Shown piece by piece: positions 1 through 64,000 of a stretch of 64,000 bases of DNA. This DNA comes from Lutimonas halocynthiae (lineage in GTDB: Bacteria > Bacteroidota > Bacteroidia > Flavobacteriales > Flavobacteriaceae). How positions within the stretch are numbered: the stretch's first letter is position 1; the number at the start of each line of letters is the position of its first letter. A program made the translations under genes and the position numbers. Where the stretch lies: the NCBI RefSeq assembly GCF_030409835.1, contig NZ_JAUFQO010000001.1, forward strand, positions 124,001-188,000. Reading direction: 5' to 3'. Under the pieces are notes generated by a model. It worked only from the letters and a program-made list of their open reading frames with translations, ran no database searches and was not told where the DNA came from.

Positions 1-354
1 TGGGATGTCGAGTACTACCCGATCGATTATAGCATTATCCCCAAAATCAGCGCCAAAGGTTGGCAAATATACTTGCGATATTTGGTCACTTTTTAACGTT
101 CCAAAGTTGGAGTTGCTATTAACACCCAATAAATACAATGGGTTGTATGAAGGGTCGTTATTATCGACCCTAGATGAATCGATATTCCGATGATATGCAA
201 CTACCTCAAGAATCGTATCCCCTATATTAAAGGGTCTTTGACCCGTAAGATCTACTCCAATATCTTCGAGATCTTGTTCACATGAAATTATTCCTAATAA
301 AAATATGATTCCTACACCAATATTTCTAAAAATGGCAAATTTTTTAGATGACAT
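1..354 (-). CDS. DUF4270-type lipoprotein, N-terminal part
   Basis: The gene starts at an ATG at 354 and runs off the left edge, so only the first 118 codons are visible. The product opens with MSSKKFAIFRNIGVG, a hydrophobic stretch and a lipobox ending in Cys (LLGIISCEQD), so it should be a membrane-anchored lipoprotein. The mature start (EQDLEDIGVDL, then a run on slots for values and intervals) resembles DUF4270 proteins, which in Flavobacteriia often follow the GT5-like gene found here just upstream. The gap to that gene is 28 bp, so the two are probably co-transcribed. The function of DUF4270 proteins is not known to me. The family call rests on the N-terminus and the neighbourhood only. 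Confidence 0.75.
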   Translation of the reverse strand, partial: MSSKKFAIFRNIGVGIIFLLGIISCEQDLEDIGVDLTGQRPFNIGDTILEVVAYHRNIDSSRVDNNDPSYNPLYLLGVNSNSNFGTLKSDQISQVYLPTFGADFGDNAIIDRVVLDIP

Positions 355-382
355 AAATTATTCTTGAATGTTAAAGCAATAT

Positions 383-1192
383 TTATAAAACTTTATTGAG
401 ATAAAAGTCGGAATACGCTTCGGTAAATCCTTCTATCGGTTGGTAGTCGAGTACAGGAATGTCAAGTTTGTCTATCGCCGCAGAGAGATCATCATTTAGT
501 TCTTCACTCCCTTTAATAACAGCGTCAGAGTTTTCCATGGCAATTTTGACAAAACTATCACCATTTCCTTTCGAAAATGACCCTAATTTATCCTCGGAAA
601 TCTGATCAAACTTAATCTTATTAATCAGTCCCTGACCATCTAAAACACCTGCATTTTGGTAATTAAATGCCGAAGTGACGATCTTGCTATCTGCAAATAA
701 AGGATCGTTTTTGTAATATTCTCTTAAATATAGTGGTAGCAAAGAAGCCATCCATCCATGAATATGAATAATATCAGGAGACCAATTTAATTTTTTTACC
801 GTCTCTACAACACCCTTGGCAAAAAATATTGCTCTTTCGTCATTGTCAGCGAAAAGGTTTCCTTCTTCATCATAAAAAACTGCTTTTCTTTTGAAATACT
901 CTTCGTTATCGATAAAATAAACTTGCATTCTTTCTTTAGGAAGTGAAGCAACTTTAATGATCAATGGCATATCCATGTCATTGATTATCAAGTTCATACC
1001 AGACAATCTTATTACTTCATGCAACTGATGTCTCCTTTCATTGATCACTCCAAATCTCGGCATGAACATCCTTATTTGCGCACCTTGATGATGCATTTCC
1101 TTTGGAACTTCAAATGCCATTTTTGACACTTCAGTTTCGGGTAAATAGGGGGTTAATTCAGACGAAATATAAAGGATTCTCTTATCTTTCAT
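383..1192 (-). CDS. Glycogen/starch synthase-like protein, N-terminal GT5 domain only
   Basis: The 269-aa product matches the N-terminal half of bacterial GlgA-type (GT5) synthases: an initial beta strand (ILYISSELTPYLP), then DIIHIHGWMASLLPLYL, the usual conserved DVVHxHDW region, and VTSAFNYQNAG. Full GlgA is about 480 residues, so the whole C-terminal nucleotide-sugar domain is absent. The ADP-glucose-binding K-x-G-G loop near the N-terminus is replaced by ETEVS. By sequence it is therefore unlikely to make glycogen. Such short forms are commonly annotated as glycogen synthase next to panC in Flavobacteriia. It is divergent from panC and probably forms an operon with the DUF4270 gene. A regulatory or structural role is possible but unproven. 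Confidence 0.8.
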   Translation of the reverse strand: MKDKRILYISSELTPYLPETEVSKMAFEVPKEMHHQGAQIRMFMPRFGVINERRHQLHEVIRLSGMNLIINDMDMPLIIKVASLPKERMQVYFIDNEEYFKRKAVFYDEEGNLFADNDERAIFFAKGVVETVKKLNWSPDIIHIHGWMASLLPLYLREYYKNDPLFADSKIVTSAFNYQNAGVLDGQGLINKIKFDQISEDKLGSFSKGNGDSFVKIAMENSDAVIKGSEELNDDLSAAIDKLDIPVLDYQPIEGFTEAYSDFYLNKVL

Positions 1193-1216
1193 TTATCATT
1201 CTATTTTGGATCGGTG

Positions 1217-1224
1217 CAAAATTA
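1217..1224 (-). promoter_or_regulatory. Possible -7 element for the GT5-like gene
   Basis: The minus strand reads TAATTTTG, a match to the Bacteroidota -7 consensus TAnnTTTG, 25 bp upstream of the ATG at 1192. No TTG was found at the expected -33 distance, so the call is tentative. Confidence 0.35.
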
Positions 1225-1294
1225 CGAAATTATATGCGAAATTCGAATTAAAATCTTAAGTTTGAGGCTCCAATTAACAATATTTAACAGCAAA

Positions 1295-2137
1295 ATGGAG
1301 GTTTTCAAAACCATAAAATCTCTTCAGCAATCATTATCTCTTAAAGATGACCATTTAACTTTAGGATTAGTACCTACTATGGGTGCGCTTCACGAAGGCC
1401 ATCTTTCAATAGTAAGGAGAGCCAAGGAAGAAAATAATTTGGTTGTTGTGAGCATTTTTGTCAATCCTACTCAGTTCGATAAAAAAGAGGATTTAATCAA
1501 TTACCCAAGTACAATTGACGCCGATCTTGAGGCCTTAGAATCATTGGGTTGCGATTATGTATTCACCCCAACTGTTGAAGAAGTATACCAAGGGGATACG
1601 CGATCTGAAGCATTTAGTTTTGACGGACTCGATAGCGTGATGGAGGGTAAACACAGACAAGGTCACTTTGACGGAGTAGCTACTATTGTTAAAAAACTAT
1701 TTCAGATCACCAAGCCGGATAAAGCATATTTCGGAGAAAAAGATTATCAACAACTTTTGATTATAAAGAAAATGGTTGATTTAGAATCTATTCCGATTGT
1801 CATCGTTCCTGTTCAAATTTATAGAGAAATAGATGGTTTGGCAATGAGCTCAAGAAACACAAGACTTACTGAAAATCAACGCAATGCAGCTCCTGAAATT
1901 TACCAGACTTTATTAAAAAGCAAAAAAATATTTAACAATAATGATCTTGACAGTGTTAAAAGTTTTGTTAAAAATGAGTTTATACAAAACAAGGACCTTC
2001 AATTAGAATATTTTGAAGTAGCTGATACAGAGTCGCTTAGAATCGCCACAGAAATCTTGCCTCATAAAAAATACAGAGGGTTTATCGCGGTTTTTGCCGG
2101 GTCGATCAGATTAATAGACAATATCGCTCTAAATTGA
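1295..2137 (+). CDS. panC: Pantoate--beta-alanine ligase (pantothenate synthetase)
   Basis: It condenses pantoate with beta-alanine using ATP to give pantothenate, the coenzyme A precursor, in the cytosol. The HIGH-like nucleotide-binding motif is visible as TMGALHEGHLS near residues 29-39, followed by VSIFVNPTQF, GKHRQGHFDGVATIV, FGEKDYQQL and AMSSRNTRL, all family hallmarks. The ATG at 1295 gives 280 aa, the usual length. An upstream in-frame ATG at 1214 would add 27 residues with no family counterpart and is rejected. panD follows 33 bp downstream, so the beta-alanine supplier and user are adjacent. Confidence 0.97.
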   Translation: MEVFKTIKSLQQSLSLKDDHLTLGLVPTMGALHEGHLSIVRRAKEENNLVVVSIFVNPTQFDKKEDLINYPSTIDADLEALESLGCDYVFTPTVEEVYQGDTRSEAFSFDGLDSVMEGKHRQGHFDGVATIVKKLFQITKPDKAYFGEKDYQQLLIIKKMVDLESIPIVIVPVQIYREIDGLAMSSRNTRLTENQRNAAPEIYQTLLKSKKIFNNNDLDSVKSFVKNEFIQNKDLQLEYFEVADTESLRIATEILPHKKYRGFIAVFAGSIRLIDNIALN

Positions 2138-2138
2138 G

Positions 2139-2146
2139 TAACTTTG
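2139..2146 (+). promoter_or_regulatory. Putative -7 promoter element before panD
   Basis: TAACTTTG matches TAnnTTTG and begins just after the panC stop codon, 25 bp before the panD ATG. It could give panD its own transcript. No convincing -33 TTG was found. Confidence 0.45.
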
Positions 2147-2170
2147 CACGGTTAAAATTCTAAGCAAAAA

Positions 2171-2521
2171 ATGAATATTGAAGTTGTAAAATCAAAAATA
2201 CATCGTGTAAGAATTACAGGGTCTGATTTGAACTATATTGGAAGCATCACAATCGATGAAGATCTTATGGATGCGGCTAATATTATTGAAGGAGAAAAAG
2301 TGCACATTGTTAATATAAACAATGGTGAAAGACTAATAACTTATGCTATTAAAGGAGAGAGACAAAGTGGTGATATAGTCCTTAACGGGCCAGCCGCTAG
2401 AAAAGTAGCTAAAGATGATATTATCATTATCATATCTTATGCTATGCTTGAATTTGAGGAAGCCAAATTGTTCAAGCCTTCTATCATTTTTCCGAATGAA
2501 AAAGATAATTCATTGACATAG
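2171..2521 (+). CDS. panD: Aspartate 1-decarboxylase proenzyme
   Basis: It decarboxylates L-aspartate to beta-alanine for pantothenate synthesis. The 116-aa product has the self-cleavage site Gly24-Ser25 in [11 protein letters not shown], which yields the pyruvoyl group on the new alpha-chain N-terminus. The conserved [17 protein letters not shown] and NGPAAR segments follow (Arg/Tyr active-site surroundings). Length is typical. It lies directly after panC, and the next gene begins 3 bp after its stop, so translation is probably coupled. Confidence 0.97.
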
Positions 2522-2524
2522 TTT

Positions 2525-3496
2525 TTGAAAATCAATTCTAAAAAGATCATTTTTACCTTACTCCCTATTGCTTTGGGGGTTTTTCTCATTTGGTATTCTC
2601 TTTCAAAATTGAAGCCCAACGATATAGAAGCTATTAAAACTTCTTTTAAAACTGCTAACTATTGGTGGGTTGCCTGCTCTTTATTCTTAGGAATTCTAAG
2701 TCACTTGTCGCGGGCATACCGATGGCAATTTATGCTTGATCCTCTTGGATACAAACCCAAGTTTGCGAATAATGTTATGGCTGTTTTGGTTGCCTATCTG
2801 GTAAATTTAATCGTTCCTCGAGCCGGAGAAATTGCAAGAGCTACGACTGTAGCAAAATATGAAAACATACCATTTGAAAAAGCATTTGGAACCATCGTAT
2901 CTGAGAGAGTAGCGGATGCCATCATGTTATTAAGTATTATGGCACTGGCTTTTGTATATCAAACAGAGCTTCTTTCGAGTTACCTATTTAGTAAGGAAGA
3001 TTCTGGAACGGGCTATACTTGGTACATTCTGGGAATTCTGGGAATAGCTGGAGCGATATTTATATGGGTTCTAAGGAAATCTAAGAATCCTATGGTCCTA
3101 AAAATTCAGACTTTTATTCAGGGCTTGATTCAAGGCGTCATTAGTATATTTAGGATGAAAAAGAAATGGGCCTTTATCTTCCATACGGTCTTTATTTGGG
3201 TTATGTATGTCTTAATGTTTTACGTCGTGACCTTTGCATTACCAGAAACGACTCATTTAGCCTTTGGAGCCATTATTGTTGGTTTTGTAGTTGGAGGCCT
3301 AAGTATGGCATTAACCAATGGAGGTCTGGGTACCTACCCTATCTTTGTGGCCAGCGCGCTGACACTTTATGGAATTGATGAAAACCCGGCTCTGGCCTTT
3401 GGCTGGATTATGTGGACGGCTCAAACAATGATGGTACTTTTCTTTGGTGGCTTGTCATTCTTGATTCTACCGATTTATAATAAAGACAGAGCGTAG
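2525..3496 (+). CDS. Multi-pass membrane protein, UPF0104/AglD-like (LPG synthase TM family)
   Basis: A 323-aa integral membrane protein with about eight hydrophobic segments. The motif SHLSRAYRWQFML near residues 59-71, NLIVPRAGEIARATTVAKYE and TNGGLGTYPIFVA are characteristic of the lysylphosphatidylglycerol-synthase transmembrane family (YbhN/AglD-like), some of which act as flippases or in glycolipid metabolism. Translation appears to begin at a TTG at 2525, 3 bp after the panD stop, because no in-frame ATG precedes the first membrane segment. The substrate is unknown. The position after panC-panD is common in Flavobacteriia but gives no functional clue. Confidence 0.8.
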   Translation: MKINSKKIIFTLLPIALGVFLIWYSLSKLKPNDIEAIKTSFKTANYWWVACSLFLGILSHLSRAYRWQFMLDPLGYKPKFANNVMAVLVAYLVNLIVPRAGEIARATTVAKYENIPFEKAFGTIVSERVADAIMLLSIMALAFVYQTELLSSYLFSKEDSGTGYTWYILGILGIAGAIFIWVLRKSKNPMVLKIQTFIQGLIQGVISIFRMKKKWAFIFHTVFIWVMYVLMFYVVTFALPETTHLAFGAIIVGFVVGGLSMALTNGGLGTYPIFVASALTLYGIDENPALAFGWIMWTAQTMMVLFFGGLSFLILPIYNKDRA

Positions 3497-3531
3497 CCAT
3501 TTTTAGAAAACTTGAATATTTGATTCATACA

Positions 3532-4446
3532 ATGCATAAATTCTATAGTAACGGAAAATTATTGTTAAGCGGTGAATACCTGATTCTTGATGGTGCCAAA
3601 GGCTTAGCACTTCCTACACTGTATGGACAAGAGTTAAATGTAGAGAGAACTGAGCGGGAAAACACACTGAGCTGGACGAGTATTGATGAAAAAGGAGCCG
3701 TCTGGTTTAAAGCGCAATACAGCCTGCCAGAACTGACACTTTTAAGTTTCGACGGAGATAGAAAAGTGGCTGAAACCCTTCAGAAGATCCTTTTGCAGGC
3801 AAAAATAACAAATACAGCCTTTTTGAATGATGCGAATGGTATTCAAGTAACTACTAAATTGTCTTTCTCCAGAAACTGGGGCTTAGGAACTTCTTCTACA
3901 CTTATCAATAATATTGCCCAATGGGCCAAGGTCGATGCTTTTGACCTTTTATTCAACAGCTTTGGAGGCAGTGGTTATGACATCGCCTGTGCGCAGCATG
4001 ATCAAGCCATTACTTACCAACTTAAAGACAATACTCCTTCAATTGAAACAGTAGTTTTTGACCCTTCATTCAAAGACCAGCTTTATTTTGTTCATCTCAA
4101 TAAAAAACAGATAAGCAGTGAGAGTATCAAAGCTTATAAAAGCAATAAGTTTGATGAAAAAGCTGTTCAAAGAATTACGGAGATTTCAAAGAGTCTTTTA
4201 ATAGCAAACACGCTTTCTGATTTCAATGCGCTTTTGAAGGAACATGAATCAATCTTATCATTAATTCTAAAAGAACAAACAATACAGCAAAGGCTTTTTT
4301 CAGATTTTAAAGGGCAAATTAAAAGTTTGGGGGCCTGGGGTGGTGATTTTATTCTTGCCACTGGTGACCATACAACAACTGATTATTTTAGCTTAAAGGG
4401 GTATCAAACTGTTATTCCTTATGCATCGATGATAAAAACAATATGA
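3532..4446 (+). CDS. GHMP kinase of the GYDIA type, possible mevalonate-pathway kinase
   Basis: The 304-aa product shows GHMP-kinase features: an N-terminal SNGKLLLSGEYLILDGAKG, a phosphate-binding loop NWGLGTSSTL, and the segment GSGYDIACAQ that gives this group its GYDIA name. The ATG at 3532 is chosen over an in-frame TTG at 3520. Because Flavobacteriia use the mevalonate pathway and mvaD and mevalonate kinase are about 10 kb away, this may be the phosphomevalonate kinase, but that is inference. It overlaps the next gene by 4 bp (ATGA), so the two are translationally coupled. Confidence 0.8.
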   Translation: MHKFYSNGKLLLSGEYLILDGAKGLALPTLYGQELNVERTERENTLSWTSIDEKGAVWFKAQYSLPELTLLSFDGDRKVAETLQKILLQAKITNTAFLNDANGIQVTTKLSFSRNWGLGTSSTLINNIAQWAKVDAFDLLFNSFGGSGYDIACAQHDQAITYQLKDNTPSIETVVFDPSFKDQLYFVHLNKKQISSESIKAYKSNKFDEKAVQRITEISKSLLIANTLSDFNALLKEHESILSLILKEQTIQQRLFSDFKGQIKSLGAWGGDFILATGDHTTTDYFSLKGYQTVIPYASMIKTI

Positions 4447-5663
4447 CAGATTCTAAAGAAGTAATTATTATTGGAGGAGGCGCAGCTGGTTTCTTTGCAG
4501 CCATAAATATGGCTGAATCTAATCCTGATTTAAAAGTTACTATTTTAGAAAAAAGTGGGAAAGTGCTTCAAAAAGTTAAGGTTTCAGGTGGAGGAAGATG
4601 TAATGTGACCCATGGCTGTTTTGATCCAAAAGAACTTATTGAGTTTTACCCACGAGGTAAAAAAGAATTACTCGGCCCGTTTCATTCTTTTATGACAGGT
4701 GACACCATTGAATGGTTTGAGAGAAAGGGTGTCCCTCTAAAAATTGAAGACGATCTTAGGATGTTTCCTGAATCAAACTCATCACAAACTATTTTAGATT
4801 GTTTTACTGAAAGTGCTGAGCAGGCAGGTGTAAAAGTCATGCTGAATGAAAACGTAATGAAAATTAGTAAAGCCGACGAGCAATTCATTATTGAAACTAA
4901 GAATGCACATTTCAAAGCTGACTGCTTACTCATTGCGTCTGGAGGGAATTCTAAAATCTGGGAGATTATCAAAAGCCTCGGGCATAAGATTATCGAACCT
5001 GTTCCCTCTCTGTTTACATTTAATATAAAGGATCCTATTCTTGAAGATATTCCAGGCATATCGGTACCTGATGCACATATCAGTATTGAAAGCGGACTTT
5101 ACGAAAGTAACGGCCCTCTTTTGATCACCCATTGGGGGCTCAGTGGGCCAGGGATTTTAAAATTATCTTCACTTGCCGCGATTCATTTAGCGCGATTGAA
5201 GTATCAGTTTTCAGTGACTGTTAATTGGCTCAATGTGCCATATTCAGATGTATTAGAACATCTAAAAGCCCAAAAAAATCATAGCCCAAAAAAGAATGTG
5301 CTTCTTAAATCTTGTTTTGAACAAATTTCTAAACGACTTTGGTCAAAGCTTGTCAATTCAGCCAAAATAAATTCAAATCAAAATTGGTCAGATCTTTCTA
5401 ATAAGCAGTTAGAAAATCTTGCTGAAAAACTCACCAAAACAGAATTCACCTCACACGGAAAAACAACCTTCAAAGAGGAGTTTGTAACAGCTGGAGGGGT
5501 AGATCTAAAAGAGATTAATTTTAAACGTTATGAAAGTCGTATACTCCACAACTTGTTTTTTGCGGGTGAGGTGCTCAATATAGACGGATTAACTGGAGGG
5601 TTCAATTTTCAAAATGCCTGGACTGGAGGATATATTGCCGCCAAAGCTATTGCCGATCAATAG
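4443..5663 (+). CDS. FAD-dependent oxidoreductase, HI0933/YhiN family
   Basis: A 406-aa soluble flavoprotein. The N-terminal Rossmann dinucleotide-binding motif is VIIIGGGAAGFFAA (residues 7-20), followed by KVSGGGRCNVTHGC, typical of the HI0933/BaiN family, and a C-terminal FAGEVLNIDGLTGGFNFQ and AWTGGYIAAKAI that complete the FAD site. The substrate is not predictable. Members have been linked to tRNA or anaerobic steroid/bile-acid chemistry elsewhere, but nothing here supports a specific role. It overlaps the GHMP-kinase stop by 4 bp, which suggests co-expression. Confidence 0.88.
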   Translation: MTDSKEVIIIGGGAAGFFAAINMAESNPDLKVTILEKSGKVLQKVKVSGGGRCNVTHGCFDPKELIEFYPRGKKELLGPFHSFMTGDTIEWFERKGVPLKIEDDLRMFPESNSSQTILDCFTESAEQAGVKVMLNENVMKISKADEQFIIETKNAHFKADCLLIASGGNSKIWEIIKSLGHKIIEPVPSLFTFNIKDPILEDIPGISVPDAHISIESGLYESNGPLLITHWGLSGPGILKLSSLAAIHLARLKYQFSVTVNWLNVPYSDVLEHLKAQKNHSPKKNVLLKSCFEQISKRLWSKLVNSAKINSNQNWSDLSNKQLENLAEKLTKTEFTSHGKTTFKEEFVTAGGVDLKEINFKRYESRILHNLFFAGEVLNIDGLTGGFNFQNAWTGGYIAAKAIADQ

Positions 5664-5716
5664 ATTATGATTGTTAGGTCTTTTTGTTATATTTATAGAA
5701 ATCAAAAAACCTAATC

Positions 5717-7285
5717 ATGCTTACACAATCTTTTCGCATCTTATGCTGCATTTTATTTCTGAATAGTTCACTCTTTGCCCAAGAAAATGCCTTGGCGAAA
5801 ATTAATACTGAAGGGTTTCAAAATTCTCAAGTATTTCAACTTGTTGAAGAATTATCTGATTCTTACGGACCAAGACTTACAGGGACACGTCAGTATTATA
5901 GCGCTGCGCAATGGGCAAAAATAAAATTGGAAAGCTGGGGTCTCAATAAAGTTGAACTAGAACCTTATTGTGACGACTGTTTAGGTTGGGATCTTAAATC
6001 ATTCAATATTGAGGTAACAGACCCTTCGTATATAAAGATTGAGGCTTATCCTTACGCCTGGACAAAAGATTCCCAGGGTGCTCAAGAAACTGAAATCATA
6101 TTTATTGAGAATGTTAATGATCTGGAACAGGTTAAAAAAAATTGGGGAGGAAAGTTAAAGGGAAAAACGGTGCTTTTGGGTAAAAATATCCCAAAACTCA
6201 AAGGCTCAACATCTGGTAATAACATTATGTTAGATCCACTAAGCTCAAGACATTCAGAAGAGGAATTAACAGAAGCTGAGGGTAGTTTAGTTCCTAATCC
6301 AGATAATCCTTTAGGTCCATCTATGGGTAATGTATCCTTGCCCCAAATGCTTGCTTTTATGGATAAATTTCTAGCTTCAGAACGACCTTTGTTTGAATTT
6401 CTTGAAAAAGAAGGCACCTTAGCTGCCTTAGGAACAACAAACCTTCATCCGGGTATATTGCACCCAAGTGGAACATATAATAATAGAGAAGGTCAAAAAC
6501 AAGGAATCCCATACTTTGCTATTTCCGTTGACGATTTTGGAAGGATTAGTCGCATGATCAAAAAAGGCACCACCCCGAAAGTAAAGTTTCATTTGGATTC
6601 TGAATTATACCTTGAACCTGAAAATAATGTAAATATTATTGGAGAAATTACCGGGTCAGATCCCAAATTAAAAAATGAAATTGTTATGATTGGTGCCCAT
6701 TTTGACACCTGGCACGCGTCTTCAGGTGCTACTGACAATGGTGCAGGTAGTGCCGTCATGATGGAAGTAATGAGAATTCTAAAAGCCTCGGGCGTAAAAC
6801 CCAAACGAACTATCAGAATTGGTTTATGGGGAGGTGAAGAACAAGGCTATATTGGTTCTTTAGCCTATGCCGAAAATCATTTTGGAAAGGTAGCTGATGA
6901 TAAATTTAAAAAAGAATCGGAGCAGGTTTCAGTATACCTCAATATGGATAATGGAGCCGGTATGATGAAAGGTATATATCTTCAGGGGAATGAAGCAGTA
7001 AGACCTGTTTTTAAAGAGCTTCTCAAACCTTATGCCAGATTGGGAGTCGATCATCTAACAATTCAAAACACGAACTTTACAGATCATGACGTATTTAATC
7101 ACTATAATATTCCTGCCTTTCAAATTATTCAGGACCCCTTGAATTATCAATCGGTTACCCATCATACCAATATGGATGTATTGGAATATGTCCCTGAGAA
7201 AGACCTCATGGTCAATGCAACTGTTTTGGCAGGATTGGTATATCAAATTGCACAACGTCCTGAAAAACTACCTCGCAAGCGTTAG
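5717..7285 (+). CDS. Secreted M28-family metallopeptidase
   Basis: The 522-aa protein starts with a signal peptide (MLTQSFRILCCILFLNSSLFAQ) and should be periplasmic or exported. The zinc-peptidase core shows the di-metal ligands His328 and Asp330 in IGAHFDTWH, Asp340 in GATDNGAG, and Glu374-Glu375 in WGGEEQGYIG, the catalytic base and ligand of M28 aminopeptidases. A later HHTNMD gives the final His ligand. A PA-like insert probably lies between residues 110 and 250. It is likely an aminopeptidase or carboxypeptidase for peptide nutrition. It stands alone between the flavoprotein and the convergent arsenic operon. Confidence 0.9.
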   Translation: MLTQSFRILCCILFLNSSLFAQENALAKINTEGFQNSQVFQLVEELSDSYGPRLTGTRQYYSAAQWAKIKLESWGLNKVELEPYCDDCLGWDLKSFNIEVTDPSYIKIEAYPYAWTKDSQGAQETEIIFIENVNDLEQVKKNWGGKLKGKTVLLGKNIPKLKGSTSGNNIMLDPLSSRHSEEELTEAEGSLVPNPDNPLGPSMGNVSLPQMLAFMDKFLASERPLFEFLEKEGTLAALGTTNLHPGILHPSGTYNNREGQKQGIPYFAISVDDFGRISRMIKKGTTPKVKFHLDSELYLEPENNVNIIGEITGSDPKLKNEIVMIGAHFDTWHASSGATDNGAGSAVMMEVMRILKASGVKPKRTIRIGLWGGEEQGYIGSLAYAENHFGKVADDKFKKESEQVSVYLNMDNGAGMMKGIYLQGNEAVRPVFKELLKPYARLGVDHLTIQNTNFTDHDVFNHYNIPAFQIIQDPLNYQSVTHHTNMDVLEYVPEKDLMVNATVLAGLVYQIAQRPEKLPRKR

Positions 7286-7313
7286 GATTAAAGATTATTT
7301 TGAATGGATTGAT

Positions 7314-8345
7314 TTAGAAATATTTCTTTTTTAACCAAAAAGAAACCTTTACCAACAAAATTAGTGCCGGGACCTCTACCAGAGGACCAATGACACCTGC
7401 AAAAGCTTGTCCAGAGTTTAAACCAAAAACTGCTATTGCAACAGCAATTGCCAATTCAAAATTATTACCTGCTGCGGTAAATGCAACAGCTGCCGTTTCA
7501 TCATATTTGGCTCCTACTCCCTTGGTCACGAAAAAGCCAATAATAAACATTAGACTAAAATAAATAAGTAACGGTATTGCAATAATTACAACGTCCATTG
7601 GAATTTCTACGATTAACTCCCCTTTTAAGGAGAACATAATCACAATCGTAAACAATAAAGCAATTAAGGTTAAAGGAGAAATGGTTGGAATAAACTCTTC
7701 AGCATACCATTTTTCACCCTTAAGTTTTACTAAAATCAACCGACTCAATATTCCTGCTAGAAAAGGTATTCCCAAATAAATAGCAACACTTTCTGCAATT
7801 GTCCCAATTGAAATATCAACAATGGCTCCTTCAAATCCAAAATAAGGAGGCAAAACAGTTATAAATATCCATGCATAAAAACTATATGCAAAAACTTGAA
7901 AAATACTATTTAATGCGACCAAGCCTGCACCGTATTCACTGCTTCCATCAGCTAGGTCATTCCAAACCAGCACCATGGCGATACAACGTGCCAACCCGAT
8001 CAAAATCAATCCCACCATATATTCAGGATAATCTCTTAAAAAGGTAATGGCAAGAATAAACATTAACACAGGTCCTATGATCCAATTCAATAACAAAGAA
8101 ATTGAAAGAATTTTTGTGTTTTTGAATACTTTGGGAAGTAGAGAATATTTGACTTTTGCCAAAGGCGGATACATCATTAAAATCAATCCAATAGCTATCG
8201 GTATATTGGTTGTACCAGAACTGAATGAATTTACAAAGTCCGGAAAAGTTGGTATGAAGTAACCCAGACCCACCCCAATAGCCATTGCTACAAAAATCCA
8301 TAGCGTTAAATTTCTGTCGAGAAAACTTAGCTTTTTTGATGCCAT
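7314..8345 (-). CDS. acr3: ACR3-type arsenite efflux transporter
   Basis: A 343-aa inner-membrane carrier with about ten hydrophobic segments that exports As(III) by the proton gradient. The family signature is visible in [18 protein letters not shown], with the conserved Cys thought to be essential in ACR3 proteins, and [20 protein letters not shown] near the C-terminus. It is the last gene of the arsenic operon. Its ATG overlaps the arsC stop (TAATG), so it is translationally coupled to the reductase that supplies arsenite. Confidence 0.95.
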
Positions 8346-8962
8346 TATGATTGAATTTTAGAGAAAACGTAGAACATTTCAGTTGCTATTTGCATACTTC
8401 TTTCGGCATATTTATTAGTCTGAATCGGGGTATTATCATATGCTTTTGGATCTTCAAAAGTAATGGGTACCCTTGTTTCTGCACCCAAAACAATAGGGCA
8501 TCCTTCATTGGCTTGAGAACATGTCATCACAGCAGCAAACTTAGACTTAGGATTGAATTCATCATCTAGTTTTTTAGAAAAACCAATAACAGGGTGCTCA
8601 TTCTCCGAATATTTAATGCTATAAACAGGATTGTTACCCTCGGATAATTTTTTAATCTCAAATCCTACGCTTTTCAAAGTTTCTGCCACCATTGGAAACA
8701 AAGCTGTTGCTTCTGTTCCTCCAGAATAACAAAATACATTTTTGATATTAAAATAATAACTAAAGGTTTGAGCCCATACCTGTGACAAGTGACTTCTCCT
8801 TGAATTATGCGTACAAATAAAATTGATATTGATCGTTTCTTCTGTTTTAGAATATTCAGAAATATAATCGATTAGCAGCTGAAGCGTTTGCTTTCTCTCA
8901 ACAGGTATCCTTTCAATATTTAAAGTAGAAACGAAGATATCCAGTTCTTCAAATAATGCCAT
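8345..8962 (-). CDS. arsC: Arsenate reductase of the low-molecular-weight phosphatase fold
   Basis: The 205-aa protein carries the P-loop [14 protein letters not shown] near residues 48-61 (Cys-x5-Arg) and belongs to the low-molecular-weight tyrosine phosphatase-like, thioredoxin-type arsenate reductases. Further Cys residues lie in FCYSGG and in [12 protein letters not shown], which could form the disulfide relay. It reduces As(V) to As(III) for the Acr3 pump encoded next. It sits in the fourth position of the ars operon, 15 bp after the DUF6428 gene. Bacteroidota members carry this N-terminal helical extension and are often annotated simply as protein-tyrosine-phosphatase. Confidence 0.9.
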
Positions 8963-8977
8963 AATTATGATTAATTT

Positions 8978-9520
8978 TTAACAACATCCACTATTGGGAT
9001 TACATGAAGAAGCTTCTTGTAATTCCGAAAGTTTGGCTTTTGGTTTTTGCTGGTCAAATATAGGACTTTCTGTATCGATTTCAACCCCAGATATTCCGCA
9101 AACGTCATTCGCTTTACATCTCGTTGCCTCTGAAAACAGATTTATATAAACTCTTTTCTCATCAAATTCTATATGTTTTACCGGCATCACAGCAGTGGCA
9201 AAAGTATCATTTCCATATTCCATTTTTAAGTCAGTATCCTTTTTTATAGCTTTAATACTATCGACTCTATTTATAATAGCTAAGATCTTATCTGTTGTCA
9301 TATAATCTCTCTTGCCCAGTTCAGTTGGACTTTCCCATAACTGAAAATGTGTCTCTTCCCAAAAATTAGTCTTACCTCCACAATCAGTCGTATCAAATTG
9401 TACATTTTTTACTTCTGTTAAATGATAATTGGCACCAACTAATTTATCCTTGGTATAAGAAAATAATAATTCTTTATTTTTTTGTTCTTCTAGTACTTTA
9501 ATAAATTCACTTACTTTCAT
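8978..9520 (-). CDS. DUF6428-type protein of the arsenic operon
   Basis: A 180-aa soluble protein with no signal peptide. Residues 1-125 form the body seen in DUF6428 proteins, which commonly accompany arsenic genes in Bacteroidota. The rest is cysteine-rich: one pair in RCKANDVCG and a terminal SCNPNSGCC. Clustered Cys at the C-terminus could bind As(III), so a metallochaperone or sensor role between ArsC and Acr3 is a fair guess, but no function is established to my knowledge. Co-transcription with arsN, arsC and acr3 is very likely from same-strand spacing. Confidence 0.75.
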   Translation of the reverse strand: MKVSEFIKVLEEQKNKELLFSYTKDKLVGANYHLTEVKNVQFDTTDCGGKTNFWEETHFQLWESPTELGKRDYMTTDKILAIINRVDSIKAIKKDTDLKMEYGNDTFATAVMPVKHIEFDEKRVYINLFSEATRCKANDVCGISGVEIDTESPIFDQQKPKAKLSELQEASSCNPNSGCC

Positions 9521-9561
9521 AATCTTCTATTTTATGTGTTATTATTTTTTATGGTTGCTTC

Positions 9562-10056
9562 TCAACCTGTTTCTTTACTCCGTTTCTCCATCAGTATATT
9601 ATCCTTCCAGACACCATGTAACTGACCTATTCTTTCCCTAAAACCAATTTTTCGAAATCCTAGTTTCTCATGCAAACTAATACTCGCAACATTCTCAGGA
9701 AATATTCCAGATTGAAGTGTCCAATAGCCCTGCGCTTCACTTTCATCTATCAATCTGCTTAACAAACGCTCTCCTATCCTATTCCCTCTGGCCTCTTCGG
9801 CTATATAGACACTAACTTCTACCACACCTCCATATACACATCTTGAAGAAACTGCTGATAATGCTGCCCAGCCTAGAACCTTTTCTCCTTCCCTGGCAAC
9901 CAATCTGCAAGAATCAACATGATGCTGATTCCAGTAGTCCCATTCAGGAACTTCTTGCTCAAAGGTGGCCATTCCAGTTTCTATCCCTTGTCGATAAATT
10001 CCGGATACTGCTGGCCAATCTGCCTTCTTCATTTGTGTTATTTGAATCGTTTTCAT
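9562..10056 (-). CDS. arsN: GNAT acetyltransferase, ArsN/phosphinothricin type
   Basis: A 164-aa GNAT enzyme close to phosphinothricin N-acetyltransferases: IYRQGIETGMATFEQE near the start, VEVSVYIAEEARGNRIGERLL with the acetyl-CoA loop (R/Q-x-x-G-x-G/A), and ENVASISLHEKLGFRKIGF with a terminal GVWKDNILMEKR. In arsenic operons this subgroup (ArsN1) acetylates the organoarsenical antibiotic arsinothricin. That role is inferred from family and context. The ATG at 10056 is chosen. A TTG at 10062 lies only 1 bp after the arsR stop. The gene directly follows arsR and precedes the DUF6428 gene. Confidence 0.82.
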   Translation of the reverse strand: MKTIQITQMKKADWPAVSGIYRQGIETGMATFEQEVPEWDYWNQHHVDSCRLVAREGEKVLGWAALSAVSSRCVYGGVVEVSVYIAEEARGNRIGERLLSRLIDESEAQGYWTLQSGIFPENVASISLHEKLGFRKIGFRERIGQLHGVWKDNILMEKRSKETG

Positions 10057-10063
10057 TTTCAAA

Positions 10064-10396
10064 TCAGCAACAGTTAATCTTTGAAAAATCTTCTTTAAAC
10101 AAGCTACTAAACAAGTTCTGAGCTAATAGCCAATTCTCAGTATTGATGCAATACTTTACTTTTGGAGGATCAACTTCACCTATAATAAGTCCAGCATCTT
10201 TCAATTCCTTTAAATGTTGTGAAACGGTAGATTGTGCCAAAGGCAATACTTCAAGCAAATCACCTGTAAAACAGCAACTCTGGTTACTCAAATGTTTTAG
10301 GATAATAATTCTAGCCGGATGCCCTAATGCTTTTGCAAATTTTGCAAGTAAAGCGGTATCATCAGAATAGTTAAAATCTTTTGCTGATCTTTTCAT
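10064..10396 (-). CDS. arsR: ArsR-family metalloregulator
   Basis: A 110-aa winged-helix repressor: [14 protein letters not shown] (helix 2), a recognition region [19 protein letters not shown] and a beta-wing [14 protein letters not shown] Cys pair at [10 protein letters not shown] lies just before the recognition helix, and the C-terminus ends INCC. Both are candidates for As(III) ligands, with Cys spacing differing from the classic CVC motif. It should repress the operon until arsenite binds. A perfect inverted repeat covers the promoter 16 bp upstream of its start. Confidence 0.93.
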
Positions 10397-10411
10397 AATG
10401 CTCTCTTATTG

Positions 10412-10433
10412 TTCATCGCAAATGTACGATGAA
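10412..10433 (-). promoter_or_regulatory. ars promoter with overlapping ArsR operator
   Basis: The minus strand contains TACATTTG (10419-10426), a match to the -7 consensus. It is flanked exactly by a perfect inverted repeat, TTCATCG (10412-10418) and CGATGAA (10427-10433). An ArsR dimer bound here would cover the -7 element and block transcription. The start of arsR lies 16 bp downstream. Confidence 0.7.
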
Positions 10434-10462
10434 ACTAATTATAAAAAAAATTATTCTATAAC

Positions 10463-10699
10463 TTATTTAGCAACTTCACCTCGATGAGGCATCAATGCAT
10501 CACGATATTTAATCATATCTTCCTCTTTAACAGTGATATAGGCGATACAATACAATTCATTGACGGGTTCAATATCCGTCTCAAAAAAGAAAAGTTTATC
10601 CTTCACCGCAAACTCTTCGAGGTGAATCACATGGTGTTTGGCTATCTCGAGGGCTTCCGGTCCTCTAAAATCCCAGATCAGTTTAATTTTTCTTTCCAT
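10463..10699 (-). CDS. Small conserved-looking protein, unknown function
   Basis: A 78-aa soluble protein with an acidic, mixed alpha/beta look: KLIWDFRGPEALEIAKHHV, then ETDIEPVNELYCIAYITV. It has no signal or membrane segment. The fold could be a small ferredoxin-like or ACT-like domain, but I do not recognise it. A -7 element (TATCTTTG, 10714-10721) sits just upstream inside a long inverted repeat, which supports real expression. It lies between arsR and the MotA/ExbB-like gene on the same strand. Confidence 0.65.
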   Translation of the reverse strand: MERKIKLIWDFRGPEALEIAKHHVIHLEEFAVKDKLFFFETDIEPVNELYCIAYITVKEEDMIKYRDALMPHRGEVAK

Positions 10700-10714
10700 G
10701 GTTCTGTTTTACGC

Positions 10715-10751
10715 AAAGATATTCATTCTGCTTATCAAAATGAATATCTTT
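10715..10751. repeat. 13-bp perfect inverted repeat over a promoter element
   Basis: AAAGATATTCATT (10715-10727) is repeated exactly in inverted form at 10739-10751 with an 11-nt spacer. The left arm contains the -7 element of the 78-aa gene on the minus strand. It may be an operator, or a terminator for the MotA-like gene, though no U-run follows it. Confidence 0.6.
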
Positions 10752-10773
10752 TATATTTAGAAAAATGTGCGCT

Positions 10774-11124
10774 TTAGTCCTTCTTTATCCATGTCAGGAT
10801 GATGATACCTAATCTTCCCACGAGAAAAGTAAACATCCCTAAAACAGGTGCAAGAAAAGCGACCTTCAATCCGCCGGCCAATACGGCAGGTAAAACTTCT
10901 CCAGCAGATTCAATAGCATCAAAAGCACTAATCAAGCCAATGATCTGGCCCAAAAATCCCCATACAATTGCAAACAAGGCAATAGAGCTTATCAAACTCA
11001 TGGTTTTTTCAACTGAACCTTTTTGCACAAATGCCTTTACAATAAGAATAATTATTAAAATAAGGATAAAAAACAGTGGATACATAAAAAATGGTCCCCC
11101 TTCATTCAAACGATCAAATATCAT
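10774..11124 (-). CDS. MotA/TolQ/ExbB-like small membrane protein
   Basis: A 116-aa protein with three hydrophobic segments. One lies near the N-terminus (YPLFFILILIIILIVKAF). The other two carry the proton-channel family pattern: IVWGFLGQIIGLISAFDAIE, then LAGGLKVAFLAPVLGMF. It is short for ExbB (about 230 aa) and lacks the large cytoplasmic loop. No ExbD/TolR partner gene adjoins it, so its partner and energised process are unknown. Family membership is clear from the GLxGTV-like and AL-like segments. Confidence 0.8.
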   Translation of the reverse strand: MIFDRLNEGGPFFMYPLFFILILIIILIVKAFVQKGSVEKTMSLISSIALFAIVWGFLGQIIGLISAFDAIESAGEVLPAVLAGGLKVAFLAPVLGMFTFLVGRLGIIILTWIKKD

Positions 11125-11318
11125 AATGTATAGTTTAAGATTAATTGATTCAAATGTAATAGAAAGATCGAATCGACTTAAAGAATTGCGACGGATGGTT
11201 CATAACATGCTTGATTCAACTAAAATAAGTAGTAATTTGCATATTCTTTTATTAAAATGGTAGAATCCTTATCAAATAGTGTCATCCAACCTATTAATTG
11301 TACTATTTCAAATAATAT

Positions 11319-12395
11319 ATGCAACTTGCAGCCATGAATCTTGCCAAACTAATCAATTCAAAATTCATTTCGATACACCTCTTGTTCTGGATAGGCGTAT
11401 GGTTTTTCTATGTGTATTTTTTCAGCTACAATTCTACGGATTCTAATTTTGTCACCTGGTTTTCAGCTTTTCTCATCCCTGTGACAATGATCACTACCTA
11501 TTTTGTGGTGTATTACCTTATTCCCACCTACCTGCTGACCAAGAAATATTTTCTTTTCTCATTATACAGTATCTATACAGTGATCCTTTCAACCTGGCTC
11601 ATTTTAATGACCATCTTTGCCAGTTTGCTCTTTTTGTCTAATTTAAATGTAGACAAAATGCCTCCAATGAGCAGGAACTACATCTTTGTGCTTATTCTGG
11701 TTTATCTAGTGGTACTTCTGGTTAGTTTTGTCAATCTTCTCAGTCATAATTTTGCGACTGAATCAAAGAATAAGGAGTTACAAAACAAAATTCTGGAAAC
11801 CCAACTGCAGATTAAAGACCAGGAATTGCAGTATCTGAAAAAGCAAATTCATCCTCATTTCTTATTTAATACACTAAATACAATCTATGGTTTTGCGCTA
11901 AAGCAATCTAAGAACACGCCAGATATTATTTTAAAGCTTTCCAATTTATTGGATTATATCCTCTATCAAGTGAACAAGCCCAAGGTAAGTTTAAAGGAAG
12001 AAATCATGCACTTGCAAGAATATATTGCCTTAGAGCGTATCAGATTCCAGGACACACTAAAGATATCCTTTACCTCAGATGAACTCTTTGAGGAAAAACA
12101 AATACCGCCCATGCTCTTAATACCTTTTGTTGAAAATGCATTTAAACACGGTAATTTAATCGATGGGTTTTTACAGGTAAATATTCTTATCGAAGTTGAT
12201 GATGATGCTCTTCGGTTTGTCATCAAAAATACCGTAAAACAAGATCAAGGTCATGAAACAAAAACCGGAATTGGTCTTGAAAACATAAAGAAAAGATTGG
12301 ATTTAATCTATCCTAATAACTATAACCTACAAATCAATCTTGTTGAAGATTGGTATATTGTAGAGCTTTATATTGAAAATATAAATAGCTTCTAA
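11319..12395 (+). CDS. LytS-type sensor histidine kinase
   Basis: Four hydrophobic segments in residues 15-150 anchor the protein in the inner membrane, followed by a short coiled-coil linker (TESKNKELQNKILETQLQ) and a His_kinase domain. The phosphoacceptor is His180 in QIHPHFLFNTLNTIYG. The ATPase domain shows IPPMLLIPFVENAFKHGN and GIGLENIKKRL. It has no large sensor domain, so it may sense within the membrane. An alternative ATG lies at 11334. The partner response regulator starts 1 bp after the stop. Confidence 0.92.
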   Translation: MQLAAMNLAKLINSKFISIHLLFWIGVWFFYVYFFSYNSTDSNFVTWFSAFLIPVTMITTYFVVYYLIPTYLLTKKYFLFSLYSIYTVILSTWLILMTIFASLLFLSNLNVDKMPPMSRNYIFVLILVYLVVLLVSFVNLLSHNFATESKNKELQNKILETQLQIKDQELQYLKKQIHPHFLFNTLNTIYGFALKQSKNTPDIILKLSNLLDYILYQVNKPKVSLKEEIMHLQEYIALERIRFQDTLKISFTSDELFEEKQIPPMLLIPFVENAFKHGNLIDGFLQVNILIEVDDDALRFVIKNTVKQDQGHETKTGIGLENIKKRLDLIYPNNYNLQINLVEDWYIVELYIENINSF

Positions 12396-12396
12396 C

Positions 12397-13113
12397 ATGG
12401 CAAAAACCATAAATTGTATCATCGTAGATGACGAGCCGATGGCTCGCGAAATACTCGAAAATCATTTAAAAAGAATTGATTCAATTCATATTGTAGGTTC
12501 TTGTAAGAATGCTGTTGAAGCCTTTAATTTATTGAATTCCGAGAATATTGATTTGATTTTTCTGGATATTAATATGCCTGAAATATCTGGGCTGTCCTTT
12601 GCCAAGTCAATCAATAAAAAAATTAAAATCATTTTTACCACCGCCTACAGGGAATACGCTTTAGACGGATTTGATCTAAAAGCTGTCGATTATTTACTCA
12701 AACCGATTTCTTTTGAAAGATTGTTTCAATCAATCCATAAATTTAAAAATGAGAGTTTATCATTTAGACAAGATGAAGCGCGAGACATCCCTGATGAAAA
12801 TGCCGATTTTTTCTTTGTAAGATCTGACAGGAAAATGATTAAGATTGATTTTTCAGAACTTGATTATATTGAAAGTTTGGCCGATTATGTCAAGATCCAT
12901 TCTAATGACAGGGTGATCATAACCCGAGAAACCATATCAAGTATTGAGGCGAAACTTCCGAAAAAAGACTTTCTTCGAGTTCACCGCTCATATATCGTCT
13001 CGATAAACAAAATTGAATCCTTCACAAATGAATTTATAGAAATTCACAACAAGGCGATTCCAATTAGCCGGAGTTATAAAAATGATGTTAAACATAGATT
13101 AGATAATGTTTAG
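12397..13113 (+). CDS. LytTR response regulator
   Basis: A 238-aa two-domain regulator. The receiver domain (residues 1-115) has the acidic pair DDE near residue 11 and the phosphoacceptor Asp57 in IDLIFLDINMPE. The C-terminal LytTR domain (about 135-235) shows SDRKMIKIDFSELDYIESLADYVKIH and LRVHRSYIVS, typical of LytT/AlgR regulators that bind direct repeats. It is the cytosolic partner of the LytS-like kinase directly upstream. The target genes are unknown. Confidence 0.94.
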   Translation: MAKTINCIIVDDEPMAREILENHLKRIDSIHIVGSCKNAVEAFNLLNSENIDLIFLDINMPEISGLSFAKSINKKIKIIFTTAYREYALDGFDLKAVDYLLKPISFERLFQSIHKFKNESLSFRQDEARDIPDENADFFFVRSDRKMIKIDFSELDYIESLADYVKIHSNDRVIITRETISSIEAKLPKKDFLRVHRSYIVSINKIESFTNEFIEIHNKAIPISRSYKNDVKHRLDNV

Positions 13114-13122
13114 CTAAAGAAT

Positions 13123-13130
13123 TATCTTTG
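13123..13130 (+). promoter_or_regulatory. Putative -7 element for mvaD
   Basis: TATCTTTG matches TAnnTTTG and lies 17 bp before the TTG start of mvaD. This implies a short leader of about 10 nt, and supports translation from the TTG. Confidence 0.5.
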
Positions 13131-13147
13131 CCAAAACCAAAATAATT

Positions 13148-14239
13148 TTGATCGAAAAGAAATTTATTTTTGAGCCCAGCCATAGCGATTCTCTCACAGA
13201 GGGCAGTGTCACATGGCAGAGTCCTAGCAATATTGCGCTAGTGAAATATTGGGGAAAAACAGATCCGCAAATTCCTAAGAATGCTTCTATTAGCTTTACT
13301 TTATCAAATTGCCATACAACTACTACTTTAATCTATACTCCTAAATCAGCACCTTCTAAGTCATTTGATTTTAATGTGTTTCTCGATGGAATTGAAAAAC
13401 AAGATTTTGCTCCAAAGATTGAAGAGTTCTTTAAGCGAATCGAGATATACCTTCCGTTTATTACTGATTACACTTTTGAAATTCATACAGAAAATTCATT
13501 CCCACATAGTAGTGGTATTGCATCAAGTGCCAGCGGAATGAGCGCCTTATCGCTTTGTCTGATGAGCATTCAAAAAATCGTTGATCCCAATATTTCTGAA
13601 AGTGATTTCATAGAAAAAGCCTCCTTTCTTGCCCGATTGGGTTCAGGAAGTGCCGCAAGAAGTATTGAAGGACCCTTGGTTGTTTGGGGAGAACATTCAA
13701 ATATATTTGGAAGTAGTGACTTGTTTGGTATAAAATACCCTGACGCTATTCATCAGGTTTTTACCACTTTTAATGACACCATTTTACTGGTTGACAAAGG
13801 CGTGAAACAAGTGTCTTCGACCATAGGACATAAATTAATGTTGGATCATCCCTTCGCCCAAGCCAGATTTGATCAGGCAAAAGACAATATGAGCAGGCTT
13901 ATTCCAATTTTGGAAAAGGGAGACCTTGATGCTTTTATTGATATTGTAGAAAAAGAAGCATTATCTCTTCATGCCATGATGATGACATCTGATCCGTATT
14001 TTATTTTAATGAAACCGAATACCTTAGAAATTATTGAAAGCATCTGGGCCTTTAGAAAAAGCTCTGGCTGCCATATTTGTTTCACTCTGGATGCAGGAGC
14101 TAATGTTCATGTATTATTTCCGGAAAGAGATAAAAAACGTGTTGACGAATTTATTAAAGAAGAACTTGCCGGATATTGCCAGAATAAACAATTCATTAGT
14201 GACCACGTTGGATCTGGGGCAAAATCAGTTGCTTCTTAA
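13148..14239 (+). CDS. mvaD: Diphosphomevalonate decarboxylase
   Basis: It decarboxylates mevalonate 5-diphosphate to isopentenyl diphosphate with ATP, the last step of the mevalonate pathway. The 363-aa product has SPSNIALVKYWGK at residues 25-37, the phosphate-binding segment SFPHSSGIASSASG (117-130) and GSGSAARSIEGP. No in-frame ATG precedes these, so the TTG at 13148 is taken as the start, supported by the promoter placed just upstream. Mevalonate kinase and a UbiA-type prenyltransferase follow, forming an isoprenoid cluster. Confidence 0.95.
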   Translation: MIEKKFIFEPSHSDSLTEGSVTWQSPSNIALVKYWGKTDPQIPKNASISFTLSNCHTTTTLIYTPKSAPSKSFDFNVFLDGIEKQDFAPKIEEFFKRIEIYLPFITDYTFEIHTENSFPHSSGIASSASGMSALSLCLMSIQKIVDPNISESDFIEKASFLARLGSGSAARSIEGPLVVWGEHSNIFGSSDLFGIKYPDAIHQVFTTFNDTILLVDKGVKQVSSTIGHKLMLDHPFAQARFDQAKDNMSRLIPILEKGDLDAFIDIVEKEALSLHAMMMTSDPYFILMKPNTLEIIESIWAFRKSSGCHICFTLDAGANVHVLFPERDKKRVDEFIKEELAGYCQNKQFISDHVGSGAKSVAS

Positions 14240-14327
14240 GGAAATGAAGAAATAATAAATCGTTACACAAGTTTTATAGAATTTATGCGTTTATTATCAA
14301 GTACATAGATATAAACTATTTTTCTAT

Positions 14328-14335
14328 TATATTTG
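14328..14335 (+). promoter_or_regulatory. Putative -7 element for mevalonate kinase
   Basis: TATATTTG matches TAnnTTTG, 14 bp before the ATG at 14350. A separate promoter is plausible because 110 bp separate this gene from mvaD. Confidence 0.45.
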
Positions 14336-14349
14336 TACCCAATTTATAT

Positions 14350-15285
14350 ATGGACGCAATGAATGGCCCACTTTTTTACGCTAAGATCCTTTTGTTTGGA
14401 GAATACGGCATTATAAAAGACTCAAAAGGTCTGGCGATACCATATAACTCTTATCAAGGAGCTTTAATTATTTCTGACGATACGACAGAAAAAGCTAAAG
14501 ATTCAAATCGAAAACTAAGTGAATTCTATTTGTATCTCTCACAATTAAAAGATCCTGAAATTCAGCTAAGACTTGACGAACTTAAAGTTGATATAGATCG
14601 TAATATGCATTTTGATTCCAGTATTCCTCAAGGATATGGAGTTGGAAGCTCCGGCGCCTTAGTAGCGGCGATTTACGACAAGTATGCTGATGATAAAATT
14701 ACCGTTCTTGAAAATCTTACAAGAGAAAAATTACTTAAATTAAAATCGACCTTTTCTAAAATGGAATCATTTTTCCATGGGAAGAGTTCAGGCTTAGATC
14801 CGTTAAATTCATATTTAAGTCTTCCGATCTTAATTAAATCTAAAAATAATCTTGAAGCTACCGGTATTCCATCTCAAAAGGAAGGAAAAGGAGCTGTTTT
14901 TCTTTTGGATTCTGAAATGATAGGTGAAACCCAACCTATGGTCAACATCTTTATGAACAAGATGAAGAATGAAGGATTTAGAAATATGATAGATCGTGAC
15001 TTTGCAAGACACACTGACAATTGCATTGATGATTTTTTACACGGAAATGTAACATCATTATTTGGAAATGTAAAAAAATTGTCGAAGGTTGTATTGAAAC
15101 ACTTTAAACCGATGATTCCAGATTCTTTTCACCAACTGTGGAAAAACGGAATCGAAACTAATGATTACTATCTGAAGCTTTGTGGTTCAGGTGGAGGTGG
15201 TTATATTTTAGGTTTTACTGAAGATTATCAAAAGACCAAAAAACTACTTGAAGACTATAAACTGGAATTAGTTTATAGGTTTTAA
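14350..15285 (+). CDS. mvk: Mevalonate kinase-like GHMP kinase
   Basis: It phosphorylates mevalonate at the 5 position using ATP. The 311-aa product shows AKILLFGEYGIIKDSKGLA near the N-terminus (motif 1), the GHMP ATP loop GYGVGSSGAL at residues 95-104, GKSSGLDPLNSY, and CGSGGGGYILGF near the C-terminus (motif 3). A start at the second Met (14359) is also possible. It lies between mvaD and the UbiA-like gene. The combination of an upstream decarboxylase and this kinase supports a mevalonate route to isoprenoids. Confidence 0.9.
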   Translation: MDAMNGPLFYAKILLFGEYGIIKDSKGLAIPYNSYQGALIISDDTTEKAKDSNRKLSEFYLYLSQLKDPEIQLRLDELKVDIDRNMHFDSSIPQGYGVGSSGALVAAIYDKYADDKITVLENLTREKLLKLKSTFSKMESFFHGKSSGLDPLNSYLSLPILIKSKNNLEATGIPSQKEGKGAVFLLDSEMIGETQPMVNIFMNKMKNEGFRNMIDRDFARHTDNCIDDFLHGNVTSLFGNVKKLSKVVLKHFKPMIPDSFHQLWKNGIETNDYYLKLCGSGGGGYILGFTEDYQKTKKLLEDYKLELVYRF

Positions 15286-15298
15286 CCATTCCTAAACT

Positions 15299-16243
15299 AT
15301 GGTTGATGTTACTAAAGGGCAGGTTCAAAAACCAAAACCCAAAAAACAGTATTCGCTTTTCTTTAAGTTTTTAAGCTTACTTTCAGTAGTAAGAGGCTAT
15401 AATATTGCCATAATTGTTTTGGCTCAATACCTTGCCGCTATCTTTATTTTTTCACCTGAAAAGTCTTTGGGGGATGTCATTTTTAATCTTGACTTATATT
15501 TTCTGATCCTAGCAACAATTTGCGTCATAGCATCTGGTTATATTATCAACAACTTTTATGACAGCAAAAAAGACCTGATCAATAAGCCCATTAAATCTAA
15601 GATCGATAGTATCGTTAGTCAAAAAATCAAACTACGAATCTACTTCTTCTTAAATTTTGTTGGTGTAGTGTTTGGTTTCCTGGTGTCTTGGCGGGCAGCC
15701 TTGTTTTTTTCTGTTTATATCTTTTTAATATGGTTGTATTCCCATAAGCTGAAAAAGTATCCTCTTACAGGCTTGTTCTCAGCCTCAATTTTGTCAATTT
15801 TACCATTTTTTGCCATTTTTATTTACTACAAGAATTTTTCTGAGATCATTTTTACGCATGCTGCTTTTCTCTTTTTTGTTCTAATGATCAGAGAATTATT
15901 AAAAGATCTTGAAAATATTAAAGGAGATATTGTTCAGGATTATAAAACCATACCCGTAACATATGGGGAGCATTTTACGAAGATTCTCATCACCTTGCTT
16001 GTGCTGCTCACTATGAATCCGGTATATTTTCTTTGGGAATACCCTGAAATTGGTATGATGAAGTATTATTTCTATCTGGTAGGAATCGTCTTCGTTATAT
16101 TCCTGGTATTTCTATGGAAAGCAAACACCAAAAGAGATTATGTCATTCTTCATAATACCATTAAGCTCATCATCATTATAGGCGTCCTAAGTCTTATGCT
16201 CATCGACACCTCAGTGATTATCAAAAGAATTCTTAAAGTCTAG
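15299..16243 (+). CDS. UbiA-family prenyltransferase
   Basis: A 314-aa membrane enzyme with about eight segments. The first Asp-rich motif appears as NNFYDSKKDLINKP and the second as DLENIKGDIVQDYKTIP, both binding Mg-prenyl diphosphate in UbiA enzymes. In Flavobacteriia such proteins are often labelled geranylgeranylglycerol-phosphate geranylgeranyltransferase by resemblance to archaeal ether-lipid enzymes. The acceptor cannot be told from sequence. It starts 13 bp after mevalonate kinase and likely uses products of that pathway. Confidence 0.87.
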   Translation: MVDVTKGQVQKPKPKKQYSLFFKFLSLLSVVRGYNIAIIVLAQYLAAIFIFSPEKSLGDVIFNLDLYFLILATICVIASGYIINNFYDSKKDLINKPIKSKIDSIVSQKIKLRIYFFLNFVGVVFGFLVSWRAALFFSVYIFLIWLYSHKLKKYPLTGLFSASILSILPFFAIFIYYKNFSEIIFTHAAFLFFVLMIRELLKDLENIKGDIVQDYKTIPVTYGEHFTKILITLLVLLTMNPVYFLWEYPEIGMMKYYFYLVGIVFVIFLVFLWKANTKRDYVILHNTIKLIIIIGVLSLMLIDTSVIIKRILKV

Positions 16244-16373
16244 ACTTTTCTAAGAAGCCCACTCTTAATACAAACCCGCAAGACGTAGCCATAATAATAA
16301 TGGCAATTTGTAAGGCTCTTCTCCACCAACTATCCTTCTTGGTCTTTTTACTTTTTAGTTCCGCTTGTTCCAT
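16233..16373 (-). CDS. 46-aa putative membrane peptide
   Basis: An ORF not longer than 46 residues begins MEQAELKSKKTKKD, then RRALQIAIIIMATSCGFVLRV, and ends in KSRL. The first half is highly charged and the second is one plausible membrane helix, a layout common in real small proteins. It overlaps the end of the UbiA gene tail to tail by 11 bp. There is no obvious family. A divergent promoter with rluB in 16374-16487 is possible. Confidence 0.5.
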   Translation of the reverse strand: MEQAELKSKKTKKDSWWRRALQIAIIIMATSCGFVLRVGFLEKSRL

Positions 16374-16465
16374 AATTCAGTTTCATTTACTCAAGTCTGA
16401 ATAAGTTACGAATTTTTTAATTAAGGTTATTGACGGATAATCAACTACTTATTGAAATGATTTCG

Positions 16466-16473
16466 TACTTTTG
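16466..16473 (+). promoter_or_regulatory. Putative -7 element for the pseudouridine synthase
   Basis: TACTTTTG matches TAnnTTTG, 14 bp before the ATG at 16488. The 5'-proximal gene follows with a short A-rich leader. Confidence 0.5.
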
Positions 16474-16487
16474 CAAAAAATTTACAA

Positions 16488-17390
16488 ATGACCGCAAAAA
16501 ACAACTCGTCGAGAGGACGACAGGAGCGAGGATCTGGCAGTACTGAAAAAGGAAGCCAATCAAAATCATCCTATTCAGGATCTTTTAAGGGAAAATCAAA
16601 GGATAAAAACTTCAGACCACATCCCGAAAAAGTAAAATCTTTCAAAAAAGGACCATCTAAACTGCCGAAAAAAGCGGAGTCAGATGAGATTCGTTTAAAC
16701 AAGTACATCTCTAATTCAGGCGTTTGTTCTCGAAGAGAGGCAGACACTTATATAAGTGCCGGAAGTGCTACAGTTAACGGTAAAATAATTACCGAAATGG
16801 GTTATAAAGTGAAGCCCACTGACGAAGTTCGATTTGATGATGTGCTTATTACTCCGGAGGCTAAACGATATGTATTGTTAAACAAGCCAAAGAACTATAT
16901 CACAACGATGGATGATGAAAGAAACAGGAAAACAGTAATGGAACTGATTCACAGGTCTACCAAAGAAAGGATTTATCCTGTTGGAAGGCTGGATAGAGAA
17001 ACAACTGGTCTTCTATTGTTCACAAACGATGGTGATATGGCTAAAAAGCTTACGCATCCGAAGCATAACGTTAAAAAACTATACCACGTAACACTTGACA
17101 AAAAACTCTCAATGGTTGATCTGCATAAGATTGCTGAGAATTTTGTTTTAGATGGTAAAATGGTTTTTGTTGACAAAGTCTCATACATCGAAAACAAACC
17201 AAAATTCGAGGTGGGTATTGAAATTCATTCTGGAAGAAATAGAATCGTTCGTAGAATCTTTGAACATTTTGGATACAACGTCATCAAACTTGATCGTGTT
17301 ATTTTCGCAGGCCTGACCAAAAGAAATCTTGGTCGTGGTGTATGGCGTCATTTAAACGAACAGGAAGTCAATAATTTGAAAATGATCTAA
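16488..17390 (+). CDS. rluB: RluB/RsuA-family 23S-type pseudouridine synthase
   Basis: A 300-aa protein: a basic, low-complexity N-terminus (residues 1-65), an S4 RNA-binding domain (IRLNKYISNSGVCSRREAD near 67-85), and a pseudouridine synthase domain with the catalytic Asp in YPVGRLDRETTGLLLFTND. The C-terminal GRNRIVRRIFEHFGYNVIKL is a family block. It isomerises uridine in rRNA, probably 23S, but the exact site cannot be assigned. It ends at a bidirectional terminator shared with the convergent amylase gene. Confidence 0.93.
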   Translation: MTAKNNSSRGRQERGSGSTEKGSQSKSSYSGSFKGKSKDKNFRPHPEKVKSFKKGPSKLPKKAESDEIRLNKYISNSGVCSRREADTYISAGSATVNGKIITEMGYKVKPTDEVRFDDVLITPEAKRYVLLNKPKNYITTMDDERNRKTVMELIHRSTKERIYPVGRLDRETTGLLLFTNDGDMAKKLTHPKHNVKKLYHVTLDKKLSMVDLHKIAENFVLDGKMVFVDKVSYIENKPKFEVGIEIHSGRNRIVRRIFEHFGYNVIKLDRVIFAGLTKRNLGRGVWRHLNEQEVNNLKMI

Positions 17391-17411
17391 TCTTTTTGGA
17401 TTTAATTATAT

Positions 17412-17443
17412 AAAAAAAGACTGCTTTTCAGCAGTCTTTTTTT
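17412..17443. terminator. Bidirectional intrinsic terminator
   Basis: A-run plus GACTGC (17412-17424) pairs with GCAGTC and a T-run (17431-17443) around a 6-nt loop. A- and T-runs flank both sides, so it should stop transcription from rluB and from the convergent GH13 gene. Confidence 0.9.
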
Positions 17444-17464
17444 ATTCATTCTCACGAACAAATA

Positions 17465-20008
17465 TTACTCAACAATTAACCTTTTGGAGCTGGTTCCTAA
17501 CTCTGAACTAATTCTTAACAAGTAGATCGAAGGGGTTAAGAACGAAGCATCATAATCCTGGTCAGGATAAAAATCTCCCGAAAAACTAGTGATCAATCTA
17601 CCTGTGTGGTCATAAACCTCTACTTTTTGTACGTTTTTATTTATTCTAAAAGTACTTGTCGCCGGATTCGGATAAATATTCAATCCGCTCAAAGGGTCGT
17701 ACTCCTGAACTGGTAAAGTAACCTGACTACTTCCATAAACTATGAATTCTCCAGGCTGAAGCGATATCAATTGATTAACGTTTGTTACGTTCAGTTCACC
17801 ATTGTCATTTAACAAATCATACCAGGTACCTGTTTCTTGAAAAGCAGGATTGATACTTTGGGTTTTAACCCCAAAATTACCTATTACATTCACATACTTT
17901 AAGCTGGCTCCATTGTTATCGTTTGTCAGCTGAATTTTTTTTAGACCAGTTGTAGCATCTGCATCAACCGTGAAATCAGCTGTTTGAAAAATATCTTCCT
18001 GTAATCTAAGCTTGATCAAATCGGCCCAGGCATCATAAATTGCCTTTCTTTCAGGATCTTCAAAATAATCCCATTTAATAGGCTTATTGGAAACCCTACA
18101 GTCTGGATTAATCGTTCCGTTAGGGCAATAGTTAATACTATAGTCATATCCTAATTCTCCAAACTGCCAAATCATTCTAGGACCAGGAACTGTAAAATAG
18201 AAGGCTCCTGCAATCTTTTCTCTATCTAAAGCTGTTGATAGGTCTTTTACACTATAACTGCCTTCAGCATTTCCGAATTCAAGATTTTTAACCATGAGTC
18301 TTTCCTCATCATGGCTCTCCATATAAGCTACATTAGCTGGAACTGTCCAGTTTCTGTTTTTATAATCGATCCATGAAAAATCAGATTTACCACTTTCGTG
18401 ATAACCCATTGTGCTTTCATTATAAGGTTCAGTTAATTTGCTCCACATCATAATTCCTTTCCCTTCATTGAGTCTGTATTCAACCCATTGTGTCTCTTCA
18501 GCATTGGTGCCTAGATGTTCAAAGATGATATAGAATTCAGAATTTATGGCCCATTGGTAATCTGCATATTCTTTTAATACCGCTACCCTGTCGGCCTGAG
18601 CTGCATTGGTACAAGATTCACTACCTGTACAATTTTGTGTAAAGCCTTTGGTAAGGTCCCAACGGAATCCATCAATTCGGTATTCATCAATCCAATATTG
18701 AGTGGTTCTTTTTACATAATCTCTTGTGGCTTGTTTGCTGTGATTGAAATCATTAAAAACACTGTAGGAATGGGTGGCGACCTGATTAAAAAACGGGCTG
18801 TCTGCACTGGCCTGACCTCCATAACCACCTTCTGAAGTGTTCCACATCCGATAATAAGGATGCTGACCTGTAGCATGATTATAAACTACATCTAGAATTA
18901 CAGCCATATTACGATTGTGACATTCATCTATAAGCTGCTTAAATGCTTTTGGGGTACCGTAGTATTTATCCAGGGCCATATGAAACGATGGATTGTATCC
19001 CCATGATTCATTCCCGTCAAATTCACTTACAGGCATCAATTCAATTGCATTCACACCTAGGTCTTCTAAATAATCTAATCGGGCCTTAAGCGCATCAAAA
19101 CTATGTAATGCATCAAAATCACGCAATAGTAATTCATAAATCACAAGATCTGTTTTCTCAGGTAATTCATATGTGTTTGTTTGCCAGTTAAAATCATCAT
19201 CCCCGGTTCTCAGTAAAGTAACTGCATGAGAAGTACTTCCCGTTGGATATTCTGGTAAATTAGGGTAGGTAATGTCTTCAATAAACTGATCGTTTGACTG
19301 ATCTAAAATTGTAGTTGAATAAGGGTCTGCTATCCTGATTTTTCCATCGACAAAGTATTGAAATTTATGATCAAACTTTGGTGTCAAACCCGTAATTTCA
19401 ATCCAAAACCTATTTTTAGCACTATCTTTTTTTAATAAATAGGCAGCTTCTTTTTCCCAATTGTTAAAATCTCCTATCACATAGACAAATTCCTTCATAG
19501 GAGCGTACAAAACAAGTGTGACCTTGGTATTGTCATTTTGATCTAAGTTGATCCCATCAAGCATCCCTGACGGAACAGGAGCCTCTGTAACTGGAGGTAC
19601 ATCGATAGTACCTACCAATACAACATTATCCTGGGATTTTTTATCTCCATCCCCATTTTTGGCCTTAACCAGAAAACCAATGCTCTCTAAGCCTGTACGG
19701 TTATAAAATTCTTTAGGTATAAATGAAATTGAATAGGTTCCGTCGCCATTATTTGTCAATTTTTGTGCCTCATTTGAGCTTGTCCAGATTCCGTTATTCG
19801 GGGCGTCCGCTTGAACTCCATTAGCTGTAGACCATGCCCATAAATAAACATCTGAAACGCCCCATACTGCAGGGTTAAAATCAGAAGCTGTTATGGTAAT
19901 TAATTCATCCTCTTCAAAAGTAGATGGGACAACTGTAAAAGTGACTTCAAGTTGCTGAGAGAATATTGAACTAGAAATTAAAAAAATAAAAAGTAGAAGT
20001 TTTTTCAT
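17465..20008 (-). CDS. Secreted GH13 alpha-amylase-type enzyme with T9SS tail
   Basis: An 847-aa exported enzyme. Signal peptide 1-18 is followed by an N-terminal beta domain, a CBM48-like domain (VYVIGDFNNWEKEAAYLLKK near 170), then the GH13 barrel with Asn377-His378, nucleophile Asp451 in GFRWD, general acid Glu497 in IIFEHLG and Asp567 in ESHDEE. The last 78 residues (LNIYPNPATSTF onward, ending KRLIVE) are a type IX secretion sorting domain, so it is surface-exposed or released. It is the last gene of the susC-susD-susE arm, behind a hairpin at 20030-20058. It should cut starch or branched glucans outside the cell. Confidence 0.94.
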   Translation of the reverse strand: MKKLLLFIFLISSSIFSQQLEVTFTVVPSTFEEDELITITASDFNPAVWGVSDVYLWAWSTANGVQADAPNNGIWTSSNEAQKLTNNGDGTYSISFIPKEFYNRTGLESIGFLVKAKNGDGDKKSQDNVVLVGTIDVPPVTEAPVPSGMLDGINLDQNDNTKVTLVLYAPMKEFVYVIGDFNNWEKEAAYLLKKDSAKNRFWIEITGLTPKFDHKFQYFVDGKIRIADPYSTTILDQSNDQFIEDITYPNLPEYPTGSTSHAVTLLRTGDDDFNWQTNTYELPEKTDLVIYELLLRDFDALHSFDALKARLDYLEDLGVNAIELMPVSEFDGNESWGYNPSFHMALDKYYGTPKAFKQLIDECHNRNMAVILDVVYNHATGQHPYYRMWNTSEGGYGGQASADSPFFNQVATHSYSVFNDFNHSKQATRDYVKRTTQYWIDEYRIDGFRWDLTKGFTQNCTGSESCTNAAQADRVAVLKEYADYQWAINSEFYIIFEHLGTNAEETQWVEYRLNEGKGIMMWSKLTEPYNESTMGYHESGKSDFSWIDYKNRNWTVPANVAYMESHDEERLMVKNLEFGNAEGSYSVKDLSTALDREKIAGAFYFTVPGPRMIWQFGELGYDYSINYCPNGTINPDCRVSNKPIKWDYFEDPERKAIYDAWADLIKLRLQEDIFQTADFTVDADATTGLKKIQLTNDNNGASLKYVNVIGNFGVKTQSINPAFQETGTWYDLLNDNGELNVTNVNQLISLQPGEFIVYGSSQVTLPVQEYDPLSGLNIYPNPATSTFRINKNVQKVEVYDHTGRLITSFSGDFYPDQDYDASFLTPSIYLLRISSELGTSSKRLIVE

Positions 20009-20029
20009 GCTTTATCTTATTAAATTGAA

Positions 20030-20058
20030 AAAAAGGGCTGTCAAAAACAGCCCTTTTT
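20030..20058 (-). terminator. Intrinsic terminator between susE and the amylase
   Basis: AAAAAGGGCTGT (20030-20041) and ACAGCCCTTTTT (20047-20058) form a perfect 12-bp stem with a 5-nt loop. The minus strand then has a U-run. It should limit read-through from susCDE into the amylase gene. Confidence 0.9.
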
Positions 20059-20075
20059 AATCCTTACAATCATAT

Positions 20076-21386
20076 TTATTTCTTCGTCATAGTGTATGTA
20101 GGAACACTAGGGTTGGTAAAGTCGAGCATGATATCATAAGTTCCCGCTACTGAAGGAATATTATTATCATCTACTTGATCCAAAATATTATCCAACTCAA
20201 AGTCTCCATAATTATTTCCCCAATCATTATTGGTTCTAAATTTGATCTCTCCGTCTAGAATTGGTACACCATAGGCATGGTAAATTCCTTCATTACAATA
20301 GTCTGGAGTAAAAGGGAAATCAGGTGTGGCACCCCAATCGTTATATCCTGAACCAACTACACCCCAAATATCTGTTTTTTCAATAGTGTAAGTAGATGCA
20401 TTGAAATCAACAACGATCTGATAGTATCCAAGGGTAACTGGGATATCTCCTCCGTTTGCCTGTAAATTACCATCTGCTCCGTCTGAACCTAAATTCACAG
20501 CCCAGTCATTATTCTGGCGAATTTTCCATACGCCTTCATTCAATTTCACTACAGCTTTCCAAGTATCAGAACAAGAATCATACATCAATGGTACATCTGG
20601 TCCGTCCCATCCATTTGGCGTGGCACTACCCACTAAGCCCCATGAATAAGCTTCTATAGCATAGGTCAATTTGTCCTCATCAAAAGTGATTTTGTAGGTA
20701 CCGGCAGTCACTGCAATATTATCACCACCTTCTACTAAGTTAACTCCATCACTAGATCCGTAATTTAAGGTCCAGTCGTTGTCTTGTCTGATTTTCCATT
20801 CACCATCAACCATATTGATATAGGCCACATTGATACCAGGCTCACTTGTTTTAAAGAACGGTGTATCTGGTCCGTCACCCCAACCATTAGGAGTAGCACT
20901 TCCTACGACACCCCAAGTAGTTGTAAGATCAAGTACGCCTGAATAAGCAGTTGCAGTCAAACTAGAAACATCAGAAGCTCTTCTGTATTGCTTTGACATA
21001 ATGATATCTATCTTAACTTCTAATTGAGTGGCGTCATCTGGTTCTGCCCCTAAATTCAAGAGAATCTTATTTAAATCTTCTGTATTAAATGATTTCTCTA
21101 AAGCTGAACCAGCTGAAACAGTTTCTGGGCTTGTAAAATCACCTCCTGAAATGTCAAACAGCACATTATATTCTGCCGCTGCATTATATCCGAAATCCGG
21201 TTGGGTCCATGTAACTTTTAAAGCTTCGGCCCCTTCGTTAGCTTCTTCTAAAACAATATTGTCTGATGAGAGGCTTACAGCAGTTGTAAAATCCTCGTTG
21301 ATCACAACAATATCATCCTTTTCACAACCTACGATCAACGCAGAGAAGGTCAGTAAGAACAATATTTTATTTATATATTTTTTCAT
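20076..21386 (-). CDS. susE: SusE/SusF-like starch-binding outer-membrane lipoprotein
   Basis: A 436-aa surface lipoprotein with Cys21 as lipid site (IVGCEKDD). Residues about 30-155 form the N-terminal SusE-type Ig-like domain. Three tandem starch-binding repeats follow, starting at Trp158, Trp249 and Trp341, each opening WG-V/L-VGS and containing a K-I/F-R-x-N/D-N-D-W core. The aromatic residues would contact helical glucans. It is encoded immediately downstream of susD and would present starch to SusCD and the surface amylase. Confidence 0.93.
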   Translation of the reverse strand: MKKYINKILFLLTFSALIVGCEKDDIVVINEDFTTAVSLSSDNIVLEEANEGAEALKVTWTQPDFGYNAAAEYNVLFDISGGDFTSPETVSAGSALEKSFNTEDLNKILLNLGAEPDDATQLEVKIDIIMSKQYRRASDVSSLTATAYSGVLDLTTTWGVVGSATPNGWGDGPDTPFFKTSEPGINVAYINMVDGEWKIRQDNDWTLNYGSSDGVNLVEGGDNIAVTAGTYKITFDEDKLTYAIEAYSWGLVGSATPNGWDGPDVPLMYDSCSDTWKAVVKLNEGVWKIRQNNDWAVNLGSDGADGNLQANGGDIPVTLGYYQIVVDFNASTYTIEKTDIWGVVGSGYNDWGATPDFPFTPDYCNEGIYHAYGVPILDGEIKFRTNNDWGNNYGDFELDNILDQVDDNNIPSVAGTYDIMLDFTNPSVPTYTMTKK

Positions 21387-21406
21387 GATATATCTGTGTT
21401 TTTAAA

Positions 21407-23323
21407 TTAATAACCTGGGTTTTGCGTCAAAGATGGATTTGCAATGATATCAGATGAAGGAATTGGATAAATATCTCTGAATTTTTCAGTAGTTTTTCCT
21501 TCCATGATTCCACCTTTCCAAGGCCATACTCCATTTTCAGTGAATTCGTTGAACCTCACTAAGTCAGTTCTTCTATGTCCTTCCCAATGCAATTCTCTTG
21601 ATCTTTCAGAAAGAATAAAATCTAAAGTCAAATCTGTTGCATCGATATTTCCAGCTGTATTTCCAAAAGCTCTTTCTCTAACCATATTTACATAATTAGC
21701 AGCTTCACTGGCACTTCCTCCTCCACCTCTTAAAAAGGCTTCAGCATACATTAAATAAACATCTGCCAATCGAAACATTGGAAAATCTACATCTACAAAA
21801 TCTCCAGCACCGTCTGATCCTTGGTTTCCGTTAACATCTACATTTCTGAATTTTTCTACAGCATAACCGTTTGAGAAATTAAATGGGTCTTCAATTTCAA
21901 GAGTTTGATCTTCTGTAAAGAAGTTTGCTCTTGTATCTCCAACGGGAGTTATTGAATATGTTGAATTTGCAGTGTTCAAAGAGATAAAATAACCTCCATC
22001 TTCTGCAATGGCAATATTATCACCTCCTGGTTCTAGGCTTCCATCAGCACCAGTATCACCAAGGTTAACACCCCAGTCATTATCAAATCTAAACTTCATT
22101 TCACCAGCTACCAATTGAGCAAAAATACCAAATTGGTCAGTTCCTGATTCATACATGATCATATCTGGTCCGTCCCAACTATTAACAGTTGAACTTCCAA
22201 CAAGGCCCCATTTTGAAGCTGGCCCAATGGCAGCATTTAAAGCATCAAGATCTATTCCTGAATCAAATTGGAATACGAGATTCTTAGTGGTTCTGATACC
22301 ACCCCAACCTCCGTTGACGCCAAATTCAGCAGCATTCATTTTTCCTCCAATAGCCGCATGCGTTAAGAAAGTTGTTCCACCATATCCAGTTGTATTTAAA
22401 CCATCGAAACGAATTGGGAAAATGATTTCATTTTCTGATCCGTTGATATCATTGTCTGCAAGGAACAAGTCTGTATAGTTATCTGTTAATGAATAACCTG
22501 AATTGATAACCTTATTGATGTATTCCATTGCATCTGCTGATCCGTCAACACCAGTATATACTTGAGAATTCAAATACAACTTCGCCAACAACATCCATGC
22601 AGCACCTTGATCAGCTCTTCCATAATCGTTTTGACGTGCACCCAATAAGGTAGGTTCAATCGCCTTTAATTCTGCAACAATCCATTCAAAAACAACCTCT
22701 CTTTTGGCTTGTTCCGGGAAAAAGTTTCCAACAGGATCCTCTTCAGTTACAAAAGGAATATCTCCATAAAAATCAATAGCATGCCAATAACTTAGTGCTC
22801 TCAAAAATCTGGCTTCAGCCTTAAATATTTGAATTTCGGCTTTTAGCGTGCTCTCTACTCCTCTACTATCAAGTTTCTCATCAGTAGTTTCTCTTAAATA
22901 TTGATTCGCAATACCAATTTGAAAGTAAATTCTATCATACATGGCTCTGACAAATTCATTACCTGAAGTCCAAACATGGTTATGAAGGTCATGGATCGTT
23001 CCATCATTCCAAGCGATTATAGCCTCATCCGTATTCAACTCCTGGTGTTTCCAAAATTGACGTGTGTAATTTGAGAAACCTTCATCAATTCCTTGAATAT
23101 CAGGTCTACCTGCCGGTCCTTCTTGTCCACTTACCGCAAGACCTGCATATACTCTTGCAAGAAATTCAGTGTAAGCTTCAGGATCTTCAAAGGCCTGGCT
23201 TTCGGTTAGTTCAGTTACAGGTTGTTTGTCTAATGCATCTTCACAGGAAACAAATCCCATCGCAAGCATTAAAGCGACAATACCTACTTTAAATTTTAAG
23301 TTTTTAAATATTTTCATCATCAA
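21407..23323 (-). CDS. susD: SusD-like lipoprotein with an inserted starch-binding module
   Basis: A 638-aa SusD/RagB-type outer-membrane lipoprotein with lipobox Cys (GFVSCEDAL), TPR-like helices (FRLADVYLMYAEAFLRGG) and a C-terminal RSRELHWEGHRRTDLVRFN. Typical members are about 500-550 residues. The excess is a module at about residues 372-460 (DNA 21938-22216) that matches the SusE repeats of the next gene: WGLVGSSTVNSWDGPD, MKFRFDNDWG and YFISLNTANSTYSI. It caps SusC and delivers maltodextrins. The stop is 20 bp before susE. Confidence 0.94.
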   Translation of the reverse strand: MMMKIFKNLKFKVGIVALMLAMGFVSCEDALDKQPVTELTESQAFEDPEAYTEFLARVYAGLAVSGQEGPAGRPDIQGIDEGFSNYTRQFWKHQELNTDEAIIAWNDGTIHDLHNHVWTSGNEFVRAMYDRIYFQIGIANQYLRETTDEKLDSRGVESTLKAEIQIFKAEARFLRALSYWHAIDFYGDIPFVTEEDPVGNFFPEQAKREVVFEWIVAELKAIEPTLLGARQNDYGRADQGAAWMLLAKLYLNSQVYTGVDGSADAMEYINKVINSGYSLTDNYTDLFLADNDINGSENEIIFPIRFDGLNTTGYGGTTFLTHAAIGGKMNAAEFGVNGGWGGIRTTKNLVFQFDSGIDLDALNAAIGPASKWGLVGSSTVNSWDGPDMIMYESGTDQFGIFAQLVAGEMKFRFDNDWGVNLGDTGADGSLEPGGDNIAIAEDGGYFISLNTANSTYSITPVGDTRANFFTEDQTLEIEDPFNFSNGYAVEKFRNVDVNGNQGSDGAGDFVDVDFPMFRLADVYLMYAEAFLRGGGGSASEAANYVNMVRERAFGNTAGNIDATDLTLDFILSERSRELHWEGHRRTDLVRFNEFTENGVWPWKGGIMEGKTTEKFRDIYPIPSSDIIANPSLTQNPGY

Positions 23324-23328
23324 TGCTT

Positions 23329-26232
23329 TTAAAAGTTAATATTAAATCCAAGTAAGAAAGTTCTTGGTCTTGGATAAAAATTATTATCTATACCTCCACT
23401 TATTTCAGGATCCAATCCATCGTATTCAGTAATCGTAAATACGTTTTGAACAGTAGTGTAAAGTCTAAAGCCAACTGCTCCTTCTTTTAGGTTTTGGAAA
23501 GTGTAACCTAAGGCAATGTTATCCATCTTTAAGAAAGAAGCATCTTGAATATAGTAATCTGACCACAATTGTTGTGTGTCAAACCCCGTTTCTAAAATAG
23601 ATGAGTGAACATTTCTCAGTGTTTCCAACTCATATACTGCTCCATAATACCCTCTTGAAGATCCTACGTTATTATATGCATAATTTCCTAGAGAAGCTCT
23701 CATCGTAAATGACAAATCAAAATTCTTATAATTCATATAAGATGAGAAACCAAATAAGTAATCAGGATTAGGATTCTTATAGATTCTTTTATCTGAATCG
23801 TTAATCACACCATCGCTGTTTTGATCGACATAAACACCTTCTAAAGGAGTTCCAATTTCATCATAAACCTGTTCGTAAACAAGGTAGGAAAATTGTGGAT
23901 ATCCTACTTTATGTGTTTGAACTGTGTTACCAACACCTCCACTAATTCCCCCTTGAGCTATTCCAGGAGATTCAGGATCTTCAACATTGTTCAGTTTTTT
24001 GATTTCATTACTTAACCAAGTTGCGTTAAAATTAACGTTCCAAGTAAAATTCTCTCTTTGAAAGATATCTGCGTTTAAAGTAAATTCAACCCCTTGACTC
24101 GAAAGATCACCAATATTTGTGTATAAATTATTGGTTAAGTTAGAGCCTGCAGGTGGTGCAATGGTACTTAAAATATCAGATGATTCTCTTTTAAAATATT
24201 CTATAGAACCAGTAAGCGCATCATTTATAAAGCCGTAGTCTAAACCAATATTATACGTATCAGACTCTTCCCATTTGATATTTTTATCATAACCTTCAGG
24301 TCTTAATGTATAATGGTATTCAGATCCGAATGGATATCTTACGCCTGCATCTCCAGGTGTGTAAATTGGTAGGTAGCCAAAATCTTTATCAATTTCTTGC
24401 TGACCTGTCTGACCAAATCCTAATCTCAATTTCAAAGTTGATACTGTCTCAGAATCTTTTAAGAAATCTTCTTCAGAAATATTCCAGGCTAAAGCTCCAG
24501 AGAAGAAGTTTGCCCATCTGTTTTCAGGAGCAAATCTTGAAGATCCATCTCTACGATAAGTGGCAGTCACTAAATATTTATTATTATAAGTATAATTTAC
24601 ACGGGTAAATAATGATTGCAGGGCATTTAATGAAACTGTTCCAAAATTACCGGTTGCTGGGCTACCTAAACCATCTTGGGTTACGTTGGTATCTTCACGA
24701 TAAAAATCTTGAAATGAATGACCTACCATAACGTCAAGTTTATGTTTGTCATTAAAAGTATTCACATAGTTCAAATACACATCAGCCAAGGTGTTCCTCT
24801 TTAGGTTGGTCCATTCTCTAACAGAACCATTATCATTGAAACCTGATGCAGATTCAGGAGGAACAATAAAGTATCCTCGACCTTCTGAATAATCAAAACC
24901 AAGGTTCACAACCATATTCAATCCGTCTAAAAATCCAAATTTATAGTCAAATTTAGCGTTCCCACTATACCTCTCAGTATTCCCGTCATTAATATTCTGT
25001 AGCACTTGACCTACTGGGTTTCTTGGCGCCAACGTATTTACACTTCCGTCATTATTTAACCACTCCCAATAACCTCCAAATTCAGGCTGTCCGCTATAAA
25101 CTGGTTTTGTAGGATCGAATGATACCGAACTTCCAATAGCGCCATCATCACCAAAACTATCACTTACCCACGATCCACGCAGGTTAAAATCCATTTTTAG
25201 TGAATTATCAAACAAATTTTGTCTGAAATTCAAAGAGATACTAGGTCTTTTAAAATCATTCGTCTTTAAAATACCTTCTTGATAATTATATCCAAACGCA
25301 ACTCTATAGGAACTGTTATCAAAACCTTCTGATAAGATCAGGTTGTTATCTGTACCAAAAGCTGTTTGATAAATCTCTTCTTGCCAGTTTGTGTTTTCAC
25401 CCGTTAGCAAAGCCGCCGCATCTGGATTATTTAAACTAAGTACAGCTGCTCTGTATTGATCTGGATCAAGAACATCAACAGTATTAGATTTAACACCAAC
25501 AGAAAATTTACTATCTAATTCAACTCTAAAATCTGAATTCATTCTTCCAGATTTAGTCGTTATAAGAATAACACCATTGGTTGCTCTCGAACCATAAATG
25601 GCTGTTGCCGATGCATCTTTTAAGATGTTAAAACTTTCAATATCATTTGGATTGATAGAATTTAGTGCCGGTCCTTTTTGATCGATCGGTACTCCATCAA
25701 TTACGTATAGAGGACTGTTAGTTCCCAAAGATGAAACACCACCCCTGATTTTTACAGTTCCTGATTCACCTGGTCGACCACTAGGAGGTGTAACATTTAC
25801 CCCTGCCGTTTTACCTGTAATCAATTGTTCAGGTGAAGCAATAGCCCCAACGTTAAATTCTTTTTCACTTACTTTTTCTACAGCTCCTGTTGCGTCTTTC
25901 TTAGTTGTTTGTCCATAACCAATAAGAACTACTTCATCAAGGCTCTCTGCAGATTCCTGCATTACTACTTGCATGTTTGCACTCGCTGTAACTTCTAAAT
26001 TGGAATATCCAATAAAAGAAAATACTAAAACTGTATTTGCATCAACTTCAATTTCGAAATTTCCATCGAAATCAGTTGCAGTTCCCTGTGTTGTACCCTG
26101 TACAATTACAGATACGCCAGGAAGGTCTATTCCTTGGTCATCTTTTACATTACCTTGAATGAGGTCTTGAGCAGACACCAACATTGGTAATGAAAACAAA
26201 ATCGCAAAGACTAATTGTCTAATTTTTTTCAT
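23329..26232 (-). CDS. susC: SusC/RagA-type TonB-dependent transporter
   Basis: A 967-aa outer-membrane transporter. A signal peptide (to SAQD) precedes a carboxypeptidase-like extension (VSVIVQGTTQGTATDFDGNFEI), a TonB box-like segment (DEVVLIGYGQTTKKDATGA), the plug (PSGRPGESGTVKIRG, GVPIDQKGPALNSINPNDIESFNILKDASATAIYGSRATNG in pieces) and a C-terminal barrel ending in LLGFNINF. It imports maltodextrins with TonB energy together with the SusD encoded 6 bp downstream. Its promoter region carries LacI-type operators, so it is probably maltose-inducible. Confidence 0.96.
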   Translation of the reverse strand: MKKIRQLVFAILFSLPMLVSAQDLIQGNVKDDQGIDLPGVSVIVQGTTQGTATDFDGNFEIEVDANTVLVFSFIGYSNLEVTASANMQVVMQESAESLDEVVLIGYGQTTKKDATGAVEKVSEKEFNVGAIASPEQLITGKTAGVNVTPPSGRPGESGTVKIRGGVSSLGTNSPLYVIDGVPIDQKGPALNSINPNDIESFNILKDASATAIYGSRATNGVILITTKSGRMNSDFRVELDSKFSVGVKSNTVDVLDPDQYRAAVLSLNNPDAAALLTGENTNWQEEIYQTAFGTDNNLILSEGFDNSSYRVAFGYNYQEGILKTNDFKRPSISLNFRQNLFDNSLKMDFNLRGSWVSDSFGDDGAIGSSVSFDPTKPVYSGQPEFGGYWEWLNNDGSVNTLAPRNPVGQVLQNINDGNTERYSGNAKFDYKFGFLDGLNMVVNLGFDYSEGRGYFIVPPESASGFNDNGSVREWTNLKRNTLADVYLNYVNTFNDKHKLDVMVGHSFQDFYREDTNVTQDGLGSPATGNFGTVSLNALQSLFTRVNYTYNNKYLVTATYRRDGSSRFAPENRWANFFSGALAWNISEEDFLKDSETVSTLKLRLGFGQTGQQEIDKDFGYLPIYTPGDAGVRYPFGSEYHYTLRPEGYDKNIKWEESDTYNIGLDYGFINDALTGSIEYFKRESSDILSTIAPPAGSNLTNNLYTNIGDLSSQGVEFTLNADIFQRENFTWNVNFNATWLSNEIKKLNNVEDPESPGIAQGGISGGVGNTVQTHKVGYPQFSYLVYEQVYDEIGTPLEGVYVDQNSDGVINDSDKRIYKNPNPDYLFGFSSYMNYKNFDLSFTMRASLGNYAYNNVGSSRGYYGAVYELETLRNVHSSILETGFDTQQLWSDYYIQDASFLKMDNIALGYTFQNLKEGAVGFRLYTTVQNVFTITEYDGLDPEISGGIDNNFYPRPRTFLLGFNINF

Positions 26233-26355
26233 AAAAATGAATTTAGTTATTAAGCATAATGATTTGTAATTAAACTTGCTGTTTATTTAATATTTCACTC
26301 GCCGAAGTTACTTTGTTAACACCATTTTAACATAAAAATGGAGGCGCTAAATTTT

Positions 26356-26402
26356 CACGAAAACGTTTTCGTGTTGATAAGTTTAATTACGAAAACGTTA
26401 GA
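26356..26402. promoter_or_regulatory. LacI-type operator pair
   Basis: A perfect 18-bp palindrome CACGAAAACGTTTTCGTG (26356-26373) has a central CG typical of LacI-family sites. A second copy of the left half, ACGAAAACGTT, lies at 26389-26399, 32 bp away centre to centre (about three helical turns). Both are in the 403-bp gap between susC and the lacI-type gene, so the regulator encoded at 26636 probably binds here and controls both arms or itself. Nothing else definite was seen in 26233-26635. Confidence 0.85.
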
Positions 26403-26635
26403 GTAGTTTTCCTTGAAGCCTTGCTGCTGTTAAGAATTTAAGAATTTGAGCTCCAATTATTAATAATCTGTTAAAAAAAATCTCTTTTAATGCGCAATCG
26501 ATAGCTGACTATCTAAATATTTTTTTCACCCATATTATTTGATTACTTTTATAAACAGAATTAGCCCCCAAAAAATTTAATTTATCATTAACTTTATTTA
26601 AGCCTGGAACTAGGTTAATTCCACCTTTGCAGTAT

Positions 26636-27673
26636 ATGAAACAAAAAATAACACTTAAAAAAATAGCCAAAGAATTTGGGGTTTCAATTTCAACTGTTTC
26701 CAAAGCACTAAAAGATAGTCATGAGATAAGTCAAGAGCTTAAAAACAAGATACAGGCATTCGCTACATATTATCATTACAAACCAAATAGTTTAGCCCTA
26801 AACCTAAGGAATCAGAATACCAAAACTATAGGGGTTATCATTCCTGAAATAGTCCATCATTTTTTTACTACAGTCATTACAGGAATAGAAAAATTAGCCA
26901 ATGATAAAGGCTATAATGTGATGATTTGCTTGTCAAATGAATCATATAAGAAAGAGGTACTAAACCTTCAAATGCTTGCTAGCGGAGTGGTAGACGGCAT
27001 TATCGCATCAGTTGCAAAGGAAACCGAAGAAAAAGATGATTACAGACATTTTAACGAGTTGATCAATAATGGAATCCCGCTGGTTATGTTTGACAGGGTT
27101 GTAGATGAAATCAATTGTAGTAAGGTAATTGCTGATGATAAAGGAGGAGCCATTTTAGCTACCCAACAATTGATAAAAAATGGATGTAAACGCATCGCTT
27201 TATTAACCACACCCGATTATGTTACTGTGGGAAATGAAAGAAGAGAGGGCTATCTCATGGCGCTAAACGATCATAACATGGCAGTGGATCACGATTTGAT
27301 TATTAAAATTGATGATAAACTAACCATAGATGAGCAATTATCTGTTCTTTTTGAGGATGGTAATTACCCTGACGGGATATTCGCAGTAAACGAGATCTAC
27401 GCCGCAACAGTGATGAAAGTAGCCCGAGGATACGGTTATAATGTTCCAGAAGACATAGAGGTAATTGGCTTTACTGATGGATTGATTTCTGAATTCACAA
27501 CGCCCTCTTTAACTACTGTAGCCCAGCACGGCAGAACCATGGGTAGAAAATCTTGCGAGTTATTATTAGACGAGATTGATTCTCAAGACACTGAATATCA
27601 ATATAAAACAAATTTGATCAAAACGGATCTAACTATTAGAGACTCAACTAAAAAAGTTCAGCTTCACAATTAA
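26636..27673 (+). CDS. LacI/GalR-family regulator of the starch locus
   Basis: A 345-aa protein. The N-terminal helix-turn-helix (ITLKKIAKEFGVSISTVSKALKDS) and hinge helix (YKPNSLALNLRNQNTKTIGV) precede a periplasmic-binding-type effector domain with GYNVMICLS, MFDRVVDEINC and IEVIGFTDGLISE segments. The ATG at 26636 is chosen over a TTG at 26627. The -7 match CACCTTTG ends only 6 bp before the ATG, so the message may be leaderless. It probably binds maltodextrin-derived sugars and the operators at 26356-26402. Confidence 0.93.
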   Translation: MKQKITLKKIAKEFGVSISTVSKALKDSHEISQELKNKIQAFATYYHYKPNSLALNLRNQNTKTIGVIIPEIVHHFFTTVITGIEKLANDKGYNVMICLSNESYKKEVLNLQMLASGVVDGIIASVAKETEEKDDYRHFNELINNGIPLVMFDRVVDEINCSKVIADDKGGAILATQQLIKNGCKRIALLTTPDYVTVGNERREGYLMALNDHNMAVDHDLIIKIDDKLTIDEQLSVLFEDGNYPDGIFAVNEIYAATVMKVARGYGYNVPEDIEVIGFTDGLISEFTTPSLTTVAQHGRTMGRKSCELLLDEIDSQDTEYQYKTNLIKTDLTIRDSTKKVQLHN

Positions 27674-27686
27674 TAAATTAATTTTA

Positions 27687-27694
27687 TATATTTG
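27687..27694 (+). promoter_or_regulatory. Putative -7 element for the plus-arm operon
   Basis: TATATTTG matches TAnnTTTG, about 180 bp before the MFS gene. It implies a long leader or, if it is unused, a second promoter closer to the gene. No LacI-type operator was seen in this 203-bp gap. Confidence 0.35.
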
Positions 27695-27876
27695 TCGCAT
27701 ATTAGTAAATATTTCACGACTTGCTAATTATTTAATTCTTCACATAATTGGGTCTGGTTTATATCAGTCCTTATTCGATTTTATTTTGCAGGATTTTTGG
27801 CTTGGATGGGCATATGAATAGTAGTATTCAATTTAATTCAGTTTAATAATTTCATTTCACCAATTAAAAATACATT

Positions 27877-29226
27877 ATGGAAAAAAGACGTCTCAGTTTT
27901 TGGGAAATCTGGAATCTTAGTTTTGGATTTCTGGGTATTCAAATGGGTTTTGCCCTTCAAAATGCAAATGCTTCTAGGGTATTACAAATATTTGGTGCTG
28001 ATGTCCACGAACTAGGTTGGTTTTGGATTGTGGCTCCCTTGACAGGATTGATCGTACAACCTATTATCGGTTATTATAGTGATAAGACTTGGACCAGGCT
28101 TGGAAGAAGAAGACCATTCTTTCTAACTGGAGCTATTTTAGCTTCTTTTGGTTTGATACTCATGCCAAATGCGGATATGTTTACAGCATTTATGCCTGCC
28201 TTATGGGTTGGTGCTGGAATGCTCATGATCATGGATGCTTCTTTTAATATCGCTATGGAACCTTTTAGGGCCCTTGTAGCAGATGTATTGCCAAGTGATC
28301 AAAGAACCTTAGGATTCAGTGTTCAAACAGTGTTAATCGGAATTGGTGCCGTTATAGGCTCCTGGTTGCCATATGTGTTGACCAATTGGGTTGGAATTTC
28401 TAATACCGCAGAACCCGGTAAGGTTCCTTTGAGTTTGATGCTCTCCTTTATCATTGGGGCAGCAGTTCTAATCATTAGTATTCTGATCACCGTCTTTACA
28501 ACAAAAGAGTATTCACCTGAAGAAATGGAGTTGATAAATGGAATCGACACAGAAGAAAAGGTAGAAGAATCAAGTATCCTCAATATTTTTACTGATTTTA
28601 AGAATATGCCTACTACCATGAAACAATTAAGCTGGGTGCAGTTTTTTTCATGGTTTGGATTATTTGGCATGTGGGTTTTCTCAACCCCTGCCATTGCGCA
28701 TCATGTTTATGGTTTGCCTTTAGAAGACACCCACAGTACAACTTATCAAAATGCAGGGGACTGGGTAGGAATATTATTTGGAGTTTATAACCTCATATCA
28801 GCAATTTATGCCTTCTTCCTTCCTGCCATTGCTAAAAAAATAGGTAGGATAAAAACACATTCTCTTTCATTAATCATCGGTGGACTTGGATTTATTTCAA
28901 TTTATTTCGCACCAGACCAATATTGGTTATTGATTTCAATGGTTGGTATTGGAATAGCATGGGCAAGTATTTTGACAATGCCATACGCCATTCTAGCCGG
29001 CTCAATTCCGCCAAGAAAAATGGGAGTTTACATGGGGATATTTAATTTTTTCATTGTACTTCCACAAATTGTTAATGCATTAATCGGAGGTCCGATTGTA
29101 AAATATCTATACGGTGGAAATCCTATTTATGCGCTGGTTATGAGTGGTGCCTCGTTTTTGATCGCCGCAATATTGGTTTTCAAAGTAAAAGATGTAGATG
29201 ATAAAGTAATACTCAAAACAGAATAA
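27877..29226 (+). CDS. SLC45-type MFS sugar transporter
   Basis: A 449-aa inner-membrane carrier with twelve hydrophobic segments. MGFALQNANASRVLQIFG and WFWIVAPLTGLIVQPIIGYYSD, then WTRLGRRRPFF, match the sucrose/maltose SLC45 branch (GPH-like) found in Bacteroidota starch loci. It likely moves maltose or short maltodextrins from periplasm to cytosol by proton symport. It is the first gene of the plus arm and precedes the phosphorolysis enzymes by 3 bp, so the imported sugar can be used at once. Confidence 0.92.
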   Translation: MEKRRLSFWEIWNLSFGFLGIQMGFALQNANASRVLQIFGADVHELGWFWIVAPLTGLIVQPIIGYYSDKTWTRLGRRRPFFLTGAILASFGLILMPNADMFTAFMPALWVGAGMLMIMDASFNIAMEPFRALVADVLPSDQRTLGFSVQTVLIGIGAVIGSWLPYVLTNWVGISNTAEPGKVPLSLMLSFIIGAAVLIISILITVFTTKEYSPEEMELINGIDTEEKVEESSILNIFTDFKNMPTTMKQLSWVQFFSWFGLFGMWVFSTPAIAHHVYGLPLEDTHSTTYQNAGDWVGILFGVYNLISAIYAFFLPAIAKKIGRIKTHSLSLIIGGLGFISIYFAPDQYWLLISMVGIGIAWASILTMPYAILAGSIPPRKMGVYMGIFNFFIVLPQIVNALIGGPIVKYLYGGNPIYALVMSGASFLIAAILVFKVKDVDDKVILKTE

Positions 29227-29229
29227 AAC

Positions 29230-29883
29230 ATGACTAAAAAAGCCATCATATTTGATTTAGACGGTGTAATAGTAGATACGGCAAAGTATCACTATTTAGC
29301 CTGGAGAGAACTAGCAATTCAATTGGGCTTTGATTTTTCCGAAGCGCAAAACGAACAGCTAAAAGGTGTAAGTCGTGTTCGATCACTTGAAATACTCCTC
29401 GACATAGGAAATGTGCAACTTGAGGAAGAACAAAAGACAAAATTATTAATTGAAAAAAATGCACAATACCTGGAATATATCGCAGAAATGGATCACACGG
29501 AGATCCTGCCAGGCATAGATGACGTTTTACATTATTTAAAACTTAACAAAATCCCGTTTTCATTAGGTTCAGCTAGTAAAAATGCTCGTTTGATCCTTGA
29601 AACACTTGATTTATTAAACCTTTTCGACGCTATTGTTGATGGTAATGATGTTAGCACAGCAAAACCAGATCCTGAAGTTTTTCTTATAGCGGCACAAAAA
29701 TTAGGTGTTGAACCAGATAACTGTATTGTTATTGAAGACGCACAAGCTGGAGTTGAAGCGGCAAATAAGGCCAATATGCTAAGCGTTGGAATTGGTGATA
29801 AGGAAATTCTAAAAGAAGCTGATTATGTATTAAACAGTACAGCTGAATTGACTATTGATTTTTTACAGAAGTTGATTGATTAA
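29230..29883 (+). CDS. pgmB: Beta-phosphoglucomutase
   Basis: A 217-aa HAD-superfamily enzyme that converts beta-glucose 1-phosphate to glucose 6-phosphate. Motif I is FDLDGVIVDTAKYHYLAWR with nucleophile Asp9 and acid/base Asp11. The cap contains KGVSRVRSLEILL, motif II GSASKNARLIL and motif III VIEDAQAGVEAA. The beta-anomer specificity fits the inverting GH65 phosphorylase encoded 11 bp downstream, the two acting in series after import. Confidence 0.95.
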   Translation: MTKKAIIFDLDGVIVDTAKYHYLAWRELAIQLGFDFSEAQNEQLKGVSRVRSLEILLDIGNVQLEEEQKTKLLIEKNAQYLEYIAEMDHTEILPGIDDVLHYLKLNKIPFSLGSASKNARLILETLDLLNLFDAIVDGNDVSTAKPDPEVFLIAAQKLGVEPDNCIVIEDAQAGVEAANKANMLSVGIGDKEILKEADYVLNSTAELTIDFLQKLID

Positions 29884-29894
29884 ACCAAAATACT

Positions 29895-32198
29895 ATGAAT
29901 TTAGATTATATAAAACCCGACGAGTGGAAAATAATTGAGGAAGGGTTTGACAAAGAAAACATAACGGCATCTGAAAGTATTTTCAGTATTGGTAATGGTG
30001 CCATGGGCCAAAGGGCTAATTTTGAAGAGCATTACAGCGGAGAAACATTTCAAGGAAGTTATATTGGAGGTATCTATTATCCTGACAAAACCAGAGTTGG
30101 TTGGTGGAAAAATGGTTATCCTGAATATTTCGCTAAAGTGCTCAATGCACCAAACTGGATTGGTATTGATGTCAAAATTAACGGGAAGCAACTCGACTTA
30201 AATACTTGTAGAGTGATTGATTTTTCTCGGGAACTCAACATGAAAAACGGCGTTTTAACGCGTTCTTTCATCGCTGAATTTGACGATGGTGACAGTGTAA
30301 AAATTCAGTCCACAAGATTTTTGAGCATGACTAGTACGGAGGTTGGAGTCATTAAATACAGTGTTACTCCTATCAATTTTAAAGGAGAAATAGAATTTTC
30401 TCCTTACCTGGATGCTGGAATTATAAATGAAGACTCCAATTACGATGAATTCTTTTGGGAAATTCTAGATAAAATAGAAACCATTGATGCGGGATTCATT
30501 TTGTCAAAAACACTGAAGACTGGTTTTTTGGTATGTACGGCAATGAAAGTTGAATTGGTACTAAACGATTACATCGTAAATATTGATAAAGAATCTCAGA
30601 TTACTGATAAAAAAATAACCAATACTTACAAAACTGAAGTAAATAGTGGAGATACATTTTCGATAGTTAAATATGGTGGCTATACACAAGGAATGAACCA
30701 TCCTGATGCGGAACTTTTAAATGTGTCTAAGCGAAGATTAAATGAAGCAGTTGAATTAGGTTTTGACGCCTTACTTGAAAAACAAAATAAAGCTTGGAAC
30801 AAAATTTGGGATACCGCAGACATTATGATCTCCGGAGATATCAAAGCCCAACAAGCCATAAGGTTTAATATTTTTCAGTTAAATCAAACTTACTCGGGTG
30901 ACGATTCAAGACTTAATATTGGCCCTAAAGGCTTTACAGGAGAAAAATACGGTGGAAGTACCTATTGGGATACTGAAGCTTATTGTATCCCATTTTATAT
31001 GAGTACCAAGGATAAGGATGTAGCGAAAAACTTATTGATTTACCGATATAATCAATTGGACAAGGCTATTGAAAATGCTGAAAAATTAGGCTTTTCTAAA
31101 GGTGCAGCCCTTTATCCAATGGTCACTATGAATGGTGAAGAATGCCATAATGAATGGGAAATCACTTTTGAAGAAATTCACAGGAACGGTGCCATGGTTT
31201 ACGCCATCTATAATTATGTAAATTATACAGGTGACAAAGATTATATTGCTTCACATGGAATGGAAGTAATTATTGCCATTGCAAGATTCTGGAGTCAAAG
31301 AGCTACTTTTTCTAAGGATAAAGATCAGTTTGTCATCTTAGGTGTAACCGGCCCTAATGAATACGAAAATAACGTCAATAATAATTGGTACACAAATTAT
31401 CTGGCAAAATGGTGTTTGGAATATGCTCTTGAGAATATTGAGTTTTTAAAAGATCAATTCCCTGAAGATTTTGTGCGTATTGCAGAAAAGGTTAAGTTTA
31501 ACGAAACCGAGACCCAAACATGGGAAAATGTTGCGGCCAAAATGTACTTCCCTTATAGTGAAAAGCATGGGGTATATCTTCAGCAAGATGGTTTCCTTGA
31601 TAAGGAATTAATTCCTGCAGATCAATTACACAAATCAGAACGACCCATCAACCAAAAATGGTCATGGGACAGAATATTAAGATCCCCTTATATCAAGCAA
31701 GCGGATGTTTTACAAGGGTTCTATTTCTTTGAAAATCTTTTTGACAAAGATGTTCTTGAAAAACATTTTGACTTTTACGAACCGTTAACGGTCCATGAGT
31801 CATCCTTGTCTCCATGTGTGCATTCAATTCTTGCTTCAAAGCTGGAAAGAACTGAAAAGGCCTATGAAATGTACCTGAGAACTTCAAGACTTGATCTTGA
31901 TGATTACAATCATGAAGTACATGAAGGGCTGCACATAACAAGTATGGCCGGAACCTGGCTTTCTATAGTTCAAGGTTTTGGAGGCATGAGGAATTTCAAT
32001 AATACCTTGTCCTTTGATCCGACTATTCCGAAAAACTGGAAATCATATTCCTTTAAAATTAAATACAGGGATCATACGATTAAGGTGTTTAAAAATCATG
32101 AGGGATGTAAATTCTATAATGAATCAGATACGCCGATAGATATTATTGTCTCTAATCAACAAGTCACGATTCAGAATAAAGATTTAGTGGTCCTTTAG
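29895..32198 (+). CDS. GH65 family maltose phosphorylase
   Basis: A 767-aa cytosolic enzyme that phosphorolyses maltose to glucose and beta-glucose 1-phosphate. The N-terminal beta domain opens with FSIGNGAMGQRANFEEHYSG. The (alpha/alpha)6 barrel carries the acid motif NGEECHNEWEITFEEIHRNG around residues 416-435 and RWSWDRILRSPY-like phosphate-binding region (WSWDRILRSPYIKQ). No signal peptide is present. Substrate could also be trehalose or kojibiose in GH65, but pgmB and the maltose locus favour maltose. Confidence 0.93.
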   Translation: MNLDYIKPDEWKIIEEGFDKENITASESIFSIGNGAMGQRANFEEHYSGETFQGSYIGGIYYPDKTRVGWWKNGYPEYFAKVLNAPNWIGIDVKINGKQLDLNTCRVIDFSRELNMKNGVLTRSFIAEFDDGDSVKIQSTRFLSMTSTEVGVIKYSVTPINFKGEIEFSPYLDAGIINEDSNYDEFFWEILDKIETIDAGFILSKTLKTGFLVCTAMKVELVLNDYIVNIDKESQITDKKITNTYKTEVNSGDTFSIVKYGGYTQGMNHPDAELLNVSKRRLNEAVELGFDALLEKQNKAWNKIWDTADIMISGDIKAQQAIRFNIFQLNQTYSGDDSRLNIGPKGFTGEKYGGSTYWDTEAYCIPFYMSTKDKDVAKNLLIYRYNQLDKAIENAEKLGFSKGAALYPMVTMNGEECHNEWEITFEEIHRNGAMVYAIYNYVNYTGDKDYIASHGMEVIIAIARFWSQRATFSKDKDQFVILGVTGPNEYENNVNNNWYTNYLAKWCLEYALENIEFLKDQFPEDFVRIAEKVKFNETETQTWENVAAKMYFPYSEKHGVYLQQDGFLDKELIPADQLHKSERPINQKWSWDRILRSPYIKQADVLQGFYFFENLFDKDVLEKHFDFYEPLTVHESSLSPCVHSILASKLERTEKAYEMYLRTSRLDLDDYNHEVHEGLHITSMAGTWLSIVQGFGGMRNFNNTLSFDPTIPKNWKSYSFKIKYRDHTIKVFKNHEGCKFYNESDTPIDIIVSNQQVTIQNKDLVVL

Positions 32199-32217
32199 TC
32201 AATTTAAAACAGATTCT

Positions 32218-34080
32218 ATGAAGCATATTATTTTTCTACTGGCATTGTTTTACAGCATTTCAGTTTCATCGCAAATTGAAAGGGTTGAACCCCCAAACTG
32301 GTGGGTTGGTTTTAAAGATTCTAAGCTGCAGCTTTTGGTTAAAGGAAATGATATTTCAGCATTGACTCCTGAAATTGAATATGCTGGTGTGCGTATCCAA
32401 AAAGTTCATAAGGCAAAAAGTCCTAATTACCTTTTTATCGATCTTCAAATCGACTCGGATGCAAAACCTGGAAGTTTTACTATTGTATTTAATGCAAAGG
32501 GCAAGAAGAAGTTAAAACATGAGTATACCTTAAAGGAAAAACAGAAGCCATCTGATCAATATATTGGTTTCGATAGTTCGGATGTAATTTATCTCATTAC
32601 ACCTGATCGTTTTGCCAATGCAAATCCTGATAATGACATTATTGAAGGCTTAAAGGAGACTGCGATTGATCGCAAGGATGATTATGCCAGACATGGAGGA
32701 GATATTCAAGGTATAACTGAACATGTTGATTATATTTCTGAAATGGGCTTTACGGCAATTTGGTCTTGTCCATTGCTCACCAATGATATGGATAGCTATT
32801 CTTATCACGGTTATGCCATAACAGATCTTTATGAAATTGACCCGCGATTTGGAACAATGTCAGATTATATTGAACTCTCAGCAAAGGCGAATCAAAATGG
32901 GGTGAAACTTATTATGGACCAGGTAGCCAATCATTGCGGAAGTGAACATTGGTGGATGAAAGACCTTCCATTTGAAGATTGGATCAATAACCAGACTAAC
33001 TATGAGGCTGGGAAAAAAACAATATATTCTAATCATCGCAGAACCACTAACCAAGACATCTACGCTTCAAAAATTGATGCAATCGGTATGACCGATGGAT
33101 GGTTTGTAGATTCAATGCCAGATTTGAACCAGAACAATCCGTTTATGGCGACCTATCTTATCCAGAATAGTATCTGGTGGATAGAATCAGCTCAATTAGG
33201 GGGAATCAGACAAGACACCTATCCTTATCCTGACAAAGTTTTTATGTCTAACTGGGCAGGTGCGATCATGAACGAATACCCTAATTTTAGTATTGTTGGT
33301 GAAGAATGGAGTTACAACCCATTACTTGTTGGTTATTGGCAACAAGGCGCTAAGAATCATGATGGATATGAGTCAAATTTAAAATCTACCATGGATTTTC
33401 CTATGCAGAGAAAAATCGTTGAGGCGCTTAAGGAAGATGAAAAATGGGACAAAGGATTGGTTAAAATCTATGAAGGACTTGCAAATGATTTTCATTACCC
33501 AAGCCCAAAAGATATCATGGTTTTTCCTGACAACCACGATATGGATAGAATTCATACCCAGTTTGATGAAGACCCTGTATTGACAAAGATGGCCATGGCC
33601 TATTTCCTGACACTTCCTCGAATTCCACAGCTTTATTATGGAACAGAAATCCTGCTGCAAAATACCGCTAAACCTGGGGATCATGGTTTGATAAGAACTG
33701 ATTTTCCTGGAGGATGGGATGGAGATACTACAAATGCCTTTACAGCCACCGGACTCAGCGCTGTGCAACTTGACATGCAACAATATCTAAAGACTTTACT
33801 TCAATTTAGAAAGAACAGTACGACAATTCACGAAGGAAGAACTATTCATTTTTCACCAGAGGATGGTGTATACCTGATGTTCAGAATCATGGATGACAAC
33901 ATCGTTGTTTTAATATTAAATAAAAACGATGAAAGTTACGTGTTAGACCTCACTAAATTCAAAGAAATTGGATTGGAAGAGAAAAAACTAAAAGATGTAA
34001 TAACAGGAAATGAAATCCTTTGGAAAGACAGCCTGAATCTGGAAGAAAAAGGAGCCACAATTTTAACAACTTTAAAATAA
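32218..34080 (+). CDS. GH13 cyclomaltodextrinase/neopullulanase-like enzyme
   Basis: A 620-aa enzyme with a signal peptide (ends SVSSQ), an N-terminal beta domain (residues 20-105) like the N-domain of SusA-type neopullulanases, and a GH13 barrel: Asn238-His239, nucleophile Asp333 in GIRQDTYPY, acid Glu362 in VGEEW and Asp441 in DNHDMDR. It likely cuts cyclodextrins, pullulan or maltodextrins in the periplasm. It lies 19 bp after the GH65 gene and 1 bp before the esterase. Confidence 0.93.
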   Translation: MKHIIFLLALFYSISVSSQIERVEPPNWWVGFKDSKLQLLVKGNDISALTPEIEYAGVRIQKVHKAKSPNYLFIDLQIDSDAKPGSFTIVFNAKGKKKLKHEYTLKEKQKPSDQYIGFDSSDVIYLITPDRFANANPDNDIIEGLKETAIDRKDDYARHGGDIQGITEHVDYISEMGFTAIWSCPLLTNDMDSYSYHGYAITDLYEIDPRFGTMSDYIELSAKANQNGVKLIMDQVANHCGSEHWWMKDLPFEDWINNQTNYEAGKKTIYSNHRRTTNQDIYASKIDAIGMTDGWFVDSMPDLNQNNPFMATYLIQNSIWWIESAQLGGIRQDTYPYPDKVFMSNWAGAIMNEYPNFSIVGEEWSYNPLLVGYWQQGAKNHDGYESNLKSTMDFPMQRKIVEALKEDEKWDKGLVKIYEGLANDFHYPSPKDIMVFPDNHDMDRIHTQFDEDPVLTKMAMAYFLTLPRIPQLYYGTEILLQNTAKPGDHGLIRTDFPGGWDGDTTNAFTATGLSAVQLDMQQYLKTLLQFRKNSTTIHEGRTIHFSPEDGVYLMFRIMDDNIVVLILNKNDESYVLDLTKFKEIGLEEKKLKDVITGNEILWKDSLNLEEKGATILTTLK

Positions 34081-34081
34081 C

Positions 34082-34933
34082 ATGGCATTCAGAAGTTCAA
34101 ATAGGATCTTCATTAGCATAATTTTCTTGATGACCGTCAACTTTTTGTTGGGCCAGAATAATTCTACTGCAAATCAAAATGTGGTTGTCCTTAACGATGC
34201 TTTTGAAATGGCCTCCTTAGACACAACCAGGAGAATTTGGATCTATCTGCCTGCTGATTATCAATCGAGTCAAGAGAAATATCCAGTTCTTTATATGCAT
34301 GATGGGCAAAACCTATTCGATGATGAAACTTCCTATGTTGGAGAGTGGGGTGTTGATGAATCGCTTGACAATTTAGCCATTGATGAAAATATTAATTTAA
34401 TCGTGGTAGGAATAGACAATGGAGGAATTCAAAGAATGGATGAATATACACCATGGTTGCTCAAGAATTACGATTCTAAGCCAAAAGGAGAAGCTTATAT
34501 CAATTTCATCGTTCAATCATTAAAACCCTATATCGATAATCATTTTCGCACCTTGCCAGGAAATGAAAATACAGGTATCATGGGCAGTTCATTGGGAGGT
34601 TTGATCTCACATTATGCCGTTTTAAAACACCCCAATATCTTTGGGAAAGCTGGAATTTTTTCACCTTCTTTTGAAATGGCACCGGATAGTTTTCAGTTCA
34701 CCGAAGCACATTGTAAAAATGTAAATTCTATGCTTTATTTCATGGCAGGTGACTCCGAATCTGGTGAAATGGCTCCCTTAATGTTAAAAATGGTTGATAA
34801 ATTGCATGAATGTGGTTATCCTGCTGCTAATATTTACTCGAAAGTTGTTGAAGGTGGAGAACACAATGAAAAATTATGGCGAGATGGATTTAAAGACGCC
34901 ATTCGCTGGTTGTATGGAAAAAATAATAATTAA
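34082..34933 (+). CDS. Exported esterase, alpha/beta hydrolase fold
   Basis: A 283-aa protein with a signal peptide ending NFLLGQN. The fold is the Esterase-D/Fes type (PF00756): RRIWIYLPADYQ, YPVLYMHDGQNLFDD, the nucleophile elbow MGSSLGGLISHYA and the C-terminal His in GGEHNEKLW. The role in a starch locus may be removal of ester groups from modified glucans or sugars, but no substrate is indicated. It sits between two GH13 genes, co-directional and tightly spaced. Confidence 0.85.
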   Translation: MAFRSSNRIFISIIFLMTVNFLLGQNNSTANQNVVVLNDAFEMASLDTTRRIWIYLPADYQSSQEKYPVLYMHDGQNLFDDETSYVGEWGVDESLDNLAIDENINLIVVGIDNGGIQRMDEYTPWLLKNYDSKPKGEAYINFIVQSLKPYIDNHFRTLPGNENTGIMGSSLGGLISHYAVLKHPNIFGKAGIFSPSFEMAPDSFQFTEAHCKNVNSMLYFMAGDSESGEMAPLMLKMVDKLHECGYPAANIYSKVVEGGEHNEKLWRDGFKDAIRWLYGKNNN

Positions 34934-34950
34934 TAAAATTTAAAGCAAAC

Positions 34951-36621
34951 ATGAATAAGAAGCTATTAATTTTCGGATTGACCCTGCTATCAATAATCAC
35001 TGCCTGTAAAGAGGCAAATCAGGAAACAGTAACAGCTGCTCCTGAAGTTCCCTTCTATTGGGAAAATGCAAGCATTTATTTCTTGTTGACTGACCGTTTT
35101 AACAATGCTGACACCAGTAATGATGTCAACTTTGATCGAACACTCGAAACAGCGCCACTAAGGGGTTTTAAAGGTGGAGATATTAAAGGAATCACTGAAA
35201 AAATAACTTCAGGATATTTCAATGACTTGGGTGTCAATGCGATTTGGTTTACACCAGTAGTGGAACAAATTCACGGAGGAACGGATGAAGGAACCGGTTT
35301 TACTTATGCTTTCCATGGTTATTGGGCAAAAGACTGGACGGCTTTAGATCCAAATTTCGGAACCATGGAAGACCTGGCAAACTTAGTTGAAGTGGCCCAT
35401 GACAACGGAATTCGCATCCTAATGGATGCCGTGATTAATCATACAGGCCCAGTGACAGAGCAAGATCCTCAATGGCCGGATAATTGGGTAAGAACAAGCC
35501 CTAAGTGCGAGTTTAATTCTTATGAAACCGCTGTTCATTGCGCTTTGGTTGAAAATCTGCCTGATATCCTGACTGAATCCAATGACAATGTTGAACTTCC
35601 TGAGTCATTGATTGAAAAGTGGAAAAGTGAAGGACGTTACGAGCAGGAAATGAAAGAGCTTGATGCTTTTTTTGAAAGAACGGGTTATCCAAGAGCACCG
35701 CGATTCTATATCATTAAATGGTTAACTGATTATGTCAGAGAATTTGGAATTGATGGCTATAGAGCAGATACAGTAAGGCATATTGAAGAAGATGTTTGGA
35801 CTGAATTCAAAAACGAATGTGAAATCGCTTTCAGCACATGGAAGCAGCAAAATACATCAGCGGTTTTAGATAACAATGATTTTTATATGGTTGGTGAAGT
35901 CTATGACTATGACATTATTTCTTCTGGCAAGCGCTTTGATTTTGGTGACGTTAAGGTGAATTATTATGACCATGGATTCGACAGTATGATCAATTTTGAA
36001 TTCAAAAAAAGTGCAAACGAAGACTATGAAAAAATGTTTTCAACCTATAGCACTATTTTAAATGATGAAACCAATGGTTTTCAGGTCTTAAATTACCTCA
36101 CCTCACATGACGATGGTTCACCATTTGATAAGACCAGAGAAAAAACCTATGAAACAGCCAGTAAGCTCCTGTTATCACCAGGAACTGCCCAAATCTATTA
36201 TGGAGACGAATCGGCAAGAACACTTATCGTAGAAGGAACTCAAGGAGATGCAACCCTTCGATCTTTTATGAATTGGAAGGATATTGAATCAAACGATGAA
36301 ACAAAAGCACTTTTGACGCACTGGCAAAAGCTAGGTATTTTCAGAAGTAATCATCCATCCATTGGAAAAGGTAAACATCAGATGATCAGTGAGGCTCCTT
36401 ATATCTTTCAAAGAACATTTAACAAAGATGATTTTAGCGATGCAGTAGTCATAGGTCTTGAATTGGAAAAAGGAATCAAAAATATTGCCGTTGGAGAAGT
36501 ATTTGAAGAAGGAACTCAATTAACTGATGCCTATTCTAATGTCTCAGCAAAAGTTAAAAATGGATCAGTGAGTTTGGATACACCATTTTCTATAGTATTA
36601 TTGGAAAAAAGAAGTCAATAG
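34951..36621 (+). CDS. GH13 alpha-amylase-type lipoprotein
   Basis: A 556-aa lipoprotein (lipobox IITACKEA) with a GH13 barrel: Asn163-His164 in DAVINHTGP, nucleophile Asp273 in YRADTVRHI, acid Glu316 in MVGEVYDYD and Asp387 in LTSHDDGSP. It starts directly at the barrel with no extra N-terminal domain. It is probably tethered to the outer membrane or the periplasmic side and degrades maltodextrins. Exact specificity (alpha-amylase against oligosaccharides) is not resolved. Confidence 0.93.
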   Translation: MNKKLLIFGLTLLSIITACKEANQETVTAAPEVPFYWENASIYFLLTDRFNNADTSNDVNFDRTLETAPLRGFKGGDIKGITEKITSGYFNDLGVNAIWFTPVVEQIHGGTDEGTGFTYAFHGYWAKDWTALDPNFGTMEDLANLVEVAHDNGIRILMDAVINHTGPVTEQDPQWPDNWVRTSPKCEFNSYETAVHCALVENLPDILTESNDNVELPESLIEKWKSEGRYEQEMKELDAFFERTGYPRAPRFYIIKWLTDYVREFGIDGYRADTVRHIEEDVWTEFKNECEIAFSTWKQQNTSAVLDNNDFYMVGEVYDYDIISSGKRFDFGDVKVNYYDHGFDSMINFEFKKSANEDYEKMFSTYSTILNDETNGFQVLNYLTSHDDGSPFDKTREKTYETASKLLLSPGTAQIYYGDESARTLIVEGTQGDATLRSFMNWKDIESNDETKALLTHWQKLGIFRSNHPSIGKGKHQMISEAPYIFQRTFNKDDFSDAVVIGLELEKGIKNIAVGEVFEEGTQLTDAYSNVSAKVKNGSVSLDTPFSIVLLEKRSQ

Positions 36622-36628
36622 TCAAATC

Positions 36629-38512
36629 ATGATGAAATATTCTCAAACCCTTTTATTATTGTCAATATTCGGCTTATTTTTCAGCTGTGAAAAAGAACCA
36701 GTTTCAAAAACCCCTGAAATGACGAAAAAAGAACATAAAAAAGTAATATATCAGGTATTTACGCGCCTGTTTGGAAACGAAAACACAAACAATAAACCTT
36801 GGGGTACGCTCGAGGAGAATGGCGTAGGGAAATTTAACGATTTTACGGATGAAGCCTTATCCGAAATTCGTGAACTGGGCGTTAGTCATATTTGGTATAC
36901 TGGTGTATTACATCATGCCATGGTAACAGATTATTCGAGCTATGGGATCTCAAATGATGATCCAGATATAGTTAAAGGAAGGGCCGGCTCTCCTTATGCA
37001 GTAAAAGATTATTACAGCGTTGATCCAGACATGGCTGTTGATCCTTCAAAAAGAATGGAAGAATTTCAAGCGCTGATTGACAGGACTCACGAACAAAATA
37101 TGAAAGTTATCATTGATATCGTTCCTAACCATATCGCTCGAAAGTATGAAGGGATGAACAATCCTGAAGGCATTTCAGATTTTGGGGCACATGATGATAC
37201 GAGTCAAGCCTATAAAAAAGACAATAACTTTTACTATATCACCGGAGAATCATTCAAGGTACCCAATTGGAAAGGAGGTTACCAGCCTTTAGGAGGTGAG
37301 GCCCACCCTATGGCAAATGGAAAATTCGATGAAAATCCTGCAAAATGGACCGGAAATGGATCCAGATTAGCGCAACCAGACCAAAACGACTGGTATGAAA
37401 CAGTAAAAATTAATTACGGGGTAAGGCCTGATGGAACAAAAGATTTTGACTCACTTCCTGATGGTTTTAACAAATTAGCTTATCAGGATCATTTTGATTT
37501 CTGGAAAGATAAATCTGTTCCTGATTCGTGGATTAAATTTAGAGACATCGCCCTTTATTGGCTGGAAAAAGGTGTTGATGGTTTGCGATATGATATGGCC
37601 GAAATGGTTCCTGTTGAATTCTGGAGTTATATGAATTCATCGATCAAAGTAAAATATCCAGAAGCCCTTTTGCTAGCTGAAGTTTATAACCCAGGTCTTT
37701 ATAGAGACTATATCCATTTGGGAAAGATGGATTACCTATACGATAAGGTTGGGTTCTATGATAGTATAAAACATATTGTTCAAGGTCATGGATGGACAGA
37801 TCATATTCCTAAAGTTCAGGAAGAAATCATGGATATTGAGCATCATATGCTTCACTTTCTGGAGAATCATGATGAACAACGAATTGCCAGTCCAGACTTT
37901 GCCGGATCAGCTGAAAAAGGAAAGCCGGCAATGGTTGTCAGCACTACCATAAGCAGCTCACCTACTTTGGTGTATTTTGGGCAAGAAGTTGGAGAACCCG
38001 GAAATGAGAACGCTGGCTTTGGTTCACCTACCAGAACCTCTATTTTTGACTATATTGGTGTTCCTCATTTTCAACGTTGGACAAATCATAAACGCTTTGA
38101 TGGCGCTGGTCTTTCTAAAGAAGAAAAAGATTTACGTAGCTTTTATAAAAAATTACTCCGATTTAGCCTTAGCAGTGAAGCCTTGATGGGAGCATATCGC
38201 GAAATTCATTACTTCAATAAAGATCAAAACCCAGACTATGACCATAGGGTGTTTTCTTTTGTTAGATGGTCAGAAAATGAACAAGTCATCATTGTTTCAA
38301 ATTTTGACACAGGGAATCAATACGATCTGGATCTGATCATTCCGGAGGAGATTATTAACATCTGGAACCTTAAGGATGGTTCATATTCAGCAATAGACCA
38401 GCTCAATGAAACAACAGAAAGAACTATGCAGGTTAACAACAAAACAGGGAGAATTAAAATACAATTAAAGCCTCTTGAATCAAATATATTTAAACTCAAA
38501 AAAAATGAATAG
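36629..38512 (+). CDS. Second GH13 lipoprotein
   Basis: A 627-aa lipoprotein (lipobox LFFSCEKE) with the GH13 catalytic set: Asn167-His168 in DIVPNHIA, nucleophile Asp322 in GLRYDMAEM, acid Glu351 in LLAEVYNP and Asp415 in LENHDEQR. Long inserts around residues 185-275 distinguish it from the preceding gene, so the two are paralogues of different specificity. It is the last gene of the plus arm, 7 bp after the previous one. A weak inverted repeat overlapping its stop may end the transcript. Confidence 0.92.
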   Translation: MMKYSQTLLLLSIFGLFFSCEKEPVSKTPEMTKKEHKKVIYQVFTRLFGNENTNNKPWGTLEENGVGKFNDFTDEALSEIRELGVSHIWYTGVLHHAMVTDYSSYGISNDDPDIVKGRAGSPYAVKDYYSVDPDMAVDPSKRMEEFQALIDRTHEQNMKVIIDIVPNHIARKYEGMNNPEGISDFGAHDDTSQAYKKDNNFYYITGESFKVPNWKGGYQPLGGEAHPMANGKFDENPAKWTGNGSRLAQPDQNDWYETVKINYGVRPDGTKDFDSLPDGFNKLAYQDHFDFWKDKSVPDSWIKFRDIALYWLEKGVDGLRYDMAEMVPVEFWSYMNSSIKVKYPEALLLAEVYNPGLYRDYIHLGKMDYLYDKVGFYDSIKHIVQGHGWTDHIPKVQEEIMDIEHHMLHFLENHDEQRIASPDFAGSAEKGKPAMVVSTTISSSPTLVYFGQEVGEPGNENAGFGSPTRTSIFDYIGVPHFQRWTNHKRFDGAGLSKEEKDLRSFYKKLLRFSLSSEALMGAYREIHYFNKDQNPDYDHRVFSFVRWSENEQVIIVSNFDTGNQYDLDLIIPEEIINIWNLKDGSYSAIDQLNETTERTMQVNNKTGRIKIQLKPLESNIFKLKKNE

Positions 38513-38540
38513 GCCATTTTAAAAAAACAACCTATTCATT
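38504..38540 (+). terminator. Weak inverted repeat at the end of the starch operon
   Basis: AATGAATAGG (38504-38513, containing the stop codon) pairs with CCTATTCATT (38531-38540) over a 17-nt loop. No U-run follows, so terminator function is uncertain. Confidence 0.35.
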
Positions 38541-38567
38541 CATAGTGAGGGGGATATAGAAGTAATT

Positions 38568-38990
38568 TTATTGCTTATTAATTAATAACTTTTGTTTATG
38601 GGCAATCATGATATCCTTGACTAGTCCAAAAATTTTCTTTTTAACGTATCTGAATTTTAAAGAATAGTTTTCAAAATCTGTTTGAATGATACGCTGTTTT
38701 TTTAGCGAATCTGAGATTATATTTGTTTTTTTATCATCCAAGGAATTAGCAATCTGCTTATTGAATAATTGCACTTCTGTCATAAGATCGCTCCCTAAAT
38801 GCTCAACTTCTTTAAGTTTTTTTATCAACTTTCTAGTGGTATCATATAAATCAGGTGCGCTTAATTCAAGAAAATGTGAACTAAGTAAATGTTCTAAAAA
38901 TGACTGTTCATCCTTCATGAATTCCAATTCGTTCATGCGTGCTACGGATGTTTCATGAAGCTCATACAAGGTTTCGACTTTATCTTTCAT
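38568..38990 (-). CDS. Helical protein of the stress cluster, unknown function
   Basis: A 140-aa soluble protein made almost wholly of charged helices (KDKVETLYELHETSVARMNELEF in part, LIKKLKEVEHLGSDLMTEVQ) and a basic C-terminus. No known family comes to mind. It lies 63 bp after the Hsp20 gene on the same strand, behind a hairpin, and shows no FNR-like box of its own, so it may be read through from that gene. A role in the stress response is guessed from context only. Confidence 0.55.
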   Translation of the reverse strand: MKDKVETLYELHETSVARMNELEFMKDEQSFLEHLLSSHFLELSAPDLYDTTRKLIKKLKEVEHLGSDLMTEVQLFNKQIANSLDDKKTNIISDSLKKQRIIQTDFENYSLKFRYVKKKIFGLVKDIMIAHKQKLLINKQ

Positions 38991-39022
38991 AATATGCTTC
39001 TAATAATTAATGAATTAAGTAA

Positions 39023-39046
39023 AATAGGGAGCCTAGACTCCCTATT
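39023..39046 (-). terminator. Hairpin terminator after Hsp20 gene
   Basis: AATAGGGAG (39023-39031) pairs with CTCCCTATT (39038-39046) around a 6-nt loop. A short U-run follows on the minus strand. It lies between the Hsp20 stop and the next gene. Confidence 0.75.
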
Positions 39047-39053
39047 CTAACGA

Positions 39054-39497
39054 TCAATGAACTTCAATGACTCGTTTTGGAGTAATTTCATCTATATGAA
39101 CTTTATTCAAAACTAATTTCAAGATACCACGTTTGTAAGTCGCATCGATCATTTCTTCTTCATTCACATTTTCTGGTAATGTAAATGATCTTAAGAACGA
39201 ATTATAATTAAACTCTTTACGAGTATAATCTTTCTCTTCTTCTTTGATTTCTTCGCTATTTTCTGCGGATATTTTCAACAATCCATTTTCAATGGATATT
39301 TCAAAATCTTTTTTGTTAAATCCTGGGGCGGCCATTTCAATTTCAAAGTGGTCTTCAGTTTCTTTAACATTCATTGCTGGGATCCATTTGTCTTCTAGCA
39401 TAAAGTCATTGGTAAGCAGTCTGTCAGAACCTAATAGGTCTGTAAACATGCTGTCATACCGAGGTAGTCTGGGTTTTTTAAATTTTACAAGTGTCAT
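39054..39497 (-). CDS. Small heat shock protein, Hsp20 family
   Basis: A 147-aa holdase chaperone that binds unfolding proteins. The alpha-crystallin domain runs from about residue 40 (AMNVKETEDHFEIEMAAPGF) to RGILKLVLNK, with the terminal helix-breaking end KRVIEVH. Length is typical. The gene has its own promoter with two FNR-like boxes (39555-39568 and 39577-39590), so it is predicted to respond to the adjacent REC-CRP regulator. Confidence 0.95.
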   Translation of the reverse strand: MTLVKFKKPRLPRYDSMFTDLLGSDRLLTNDFMLEDKWIPAMNVKETEDHFEIEMAAPGFNKKDFEISIENGLLKISAENSEEIKEEEKDYTRKEFNYNSFLRSFTLPENVNEEEMIDATYKRGILKLVLNKVHIDEITPKRVIEVH

Positions 39498-39524
39498 GAC
39501 AAAACATTTAAATTAATAACACAT

Positions 39525-39590
39525 TAAAGCTATTTTTATTAGCGCTCGTCTGCAATGATTCTAATCAATCAAATTAATGATTCTAATCAA
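39525..39590 (-). promoter_or_regulatory. Hsp20 promoter with tandem FNR-like boxes
   Basis: On the minus strand: boxes TTGATTAGAATCAT at 39577-39590 and 39555-39568 (identical, 22 bp apart), -33 TTG at 39553-39555 and -7 TAGCTTTA at 39525-39532, with N20 between. This gives centres near -65 and -43. Confidence 0.8.
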
Positions 39591-39613
39591 AAAAAGTTGC
39601 CCCGAAGGGCAAC
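39589..39613 (-). terminator. Intrinsic terminator after the PepSY-like gene
   Basis: GTTGCCC (39596-39602), loop CGAA, GGGCAAC (39607-39613). The minus strand continues with a run of seven T. It sits 26 bp after the PepSY-like stop and abuts the Hsp20 box 2. Confidence 0.88.
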
Positions 39614-39639
39614 TCAATTTGAGCTCAAAATATCCCCTT

Positions 39640-40146
39640 TTATAGGAATACACCATCATCATCAACTTTTACTCTGATTCTTTTTTTACCGTTTTCAAGA
39701 ACGATCTTATATTGCTTATTAGTTCCTGAATCTGCGTCATAATTCACTTTGTAGACATCCTTGGCAATCTTCCATCCAGGGAATCTTTCAGCGACTGACT
39801 CAGCTACATTATTTGGTAAAGCCACGTTATTAAATTTTTCAACGGTATAAAGAATTTTACCATCCTTATCATAAGCGGCTACAATTCTTCCATCAGGTAT
39901 ATAGAAATACACTTTATAGAAATCGTTTCCATCTTCGTAAAATTCTGAACTTCTAACGTCAAATTTTGCCACCATATCTTCAAGCAGTTTAACAGATACT
40001 GCGGCTTCTGTATTATCTATGCTGTTAAGGTATTTATAATTTGTGGCACGAACCTCTACTTCTGGTAACATGCCATCATTAATAACCTGAGCGTAGAATT
40101 GGGTGCTTAATCCAATAGCTAATAATCCTAACAATAATTTTTTCAT
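39640..40146 (-). CDS. Exported PepSY-like protein
   Basis: A 168-aa protein with a signal peptide (ends STQFYAQV). The rest has the two-strand-helix look of PepSY-like (BLIP-type, PF11396) domains: YKVYFYIPDGRIVAAYDKDGKIL and VAESVAERFPGWKIAKDVYKV. It is predicted periplasmic. Function is unknown. Its promoter carries FNR-like boxes (40215-40228, 40237-40250), which ties it to the local stress regulon. Confidence 0.75.
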   Translation of the reverse strand: MKKLLLGLLAIGLSTQFYAQVINDGMLPEVEVRATNYKYLNSIDNTEAAVSVKLLEDMVAKFDVRSSEFYEDGNDFYKVYFYIPDGRIVAAYDKDGKILYTVEKFNNVALPNNVAESVAERFPGWKIAKDVYKVNYDADSGTNKQYKIVLENGKKRIRVKVDDDGVFL

Positions 40147-40184
40147 GATGCTTTGGTTTTAATTAATACTGCTACTTCTAACTA

Positions 40185-40250
40185 TAAAATTACTTGTAGA
40201 AATAAGAACCCGCAATGACGACGCTCAAAGGAAACAATGATTCTTATCAA
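40185..40250 (-). promoter_or_regulatory. Promoter of PepSY-like gene with tandem FNR-like boxes
   Basis: Minus strand: distal box TTGATAAGAATCAT (40237-40250), proximal box TTGAGCGTCGTCAT (40215-40228), -33 TTG (40213-40215) and -7 TAATTTTA (40185-40192). The spacings, 22 bp between boxes and N20 to the -7 element, equal those at 39525 and 40600. Confidence 0.75.
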
Positions 40251-40355
40251 AAATAAATGGCTAAAAAGGGATCTCAATAGGAAACTGGTTTAAAAGAAAT
40301 AGCATAAAAGACTCAAGAGAAGATAAGAAAGCGAATATGATGTTGGTATTTAATC

Positions 40356-40593
40356 AAAAAAAGAACAGGAAGTGTTTAACTTCCTGTTCCCTCTCAAATC
40401 AAAAATACCTTTTATAATTTAAAAATATCCTTCACTAATTCCTTATCAATTCCTAATCAGAAAACAGATATTCGATAAGCTATAAAACCTACCTTTGATT
40501 TTAAAGACCCTACAGGTATCTACCTGAGCTGCCTTCTTAATGCTTCATAGAATTTGTTCCATTAAATGAGTGAGTAAATCATTCTTTCATTTA
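40356..40593 (-). ncRNA. Candidate regulated small RNA, about 240 nt
   Basis: A promoter at 40600-40665 points into a 240-nt stretch with no ORF longer than six codons. It ends in a strong intrinsic terminator: GAACAGGAAGT (40363-40373), loop GTTTA, ACTTCCTGTTC (40379-40389), then seven U on the minus strand. The body includes a small hairpin around CAGGTA/TACCTG (40513-40526). Start 40593 is predicted from the -7 position, not observed. Part of the 532-bp gap 40147-40678, the rest being the neighbouring promoters. It could be an FnrS-like regulatory RNA. Confidence 0.6.
40363..40389 (-). terminator. Terminator of the candidate small RNA
   Basis: A perfect 11-bp stem with a 5-nt loop and a U-run on the minus strand. 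It lies 290 nt beyond the stop of the nearest upstream gene, too far to belong to it without an intervening transcript. Confidence 0.85.
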
Positions 40594-40599
40594 ATACAC

Positions 40600-40665
40600 C
40601 AAATTTATAATAGTAAATAAAGCAAATCAATGACGTAGATCAATGATTTGCTTGATTCTAATCAA
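40600..40665 (-). promoter_or_regulatory. Promoter with FNR-like boxes and no gene downstream
   Basis: Minus strand: distal box TTGATTAGAATCAA (40652-40665), a perfect FNR-type TTGAT-N4-ATCAA palindrome. Proximal box TTGATCTACGTCAT (40630-40643). -33 TTG (40628-40630), N20, and -7 TAAATTTG (40600-40607). The longer repeat AAGCAAATCA/TGATTTGCTT (40620-40653) overlaps the proximal box. Confidence 0.8.
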
Positions 40666-40678
40666 TTATCATATTCTT

Positions 40679-41071
40679 TTAATAAGGAACCCAGCCGTAG
40701 GCTTGATTCAACAAAGTCAAACCAACAATAAACATCAAAAACAGAAAAAACTGAAACCATTTAAAATCAATTTTTCGTGCCCACTTATAAGCAAACTCCG
40801 GAAAAGCAAATTGACTAATTCCCTTAATTAAACTAAACCAACCGAATAGGGTAATAATGACCCTCCAGTCTTTGACCCATAAATTATGGACCAGAATATT
40901 CAATAGACCAATAATTATCCCCAGGAAGGCCAAAATAATAATGAACTTATCGTCTTTCGCAAAAGAAAACATTTGTTTGATTCTTTTGGGATAGATCATA
41001 AAAAGTAAAAAAAATATGATAAAAAACCATCCCCAGAATTTGGCTAAAAATATAGAACTGACCATTTTCAA
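40679..41071 (-). CDS. Four-helix membrane protein
   Basis: A 130-aa hydrophobic protein with about four transmembrane segments (FWGWFFIIFFLLFMIYP, then IIILAFLGIIIGLLNIL, VIITLFGWFSLIKGI and FFLFLMFIVGLTLLNQ). I do not recognise a family. It overlaps the uspA-like stop by 4 bp (ATGA), so it is translated in the same operon, under the uspA promoter. Confidence 0.75.
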   Translation of the reverse strand: MKMVSSIFLAKFWGWFFIIFFLLFMIYPKRIKQMFSFAKDDKFIIILAFLGIIIGLLNILVHNLWVKDWRVIITLFGWFSLIKGISQFAFPEFAYKWARKIDFKWFQFFLFLMFIVGLTLLNQAYGWVPY

Positions 41072-41913
41072 TCATTTAAATGATGCATAACAAATAGAGG
41101 GATTTTGGCATGAAAACTAAGGGCCCTTACTTTGGGTTTAAAAAATAATCTTTCAAAAAAGTTATAATGTCTGGCCATTATAACTATCATGTCAATATTG
41201 CCTCTGCTTTGTGTAAAACAATTAAGTCCTTCTTCAAAATCACTATTAGAAAGTGTATGGCAACTATGTTGTACGTTCACCAAATAGGATTCCAGTTTTC
41301 TTTTATTACGCATCTGTGTTTCACTCAATTCATCCTTATCGCTAAAATGAACTATTCTAACAATGGCATCATTCAACTCAGCAAGATTTACCAATGGTAC
41401 CAAATCATTAAAATCATAGTCAATAAGATAGTCAGTAGGAAAAACAAGCTCTTTAGGTGGCTTGAACTCATTATGTTCTGGCACAGCAATCACATGGCAA
41501 GAGTTTCTCATAATGACATCGCTTGCATTACTTCCCATGAAAATTTCTTTGGCTCCTGATGCACCTTTTGTACCCATGATGATCAGTTCGATATCTTTTT
41601 CCTTAACTACCTGCTCTACAGCTAAGCTAAACAGGTTATAGTCAGTAATTGCTTCAAAACTATGGTTTTCGTTTTGTGGAATTCCTTCAATTAATTTTTC
41701 TATTTCTTTTCTGGAATTTTCGTACATCTCATCCTCCACCAAAGCCAAGTTCGAAGCATTCTGATCCATTAATTCTTCATTAGTCAAATAAGGAATCCTA
41801 AAAACATTCAACATATAAAAGGTACAGGGAATATCTTTAAATAGTCTCGTGGCATATTGAATTGCATTAATAGAAATCGGTGAAAAATCGGTGGGCAATA
41901 GTATTTTTTTCAT
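41068..41913 (-). CDS. Universal stress protein, tandem UspA domains
   Basis: A 281-aa protein made of two UspA-like domains. The first opens KKILLPTDFSPISINAIQYA and has an ATP-type loop GTKGASGAKEIFMGSNASDVI. The second opens ELVFPTDYLID but is shorter and lacks a clear ATP loop. The ATG at 41913 is chosen because an in-frame GTG at 41934 is upstream of the predicted promoter start. Its promoter carries FNR-like boxes at 41966-42001. It is co-transcribed with the membrane-protein gene. Confidence 0.9.
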   Translation of the reverse strand: MKKILLPTDFSPISINAIQYATRLFKDIPCTFYMLNVFRIPYLTNEELMDQNASNLALVEDEMYENSRKEIEKLIEGIPQNENHSFEAITDYNLFSLAVEQVVKEKDIELIIMGTKGASGAKEIFMGSNASDVIMRNSCHVIAVPEHNEFKPPKELVFPTDYLIDYDFNDLVPLVNLAELNDAIVRIVHFSDKDELSETQMRNKRKLESYLVNVQHSCHTLSNSDFEEGLNCFTQSRGNIDMIVIMARHYNFFERLFFKPKVRALSFHAKIPLFVMHHLND

Positions 41914-41935
41914 GATCAATATTTTAATTTTCACT

Positions 41936-42001
41936 TAAAAATAATAATATGCTTTGGCTCTTACATTGACAAGAATCAATAGCTGCCTTGATTAAGGTCA
42001 T
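41936..42001 (-). promoter_or_regulatory. uspA promoter with tandem FNR-like boxes
   Basis: Minus strand: boxes ATGACCTTAATCAA (41988-42001) and TTGATTCTTGTCAA (41966-41979), 22 bp apart. The -33 is ATG rather than TTG (41964-41966) and the -7 is TATTTTTA (41936-41943). The distal box overlaps the stop codon of the regulator gene. Confidence 0.72.
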
Positions 42002-43032
42002 CGGATTCTTTGCAAACCTTCATGGTCAAGAATTTGAATTTCATTCTTAAAGGTTTCTATTAGCTTTTCTTCTTTAAAATCAGTCAAAGTTCTAGTAAGT
42101 GTTTCTTTTGCAATTCCCAGATAACTGGCAAGATCTGATCTGCTGATGTCAACAGTTTTTTTAAGTCCTACTTTTCCATGCAAATATAAGATAGCATCAG
42201 CCGTCTTACTGCGAACCGGGTCGTATACCAAGTGCAGTAAATGATGCTTCACATACTCAAGATCAGCTGAAAGAAGGTCCATGAAATTCAATCCTAACTT
42301 GGGATTGGTTTTAATCAGTTCAAATAATTCATGCTTCTGTATCCTGATCAGTGAGGTATCTTTAATCGCCTCGGCATTTTCGGTATATGGTTTATTCTCT
42401 AGTAGTGAAGTGAAGCCAAAAAAGCTTTTATCGAAAAAAATCTCCGTGATTAATTCTTTCCCTTCCTGATTCGTTTTAAAAGTTTTTACTTCTCCTTTTA
42501 GAATATAAAAAATATGATTACTTATGTTTCCTTCACAATAAATTGTTGTTCCTAGCTTATACTCCATTATCTCCTTATGATGAAAAGCTTTCTCAATTTC
42601 ATTGATCTGCCACTTCTTGATTACCTCAGATTCCTTTGTTGGATCAGCAGCCAATAAATCACGTCTTTTCAATCTGGATGCTACCGCACTGAGTAATTCT
42701 GATTCCTCAAATGGCTTGGTAATATAATCAGAGGCCCCGAGATCCATACCTCTTCTTACGTCATCGTGTTTGGTTTTAGCAGACATAAAAATAACAGGGA
42801 TTTTTTGCAGTAATTTATTTCTCATTATAATCTGCAATACTCCATAGCCATCCAATTCAGGCATTAATATATCGCAAATTACAAGATCAGGTTTGAAAAA
42901 GTTTGCTTTTTCAATACCGACCTTTCCATTTTCTGCTGTGATAACATCATAGTTGGCCAATTGTAATATTTCGGCTGTATTCTCCCTTACAATTTTATCA
43001 TCCTCGATAATTAATATCTTTTTTTTCATCAT
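41998..43032 (-). CDS. Response regulator with CRP/FNR-type DNA-binding domain
   Basis: A 344-aa fusion. Residues 1-120 form a receiver with phosphoacceptor Asp54 in LVICDILMPELDGYG. The middle (about 150-270) is a cNMP-binding-like fold, but the region aligned to the cAMP phosphate-binding loop (GFTSLLENKPYTENAEA) has no Arg. The C-terminus (about 280-344) is an HTH_Crp with Glu310, Thr313 and Arg314 in KETLTRTL, which corresponds to the E-x-x-S-R of FNR rather than E-x-x-G-R of CRP. It has no N-terminal Cys cluster. Phosphorylation by the kinase at 43070 likely replaces ligand or Fe-S sensing. Confidence 0.93.
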   Translation of the reverse strand: MMKKKILIIEDDKIVRENTAEILQLANYDVITAENGKVGIEKANFFKPDLVICDILMPELDGYGVLQIIMRNKLLQKIPVIFMSAKTKHDDVRRGMDLGASDYITKPFEESELLSAVASRLKRRDLLAADPTKESEVIKKWQINEIEKAFHHKEIMEYKLGTTIYCEGNISNHIFYILKGEVKTFKTNQEGKELITEIFFDKSFFGFTSLLENKPYTENAEAIKDTSLIRIQKHELFELIKTNPKLGLNFMDLLSADLEYVKHHLLHLVYDPVRSKTADAILYLHGKVGLKKTVDISRSDLASYLGIAKETLTRTLTDFKEEKLIETFKNEIQILDHEGLQRIR

Positions 43033-43069
43033 AACCTAGTCTTAAACCAATTATCAAAAAACAAGTTTG

Positions 43070-44314
43070 TTAATTAACTTTATGAACCAATGGAAGTTTA
43101 ATCGTTACTGTAGTGCCTTTATACTCTTCACTTTTCACCTCTACTGACCCATTAAGTTTCTCCATGTGCTTTTTTACAATATTCAAACCTATTCCAGTTC
43201 CCTTGATATGAAGCACATTTTTAGCCCTGTAAAACCTGTCGAAAATAAATTCCTGTGCATCTACTGGAATTCCAATACCCTGGTCTATAATAGCTATTTT
43301 CAAATTTTTACTTTTCTCTGTCTTAATTTTGATTGTTGAATCCTTTTCAGAATATTTTATTGCATTATAAAGTACGTTCCGAATAATGATGTCAATTACT
43401 TTTCTGTCTTGCATTAATTCAATGGATTCCTGGCAAGTTTCAAGCTCAATTCTTTGTCCCTCTTTGAGAATGATATTTGCATCCTCAATAAGCCTGTTGA
43501 GCAATTCACATATCTTGAATCTTGACAACTGGAAAAAATAATTATCGCTTTCAGTTTTTTCGAGAAACAGAAAATCATCAAGTATGCTGTTTAATTGATT
43601 TACCAAGGTTTTAATGGTGCGGGTATGCGCATGTATCTTTTCTTTTGAATTGATCTCATTGTACTTATCGATAAGACTTGCCGATGTTAAGATACCGCTC
43701 AGTGGTGTCTTAAATTCATGTGAAGCCAATGACATAAATTTGGTTTGCATGGCATTGAGTTCTTTCTCCTTTTCAAATGCTTTTTTCGCACTTTTTTCAG
43801 CTAAGATCCTTTCTTTTATTTCCTCCTTTAGCTTCAAATTGGATCTTTCCAGATCAGTCACTACACGAATTAATTGAACAGTTTGTTGCTTAACCTCCTT
43901 TTCAAGAATTTTGTTTTTCTCCTTTATTTGAATCTCGCTCTGTTTCCTTGTTCTAATGTCCGAAATAACAGCCTTTGCAAAAAATGCTCCCTCATGGATA
44001 AAGTGATTTAAACCTATTTCCAGATCTAGAATTGAACCATTTTTGTGCATGCCAAAAAACTCACGCCCTTTACCTTTTTTATACTTTTTAGGAAATTTTA
44101 CATAGGTATTGAAATGCTCGAAATGAGCTTTGTGTAGCGACTTTGGAATGAGGAACTCAATTTTTTGACCTATTAATTCCCTTTTTTTATACCCAAAAAT
44201 CTCTTCTATGGCAGAATTGATCATCACTATTCTACCTTCTTGATTTGCTATACAAATCCCTTCAACAAGAGAGTCAAAACAAATTTTATAAAAAACTTGA
44301 TCACTTTTTACCAT
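43070..44314 (-). CDS. PAS-domain sensor histidine kinase
   Basis: A 414-aa soluble kinase with no transmembrane segment. The N-terminal PAS domain spans about residues 8-130 (IANQEGRIVMINSAIEEIFGY), followed by a long coiled-coil linker (140-190), HisKA with His199 in SLASHEFKTPLSGIL, and HATPase_c with N-box (NVLYNAIKYS) and GTGIGLNIVKKHMEKL. It most likely phosphorylates the REC-CRP regulator 37 bp downstream. The signal may be cytoplasmic redox or oxygen sensed through PAS, but no cofactor residues stand out. Confidence 0.92.
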   Translation of the reverse strand: MVKSDQVFYKICFDSLVEGICIANQEGRIVMINSAIEEIFGYKKRELIGQKIEFLIPKSLHKAHFEHFNTYVKFPKKYKKGKGREFFGMHKNGSILDLEIGLNHFIHEGAFFAKAVISDIRTRKQSEIQIKEKNKILEKEVKQQTVQLIRVVTDLERSNLKLKEEIKERILAEKSAKKAFEKEKELNAMQTKFMSLASHEFKTPLSGILTSASLIDKYNEINSKEKIHAHTRTIKTLVNQLNSILDDFLFLEKTESDNYFFQLSRFKICELLNRLIEDANIILKEGQRIELETCQESIELMQDRKVIDIIIRNVLYNAIKYSEKDSTIKIKTEKSKNLKIAIIDQGIGIPVDAQEFIFDRFYRAKNVLHIKGTGIGLNIVKKHMEKLNGSVEVKSEEYKGTTVTIKLPLVHKVN

Positions 44315-44425
44315 GAGACCCGTTTCTTAAAAATTAAGAATGTAAGTTACGAAAAAAGTGAATTGATTTTAGCTATTTCGCAGGATATGTGCCTATTACA
44401 TATTGATTCTAAATAAGTGATTCAA

Positions 44426-45295
44426 CTACAGAGAACTGATCTCTTGGCCATTTTTATAGGTTGCTTTATTTACCAATCGACCGTCTTCATCGTAGCTTTC
44501 AAATTCACCACTTAAACGACCATCTTTAAAATAACCTTTCCTTTTTAATTTTCCATTCTCATGGAAAATCTGGAAAGGTCCATTTTCTCTGCCTTGAGAA
44601 TAAAATCCTTTTCTCTTTAATTGCCCATTCTCATGGTACATGCTGAATTCTCCTTCTTTTTCACCATTTTCATACTCCGTTTTAACATAGAGCATCATGT
44701 CTTCGTAGTAATTTTCATAAGAGCCGCTGAGCAAGTCATTTGAATACGTAGCACTTTCCTTTAAATCACCATTCTCATAATACCTAACAGAAGGTCCTTC
44801 TTTTAATCCATTGCGATAATTGACAATTGATTTGGCTTTACCATTTTCATAATACTTCTTTTGTACGCCATCAAAACTTCCTTCAATATGATTCCCTTCA
44901 GCTTCTTTCTGTCCGCTTTTATAAAACATCAGTAAAGCCCCATGGTATTTACCTTCTTTAAAACTAGTTCTAATAGCTAATTGCCCATTATCATAGTACT
45001 CTTCGTAGGCCCCATTATACTTGTCATCCTTAAAAGTAGTCTTCCTTTTAAGCTGTCCATTTTCATAATAAAGTTCGTAGGGTCCGTTTTTTTTACCTGC
45101 CTTGACAGTGTATTTGAGCTTAGGAAGGACATAATTTTCATACACTATCCCTTCAAATTGAGCATCATTGGCAAAAAGCAGCGTTTTACCATTTACATTC
45201 CTTTCTTCTATTTCCGAAATATGTATTTTCTCTTGAGCTTCTAACATCGTAACCCACAAAAACACAAGAAAAAGTATACTAATTTTTTCTTTCAT
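44426..45295 (-). CDS. Exported MORN-repeat protein
   Basis: A 289-aa protein with a signal peptide (to LEAQEKI) and about nine MORN_2-type repeats (YENGQLKRKTTFKDDKYNGAY, FHENGKLKRKGYFKDGRLSGEF and similar), each about 23 residues. The repeats are a beta-hairpin scaffold seen in many Bacteroidota surface or periplasmic proteins, sometimes mis-named YwqK antitoxins. No enzyme motif is present. It stands alone between the kinase and an unknown membrane protein. Confidence 0.85.
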   Translation of the reverse strand: MKEKISILFLVFLWVTMLEAQEKIHISEIEERNVNGKTLLFANDAQFEGIVYENYVLPKLKYTVKAGKKNGPYELYYENGQLKRKTTFKDDKYNGAYEEYYDNGQLAIRTSFKEGKYHGALLMFYKSGQKEAEGNHIEGSFDGVQKKYYENGKAKSIVNYRNGLKEGPSVRYYENGDLKESATYSNDLLSGSYENYYEDMMLYVKTEYENGEKEGEFSMYHENGQLKRKGFYSQGRENGPFQIFHENGKLKRKGYFKDGRLSGEFESYDEDGRLVNKATYKNGQEISSL

Positions 45296-45446
45296 TACAT
45301 CAAGATTAATTTCACCAAACCGCTCAAAAATAAAGAATTATCCCGAAACATAAAATTGTTATAACAGCTTACTTATTATTTGTTTTAAACAAAATGGCTG
45401 AAAATGAGCTTATTGGCACTCATCTGATAGATGTAAAAAAATGTTT

Positions 45447-45659
45447 TTATTTTCTGAATCTCGAAATTTTAAGTAAATCAATACTTGATTTCGATATAAT
45501 AACAAGACCCATTAAAAGAATAACACAAACAAAACCCCTTGCAGTAGAGGCGATTAAGCCCAATTCCGGAGCATGAAACTGTATTAAAGCCTCAAATATT
45601 AAAAACAACCCTATTATAAAGGTCATACCGATTAAACTCTTGAAAATCTCTTTCATCAT
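45447..45659 (-). CDS. Small two-helix membrane protein, unknown function
   Basis: A 70-aa protein from the ATG at 45659: MMKEIFKSLIGMTFIIGLF, then a short loop and RGFVCVILLMGLVIISK. Two hydrophobic helices are clear. An upstream ATG at 45743 overlaps the acetyltransferase stop and would add 28 residues that look random, so it was not used, though coupling makes it possible. Confidence 0.55.
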   Translation of the reverse strand: MMKEIFKSLIGMTFIIGLFLIFEALIQFHAPELGLIASTARGFVCVILLMGLVIISKSSIDLLKISRFRK

Positions 45660-45739
45660 TTCTGGTATTAGATTATAAATACAATCCAAATTTATACCTA
45701 TAATGATGACATTACGCCGACATTCTATGTCTTGTTGAC

Positions 45740-46192
45740 TCAATTCACTACTTTTTCAAAACAAATACTGTTCTCTATTCCTTTATACGGACCATAATTT
45801 GAGATTTTTAAATACCCTTTTTTCTCATACAGCGCTATAGCTTCTGGCTGTCTTTTCCCAGTTTCTAACCTACATTTATGGAAACCTAGCTCTCTGGCCC
45901 AATTTTCCAATTCAGTCAAGATGATTCCCGCAATACCCTTACCTCTCTGATTGTAAATCACATACATTCTTTTGACTTCAACAGCTTCATCGGTTAATTT
46001 CTTTATCGCTCCACAACCTACCGGAATATTATTTTCAATGGCGATTACGGCATGTTTTAAATCGGCTATTGCATTGAATTGATCATAAAAGGAATGATCC
46101 TCTCCATCTCTTTCAGCAAGCTCAGCATCTAGTAATCTTACCAATTCTATAAAATCTTTATTACTAGAATCTGTTCTTAATAATTTAATCAT
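45740..46192 (-). CDS. GNAT-family acetyltransferase
   Basis: A 150-aa GNAT enzyme. The acetyl-CoA loop is visible as YVIYNQRGKGIAGIILTELE, preceded by a beta strand EVKRMYV and followed by KCRLETGKRQPEAIALYEKKGYLKI. The substrate is unknown. It lies 21 bp after the photolyase on the same strand and probably belongs to the same operon, but no functional link to photorepair is evident. Confidence 0.9.
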   Translation of the reverse strand: MIKLLRTDSSNKDFIELVRLLDAELAERDGEDHSFYDQFNAIADLKHAVIAIENNIPVGCGAIKKLTDEAVEVKRMYVIYNQRGKGIAGIILTELENWARELGFHKCRLETGKRQPEAIALYEKKGYLKISNYGPYKGIENSICFEKVVN

Positions 46193-46212
46193 CTTACTAA
46201 TTCATCTTTTGT

Positions 46213-47487
46213 TCACTCAAGACCCAATTTATAAACTTTTAATGCCCTTTCTCTTGCAAGTTTATGATCTACCATCGGTTCAGGATAATCAAATGTTTCA
46301 TATTCCGGGATCCATTTTCTTATATAAACGAGTTCTTTATCAAATTTTCTAATCTGTTCACTAGGATTAAATATTCGAAAATAGGGTGCTGCATCGCAAC
46401 CTGTTCCAGCTGCCCATTGCCAGTTTCCATTGTTAGAAGACAGTTCATAATCCAATAATTTTGAAGCAAAGTAGGCTTCTCCCCAGCGCCAGTCAATCAG
46501 CAGATGTTTGCATAAAAATCCGGCGGTTACCATTCTAACTCTATTATGCATATAACCCGTTTCATTCAATTCTCGCATACCTGCGTCTACCATTGGAAAA
46601 CCTGTTTTACCAGATTTCCATTTTTCAAAATCTTCCTGATCATTTCTCCAAACAACGCCATCGTATTTCGATTTAAAATTCTCAAATACTACTTTTGGGT
46701 AATGGAAAAGAATCTGCATAAAAAACTCTCTCCAGATCAATTCACTCAAAAGCACTGGGCTTGATGACATCATTTGGGTAGTGAGTTCCCGGATACTAAC
46801 TGTTCCAAATCTTAGATGTGGTCCAAGATTTGTACCTCCATCTTTCGAGGGATAATTGCGTTCTAACTCATAGTCAGCAGCAACAGACAAGTCATAATCC
46901 TTGACTTTGATTTTACTTTTTGAAAAACCAAGAGATTCAAGGCTAGGAAAAACAGTCTGTTGCGAATGAAATTTCTTAAAATCAATAATTCCATTCGAAG
47001 GGATCTCTTGGTATTTTTTTAGCCACTTGTTTTTATATGGCGTAAACATATGATAAGGCAGGCCATTGTCTTTAAGAATTTCCCCTCCCTCGAAAATTAC
47101 CTGATCCTTAAATTGATGAAAACCTATTGATTTCTGCTTCAATAATTCAGCAACAGCAGTATCTCTTTTAGTAGCATAGGGTTCATAATCCTTATTCACA
47201 TATACACCCGAAATTGATTCCTCATTTACTAACTCATTCCAAATATCTAATGGGTCTCCTTTTAGAACTAAAAGACCACTTCCATGAGCTTTGAGTGTTT
47301 TATCAATTTTAAATAAGCTTTCGTAAATGAATCCTACTCTTGGATCATCTTCTGGCAATTCGTTGATGATTAATTCATCAAATATAAAAATTGGGATGAC
47401 CTCCTCATTTTCAGCCAATGCCTTTAATAGTCCTGTATTATCGTCTAATCTTAGGTCTCGACGAAACCAAAATACTGCTTTACTCAT
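46213..47487 (-). CDS. phrB: Deoxyribodipyrimidine photolyase
   Basis: A 424-aa blue-light DNA repair enzyme. The N-terminal antenna domain begins AVFWFRRDLRLDDNTGL. The FAD domain shows LIWREFFMQILFHYP, GFPMVDAGMREL, TGYMHNRVRMVTAGFLCKHL and NNGNWQWAAGTGCDAAPYFR, the tryptophan-rich flavin-binding block of class I CPD photolyases. It splits cyclobutane pyrimidine dimers. Length is a little short of the 470-residue average but all motifs are present. Confidence 0.94.
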   Translation of the reverse strand: MSKAVFWFRRDLRLDDNTGLLKALAENEEVIPIFIFDELIINELPEDDPRVGFIYESLFKIDKTLKAHGSGLLVLKGDPLDIWNELVNEESISGVYVNKDYEPYATKRDTAVAELLKQKSIGFHQFKDQVIFEGGEILKDNGLPYHMFTPYKNKWLKKYQEIPSNGIIDFKKFHSQQTVFPSLESLGFSKSKIKVKDYDLSVAADYELERNYPSKDGGTNLGPHLRFGTVSIRELTTQMMSSSPVLLSELIWREFFMQILFHYPKVVFENFKSKYDGVVWRNDQEDFEKWKSGKTGFPMVDAGMRELNETGYMHNRVRMVTAGFLCKHLLIDWRWGEAYFASKLLDYELSSNNGNWQWAAGTGCDAAPYFRIFNPSEQIRKFDKELVYIRKWIPEYETFDYPEPMVDHKLARERALKVYKLGLE

Positions 47488-47498
47488 CGTTTACATTA

Positions 47499-48923
47499 TT
47501 ACTTGGGAGTAGAAGCAATACGCCTCAACATCCCATTAAAAATAAGGCCATGGAAAGGATATACAGCATACCAGTATAGGCGACCAAGCAAGCCAACAGG
47601 CCTGAAAGTTGCTGTTTGAACAAGAGAATTATTTTTTAATCTAAATTCCAACCATGCTTCTCCAGGCAACTTCATTTCGGCAAACAAAAGCAATCTTCCT
47701 TCTTTTTTATTAGCATACAAAACCCTCCAAAAATCAACAGCATCACCTGAATTCAATTCTATTTCACTCGTTCTTCCTCTTCTTAGTCCAACGCCGCCAA
47801 CTAGCTTATCAAGGAACCCTCGAAATTTCCATAACCAATTGCCATAATACCAACCATTTTTCCCCCCTATTCTCCAAATTCTTTCCAATGCAGCATCAAA
47901 ATCATCATAGGGCATTGCTCTTTGATCTCTAAAACATCCAAAAGACGGAACATTAATAAAATCTGAAATATTCATCTTCATATTCCCGCTACTCAGCGCA
48001 TCTTTCCAACTCGAAACAATCTCATTACTCTCAATTCTATTAAAAGCCTTTTCCAATGACTCCCTATAGCCTATAGGTTTAATATCCAATATTTTTGCCC
48101 AATCATTATTTCTACAAATTACTTCTATTTTCATGCTATTGACCAATGCAATCGCCAAATTATAAGAGGTAGAAGTAACAAAATACAGCCAATATGAAGA
48201 AAGTCTAGGCGTCATTACCGGAACAATATAAATATGCCTTTTTAAATTTCTAACACGACCAAATTCAAGCAACATTTCCTTGTAACTTAATATGTCAGAC
48301 CCTCCGATGTCAAAATCCTTGTTATAGCCTTTTTCATTGAACAAGGTCTTCACCAGAAACTGAACTACATCAGCTACACCAATGGGCTGGCATTTCGTGT
48401 CAAGCCATTTTGGCGTTATCATTACCGGTAATTTTTCAACCAGATCTCTGATAATTTCAAAAGAAGCGCTTCCAGAACCTATTATAATTCCTGCCCTTAA
48501 AGTGGTCAGCGCATAATTTCCTTTAGACAATTCTTTCTCTACATTCTTTCTGGATGACAAGTGTTTTGATAATCCTTCCGCATTAATAATCCCACTTAAA
48601 TAAACCACATGTTTTACCTTAGTGGTATTCATCGCTTCCTTAAAATTAAGCGCAGATTCAAGCTCTAATTGCTCATAGTTTTTTGAAGAAGACATAGAAT
48701 GAACCAGATAATAGGCACCATCTATATTTTCTGGAATATTTGTCATGGTTGATTTGTCCAACAGATCTAATTGTATGATCTCAATCTTTGGTTTTAATGA
48801 CTCAGGCGGGTTAAATCTCTTTAAGTCTCGCACGCAACAAATCACTTCATGTCCGTTTTCCACCAAAACCGGCAGCAATCTCTTTCCTATATAACCGGTG
48901 GCACCTGTCAGAAGTATTCTCAT
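47499..48923 (-). CDS. SDR-type oxidoreductase with C-terminal DUF2867
   Basis: A 474-aa protein. Residues 1-300 are an atypical SDR (NmrA-like) with TGATGYIGKRLLPVL and a SSRKNVEKELSKGNYALTTLRAGIIIGSGS segment in place of the classic Tyr motif. Residues 320-474 match DUF2867 (YYGNWLWKFRGFLDKLVGGVG, GDAVDFWRVL, EMKLPGEAWLEFRL). The substrate is unknown. It sits 12 bp after the photolyase start on the same strand, in an operon with the PH-domain gene. Confidence 0.9.
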   Translation of the reverse strand: MRILLTGATGYIGKRLLPVLVENGHEVICCVRDLKRFNPPESLKPKIEIIQLDLLDKSTMTNIPENIDGAYYLVHSMSSSKNYEQLELESALNFKEAMNTTKVKHVVYLSGIINAEGLSKHLSSRKNVEKELSKGNYALTTLRAGIIIGSGSASFEIIRDLVEKLPVMITPKWLDTKCQPIGVADVVQFLVKTLFNEKGYNKDFDIGGSDILSYKEMLLEFGRVRNLKRHIYIVPVMTPRLSSYWLYFVTSTSYNLAIALVNSMKIEVICRNNDWAKILDIKPIGYRESLEKAFNRIESNEIVSSWKDALSSGNMKMNISDFINVPSFGCFRDQRAMPYDDFDAALERIWRIGGKNGWYYGNWLWKFRGFLDKLVGGVGLRRGRTSEIELNSGDAVDFWRVLYANKKEGRLLLFAEMKLPGEAWLEFRLKNNSLVQTATFRPVGLLGRLYWYAVYPFHGLIFNGMLRRIASTPK

Positions 48924-48933
48924 TTCTATTTAT

Positions 48934-49461
48934 TTATTTTTCCGCTTTAAAATCTTTCAACAGATCGCGGATTTCGCGAAGAACTGCTAAGGATTCATCT
49001 TTATCATTCGATGAACTTTCTATATTTGGTTTTCTTACAAGTACCTCCCTTTGATCTAAAACTTTTTGTTTAAATTTTTCTGCTTCATTGATGCCAATTA
49101 ACTTCATATCACTTCCGTGAGGATTACTACTCCCGGCTGTTTCTATTTTTAGTACTCGAAGCTCCAATAAATTCAATATTGGATTTTCAATAAAAGTAAG
49201 GTCTTGAATATTCTCAAGTGGTATTGTCTTTTCAACTCTAAAAAAAGCACCCTTACTAAAGATTAAATGTTGTGTAGTTAATTGACATGTTAGGTTCTCA
49301 TAATATCTTTTGCTATAATATTGACCAAACCCTAATAGCCATACTATCAAAACAGGTATTCCAATAATTGAGATTAAAAGAAAAAATCCAACAACCAACA
49401 GGATGTAGGTTTTAATTTTTAAACTAAAAACTGCTTTTTGAATTATTCTTGCTGCTTCCAT
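48934..49461 (-). CDS. Membrane-anchored bacterial PH-domain protein
   Basis: A 175-aa protein. One hydrophobic hairpin near the N-terminus (YILLVVGFFLLISIIGIPVLIVWLL, two segments) is followed by a bPH2/YdbS-type domain (residues about 55-130, SKRYYENLTCQLTTQHLIFSKG, EKTIPLENIQDLTF). A C-terminal tail of charged residues follows. The ATG at 49461 is chosen. An upstream ATG at 49515 would add 18 residues. Function unknown. Confidence 0.75.
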   Translation of the reverse strand: MEAARIIQKAVFSLKIKTYILLVVGFFLLISIIGIPVLIVWLLGFGQYYSKRYYENLTCQLTTQHLIFSKGAFFRVEKTIPLENIQDLTFIENPILNLLELRVLKIETAGSSNPHGSDMKLIGINEAEKFKQKVLDQREVLVRKPNIESSSNDKDESLAVLREIRDLLKDFKAEK

Positions 49462-49568
49462 CCCAAACTTATTCGTCTTGTATTGATTTGTATAAAAATA
49501 GTGAAATAATTCCAACGGTTCCTGTAAATAAAAAGCTATTCTTCTTCTATTTAAAAGGGAGAAGCCGA

Positions 49569-49601
49569 TTGGTCTATCGAATCATAAAAAATTTATCTTT
49601 G
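49569..49601 (+). promoter_or_regulatory. Promoter of the Ser-acylase gene
   Basis: TTG (49569-49571), N22, then TATCTTTG (49594-49601) matches the Bacteroidota -33/-7 pair. The ATG lies 34 bp downstream. Confidence 0.7.
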
Positions 49602-49635
49602 CTTGTAAGAAGCAATTTCAAAACTCATCTCGAAT

Positions 49636-51831
49636 ATGAAAAAATTATTTGTCATTTTGTTCTTAAGCATTTGGAGTTGTGCTCCTAATCAACAAGAGAG
49701 TTCACAAAAAAAAGATTTAAACCGCTGGCGGGAACAGGCTAAAAATGTAGAAATCATCAGGGATGATTTTGGTGTTCCTCATGTTTATGGAAAATCAGAC
49801 GCGGATGCGGTATTTGGCTTGCTATACGCACAATGCGAAGATGATTTTAATCGGGTTGAGCAAAACTATATATGGGCAATTGGTCGTTTGGCCGAGATTC
49901 AGGGAGAGGAAGCCATCTATAGTGATTTGAGAGCTAGATTATTTATGACCCAGGAAGAAGCTGTTCGCAACTACGAAAAAAGCCCTGAATGGTTACAAAA
50001 GTTATGTATCGCCTTTGCTGATGGTATCAATTATTATTTGGCTACACATCCGGAGGTTGAACCCAAACTTTTAAATCATTTTGAACCCTGGATGCCATTC
50101 TATTTTAGTGAAGGTTCGATAGGTGGTGATATTGAAAGGGTTTCTACAAAAAAGATGCAAAAATTCTATGAACCTGCCAGTGAGAGCAGGCTTGCCGAAG
50201 TTCATGACGGAATGCTGAGGTTAAAATACGGAGATCTTCAAGGATCAAATGGTTTAGCGATTTCAGGCCAACTGACCCAGTCTAAAAACGCGATGTTATT
50301 GATCAATCCGCACACATCATTCTTCTTCCGAGGTGAGGTTCATGTGGTCAGTGAAGAAGGGCTTAATGCCTATGGCGCCGTAACATGGGGTCAATTTTTT
50401 GTTTACCAGGGTTTTAATGAAACAACCGGATGGATGCATACCTCCACAGGAACTGATATCATTGATGAATTTGAAGAAACAATATTAGAAAGTGCTGATG
50501 GCCCACTTTACATATATGGAGATGAAAAGAGAGAGATTGAAAAAGTCGCTGTAACCCTAAACTATTTATCGGAGGAAGGCTCGAAGGAAAAATCCTTTGT
50601 CGGATTCAGATCTCATCACGGGCCGATTACGCATGCGAATGAAGATAAATGGGTGGCTACTGCCTTGATGTGGAAACCGATAACTGCTTTACAACAGTCT
50701 TTTATAAGAACCAAGCAGCAAAATCATAAAAGTTTTAAGGAGATGATGGACCTGCGAACCAATTCTTCTAACAATACTGTTTTTGCCGATGCAGAAGGGA
50801 ATATTGCTTATTATCATGGTAATTTTATTCCTAAAAGAAATCTCAATGTAGATTATACAAAACCTGTAGATGGCAGTGACCCTGATACTGACTGGAAAGG
50901 ATTACATGAGGTAGAAGAAAATATTCTTATTGTCAATCCTGATAATGGATGGATACAAAATTGCAATTCCACTCCTTTCAGCGCAGCTGGTATAAATAGC
51001 CCTAAACGTGACGATTATCCTAGTTATATGACTTCTTTTCCTGAGAACTATAGAGGTATTCATGCCATCGCATTGTTGGAACAGGCCCGAGACCTGACAT
51101 TAGACAAGCTAATTGATTTGGCATATGACCCCTATTTACCTGGAGCGGAAGCATTGATCAAAGGTCTTTTAGAAGCCGGGAAATTAACAGATAATTTAAA
51201 TGCAAAGCAAAAAGCCGTTTTAGAGATGCTGGGTTCATGGAATTTTAGAGTTGATGAAAATTCTATCCCAATGACCTTAACGCAGTATTATCTGAATACC
51301 TATTTGAATTCTGGTAAGGTGCAATATAACAGGAAGGGGTTTATCAAAATGATAAGTTATATGGCCAGTGAGTCGTCACCTCAAGAACGCTTAGACATTC
51401 TCTCTAAGGCTATAGATCAACTTGAAACAGATTTTGGAAAGTGGCAAACACCTTGGGGTGAATATAACAGATACCAAAGAATCAATGGTGATATCGTTCA
51501 GAAATTTAATGATAGTCTTTCGAGCCTTCCAATAGGTATGGCGAGTGGCTATTGGGGTGCTTTGGCATCATTTGGCACCAGGAAAGGAGAAAATACCAAA
51601 CGTATTTACGGTGTTGGCGGCAACAGTTTCGTTGCAGTTGTTGAATTTGGAGATAGAGTCAGCGCCAAGACCTTGTTAGCCGGGGGGCAAAGCGGTGATC
51701 CAGAATCTGTCCATTTTGACGACCAGGCTGAGCGTTATGCCAAGGGCCAATTTAAAACGGTTGCTTTTTATAAAGAAGATGTCCTCAAAAGAGGAGTTAA
51801 CACCTACCATCCTGGAGAAATTATAAAATAA
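49636..51831 (+). CDS. Penicillin acylase-family lipoprotein (S45 Ntn-hydrolase)
   Basis: A 731-aa lipoprotein (lipobox SIWSCAPN). The alpha-chain starts VEIIRDDFGVPHVYGKSDADAVFGLLYAQ. The nucleophile is Ser204 in LQGSNGLAISG, at the predicted autocatalytic cleavage site, followed by LLINPHTSFF and NETTGWMHT of the beta chain. It is exported to the periplasmic side and cleaves an acyl-amide: acylhomoserine lactone, beta-lactam side chain or other. The gene is followed 9 bp later by an ATP-grasp ligase. Confidence 0.92.
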   Translation: MKKLFVILFLSIWSCAPNQQESSQKKDLNRWREQAKNVEIIRDDFGVPHVYGKSDADAVFGLLYAQCEDDFNRVEQNYIWAIGRLAEIQGEEAIYSDLRARLFMTQEEAVRNYEKSPEWLQKLCIAFADGINYYLATHPEVEPKLLNHFEPWMPFYFSEGSIGGDIERVSTKKMQKFYEPASESRLAEVHDGMLRLKYGDLQGSNGLAISGQLTQSKNAMLLINPHTSFFFRGEVHVVSEEGLNAYGAVTWGQFFVYQGFNETTGWMHTSTGTDIIDEFEETILESADGPLYIYGDEKREIEKVAVTLNYLSEEGSKEKSFVGFRSHHGPITHANEDKWVATALMWKPITALQQSFIRTKQQNHKSFKEMMDLRTNSSNNTVFADAEGNIAYYHGNFIPKRNLNVDYTKPVDGSDPDTDWKGLHEVEENILIVNPDNGWIQNCNSTPFSAAGINSPKRDDYPSYMTSFPENYRGIHAIALLEQARDLTLDKLIDLAYDPYLPGAEALIKGLLEAGKLTDNLNAKQKAVLEMLGSWNFRVDENSIPMTLTQYYLNTYLNSGKVQYNRKGFIKMISYMASESSPQERLDILSKAIDQLETDFGKWQTPWGEYNRYQRINGDIVQKFNDSLSSLPIGMASGYWGALASFGTRKGENTKRIYGVGGNSFVAVVEFGDRVSAKTLLAGGQSGDPESVHFDDQAERYAKGQFKTVAFYKEDVLKRGVNTYHPGEIIK

Positions 51832-51840
51832 ATAATCCTA

Positions 51841-52890
51841 TTGAAAAAAATAGCCATCCTATATCAAGCTGGCCCTGCTCCAACAATGGAGGGCGTTACG
51901 AAACCCATGAAACAAGGAGGTTATTCAGATAGTGGGGCTGATCTTGCCTTTGCCTTGTCAAAATCAGAAAAAATGGTCGTAACCCCGATAAATACACCAC
52001 GAGAAAATGTGGATTTGGATTGGGTGTTTCCGGATACAGAAGATGGTATCAACTCAGCCCTCGATCAAAAAGTCGAAATTCTTTGGTTAAATACGGTGCT
52101 ATACGCTGATCATCCCATCCAGAAATTTAAAAATAAAGGGCTTGAAATAATAGGTCAGGATGCTGAGATGGTTGAGATATATGATAATAAATGGACCACT
52201 AATCAATTGCTAAGTAAAAACAACATTCCCATTCCTGAAGCTTTTATAATTCACAAAGACACTACAAATCTTAGCAAGATCCCATTCTCATTTCCTTTAA
52301 TCCTTAAACCGATAAGAGGCAGAGGTAGTCAAGGCGTAACATTTATTGAAGGGGAAAAAGAACTTAAATCAGGGCTGGAAAATTTGTTTGAATCAAAACT
52401 ATTTGGAACTTCCGTTTATGCCGAATCTTACTTATCAGGAAATGAAATTACCGTCACTATAATGCCTCCAGGCAGCTACAATTTGAACGGTAAAAAGCAA
52501 TTATTAAAAAAACATTGGTGTCTCCCACCTGTTTTACGTTATAACCATCAAAATGGTATTGCGCCCTATAGCGGGAATGTCGCAGTCATTCATAATTCAA
52601 AGGTTTTATCAGCCAAAGAGCGAAAGGAATCTAATATTCAGAAAGTGTTATCTCAATGTGCACAAGCTGCCTCCATTTTAAAGGTGAAAGCGCCAATAAG
52701 AATCGATTGTAGGGCAAATCAAGCTGGCGCATATTATTTATTTGATCTCAACCTAAAACCTAATATGACTGGTAACATCAGAATAGGCAGGAAAGATCAA
52801 AACAGTCTAAGTGCTCTAGCTGCATCGGCTATGGGCTGGTCTTACACTGATTTGATCATGAATATTTTTGATCAAAAATGGTCGTTTTAA
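51841..52890 (+). CDS. ATP-grasp ligase, D-Ala-D-Ala-ligase-like
   Basis: A 349-aa cytosolic ATP-grasp protein. The ATP-binding lid and core appear as FPLILKPIRGRGSQGVTFI near 148-166 and YAESYLSGNEITVTIMPPG, and a metal site YLFDLNLKPNMTG near the end. It is not the normal Ddl, because the usual substrate loop is replaced. Translation seems to begin at a TTG (51841), as no suitable in-frame ATG exists near the family start. Linkage to the acylase suggests an amino-acid or peptide substrate, but it is not known. Confidence 0.8.
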   Translation: MKKIAILYQAGPAPTMEGVTKPMKQGGYSDSGADLAFALSKSEKMVVTPINTPRENVDLDWVFPDTEDGINSALDQKVEILWLNTVLYADHPIQKFKNKGLEIIGQDAEMVEIYDNKWTTNQLLSKNNIPIPEAFIIHKDTTNLSKIPFSFPLILKPIRGRGSQGVTFIEGEKELKSGLENLFESKLFGTSVYAESYLSGNEITVTIMPPGSYNLNGKKQLLKKHWCLPPVLRYNHQNGIAPYSGNVAVIHNSKVLSAKERKESNIQKVLSQCAQAASILKVKAPIRIDCRANQAGAYYLFDLNLKPNMTGNIRIGRKDQNSLSALAASAMGWSYTDLIMNIFDQKWSF

Positions 52891-52900
52891 CTTGAGCTTA

Positions 52901-53107
52901 TTATTCCCAGTCCTGGTTTTCTAAAACAAAAATTTTATCAACCTCTGTCTCAAAAATATTGGCAAGTTTAAGTGCCAAAACTGTTGATGGTACATACTTA
53001 CCCAATTCCATAGCGTTGATGGTTTGCCTGCTTACTTTGGCCAATTTTGCAAGTTCTGCCTGCGTTATATTCTTTTTGGCCCGTTCTACTTTTATACTAT
53101 TCTTCAT
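52901..53107 (-). CDS. XRE-family transcriptional regulator
   Basis: A 68-aa helix-turn-helix protein: ITQAELAKLAKVSRQTINAME fits the Cro/CI fold, with ENQDWE at the end. It overlaps the upstream membrane-protein gene by 11 bp. It is likely an autorepressor acting on the inverted repeat upstream of the operon (53615-53642). Small XRE-membrane pairs of this kind are common, and there is no sign of a toxin. Confidence 0.9.
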   Translation of the reverse strand: MKNSIKVERAKKNITQAELAKLAKVSRQTINAMELGKYVPSTVLALKLANIFETEVDKIFVLENQDWE

Positions 53108-53573
53108 GGCTCATGTTTTTATTTAAAGTTCTCACTTGCCAGTTGAACCTAATTATAAAGAAAAGAAGGATGGTAAACATGTTGCAGATCATTACCCAAA
53201 AAAACGAAATACCAAATACAAATAGCATTGAAAACAAAAGGACAGCATAGTTTGCATAAGTGGCCCACACCAAAGAATCCAGCCTGATTTTTTCTATCAA
53301 TTCATCTTCTTGCTTTTCCTTTGAAAAAGCAACCATTAAAAAACAAATGATAAGTGCAACACCAATGATCTCATTGAGAATATTATTTTCAGTCAATCCA
53401 AACATAAATTTTTCTCCAAAGATTTCATCTACAAATAATGCAGGCACTTCAAAATCTAAAAATTCTGGTTCAACATCAAAATTAATGATAAACCAGCCAG
53501 CGATCATTAACGGTATGAGTAACATAAGCCCTATTCGCTTGTAAGGGTGTGGAAATAAGTAATTCAGTTTCAT
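53097..53573 (-). CDS. Four-helix membrane protein paired with XRE regulator
   Basis: A 158-aa protein from ATG 53573. Hydrophobic segments are near LMLLIPLMIAGWFIIN, IIGVALIICFLMVAF, YANYAVLLFSMLFVFGIS and FFWVMICNMFTILLFFII. A TTG at 53597 would lie upstream of the predicted transcription start and is not used. Function is unknown. Its partner XRE gene overlaps its 3' end. Confidence 0.78.
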   Translation of the reverse strand: MKLNYLFPHPYKRIGLMLLIPLMIAGWFIINFDVEPEFLDFEVPALFVDEIFGEKFMFGLTENNILNEIIGVALIICFLMVAFSKEKQEDELIEKIRLDSLVWATYANYAVLLFSMLFVFGISFFWVMICNMFTILLFFIIRFNWQVRTLNKNMSHEE

Positions 53574-53594
53574 CTTTTTATTATTTAGAATATT

Positions 53595-53642
53595 CAAATG
53601 TAAGAAATATTTATCATAATGTAAAGAATATTTTACATTATG
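53595..53642 (-). promoter_or_regulatory. Promoter and operator of the XRE operon
   Basis: -7 element TACATTTG on the minus strand (53595-53602). Upstream, CATAATGTAAA (53615-53625) and TTTACATTATG (53632-53642) form an 11-bp perfect inverted repeat with a 6-nt spacer. It lies at the -33 region, as expected for repressor binding. Half-site-like copies TTACAT/TGTAA recur on both sides. Confidence 0.75.
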
Positions 53643-53710
53643 TAATAAATTTAAGACTTTTGGTTTTTAAAATTGTCTGCAACTTTTTACCGAATTCCTT
53701 CCTGAAACCT

Positions 53711-53718
53711 TAACTTTG
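53711..53718 (+). promoter_or_regulatory. -7 element for the M48 protease gene
   Basis: TAACTTTG matches TAnnTTTG, 31 bp before the ATG at 53750. Confidence 0.5.
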
Positions 53719-53749
53719 CTCAGATTTGAAGTCTTAAACTATCTATAAA

Positions 53750-54559
53750 ATGATGCGAAAAACGCTGACTTATTTTTTAACCTTATTTCTTGTAATAGCT
53801 TGTAGCACTGTACCTATTACTGAAAGAAAGCGTGTTAACATCGTAGACGATGCCGAAATTCTGCCTGCAAGTTTTGCCCAATATGATACTTTTTTAAAAG
53901 AAAATAAGTTGTCGACGAACAAAGAAAAGACTCAGGAAATTCGAGAGATTGGTCAAAGAATTTCAAAATCTGTTGATCGCTTTATGCGAGCCAACGGCAT
54001 GATCGAAGAAGCAAATCAGTATAAATGGGAATTTAATCTTGTTGAAGATGAGCAAATGAATGCCTGGTGTCTTCCTGGTGGTAAGGTGGTTTTTTATACT
54101 GGGATTTTACCTGTTTGTGCCAATGAAGATGGAATTGCAGCGGTCATGGGCCATGAAATTGCGCATGCCTTTGCTAAGCACGGCCAAGAAAGAATGACCA
54201 GTTCTTATGGACAACAATTGGGAGGAGTCGCAGTTGCCTTAGGTACTTCAGGGCAAGACTATGAAACACAAGTGCTTTGGAATAGTATTTATGGAATCAG
54301 TTCTCAGGTAGGAATGCTTGCCTATAGCAGAACACATGAAAAAGAAGCTGATAAACTGGGTATGGTCTTTATGATCATGGCCGGTTATGACCCAGAAGAA
54401 TCCATAGATTTATGGAAAAGAATGAAAGCTGATTCTAAAGGAGGTGCTCCACCAGAATTTTTAAGCACCCACCCTTCTCATGATACGAGAATCGCCGATT
54501 TACAAAGATACCTTCCTGTGGCAAGAATGAATGCCAGAGAATATGGAATTGATGAATAA
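53750..54559 (+). CDS. M48-family metalloprotease lipoprotein
   Basis: A 269-aa lipoprotein (lipobox IACSTVP). The zinc motif is His135-Glu136-x-x-His139 in MGHEIAHAFAKHG, with a third ligand in HEKEADKLGM. The N-terminal part resembles LoiP/BepA-type periplasmic peptidases without a TPR tail. It likely degrades misfolded envelope proteins. A Met-Met start leaves 53750 or 53753. It has its own promoter. Confidence 0.93.
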   Translation: MMRKTLTYFLTLFLVIACSTVPITERKRVNIVDDAEILPASFAQYDTFLKENKLSTNKEKTQEIREIGQRISKSVDRFMRANGMIEEANQYKWEFNLVEDEQMNAWCLPGGKVVFYTGILPVCANEDGIAAVMGHEIAHAFAKHGQERMTSSYGQQLGGVAVALGTSGQDYETQVLWNSIYGISSQVGMLAYSRTHEKEADKLGMVFMIMAGYDPEESIDLWKRMKADSKGGAPPEFLSTHPSHDTRIADLQRYLPVARMNAREYGIDE

Positions 54560-54572
54560 ATCTAGTAGCTTA

Positions 54573-55628
54573 CTATTTGACTCTCTTAAATCGAAATAGC
54601 CTTAAGATCCAATTTGGCAGGGGGTGATTTCCTCTTTTTCTAAAATCGATATACCAGCCAAGTTTTTTTATCAATGGAATCTTATGTGTTTCAACGAATT
54701 CTATTAATGTCCCTTCTGGAGCTTGTATATAAGCAAAATTTCCTGCCGCATCACCCATATCAAAGGTATCCATTGCCCTGGCGCTATCAACAGTAAACGG
54801 AAATCCATTGGCCTCAGCCTTTTTTCTTAAGCCATCCATATCATTAATATCATAACACAAATGGATAAAACCTGGATCGCCCCAGATTCGACCTTCGTAT
54901 ATCTTTTTGGGCTCTCTGTCTTTCACTTGAACCAACTCAATTTCAGATTTTCCAAAGAGCGTACTAAAAGCGCCGTTCTTAACATCTGTATGACGTAATA
55001 ATACCCTTCTAAATTCTTGCTCTCCTCCTGGAATTTTTGCAAAATCATCAAAAACTTCGGTCTCGTCATAAACCACCTCATCAAAGCCTAAGATGTCTCT
55101 ATAAACAACTAGGCTCTCCTCAATATTGTTTACGCCAATAACAGTTCCAAAAACGCCACCATTGACTGAATTCTCTTTTTTAAACACTACTGGGTGTTCC
55201 TTCACTTCCCATAGATTATCATAAACATCTTTTAAATAGAAATGTTTAACATTAGCAGGTGTTGTAGAAATTTTACCCAGCAAATTCAATCCAGATTCTT
55301 TATATTTCTGATAAGCAGCGTCAATATTATCGGTTTTTAAAATCCCGATATTTATTCCCAAATCTCCAAGCAGAATTGGTGTGGTGATTTTAGCCGGTTT
55401 TTTATCGGTATGCTGCCAGATTTCAAATCCTCCACCGCCTTCCATATTTAAGGCTAAAATTGCATGTCTAGCTCTTGACTTCCCTTCTGTATGTTTAAGC
55501 ATTAGTTCAGCCACGGCTTCTTCGTCGAACATCAGAATATCCATAGAAAAGTGCTCTCGATACCATTTCCAGGCCTCATGCACATCTTCTACTCCCACTC
55601 CCAATTGTTGAATTCCGTTAATTTTCAT
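54573..55628 (-). CDS. Two-domain VOC-family protein
   Basis: A 351-aa protein with two glyoxalase/bleomycin-resistance (VOC) folds: GIQQLGVGVEDVHEAWKWYREHF in the first and VIGVNNIEESLVVYRDILGFDEVV in the second, with FIHLCYDINDM and a terminal EGTLIEFVETH metal-type Glu. Two such domains resemble extradiol dioxygenases, but the substrate is not predictable. It is transcribed with the SDR gene upstream, 25 bp away. Confidence 0.85.
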   Translation of the reverse strand: MKINGIQQLGVGVEDVHEAWKWYREHFSMDILMFDEEAVAELMLKHTEGKSRARHAILALNMEGGGGFEIWQHTDKKPAKITTPILLGDLGINIGILKTDNIDAAYQKYKESGLNLLGKISTTPANVKHFYLKDVYDNLWEVKEHPVVFKKENSVNGGVFGTVIGVNNIEESLVVYRDILGFDEVVYDETEVFDDFAKIPGGEQEFRRVLLRHTDVKNGAFSTLFGKSEIELVQVKDREPKKIYEGRIWGDPGFIHLCYDINDMDGLRKKAEANGFPFTVDSARAMDTFDMGDAAGNFAYIQAPEGTLIEFVETHKIPLIKKLGWYIDFRKRGNHPLPNWILRLFRFKRVK

Positions 55629-55653
55629 GTCAATTATACCTTTTTAGCTTTAA

Positions 55654-56448
55654 TTAGAGGGGCTCAACCTTAGTTGACAAATAATAATACAATCTAGGAA
55701 AAAACCTCCGTATATGAACCATTATTAATTCACTTCCTCCTACTAATATTTCTTTTTTTTCCTTTTCTAATCGCTTTACAATTATCCCTGCGGCTTTTTC
55801 AGCCGACATTCCTTTATCCTGTCCTGCATCCATTTTGTTATGCGCATTTCCATCCTTATCTAAGGCGTTCACAGAAATATTTGTCTTTATCCGACCAGGA
55901 ATAATCATTGATACCAACACACTATTTGAAACATTTTCAGCTCTTAAGCTTTCAAAAAAACCATGTAAAGCGTGCTTTGAAGCGGCGTATGACGAACGAT
56001 AAGGAAATCCAAATTTTCCAACAATACTGCTCGTTACTCCAATCTGACCACCACCATTACTAATCATAACAGGCAGGACTCTTTTAGTCAGCTCAATGGT
56101 TCCAAAAAAATTCACTTCAAAAATTTTTCGATCAACAGAGATGGCTGTATCACTGACATAAGACCGTTGGCTTATTCCTCCGAAATGATATAAGCCATCA
56201 ATATTGGTTTCATTTTCTAATACCCTATTTGCCGCTTTCTCAATAGATAAGGCATTCCCTAAATCAAAAGGTATTACAGAGGTGGTACTTCCGTTATTTT
56301 CACAGATAATTGCAACTTTCTCTAAGTCTTCCTTTTTTCTTGACGAAAGAATTAAATGGCATCTCTTTAAAGACAGTTCAATGGCAACAGCCCTTCCTAT
56401 TCCTGAAGAGGCTCCTGTAATCCATAAAGTTTTTCCAGTAATTTGCAT
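55654..56448 (-). CDS. Short-chain dehydrogenase/reductase
   Basis: A 264-aa classical SDR with the cofactor loop WITGASSGIGRAVAIEL, the catalytic Ser in VTSSIVGKFG and YAASKHALHGF as the Tyr-x3-Lys motif. The C-terminus is hydrophobic (LYYYLSTKVEPL). It resembles DltE/YqjQ-type membrane-associated SDRs. Substrate unknown. It lies upstream of the VOC gene. Confidence 0.92.
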   Translation of the reverse strand: MQITGKTLWITGASSGIGRAVAIELSLKRCHLILSSRKKEDLEKVAIICENNGSTTSVIPFDLGNALSIEKAANRVLENETNIDGLYHFGGISQRSYVSDTAISVDRKIFEVNFFGTIELTKRVLPVMISNGGGQIGVTSSIVGKFGFPYRSSYAASKHALHGFFESLRAENVSNSVLVSMIIPGRIKTNISVNALDKDGNAHNKMDAGQDKGMSAEKAAGIIVKRLEKEKKEILVGGSELIMVHIRRFFPRLYYYLSTKVEPL

Positions 56449-56614
56449 ACAAGTCTTTTCAGAAAGCGACGAAGATAGCAGTAAAATTCTATTTTGCTAA
56501 ATTTGTTTAGGAAAGAAAAAAGAATATTTCTACGCGTCTCATATTAACGAGTAAATCCATTTAAACTTAATAAAACTATACGAGCCTTTATTTTATTAGC
56601 CTTGTTGAATACCG

Positions 56615-58327
56615 CTATTTCTTAAAAATTGTTTTTCCTTCTTTTATGGTTTCAAGTACTGTAATATCTCTAATTTCCATCGGCTCAACCTTTAAAGGAT
56701 TATGGTCTAAAATAACCAAATCCGCTAATTTCCCTTTAGCCAATGAACCTTTTATGTCTTCTTCAAAATACTGATAAGCTGCATTTGAAGTAATTGCTTG
56801 TAAGGCCTGATATGCCGTTACTCTTTCTTCAGCACCAATGATTTCACCATTTCTTGACACCCTATTTACAGCGGTCCATACTACCATCATTTGGTCAATA
56901 GGTGCTACATTAAAATCGGTATGGTTTGTTGGTTTTAACCCTTTTTCAATAGCTGTTTTCATTGGACTAATAAACGAAGCTTGTTCTAATCCTCTGTTTT
57001 TAATGTGGGCATCCGCAAAGAAGAAGGTATGCTCAGTGTAAAGCGATGGAATCATTTTGTATGCTACAAATTTATCAAGTTGGTCTAGGCGAACAAATTG
57101 CGAATGAATAATTGTGGTTCTTCGTTCTTGAGACAGGTTGTCGCTAGCGGCAAATTCATGTGCTTTAATACACATATCTATAGCCCCGTCTCCATTGGCA
57201 TGAAAAGTAGATTGTAATCCCTTGTCATATATGTTTTTCAGCATTTGATTAACCTCCTCTTGTGAAAAAGTTGATTCTCCCAGCCAGTTTTCCTCTCCAC
57301 TTGGGCCTCCAGTTAAATATGGAGTTGTGAATAATGCGGTTCTTCCCTGTGGGGAGCCATCTATTGTTATTTTTATACCACCTAATTTAAAGTGCTTATT
57401 GTATTTGCCGAAATCTTCAGCTTTATATATTTTAAAAATGGTATCAAATTCAGTTATAAACGGATAGGAAACAACATCAATAAATAAGGCATTATTATCT
57501 GCTCCTTTTTGAATAATTTCAACATCACCTATGTGAGAAGCCCCTTCTTGGGCTGTTGTAATTCCTGCGGATGCATAAATCATTTGACCATCTTTAAGTT
57601 GCTGAACCAATTGTTGGTCTGTTGGTTTGGGTAAGTTGGCGAAAATAGGTAAAAACGCGGTTTCCATAATGAGACCGTAGGGTTCATTTGTTCCTGGTTT
57701 TCTGACAATGATTCCACCTGGTGGTGTCTTTGTTTCAGATGAAATACCGAAATACTCCATAGCTTTTGAATTCAAAACAGCTCCATGCAATGATACGTGA
57801 AATACCATAACAGGATTATTTGGAAATGCTTCGTCCAAGGAGTCACGATTTAACAACTTACCCTCTGGCATAACCGTGTCATCATAGCCATAACCCATCA
57901 TCAGTTTGCCCTCTGGAATATTTTTTTCCGTTTTTAGATTTGATAAAGCCTTAATCACCCCTGTCACATCATCAGCCTCACCAACAGGTGATGGCGAGCA
58001 GTTGGCTTGAGAACTCATGCCCAAAGAGTTTATAAAATGACTATGCGGGTCAATAAAGCTTGGCATTAAAGTGTTTCCCTTTAAGTCAATCATTTTATGG
58101 CCTTGCCCAGCTACAGTCATTGCTTCATCTGATGAGCCTACAAAAACAATACGCCCATCATTTATAACAAGTGCCTCAGCATACTGAGCTGTGTCACCTT
58201 CCATGGTAAGAATATCACCTCCAAAATACACTGTAGCATTGTTTTCTATTTCTTTTTTATTAGTTTCCTTGCAGGAGAATAAAAAAACAATCCCCAAAAT
58301 TAGTAGTATACTTTTCTTTATTATCAT
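56615..58327 (-). CDS. Exported amidohydrolase, YtcJ type
   Basis: A 570-aa lipoprotein (lipobox FLFSCKET). It has the amidohydrolase composite domain start (GGDILTMEGDTAQYAEALVI) and the metal motif PSFIDPHSHFINSLG (His-x-His), with later FHANGDGAID, HTDFNVAP and LADLVILDHNP. Related YtcJ and LAF enzymes hydrolyse amides or lactams. Export suggests nutrient or antibiotic degradation. It stands alone. Confidence 0.9.
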   Translation of the reverse strand: MIIKKSILLILGIVFLFSCKETNKKEIENNATVYFGGDILTMEGDTAQYAEALVINDGRIVFVGSSDEAMTVAGQGHKMIDLKGNTLMPSFIDPHSHFINSLGMSSQANCSPSPVGEADDVTGVIKALSNLKTEKNIPEGKLMMGYGYDDTVMPEGKLLNRDSLDEAFPNNPVMVFHVSLHGAVLNSKAMEYFGISSETKTPPGGIIVRKPGTNEPYGLIMETAFLPIFANLPKPTDQQLVQQLKDGQMIYASAGITTAQEGASHIGDVEIIQKGADNNALFIDVVSYPFITEFDTIFKIYKAEDFGKYNKHFKLGGIKITIDGSPQGRTALFTTPYLTGGPSGEENWLGESTFSQEEVNQMLKNIYDKGLQSTFHANGDGAIDMCIKAHEFAASDNLSQERRTTIIHSQFVRLDQLDKFVAYKMIPSLYTEHTFFFADAHIKNRGLEQASFISPMKTAIEKGLKPTNHTDFNVAPIDQMMVVWTAVNRVSRNGEIIGAEERVTAYQALQAITSNAAYQYFEEDIKGSLAKGKLADLVILDHNPLKVEPMEIRDITVLETIKEGKTIFKK

Positions 58328-58672
58328 CTATCTATTTTTATATGATTGCGAATGGTTTCAGCTCTAAGCAATTCTTTGACCTATTTAGGCCTCAATTTCA
58401 TTTGCTGTAAATACAGTAGCATGTCTTATTAAAAACACTTTAAGCCTTAAAGATAATTAAATCTATTGGCATTGCTATCAGCAAACATGCAAGTATCATG
58501 ATAAGTACTGAAGGAAAGAATCATATTAAGCCCAATAAAATTAATATCTTTAAGATCATTAAATAAAATAAATAGAGAACGAACCTTTGGGCAAATTATA
58601 AAGAAGAAAAGTGATGTGAGATCAATTTCATTCTTTTGGAAGCGCTGTAAACCGCAAACTCATCAGAATCAT
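58328..58672. other. Gene-free 345 bp between divergent genes
   Basis: AT-rich spacer between the amidohydrolase (minus) and SdiA-regulated-like gene (plus). I see no ORF with support, no inverted repeat of note, and only a weak -7 candidate AACCTTTG (58582-58589) on the plus strand. Confidence 0.5.
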
Positions 58673-59401
58673 ATGCTATTATTAAAAAAAACAATAATTA
58701 TTTTTATCGGAATAATTATTTCTACATCGTGCGATGCTTATAAGAACACTAAATTAGAGTTAGAAGCTTCATATAAAATTGACGTTTCAGAACCTTCCGG
58801 TTTGTCAGTTAATAATTCAGGTACAGCATTATATACAGTTAGTGACAGAACTTCAACTGTTTATAAATTATCAATGACAGGGGATATTATTGAAACATAT
58901 GATTCTAAGGGATCTAATCTCGAGGGGGTTTCAACCTATACAGAAAATAAGCTTTTATTAGCAGAAGAATCAAAGAAGAAAATTGTTGTTTTAGATATGC
59001 TAACAGGAAAATCTTCAAAGCATAAAATTAAGTATAAAAATAAAGATCGAAATAGCGGAATTGAAGGAGTTACTTTTGATAGCAATAGCAATACCATTTT
59101 TATTTTGAATGAAAAAAAACCAGGGAAATTAATGAGACTTCGCAATGACTTTTCTGTTTTAGCAATGCATGATCTTAATTTTGCAGCCGATTATTCAGGT
59201 ATTTTCTATGAAAACACTACTAATCTACTTTGGATTCTCAGCGACCAAAGCAAAACAATAAACAAATGTACTTTAAGTGGTGAATTGATCGAGTCTTTTA
59301 ATATTATGGTAGCACAACCTGAAGGCATTGCTGTTACAGACAACTATATTTACATAGTTTGTGATACAAACGCCAGATTATATGTCTACAAAAAGCCATA
59401 G
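58673..59401 (+). CDS. SdiA-regulated-like beta-propeller lipoprotein
   Basis: A 242-aa lipoprotein (lipobox STSCDAYK). The rest is a beta-propeller-like fold of the SdiA-regulated type (PF06977): EPSGLSVNNSGTALYTVSDR, SNLEGVSTY, IEGVTFDSNSNTIFILNEK, and QPEGIAVTDNYIYIVCD. An in-frame ATG at 58616 would add a leader without a signal, so 58673 is used. It could bind a ligand at the cell envelope. Function unknown. Confidence 0.82.
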   Translation: MLLLKKTIIIFIGIIISTSCDAYKNTKLELEASYKIDVSEPSGLSVNNSGTALYTVSDRTSTVYKLSMTGDIIETYDSKGSNLEGVSTYTENKLLLAEESKKKIVVLDMLTGKSSKHKIKYKNKDRNSGIEGVTFDSNSNTIFILNEKKPGKLMRLRNDFSVLAMHDLNFAADYSGIFYENTTNLLWILSDQSKTINKCTLSGELIESFNIMVAQPEGIAVTDNYIYIVCDTNARLYVYKKP

Positions 59402-59490
59402 GTTTATTAAACTATAAATTTATTAGAAACTGTATTTCCTCAGAAAAAAGAGGTGTCATTGAGAAGTAAACCTTTATTAAAAACTAGAAA

Positions 59491-59522
59491 AAACCCATAA
59501 TTCTCCAAAGAAATATGGGTTT
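59491..59522 (-). terminator. Terminator after the dehydrogenase gene
   Basis: AAACCCATA (59491-59499) pairs with TATGGGTTT (59514-59522) over a 14-nt loop, followed by a U-rich stretch on the minus strand. It ends the gene whose stop is at 59550. Confidence 0.8.
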
Positions 59523-59549
59523 CAAATTTTACAAGGAACAATTGCAACA

Positions 59550-60698
59550 TTAAGTCGCTGCCGAAAGTTCAAGATGTGGATATTCTTTTGACCTATTTTG
59601 AAAAGTTGTTATTTTTGGATTTTGAATAATGCCATCTTTAATCTCAATAGCGCGTCGGATGGTTTCACTTTTTTTCCAACTTTCAGGACCTTTCATTATG
59701 AAAGGTAAATAAGGAGTTAAACTGTTAGATATTTCCCAAGTGGCCGCATTCCATAAATATGAAGGTGAATGATCTACGGCATAATAAAATACTTTTCCTA
59801 CCTGAAAAATCGGTGTCTCAAAATTTGTTGGCTTGGCAAATGAAAAGCCCATACCTTCATCGCAACTGATATCTACAATTAGACAACCTGGCTTCAGTCG
59901 ATCATTTTGATCTTCCGGCACAAACATCAAAGGATGGTCGGTATCCTGAAGCTTACCATTGACTATAATATCTGCATCAATCAATTCTTCAACAAATGGA
60001 CGCGGAAGGTGATCAGGGTGGAGAGACATGAGATTACCATTTTCATCTTCCTCAAATTGATAATAATTGACTCCGGCCATTTGATCGGCAACTAGAAAAT
60101 AGTTTCGTTGGGTAAACACTGAAATATCTTGTATGCCTCGGGCTTGCAAGGCGCGCACGGCACCTCTGCTTACCGAACCGAAACTGATCACAACTGCTTT
60201 GCGAACTGGTCCGTAGTTTCCGTCAATTCCTACCAGATTCATAGCGTGGTTTACACCCGCATATCCTGCTATTTCATTATTTTTCTGAAAGATATGCATT
60301 TGCCAATCTCCGTGTGATGACCAGCGATGCATTGCCTCCCAGGCAATAAGCGTAAGTTTTCGATCAATAGCTGTTTGCGTAATTCCTTTTTGCTGCACGC
60401 AATGCGGCCATCCCCAATGGATGGTCCCTTCTTTCATATCATCAAAATCTGCTTGTACTGGTTTAGCCAGTAAAACAATATCGCAGCTTTTAAAAAGCTC
60501 CTCCCTACTAAGAACGCCTGCGGATAATGTAGAGAGTTTGTCGTCATCCATTCCAAATGGTAAGCCATAGCCTTCTTCAAATAGCAATTGGCTTCTGACC
60601 TCTTTATCTATCCAATTCAAATGACCTGGGTGAATGGGTACTCGTTTTTCCTGTTTTTTTCTAGAAGTTCCGAAAACACCTACTGTAAGTAAACTCAT
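59550..60698 (-). CDS. Alanine-dehydrogenase-fold enzyme, CEO-synthase-like
   Basis: A 382-aa cytosolic NAD(P)-dependent enzyme. The N-terminal half matches the AlaDh_PNT domain (RKKQEKRVPIHPGHLNW, FEEGYGLPFG) and the second half the nucleotide-binding fold (VVISFGSVSRGAVRALQARG, then LIVDISCDEGMGFSF). It resembles N5-(carboxyethyl)ornithine synthase or saccharopine-dehydrogenase-like opine enzymes more than alanine dehydrogenase. Substrate unproven. Single gene. Confidence 0.72.
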   Translation of the reverse strand: MSLLTVGVFGTSRKKQEKRVPIHPGHLNWIDKEVRSQLLFEEGYGLPFGMDDDKLSTLSAGVLSREELFKSCDIVLLAKPVQADFDDMKEGTIHWGWPHCVQQKGITQTAIDRKLTLIAWEAMHRWSSHGDWQMHIFQKNNEIAGYAGVNHAMNLVGIDGNYGPVRKAVVISFGSVSRGAVRALQARGIQDISVFTQRNYFLVADQMAGVNYYQFEEDENGNLMSLHPDHLPRPFVEELIDADIIVNGKLQDTDHPLMFVPEDQNDRLKPGCLIVDISCDEGMGFSFAKPTNFETPIFQVGKVFYYAVDHSPSYLWNAATWEISNSLTPYLPFIMKGPESWKKSETIRRAIEIKDGIIQNPKITTFQNRSKEYPHLELSAAT

Positions 60699-60915
60699 TG
60701 GTTTTTGTTTTATATTTCCTTTGACAAGTAATCTTAAAAGTGTCTAGATAATTTTGCCATCCTGCATATCAGGAACTCTATAAAGGTAGGTAAAACTGAA
60801 GGTATCCCAATGATTTTCCCTTTCTCATTTTAAAGAAATGCGGAGGGATAAATCTATTATAAAAATCATCAAACTTCTGTGATAACCGAAGCATTACTTA
60901 CTATTTTGGAAAGAA

Positions 60916-60950
60916 AAAACCCTTAATTCAGCAACTGAATTAAGGGTTTT
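60916..60950 (-). terminator. tRNA-Phe terminator
   Basis: AAAACCCTTAATTCAG (60916-60931) and CTGAATTAAGGGTTTT (60935-60950) form a perfect 16-bp stem around a 3-nt loop, followed by a U-rich run. It lies 5 bp after the tRNA 3' end. Confidence 0.95.
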
Positions 60951-60954
60951 AAAG

Positions 60955-61027
60955 TGGTGCCTCCAAGAATCGAACTAGGGACACATGGATTTTCAGTCCA
61001 TTGCTCTACCAACTGAGCTAAGGCACC
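60955..61027 (-). tRNA. tRNA-Phe (GAA)
   Basis: 73 nt on the minus strand: acceptor GGTGCCT/AGGCACC with discriminator A, D-stem GCTC/GAGC, anticodon stem ATGGA/TCCAT with loop CTGAAAA (anticodon GAA), T-loop TTCGATT. The T-stem CCTAG/CTTGG has a central U-U mismatch. CCA is not encoded. Confidence 0.97.
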
Positions 61028-61044
61028 ATCGCTTTGAGCGGCTG

Positions 61045-61075
61045 CAAATATAAATTTATTTTTTATTCTTTTCAA
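61045..61075 (-). promoter_or_regulatory. tRNA-Phe promoter
   Basis: On the minus strand TTG (61073-61075), N20, TATATTTG (61045-61052), an exact fit to the Bacteroidota promoter. Transcription should begin about 10 nt before the tRNA. Confidence 0.8.
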
Positions 61076-61126
61076 AACAATTCATTAAAATTTCTATTGT
61101 ACTTTCGCAATTCATTTCTTCCACCC

Positions 61127-61858
61127 ATGAATTTAGTTATTGATATAGGAAACACACAGGTTAAAGTTGCTGTTTTCGAGCAGACAATTCTGCTTCTTAA
61201 GGATCAATTTCAACAAAACGAATTAATATCAGGTCTTCTTGATATAACCGAACAATACGATATCAAAAACGGGATCATTTCACATGTTGCAGGTCTTGAT
61301 CAAGATATGTTGGAAGAAATAAAGAGCTTGGTTGGTAATTTGACTGAACTCAATCATGAGACAAAAGTTCCTTTTTTTAACAATTACCTCACACCCAAAA
61401 CTTTAGGGGTAGATCGTTTGGCCTTAATTGCAGCGGCCAACGCTCAGTTTCCTCATAAAAATGTATTGGTAATTGATGCCGGATCTTGCATTACTTATGA
61501 TTTTCTTGACGATTTGAACACCTATAATGGCGGATCAATATCTCCAGGAATCGAGATGCGTTATAAAGCTGTAAATCACTATACAGCAAATTTACCTTTG
61601 TTAAACAAAGCGGAAGTAATTCCAAGCCTTGGCAATTCAACTGAAAATGCCATTCATAATGGCATATTAAATGGCGTTATTAAAGAAATAGAAGGAGTGA
61701 TAAGCCAATATTTAGCTAAAAATCAAAAATTAACAGTAGTTTTAACAGGAGGGGACACAATTTTCTTGGCAAAAAACTTAAAAAGTAGCATATTTGCCAT
61801 TCCAAATTTTTTATTGGAGGGATTGAATAGTATTTTGATACATAATATAGACGAATGA
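61127..61858 (+). CDS. coaX: Type III pantothenate kinase
   Basis: It phosphorylates pantothenate in CoA synthesis, not inhibited by CoA. The 243-aa product shows VIDIGNTQVKVAVFE at the N-terminus (ATP site), TLGVDRLALIAAANA, LVIDAGSCITYDF and VLTGGDTIFLA. Starting at ATG 61127 gives the usual length. The ATG at 61034 would add an unlikely 31 residues. A -7-like TACTTTCG is at 61100-61107. The pathway step follows PanC and PanD encoded at the left end. Confidence 0.95.
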   Translation: MNLVIDIGNTQVKVAVFEQTILLLKDQFQQNELISGLLDITEQYDIKNGIISHVAGLDQDMLEEIKSLVGNLTELNHETKVPFFNNYLTPKTLGVDRLALIAAANAQFPHKNVLVIDAGSCITYDFLDDLNTYNGGSISPGIEMRYKAVNHYTANLPLLNKAEVIPSLGNSTENAIHNGILNGVIKEIEGVISQYLAKNQKLTVVLTGGDTIFLAKNLKSSIFAIPNFLLEGLNSILIHNIDE

Positions 61859-63123
61859 TAAAAGATATAATAGTAATTGCTATTCTTTTTATATCAACAC
61901 TAAGTTTTTCACAGGCAACCAATTCATCTCCTTATTCTTTATTCGGAATCGGAGATCAAGCACATCTAAAAACGGTTGAGGAAATTTCGATGGGACAGAT
62001 GGGTGGAGTATTAAATAGCGAATATCAATTGAGTTTTACGAATCCTGCTTCTTATGGATCGTTGAAATGGACAACCTATGTCTTCGCTGGGGGAAATAAA
62101 ACTAACAATGTAGACGACGGAGAGAATAAGCAAACCAGCTCCGCAGCTGCACTTAGCTATATTGCTTTAGGTATTCCGATTCGTGGAAACCAGGGCCTTG
62201 TTATGGGTCTTCAACTCAATACGGCTGTAGGATATTCTCTGGTAGATCAGACTTTTGATGCTGACGGTGAATTGGCAGAAATTGACAGGTATTATGGAAA
62301 TGGTGGGACAAACCGGGTTTTTCTGGGTTATGGTTATCAATTTCCGCATAATATCTCCCTGGGAGTTGAACTAGCGTATGTTTTTGGTGGGATAGATAAT
62401 AATGTCTTGAATAGAAGGAATAATGTACAATTGGCAACGCAACATTTAACTGATTCTAGAATTACAGGAACTTCAGCCAAAGTAGGACTTCATTACGGTC
62501 CGAAAATTTCAGAAAACCTTAGGGTTAAATTCGGAGTGGCAGCTGATCTTGAATCTACTATGAATGAAGATGGTAATATTTTGTTATATACTATAGTAAA
62601 CGATGAAGATGCAATCGGAATCCCTGTAGATACTATATCGAGCTCTGAATATAAAGCCACCATAACTTCTCCTCTAAAAACGGCAATTAGTGCTGGAATT
62701 GGTGAAGATAATAAATGGTTTATTGGGGCAGAATATACTTTTCAAAATCCTTTAGAATTAAGCGGCGGGATTTATGAAGATGTTGACTTTTATCGTTATG
62801 AAAATTTTTCAAACATCTCTGTTGGTGGTTTTTATACACCAAACCTGATGTCGCTTAGCAGTTATTTTAACAGGGTTACTTATAGGGCAGGATTCAATTA
62901 TCAAAAGACTGGTTTGGTCGTAAATGATACAGACATTAATGAGTATGGCATATCTTTTGGTGTAAGTTTACCTATGGGTTTAAAAATATCTAACGTAAAT
63001 TTGGGTTTTGAACTGGGAAAAAGAGGGACAACAGATAAAAGCTTAATCGAAGAAGATTTTTTCAATTTCAGATTGAGTTTATCACTTAATGATAAGTGGT
63101 TTAGAAGACAAAAAATTTATTAA
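61855..63123 (+). CDS. Outer-membrane beta-barrel-like protein
   Basis: A 422-aa exported protein (signal to LSFSQA) whose sequence is dominated by alternating beta-strand stretches and ends in a barrel-type FRLSLSLNDKWFRRQKIY. It matches the porin-like proteins that follow coaX in many Flavobacteriia. It overlaps coaX by 4 bp (ATGA). The cargo or function is not known. Confidence 0.85.
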   Translation: MIKDIIVIAILFISTLSFSQATNSSPYSLFGIGDQAHLKTVEEISMGQMGGVLNSEYQLSFTNPASYGSLKWTTYVFAGGNKTNNVDDGENKQTSSAAALSYIALGIPIRGNQGLVMGLQLNTAVGYSLVDQTFDADGELAEIDRYYGNGGTNRVFLGYGYQFPHNISLGVELAYVFGGIDNNVLNRRNNVQLATQHLTDSRITGTSAKVGLHYGPKISENLRVKFGVAADLESTMNEDGNILLYTIVNDEDAIGIPVDTISSSEYKATITSPLKTAISAGIGEDNKWFIGAEYTFQNPLELSGGIYEDVDFYRYENFSNISVGGFYTPNLMSLSSYFNRVTYRAGFNYQKTGLVVNDTDINEYGISFGVSLPMGLKISNVNLGFELGKRGTTDKSLIEEDFFNFRLSLSLNDKWFRRQKIY

Positions 63124-63141
63124 TATTAACAAATCTTAAAA

Positions 63142-64000
63142 ATGAAATTAGCAAAGACGGTATTGATTGTAGTGATCCTTTTCCTTTCAGTGGGAAGTTT
63201 TACTGTGTATGGGCAAGACAAGTATGGTAGCGAACCAGACAAGTGTAAAACCAACCTGTCTCTCTTCCATGAGGCGGTAAAAATGGCAAACTATGATGCT
63301 GCTTATGAACCGTGGAAATGGTGTGTTGAAAATTGTCCGCAAGCTTCAAAAATCATTTATAGCGATGGGTTAAAGATGGCTGAAGCTAAATATGATGCTG
63401 CTGCTGCTGCAATACCCGTTAAAAAAGGCGAAAAAATTGAAACCAACGACTATATCGTAAAAGTTGGCAAAAAGTATTATGACAAGTCTAAGTTAAATAA
63501 AGAGGAAATGTCAAAATACGCAATCGAAGTTATTTTGGTTTATAACCTAAGAGTGAAAAATTTTCCTGAGAATCTAGGTAAAGTTTATAGTGATTGGGCA
63601 AACTTTCTATTCAAAAGAGCCGTGTTAGAAGATTTAATTCTAAAAGAAGAGATCTTTGATAAATTAAGCTTGTCATTTAAAGCTGATCCTACTGGGATGA
63701 GTGTTAAGAATCTTGGTAAATATTTCCAAACAGTTACAGATATTGAAAAAGATGTAAATCCTCAATTGGTTTTTGACACCTATGATGATATCAATGAAGC
63801 TGTTGGAATGAAGATGGATAAATATTCTCGTGAGCTGGATGTTATAAATGCTAAATTGGATAAAGGCGGCGAGCTTACAAAAAAAGAGAAAAGTCAAAAA
63901 AGAGCAAGAGAAGTAAACCTAAGAGCCTTAGGACAGGTTGAAGGATATCTTGACAACACTTTAACTGAGGTTGCAACTTGTGATAGACTGATACCTTTAT
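63142..64000 (+). CDS. Tetratricopeptide-type exported protein, 5' part
   Basis: The gene begins at ATG 63142, 18 bp after the previous stop, and runs off the right edge. At least 286 codons are open. A signal peptide (MKLAKTVLIVVILFLSVGSF... to VYGQDK) is followed by helical repeats (LFHEAVKMANYDAAYEPWKW, NFLFKRAVLEDLIL), suggesting a TPR-like protein. It continues the coaX operon. Family and full length are not determinable here. Confidence 0.8.
   Translation, partial: MKLAKTVLIVVILFLSVGSFTVYGQDKYGSEPDKCKTNLSLFHEAVKMANYDAAYEPWKWCVENCPQASKIIYSDGLKMAEAKYDAAAAAIPVKKGEKIETNDYIVKVGKKYYDKSKLNKEEMSKYAIEVILVYNLRVKNFPENLGKVYSDWANFLFKRAVLEDLILKEEIFDKLSLSFKADPTGMSVKNLGKYFQTVTDIEKDVNPQLVFDTYDDINEAVGMKMDKYSRELDVINAKLDKGGELTKKEKSQKRAREVNLRALGQVEGYLDNTLTEVATCDRLIPL

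Follow-up and report, generated by a model that had tools for sequence, protein, structure and literature searches.

At class II FNR and CRP promoters, the activator site is centred at about -41.5 and overlaps the upstream promoter element. FnrS of enterobacteria is an FNR-dependent sRNA, which an RNA described below resembles in its regulatory size and its FNR-like activator site, and the dormancy regulon of DosR has targets of the Hsp20 and Usp type, as here. To our knowledge, hypoxia control is poorly mapped in Bacteroidota, a phylum dominant in the sea and in soil, and few sRNAs are known there. As described in the available part of the source (PMC4999443), the FixL-FixJ-FixK system of Rhizobiales has in common with the present locus a PAS kinase that senses oxygen (putatively so here), a receiver and an FNR-like core (TTGANCNNGATCAANG in the Fix system), and its targets, like those found here in Hymenobacter, include genes of the cbb3 oxidase. 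The DosS/DosT-DosR (DevRS) system of mycobacteria shares a two-domain response regulator, and DosR, according to the part of the paper available (PMC3029386), uses adjacent sites cooperatively, the proximal one overlapping -35, an arrangement that we liken to the tandem boxes described here. Judged by titles and abstract openings, the open-access papers searched describe neither a REC-CRP nor a tandem-FNR system for Bacteroidota.

The window analysed here, a 64,000-nucleotide stretch of the genome of Lutimonas halocynthiae, a marine member of the Flavobacteriaceae, carries four promoters with tandem FNR-like boxes next to the gene of a receiver-CRP regulator (REC-CRP). We propose, with a probability of roughly 0.8 for the explanation as a whole, that the four sites are operators of this neighbouring protein, which would activate from tandem operators when driven by its kinase.

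One promoter layout, repeated across the genome

All four promoters lie on the minus strand and share the layout TGA-N6-TCA / N10 / TGA-N6-TCA / N23 / TAnnTT, so that a distal box, 10 nt, a proximal box, 23 nt and the -7 element follow one another 5' to 3' (Table 1). Re-reading of the window sequence confirmed the two boxes 22 bp apart at a fixed distance from the -7 element in four promoters, as claimed in the preliminary description; its -7 positions are correct to the base, and its box starts are one too low in a 1-based count. The centres that it placed near -43 and -65 shift to about -41.5 (proximal) and -63.5 (distal), with predicted transcript starts, once the first T of the -7 element is set at -12, the numbering published for F. 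johnsoniae (PMC6847099, available in part). The start of uspA was set at ATG 41913 because the GTG chosen by the ORF caller (41934) precedes the predicted +1; the resulting product of 281 aa has the median length of its downstream-protein cluster.

Table 1. Features of the locus, in window coordinates
Feature	Coordinates	Strand	Remarks
Hsp20/alpha-crystallin gene	39054..39497	-	PF00011 E 1.6e-19
-7 element TAGCTTTA, hsp20	39525..39532	-	predicted +1 near 39520; -7 numbering of PMC6847099 (available in part)
Proximal TGA-N6-TCA box, hsp20 promoter	39556..39567	-	centre about -41.5
Distal TGA-N6-TCA box, hsp20 promoter	39578..39589	-	centre about -63.5
PepSY-like protein gene	39640..40146	-	PF11396 22.7 bits, under 28.3-bit cut-off
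-7 element TAATTTTA, PepSY-like gene	40185..40192	-	predicted +1 near 40180
Proximal box, PepSY-like gene promoter	40216..40227	-	
Distal box, PepSY-like gene promoter	40238..40249	-	
Structured non-coding RNA, conserved	40360..40595	-	terminator-like hairpin at end (GGGAACAGGAAG...CTTCCTGTTCTTT); boundaries predicted
-7 element TAAATTTG, ncRNA	40600..40607	-	full consensus; predicted +1 near 40595
Proximal box, ncRNA promoter	40631..40642	-	
Distal box, ncRNA promoter	40653..40664	-	
Universal stress protein gene uspA	41068..41913	-	PF00582 E 6.6e-20; start inferred
-7 element TATTTTTA, uspA	41936..41943	-	predicted +1 near 41931
Proximal box, uspA promoter	41967..41978	-	
Distal box, uspA promoter	41989..42000	-	overlaps REC-CRP gene stop codon
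REC-CRP regulator gene, receiver + cNMP-binding + Crp helix-turn-helix, 344 aa	41998..43032	-	PF00072, PF00027, PF13545
PAS histidine kinase gene, adjoins regulator gene	43070..44314	-	PAS resembles DosP/FixL heme PAS

The geometry is far beyond chance, as had been asserted: 300 first-order Markov simulations of the window put the expectation at 0.017 tandem pairs per 64 kb, whereas 4 are observed (Poisson P about 3e-9), and for gaps of 0-60 nt, the window's 38 boxes form four pairs at gap 10, one at gap 11 and none elsewhere. Genome-wide, Lutimonas has 21 tandem pairs (reversed control 0; box-density expectation about 1.4), with TA at +24 after the box in 17 and the best -7 element at +19 at one site, and a search that included the -7 element found 16 exact places and another 8 with one mismatch (control 0). 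With 17/21 pairs outside the window, a private local regulon is rejected; the shared regulon proposed earlier stands, extended to the whole genome. Downstream genes scanned with Pfam numbered 8 in the window, 30 at the other loci of this genome and 18 in relatives.

The preliminary description had staked its claim on conservation of the boxes upstream of orthologous genes, and the scan of related genomes bore this out. For the 14 other genus genomes, the -7 TA lies exactly 24 nt past the box at 83/91 sites (absent at the other 8), and TA..TT occurs at +24 in 82/91, against 0-8 at every other offset from 1 to 49; these 91 sites are those within the fetched stretches, out of 147 pairs counted.

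REC-CRP and its probable operators

REC-CRP belongs by fold to the CRP/FNR superfamily (PF00027 2.2e-19, PF13545 1.1e-14; Crp/Fnr chains matched in PDB). A recognition-helix Glu and Arg are the residues that read TGA, and their counterparts E310 and R314 are present in 79/79 proteins compared, E310 aligning with the E of the 'RET' helices of several PDB matches. The phospho-acceptor D54, found in 74/79 rows (the remaining 5 are gapped there), and the adjoining kinase gene characterize a two-component response regulator. The protein lacks the Fe-S cysteine set of FNR proper, one Cys (C166) being invariant and one (C53) nearly so among 13 aligned orthologues, and its output is cNMP_binding plus HTH_Crp_2 and not a NarL/LuxR-type domain.

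Tandem pairs co-occur with this regulator. All 15 of the 22 genus genomes that have a REC-CRP orthologue hold at least 3 pairs, and 5 of the 7 without one hold none (Fisher P 8e-4, without phylogenetic correction). Against this, pairs with no orthologue detected were found in G006 (4 pairs; 61% complete), G020 (8; 84%) and G136 (7; 96%).

The tandem geometry was found again around the REC-CRP genes of Lutibacter and Hymenobacter. At loci L110-L138, genus included, gap 10 accounts for 71 pairs versus 13 summed over the 40 other gaps from 0 to 40, and at L139-L189, mostly Cytophagales, gap 10 has 45 pairs, gap 11 has 23 and the remaining 39 gaps sum to 9. TA..TT or TA...TT stands at +24 in 23/32 sites of L122-L138 and, at L139-L189, in 22/45 with gap 10 and 16/23 with gap 11; GA replaces TA in the -7 element in about half of the Cytophagales gap-10 sites, those of ccoNO and CcoI included. 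Outside the genus, 96 of 99 family genomes with REC-CRP (E<=1e-40) have 0-2 tandem pairs. Among the 20 family REC-CRP loci fetched, those of one large Flavobacteriaceae clade carry single boxes, also N23 from the -7 element (17/17 loci, L196-L212; L213, on a long branch with one tandem and one single site, was left out), and when 18 loci (L196-L213) were scanned for dyads that might form another tandem motif, only A/T runs came out on top. Because this clade uses a single box, a tandem pair is not a requirement of the REC-CRP family. On a tree of 77 of the 104 distinct proteins, selected by length limits and by thinning of Hymenobacter and with no operator label for 7 of those used, the single-only label changes 3 times against a shuffled mean of 17.7, and operator type therefore largely tracks regulator phylogeny. 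In the protein alignment, single-box and tandem regulators differ at residues that include 75, 122, 249, 328 and 330.

These operators might be shared with crosstalk, REC-CRP acting on tandem operators and an FNR paralogue on single boxes, a possibility that we consider doubtful and that is compatible with the main explanation. At most Lutibacter loci, tandem and single boxes do coexist, each type counted at N23 from the -7 element. However, single boxes cluster around REC-CRP genes in the single-box clade (counted at REC-CRP loci only), which suggests that REC-CRP uses single boxes there. It is unlikely that the upstream box, rather than being a second cooperative dimer site, acts in repression or belongs to a single 34-bp operator bound by a REC-linked tetramer: judged by eye from the site lists, the inner half-sites seem stronger than the outer ones and ATCAAT-N6-ATTGAT is frequent, yet gap 11 is in use too in Cytophagales, and the proximal box occupies what we take to be the position of a class II activator site.

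Still less likely is that the boxes are bound by an ordinary anaerobic regulator of the Fe-S type, the FNR paralogue with Cys residues at G000:C8:683491-684177, and that REC-CRP is a mere neighbour. FNR-type sites have a core identical to these boxes, and inspection by eye showed an E...R pair in the paralogue's helix too (E-S-T-I-R) and a CcoI-like ATPase gene nearby. Nevertheless, the paralogue is found at 73-83% identity in 5/5 zero-pair genus genomes, so that it is rejected as sole binder; G003, G004 and G005, with 3-4 pairs (67-83% complete), gave no close match to it, and it is REC-CRP genes that tandem pairs surround across Bacteroidota and REC-CRP phylogeny that operator type follows. 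Chance, or duplication of a promoter cassette, has a negligible probability although the four sites lie within 2.5 kb, since spacer sequences are unlike between sites, 17 further sites lie elsewhere, the geometry is maintained in GC-rich Hymenobacter, and window simulations, gap counts and the reversed control (0) reject chance. The adjacent REC-CRP, named as binder in the preliminary description, is the best-supported candidate, a prediction that draws on co-occurrence in genus genomes and on operators tracking its tree.

Partner kinase and structured RNA

In heme PAS domains, a proximal His and a distal Arg have defined roles, and both are present in the window kinase, whose PAS domain has as its best PDB match the heme PAS of E. 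coli DosP (E 1.4e-12), FixL being matched too. Of the 75 kinases aligned, 47 keep both columns, which have been lost in Lutibacter; a kinase match was found at 74/80 related loci, those at L112 and L151 being doubtful. By its sequence, the partner kinase is probably a DosP/FixL-type heme oxygen sensor. Among the Hymenobacter targets are COX1+FixO and a CcoI-type P-ATPase (each identified from a single representative of its cluster, with 12 and 8 members respectively), and tandem promoters ahead of ccoNO and the CcoI-type ATPase suggest low oxygen, whereas the Lutimonas targets scanned with Pfam contain no cbb3 gene. In the available part of a transcriptome study of F. psychrophilum (PMC9723704), cbb3 oxidase is reported to increase when oxygen is low, and the words CRP and FNR are absent from that part. 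The switch is probably an oxygen-responsive two-component system.

The transcript that had been called an orphan has a promoter with tandem boxes, as stated, and its identity can be refined: it is, as judged from an alignment of 13 sequences, a conserved, covarying, non-coding and previously uncatalogued structured RNA. A covariance model trained on 7 of these was run on 25/40 relatives (G016-G024 and G034-G039 left out). A small protein gene is rejected, the longest ORF having 7 codons in the window RNA and 7-26 codons in 7 genomes. An Rfam search with the window RNA gave no match at the gathering threshold and, at E<=5, sub-threshold matches only (best E 0.075). 6S-Flavo RNA (RF01685), likewise without a covariance-model match at the gathering threshold, is rejected; the genome's sole RF01685 match at E<=0.001 lies away from the window RNA (C8:599791-599916) and scores 79.8 bits, under the 85-bit cut-off.

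A proposed switch among known systems

The computation supports the architecture, its conservation, the co-occurrence with REC-CRP, the tracking of regulator phylogeny and the RNA. The steps that we infer, namely binding, phosphorylation, cooperativity, activation, an oxygen signal, heme and the transcript starts, would combine as follows. The PAS histidine kinase would phosphorylate Asp54 in the receiver domain of REC-CRP, two dimers of which would fill the two FNR-like boxes on the same helix face, with centres at about -41.5/-63.5. The proximal dimer would act as a class II activator by touching RNA polymerase and the distal one would give cooperativity or additional contacts, switching on Hsp20, Usp, the PepSY-like protein, the structured RNA and ~17 or more other promoters. 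In effect, FixL, FixJ and FixK would be compressed into two proteins.

At about even odds, this is an undescribed, Bacteroidota-wide circuit for oxygen: a heme-PAS kinase would act directly on a receiver-CRP fusion, a rigid double operator (-41.5/-63.5) would form a cooperative switch, double and single operators would change as a block per regulator lineage, and a new structured RNA would head a DosR-like stress regulon in Lutimonas and relatives. The promoter rule, in which two boxes separated by 10-11 nt are followed after 23 nt by the -7 element, is searchable from sequence alone and gives a widespread REC-CRP regulator a regulon. Natural double- and single-operator lineages within the same regulator family make the role of the second dimer directly testable, and the window RNA is a predicted candidate hypoxia sRNA for Bacteroidota.

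Several features set the locus apart from the systems that it resembles. With FnrS, sequence was compared through Rfam, where the window RNA had no gathering-threshold match. Relative to class II FNR/CRP promoters, there is a second box 22 bp upstream (23 in some Cytophagales), the -7 element is the Bacteroidota TAnnTTTG, and the regulator has a receiver domain and no FNR cysteine set. DosR belongs to the NarL subfamily, whereas the output of REC-CRP is CRP-like and the box here is TGA-N6-TCA. Finally, tandem operators, found here in Lutimonas, in Lutibacter and at most of the Hymenobacter loci examined, distinguish the circuit described here from FixL-FixJ-FixK, and since receiver and CRP/FNR output reside in one protein, there would, unlike in that system, be no FixK transcriptional step.

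Tandem operators in the window and the genus

The layout that the preliminary description gave to four minus-strand promoters, those of hsp20, the PepSY-like gene, a predicted RNA and uspA, is borne out in all four: TGA-N6-TCA, 10 nt, TGA-N6-TCA, 23 nt and a -7 element, TAnnTT. The -7 elements lie exactly where they had been placed, and the box starts had been set one base too low. The box centres, formerly put at -43 and -65, move to -41.5 and -63.5, because the F. johnsoniae -7 element is numbered T-12 A-11 T-8 T-7 T-6 G-5 and thus starts at T-12 (PMC6847099). That this geometry exceeds chance holds, with four tandem pairs in the real window versus a mean of 0.017 in simulated ones.

The genome as a whole contains 21 tandem pairs, and the same pattern scan returned none for the reversed pattern. 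Across gaps of 0-30 nt between the boxes, with a TGAT start required and counts made by hand from the match list, gap 10 occurs at 19 places and the 30 other gaps together at 34 (maximum 5, gap 9). Pair and -7 element combined match 16 places exactly and 8 with one mismatch (control, 0); the latter comprise two opposite strands of exact sites, four known pairs with a weaker -7 element and two new sites, so that 22 distinct places remain once duplicates are removed. At least three pairs are present in 17 of the 22 genus genomes, this one included. Among the 91 sites whose flanks were examined, from 147 pairs counted in 14 other genus genomes, TA stands at +24 in 83 and TA..TT in 82, and TA..TT occurs 0-8 times at any other offset from 1 to 49. 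TA alone recurs 48 times at +30, as expected, since many -7 elements end in TTTA.

Features located in this analysis (G, genomes, G000 being that of the window; C, contigs; L, extracted loci)
Feature	Location	Strand	Remark
REC-CRP regulator gene	window 41998..43032	-	344 aa
PAS histidine kinase gene	window 43070..44314	-	adjacent to REC-CRP
RNA behind third promoter	window 40360..40595	-	boundaries predicted
Three alpha-amylase-family-like ORFs	window 32218-38512	+	named by eye; end beside the regulon cluster; esterase-like ORF between the first two (by eye)
Gap-9 tandem pair	L011:3220-3252 (G000:C16:29319-29351)		about 100 bp from a gap-10 pair, toward a divergent gene
RNA copy in G008	L060:2642-2780		100.9 bits; adjacent to next
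RNA copy in G008	L060:2207-2346		118 bits; member of the model training set
Terminated transcripts, Lutibacter side	L124:7344, L126:10370, L135:10572, L129:9256, L131:9078		by eye: after a tandem site; different-looking, size and terminator similar to the window RNA; hairpin ends CGTTTC
6S-Flavo RNA candidate	G000:C8:599791-599916		79.8 bits, just under gathering score

The candidate binder and the distribution of operators

The protein encoded next to uspA combines a receiver, a cNMP-binding fold and a Crp helix-turn-helix (REC-CRP). In raw genome counts, uncorrected for shared ancestry and including genus genomes 61-86% complete, REC-CRP itself or a full-length orthologue (53-76% identity) is found in 15 of 22 genus genomes, all 15 with at least three pairs. 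Of the seven genomes without it, five (G007, G009, G018, G019 and G021) have zero pairs, and two have pairs despite no detected REC-CRP (G006, 4 pairs, 61% complete; G020, 8 pairs, 84% complete). An FNR paralogue with Cys residues is the other good candidate. It is found in all five zero-pair genomes, and nothing closely matching it was seen in G003, G004 and G005, which carry 3-4 pairs each. Judged by eye, the helix Glu is missing from two further CRP-like paralogues, and one has Pro there.

Named genomes searched with a profile yielded relatives of REC-CRP, among them proteins of Lutibacter, Hymenobacter, Runella and Raineya. In the REC-CRP surroundings of L110-L138, a set that takes in the genus Lutimonas, gap 10 accounts for 71 pairs versus 13 at all other gaps of 0-40; in those of L139-L189, gap 10 accounts for 45, gap 11 for 23 and all others for 9. 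The 23-nt distance from box to -7 element is the same beyond the genus, GC-rich Hymenobacter included; there, roughly one in two gap-10 sites has a -7 element that starts with GA instead of TA.

Within the family, REC-CRP (E<=1e-40) occurs in 101 of 199 genomes, and at least three tandem pairs in only 6 of 197 outside the genus. The three REC-CRPs nearest to that of the window belong to three of these six (G163, G190 and G080); the remaining three (G136, G186 and G220) gave no REC-CRP match. G136 has 7 tandem pairs, which may reflect an assembly gap or another binder. In 17 REC-CRP loci from family genomes with 0-2 tandem pairs, 50 single boxes lie at N23 from TAnnTT, against 0-5 at each other distance of 15-31, and a second box 22 bp upstream is absent (1.76 of 6 half-site letters versus 1.24-2.00 at offsets 14-39). 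The regulators of these loci form one supported clade in a tree of 77 regulators, with three more single-only loci elsewhere (L068, of the same family, and two of Runella); the single-only label requires 3 changes versus a shuffled mean of 17.7. Most Lutibacter loci hold both operator kinds. Under the midpoint root as drawn, which is provisional, the double operator looks ancestral.

A predicted structured RNA

No gene lies directly behind the third promoter, and the next one downstream, the PepSY-like gene, has its own tandem promoter. The predicted intervening transcript of about 236 nt has no ORF longer than 7 codons and ends in a terminator-like hairpin; its predicted fold (-61.9 kcal/mol, z -5.0) was equalled in 0 of 200 shuffles. 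Two helices of a long hairpin and the terminator are common to 13 sequences (the window and 12 relatives). Changes on both sides affect 15 of 28 pairs, compared with 8.2 (sd 1.7) in shuffles, of which 0 of 500 reach this value, and 2-8 in slid structures; further pair types were not above shuffles (118/500). The RNA has no Rfam match at the gathering threshold.

The RNA model R1, trained on seven sequences, found matches in 9 of 25 genomes (9/16 of the genus, 0/9 others) and recovered the held-out loci L058 (136 bits), L122 (3e-6) and L062 (6e-5). The more diverged L065, L066 and L067 scored E 0.02-0.12, values that some reverse-strand matches equalled or bettered; L123 had no match on its own strand. 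Held-out G012 retains the RNA promoter geometry with one box mismatch. Among the Lutibacter-side transcripts, that of L124 matches R1 at E 0.003, and a 5' hairpin appears by eye to be common to L124, L126 and L135.

Oxygen signal and proposed mechanism

The kinase PAS domain best matches the heme PAS of E. coli DosP (E 1.4e-12) and also matches FixL, and its His and Arg align with heme-pocket residues of these proteins. Of 75 kinases, 47 retain both columns. Those of Lutibacter (L125, L127, L128, L130, L132, L134 and L136-L138) do not, having lost the stretch of PAS that carries the heme His, so the signal sensed there may have changed. Hymenobacter sites lie upstream of genes for a COX1+FixO protein and a CcoI-type copper ATPase, each identified from a single member of its protein cluster (12 and 8 members), both with -7 elements of the GA kind; cbb3-type COX1+FixO and CcoI-type copper ATPases are classic FixK targets. 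Lutimonas targets outside the window include a molybdopterin oxidoreductase and a second Usp. A gene group including a nitroreductase follows the sole site of the window's genome with its -7 element at +19, and a Nuo51-like protein in G001 follows a site without TA at +24; many other Lutimonas target genes had no Pfam match. Taken together, the PAS matches, heme-pocket residues and target genes make oxygen a likely, if unproven, signal.

All evidence for the circuit and the RNA is computational, and we infer the steps from kinase to cooperativity. Most likely, low oxygen would relieve the heme-PAS kinase, which would then phosphorylate REC-CRP; two REC-CRP dimers would bind on the same face of the helix at a spacing of two turns, the proximal one most likely activating from a class II position. 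DevR/DosR, a two-domain regulator, offers a precedent for cooperative binding at adjacent sites, the cooperativity being supplied by determinants outside the DNA-binding half (PMC3029386).
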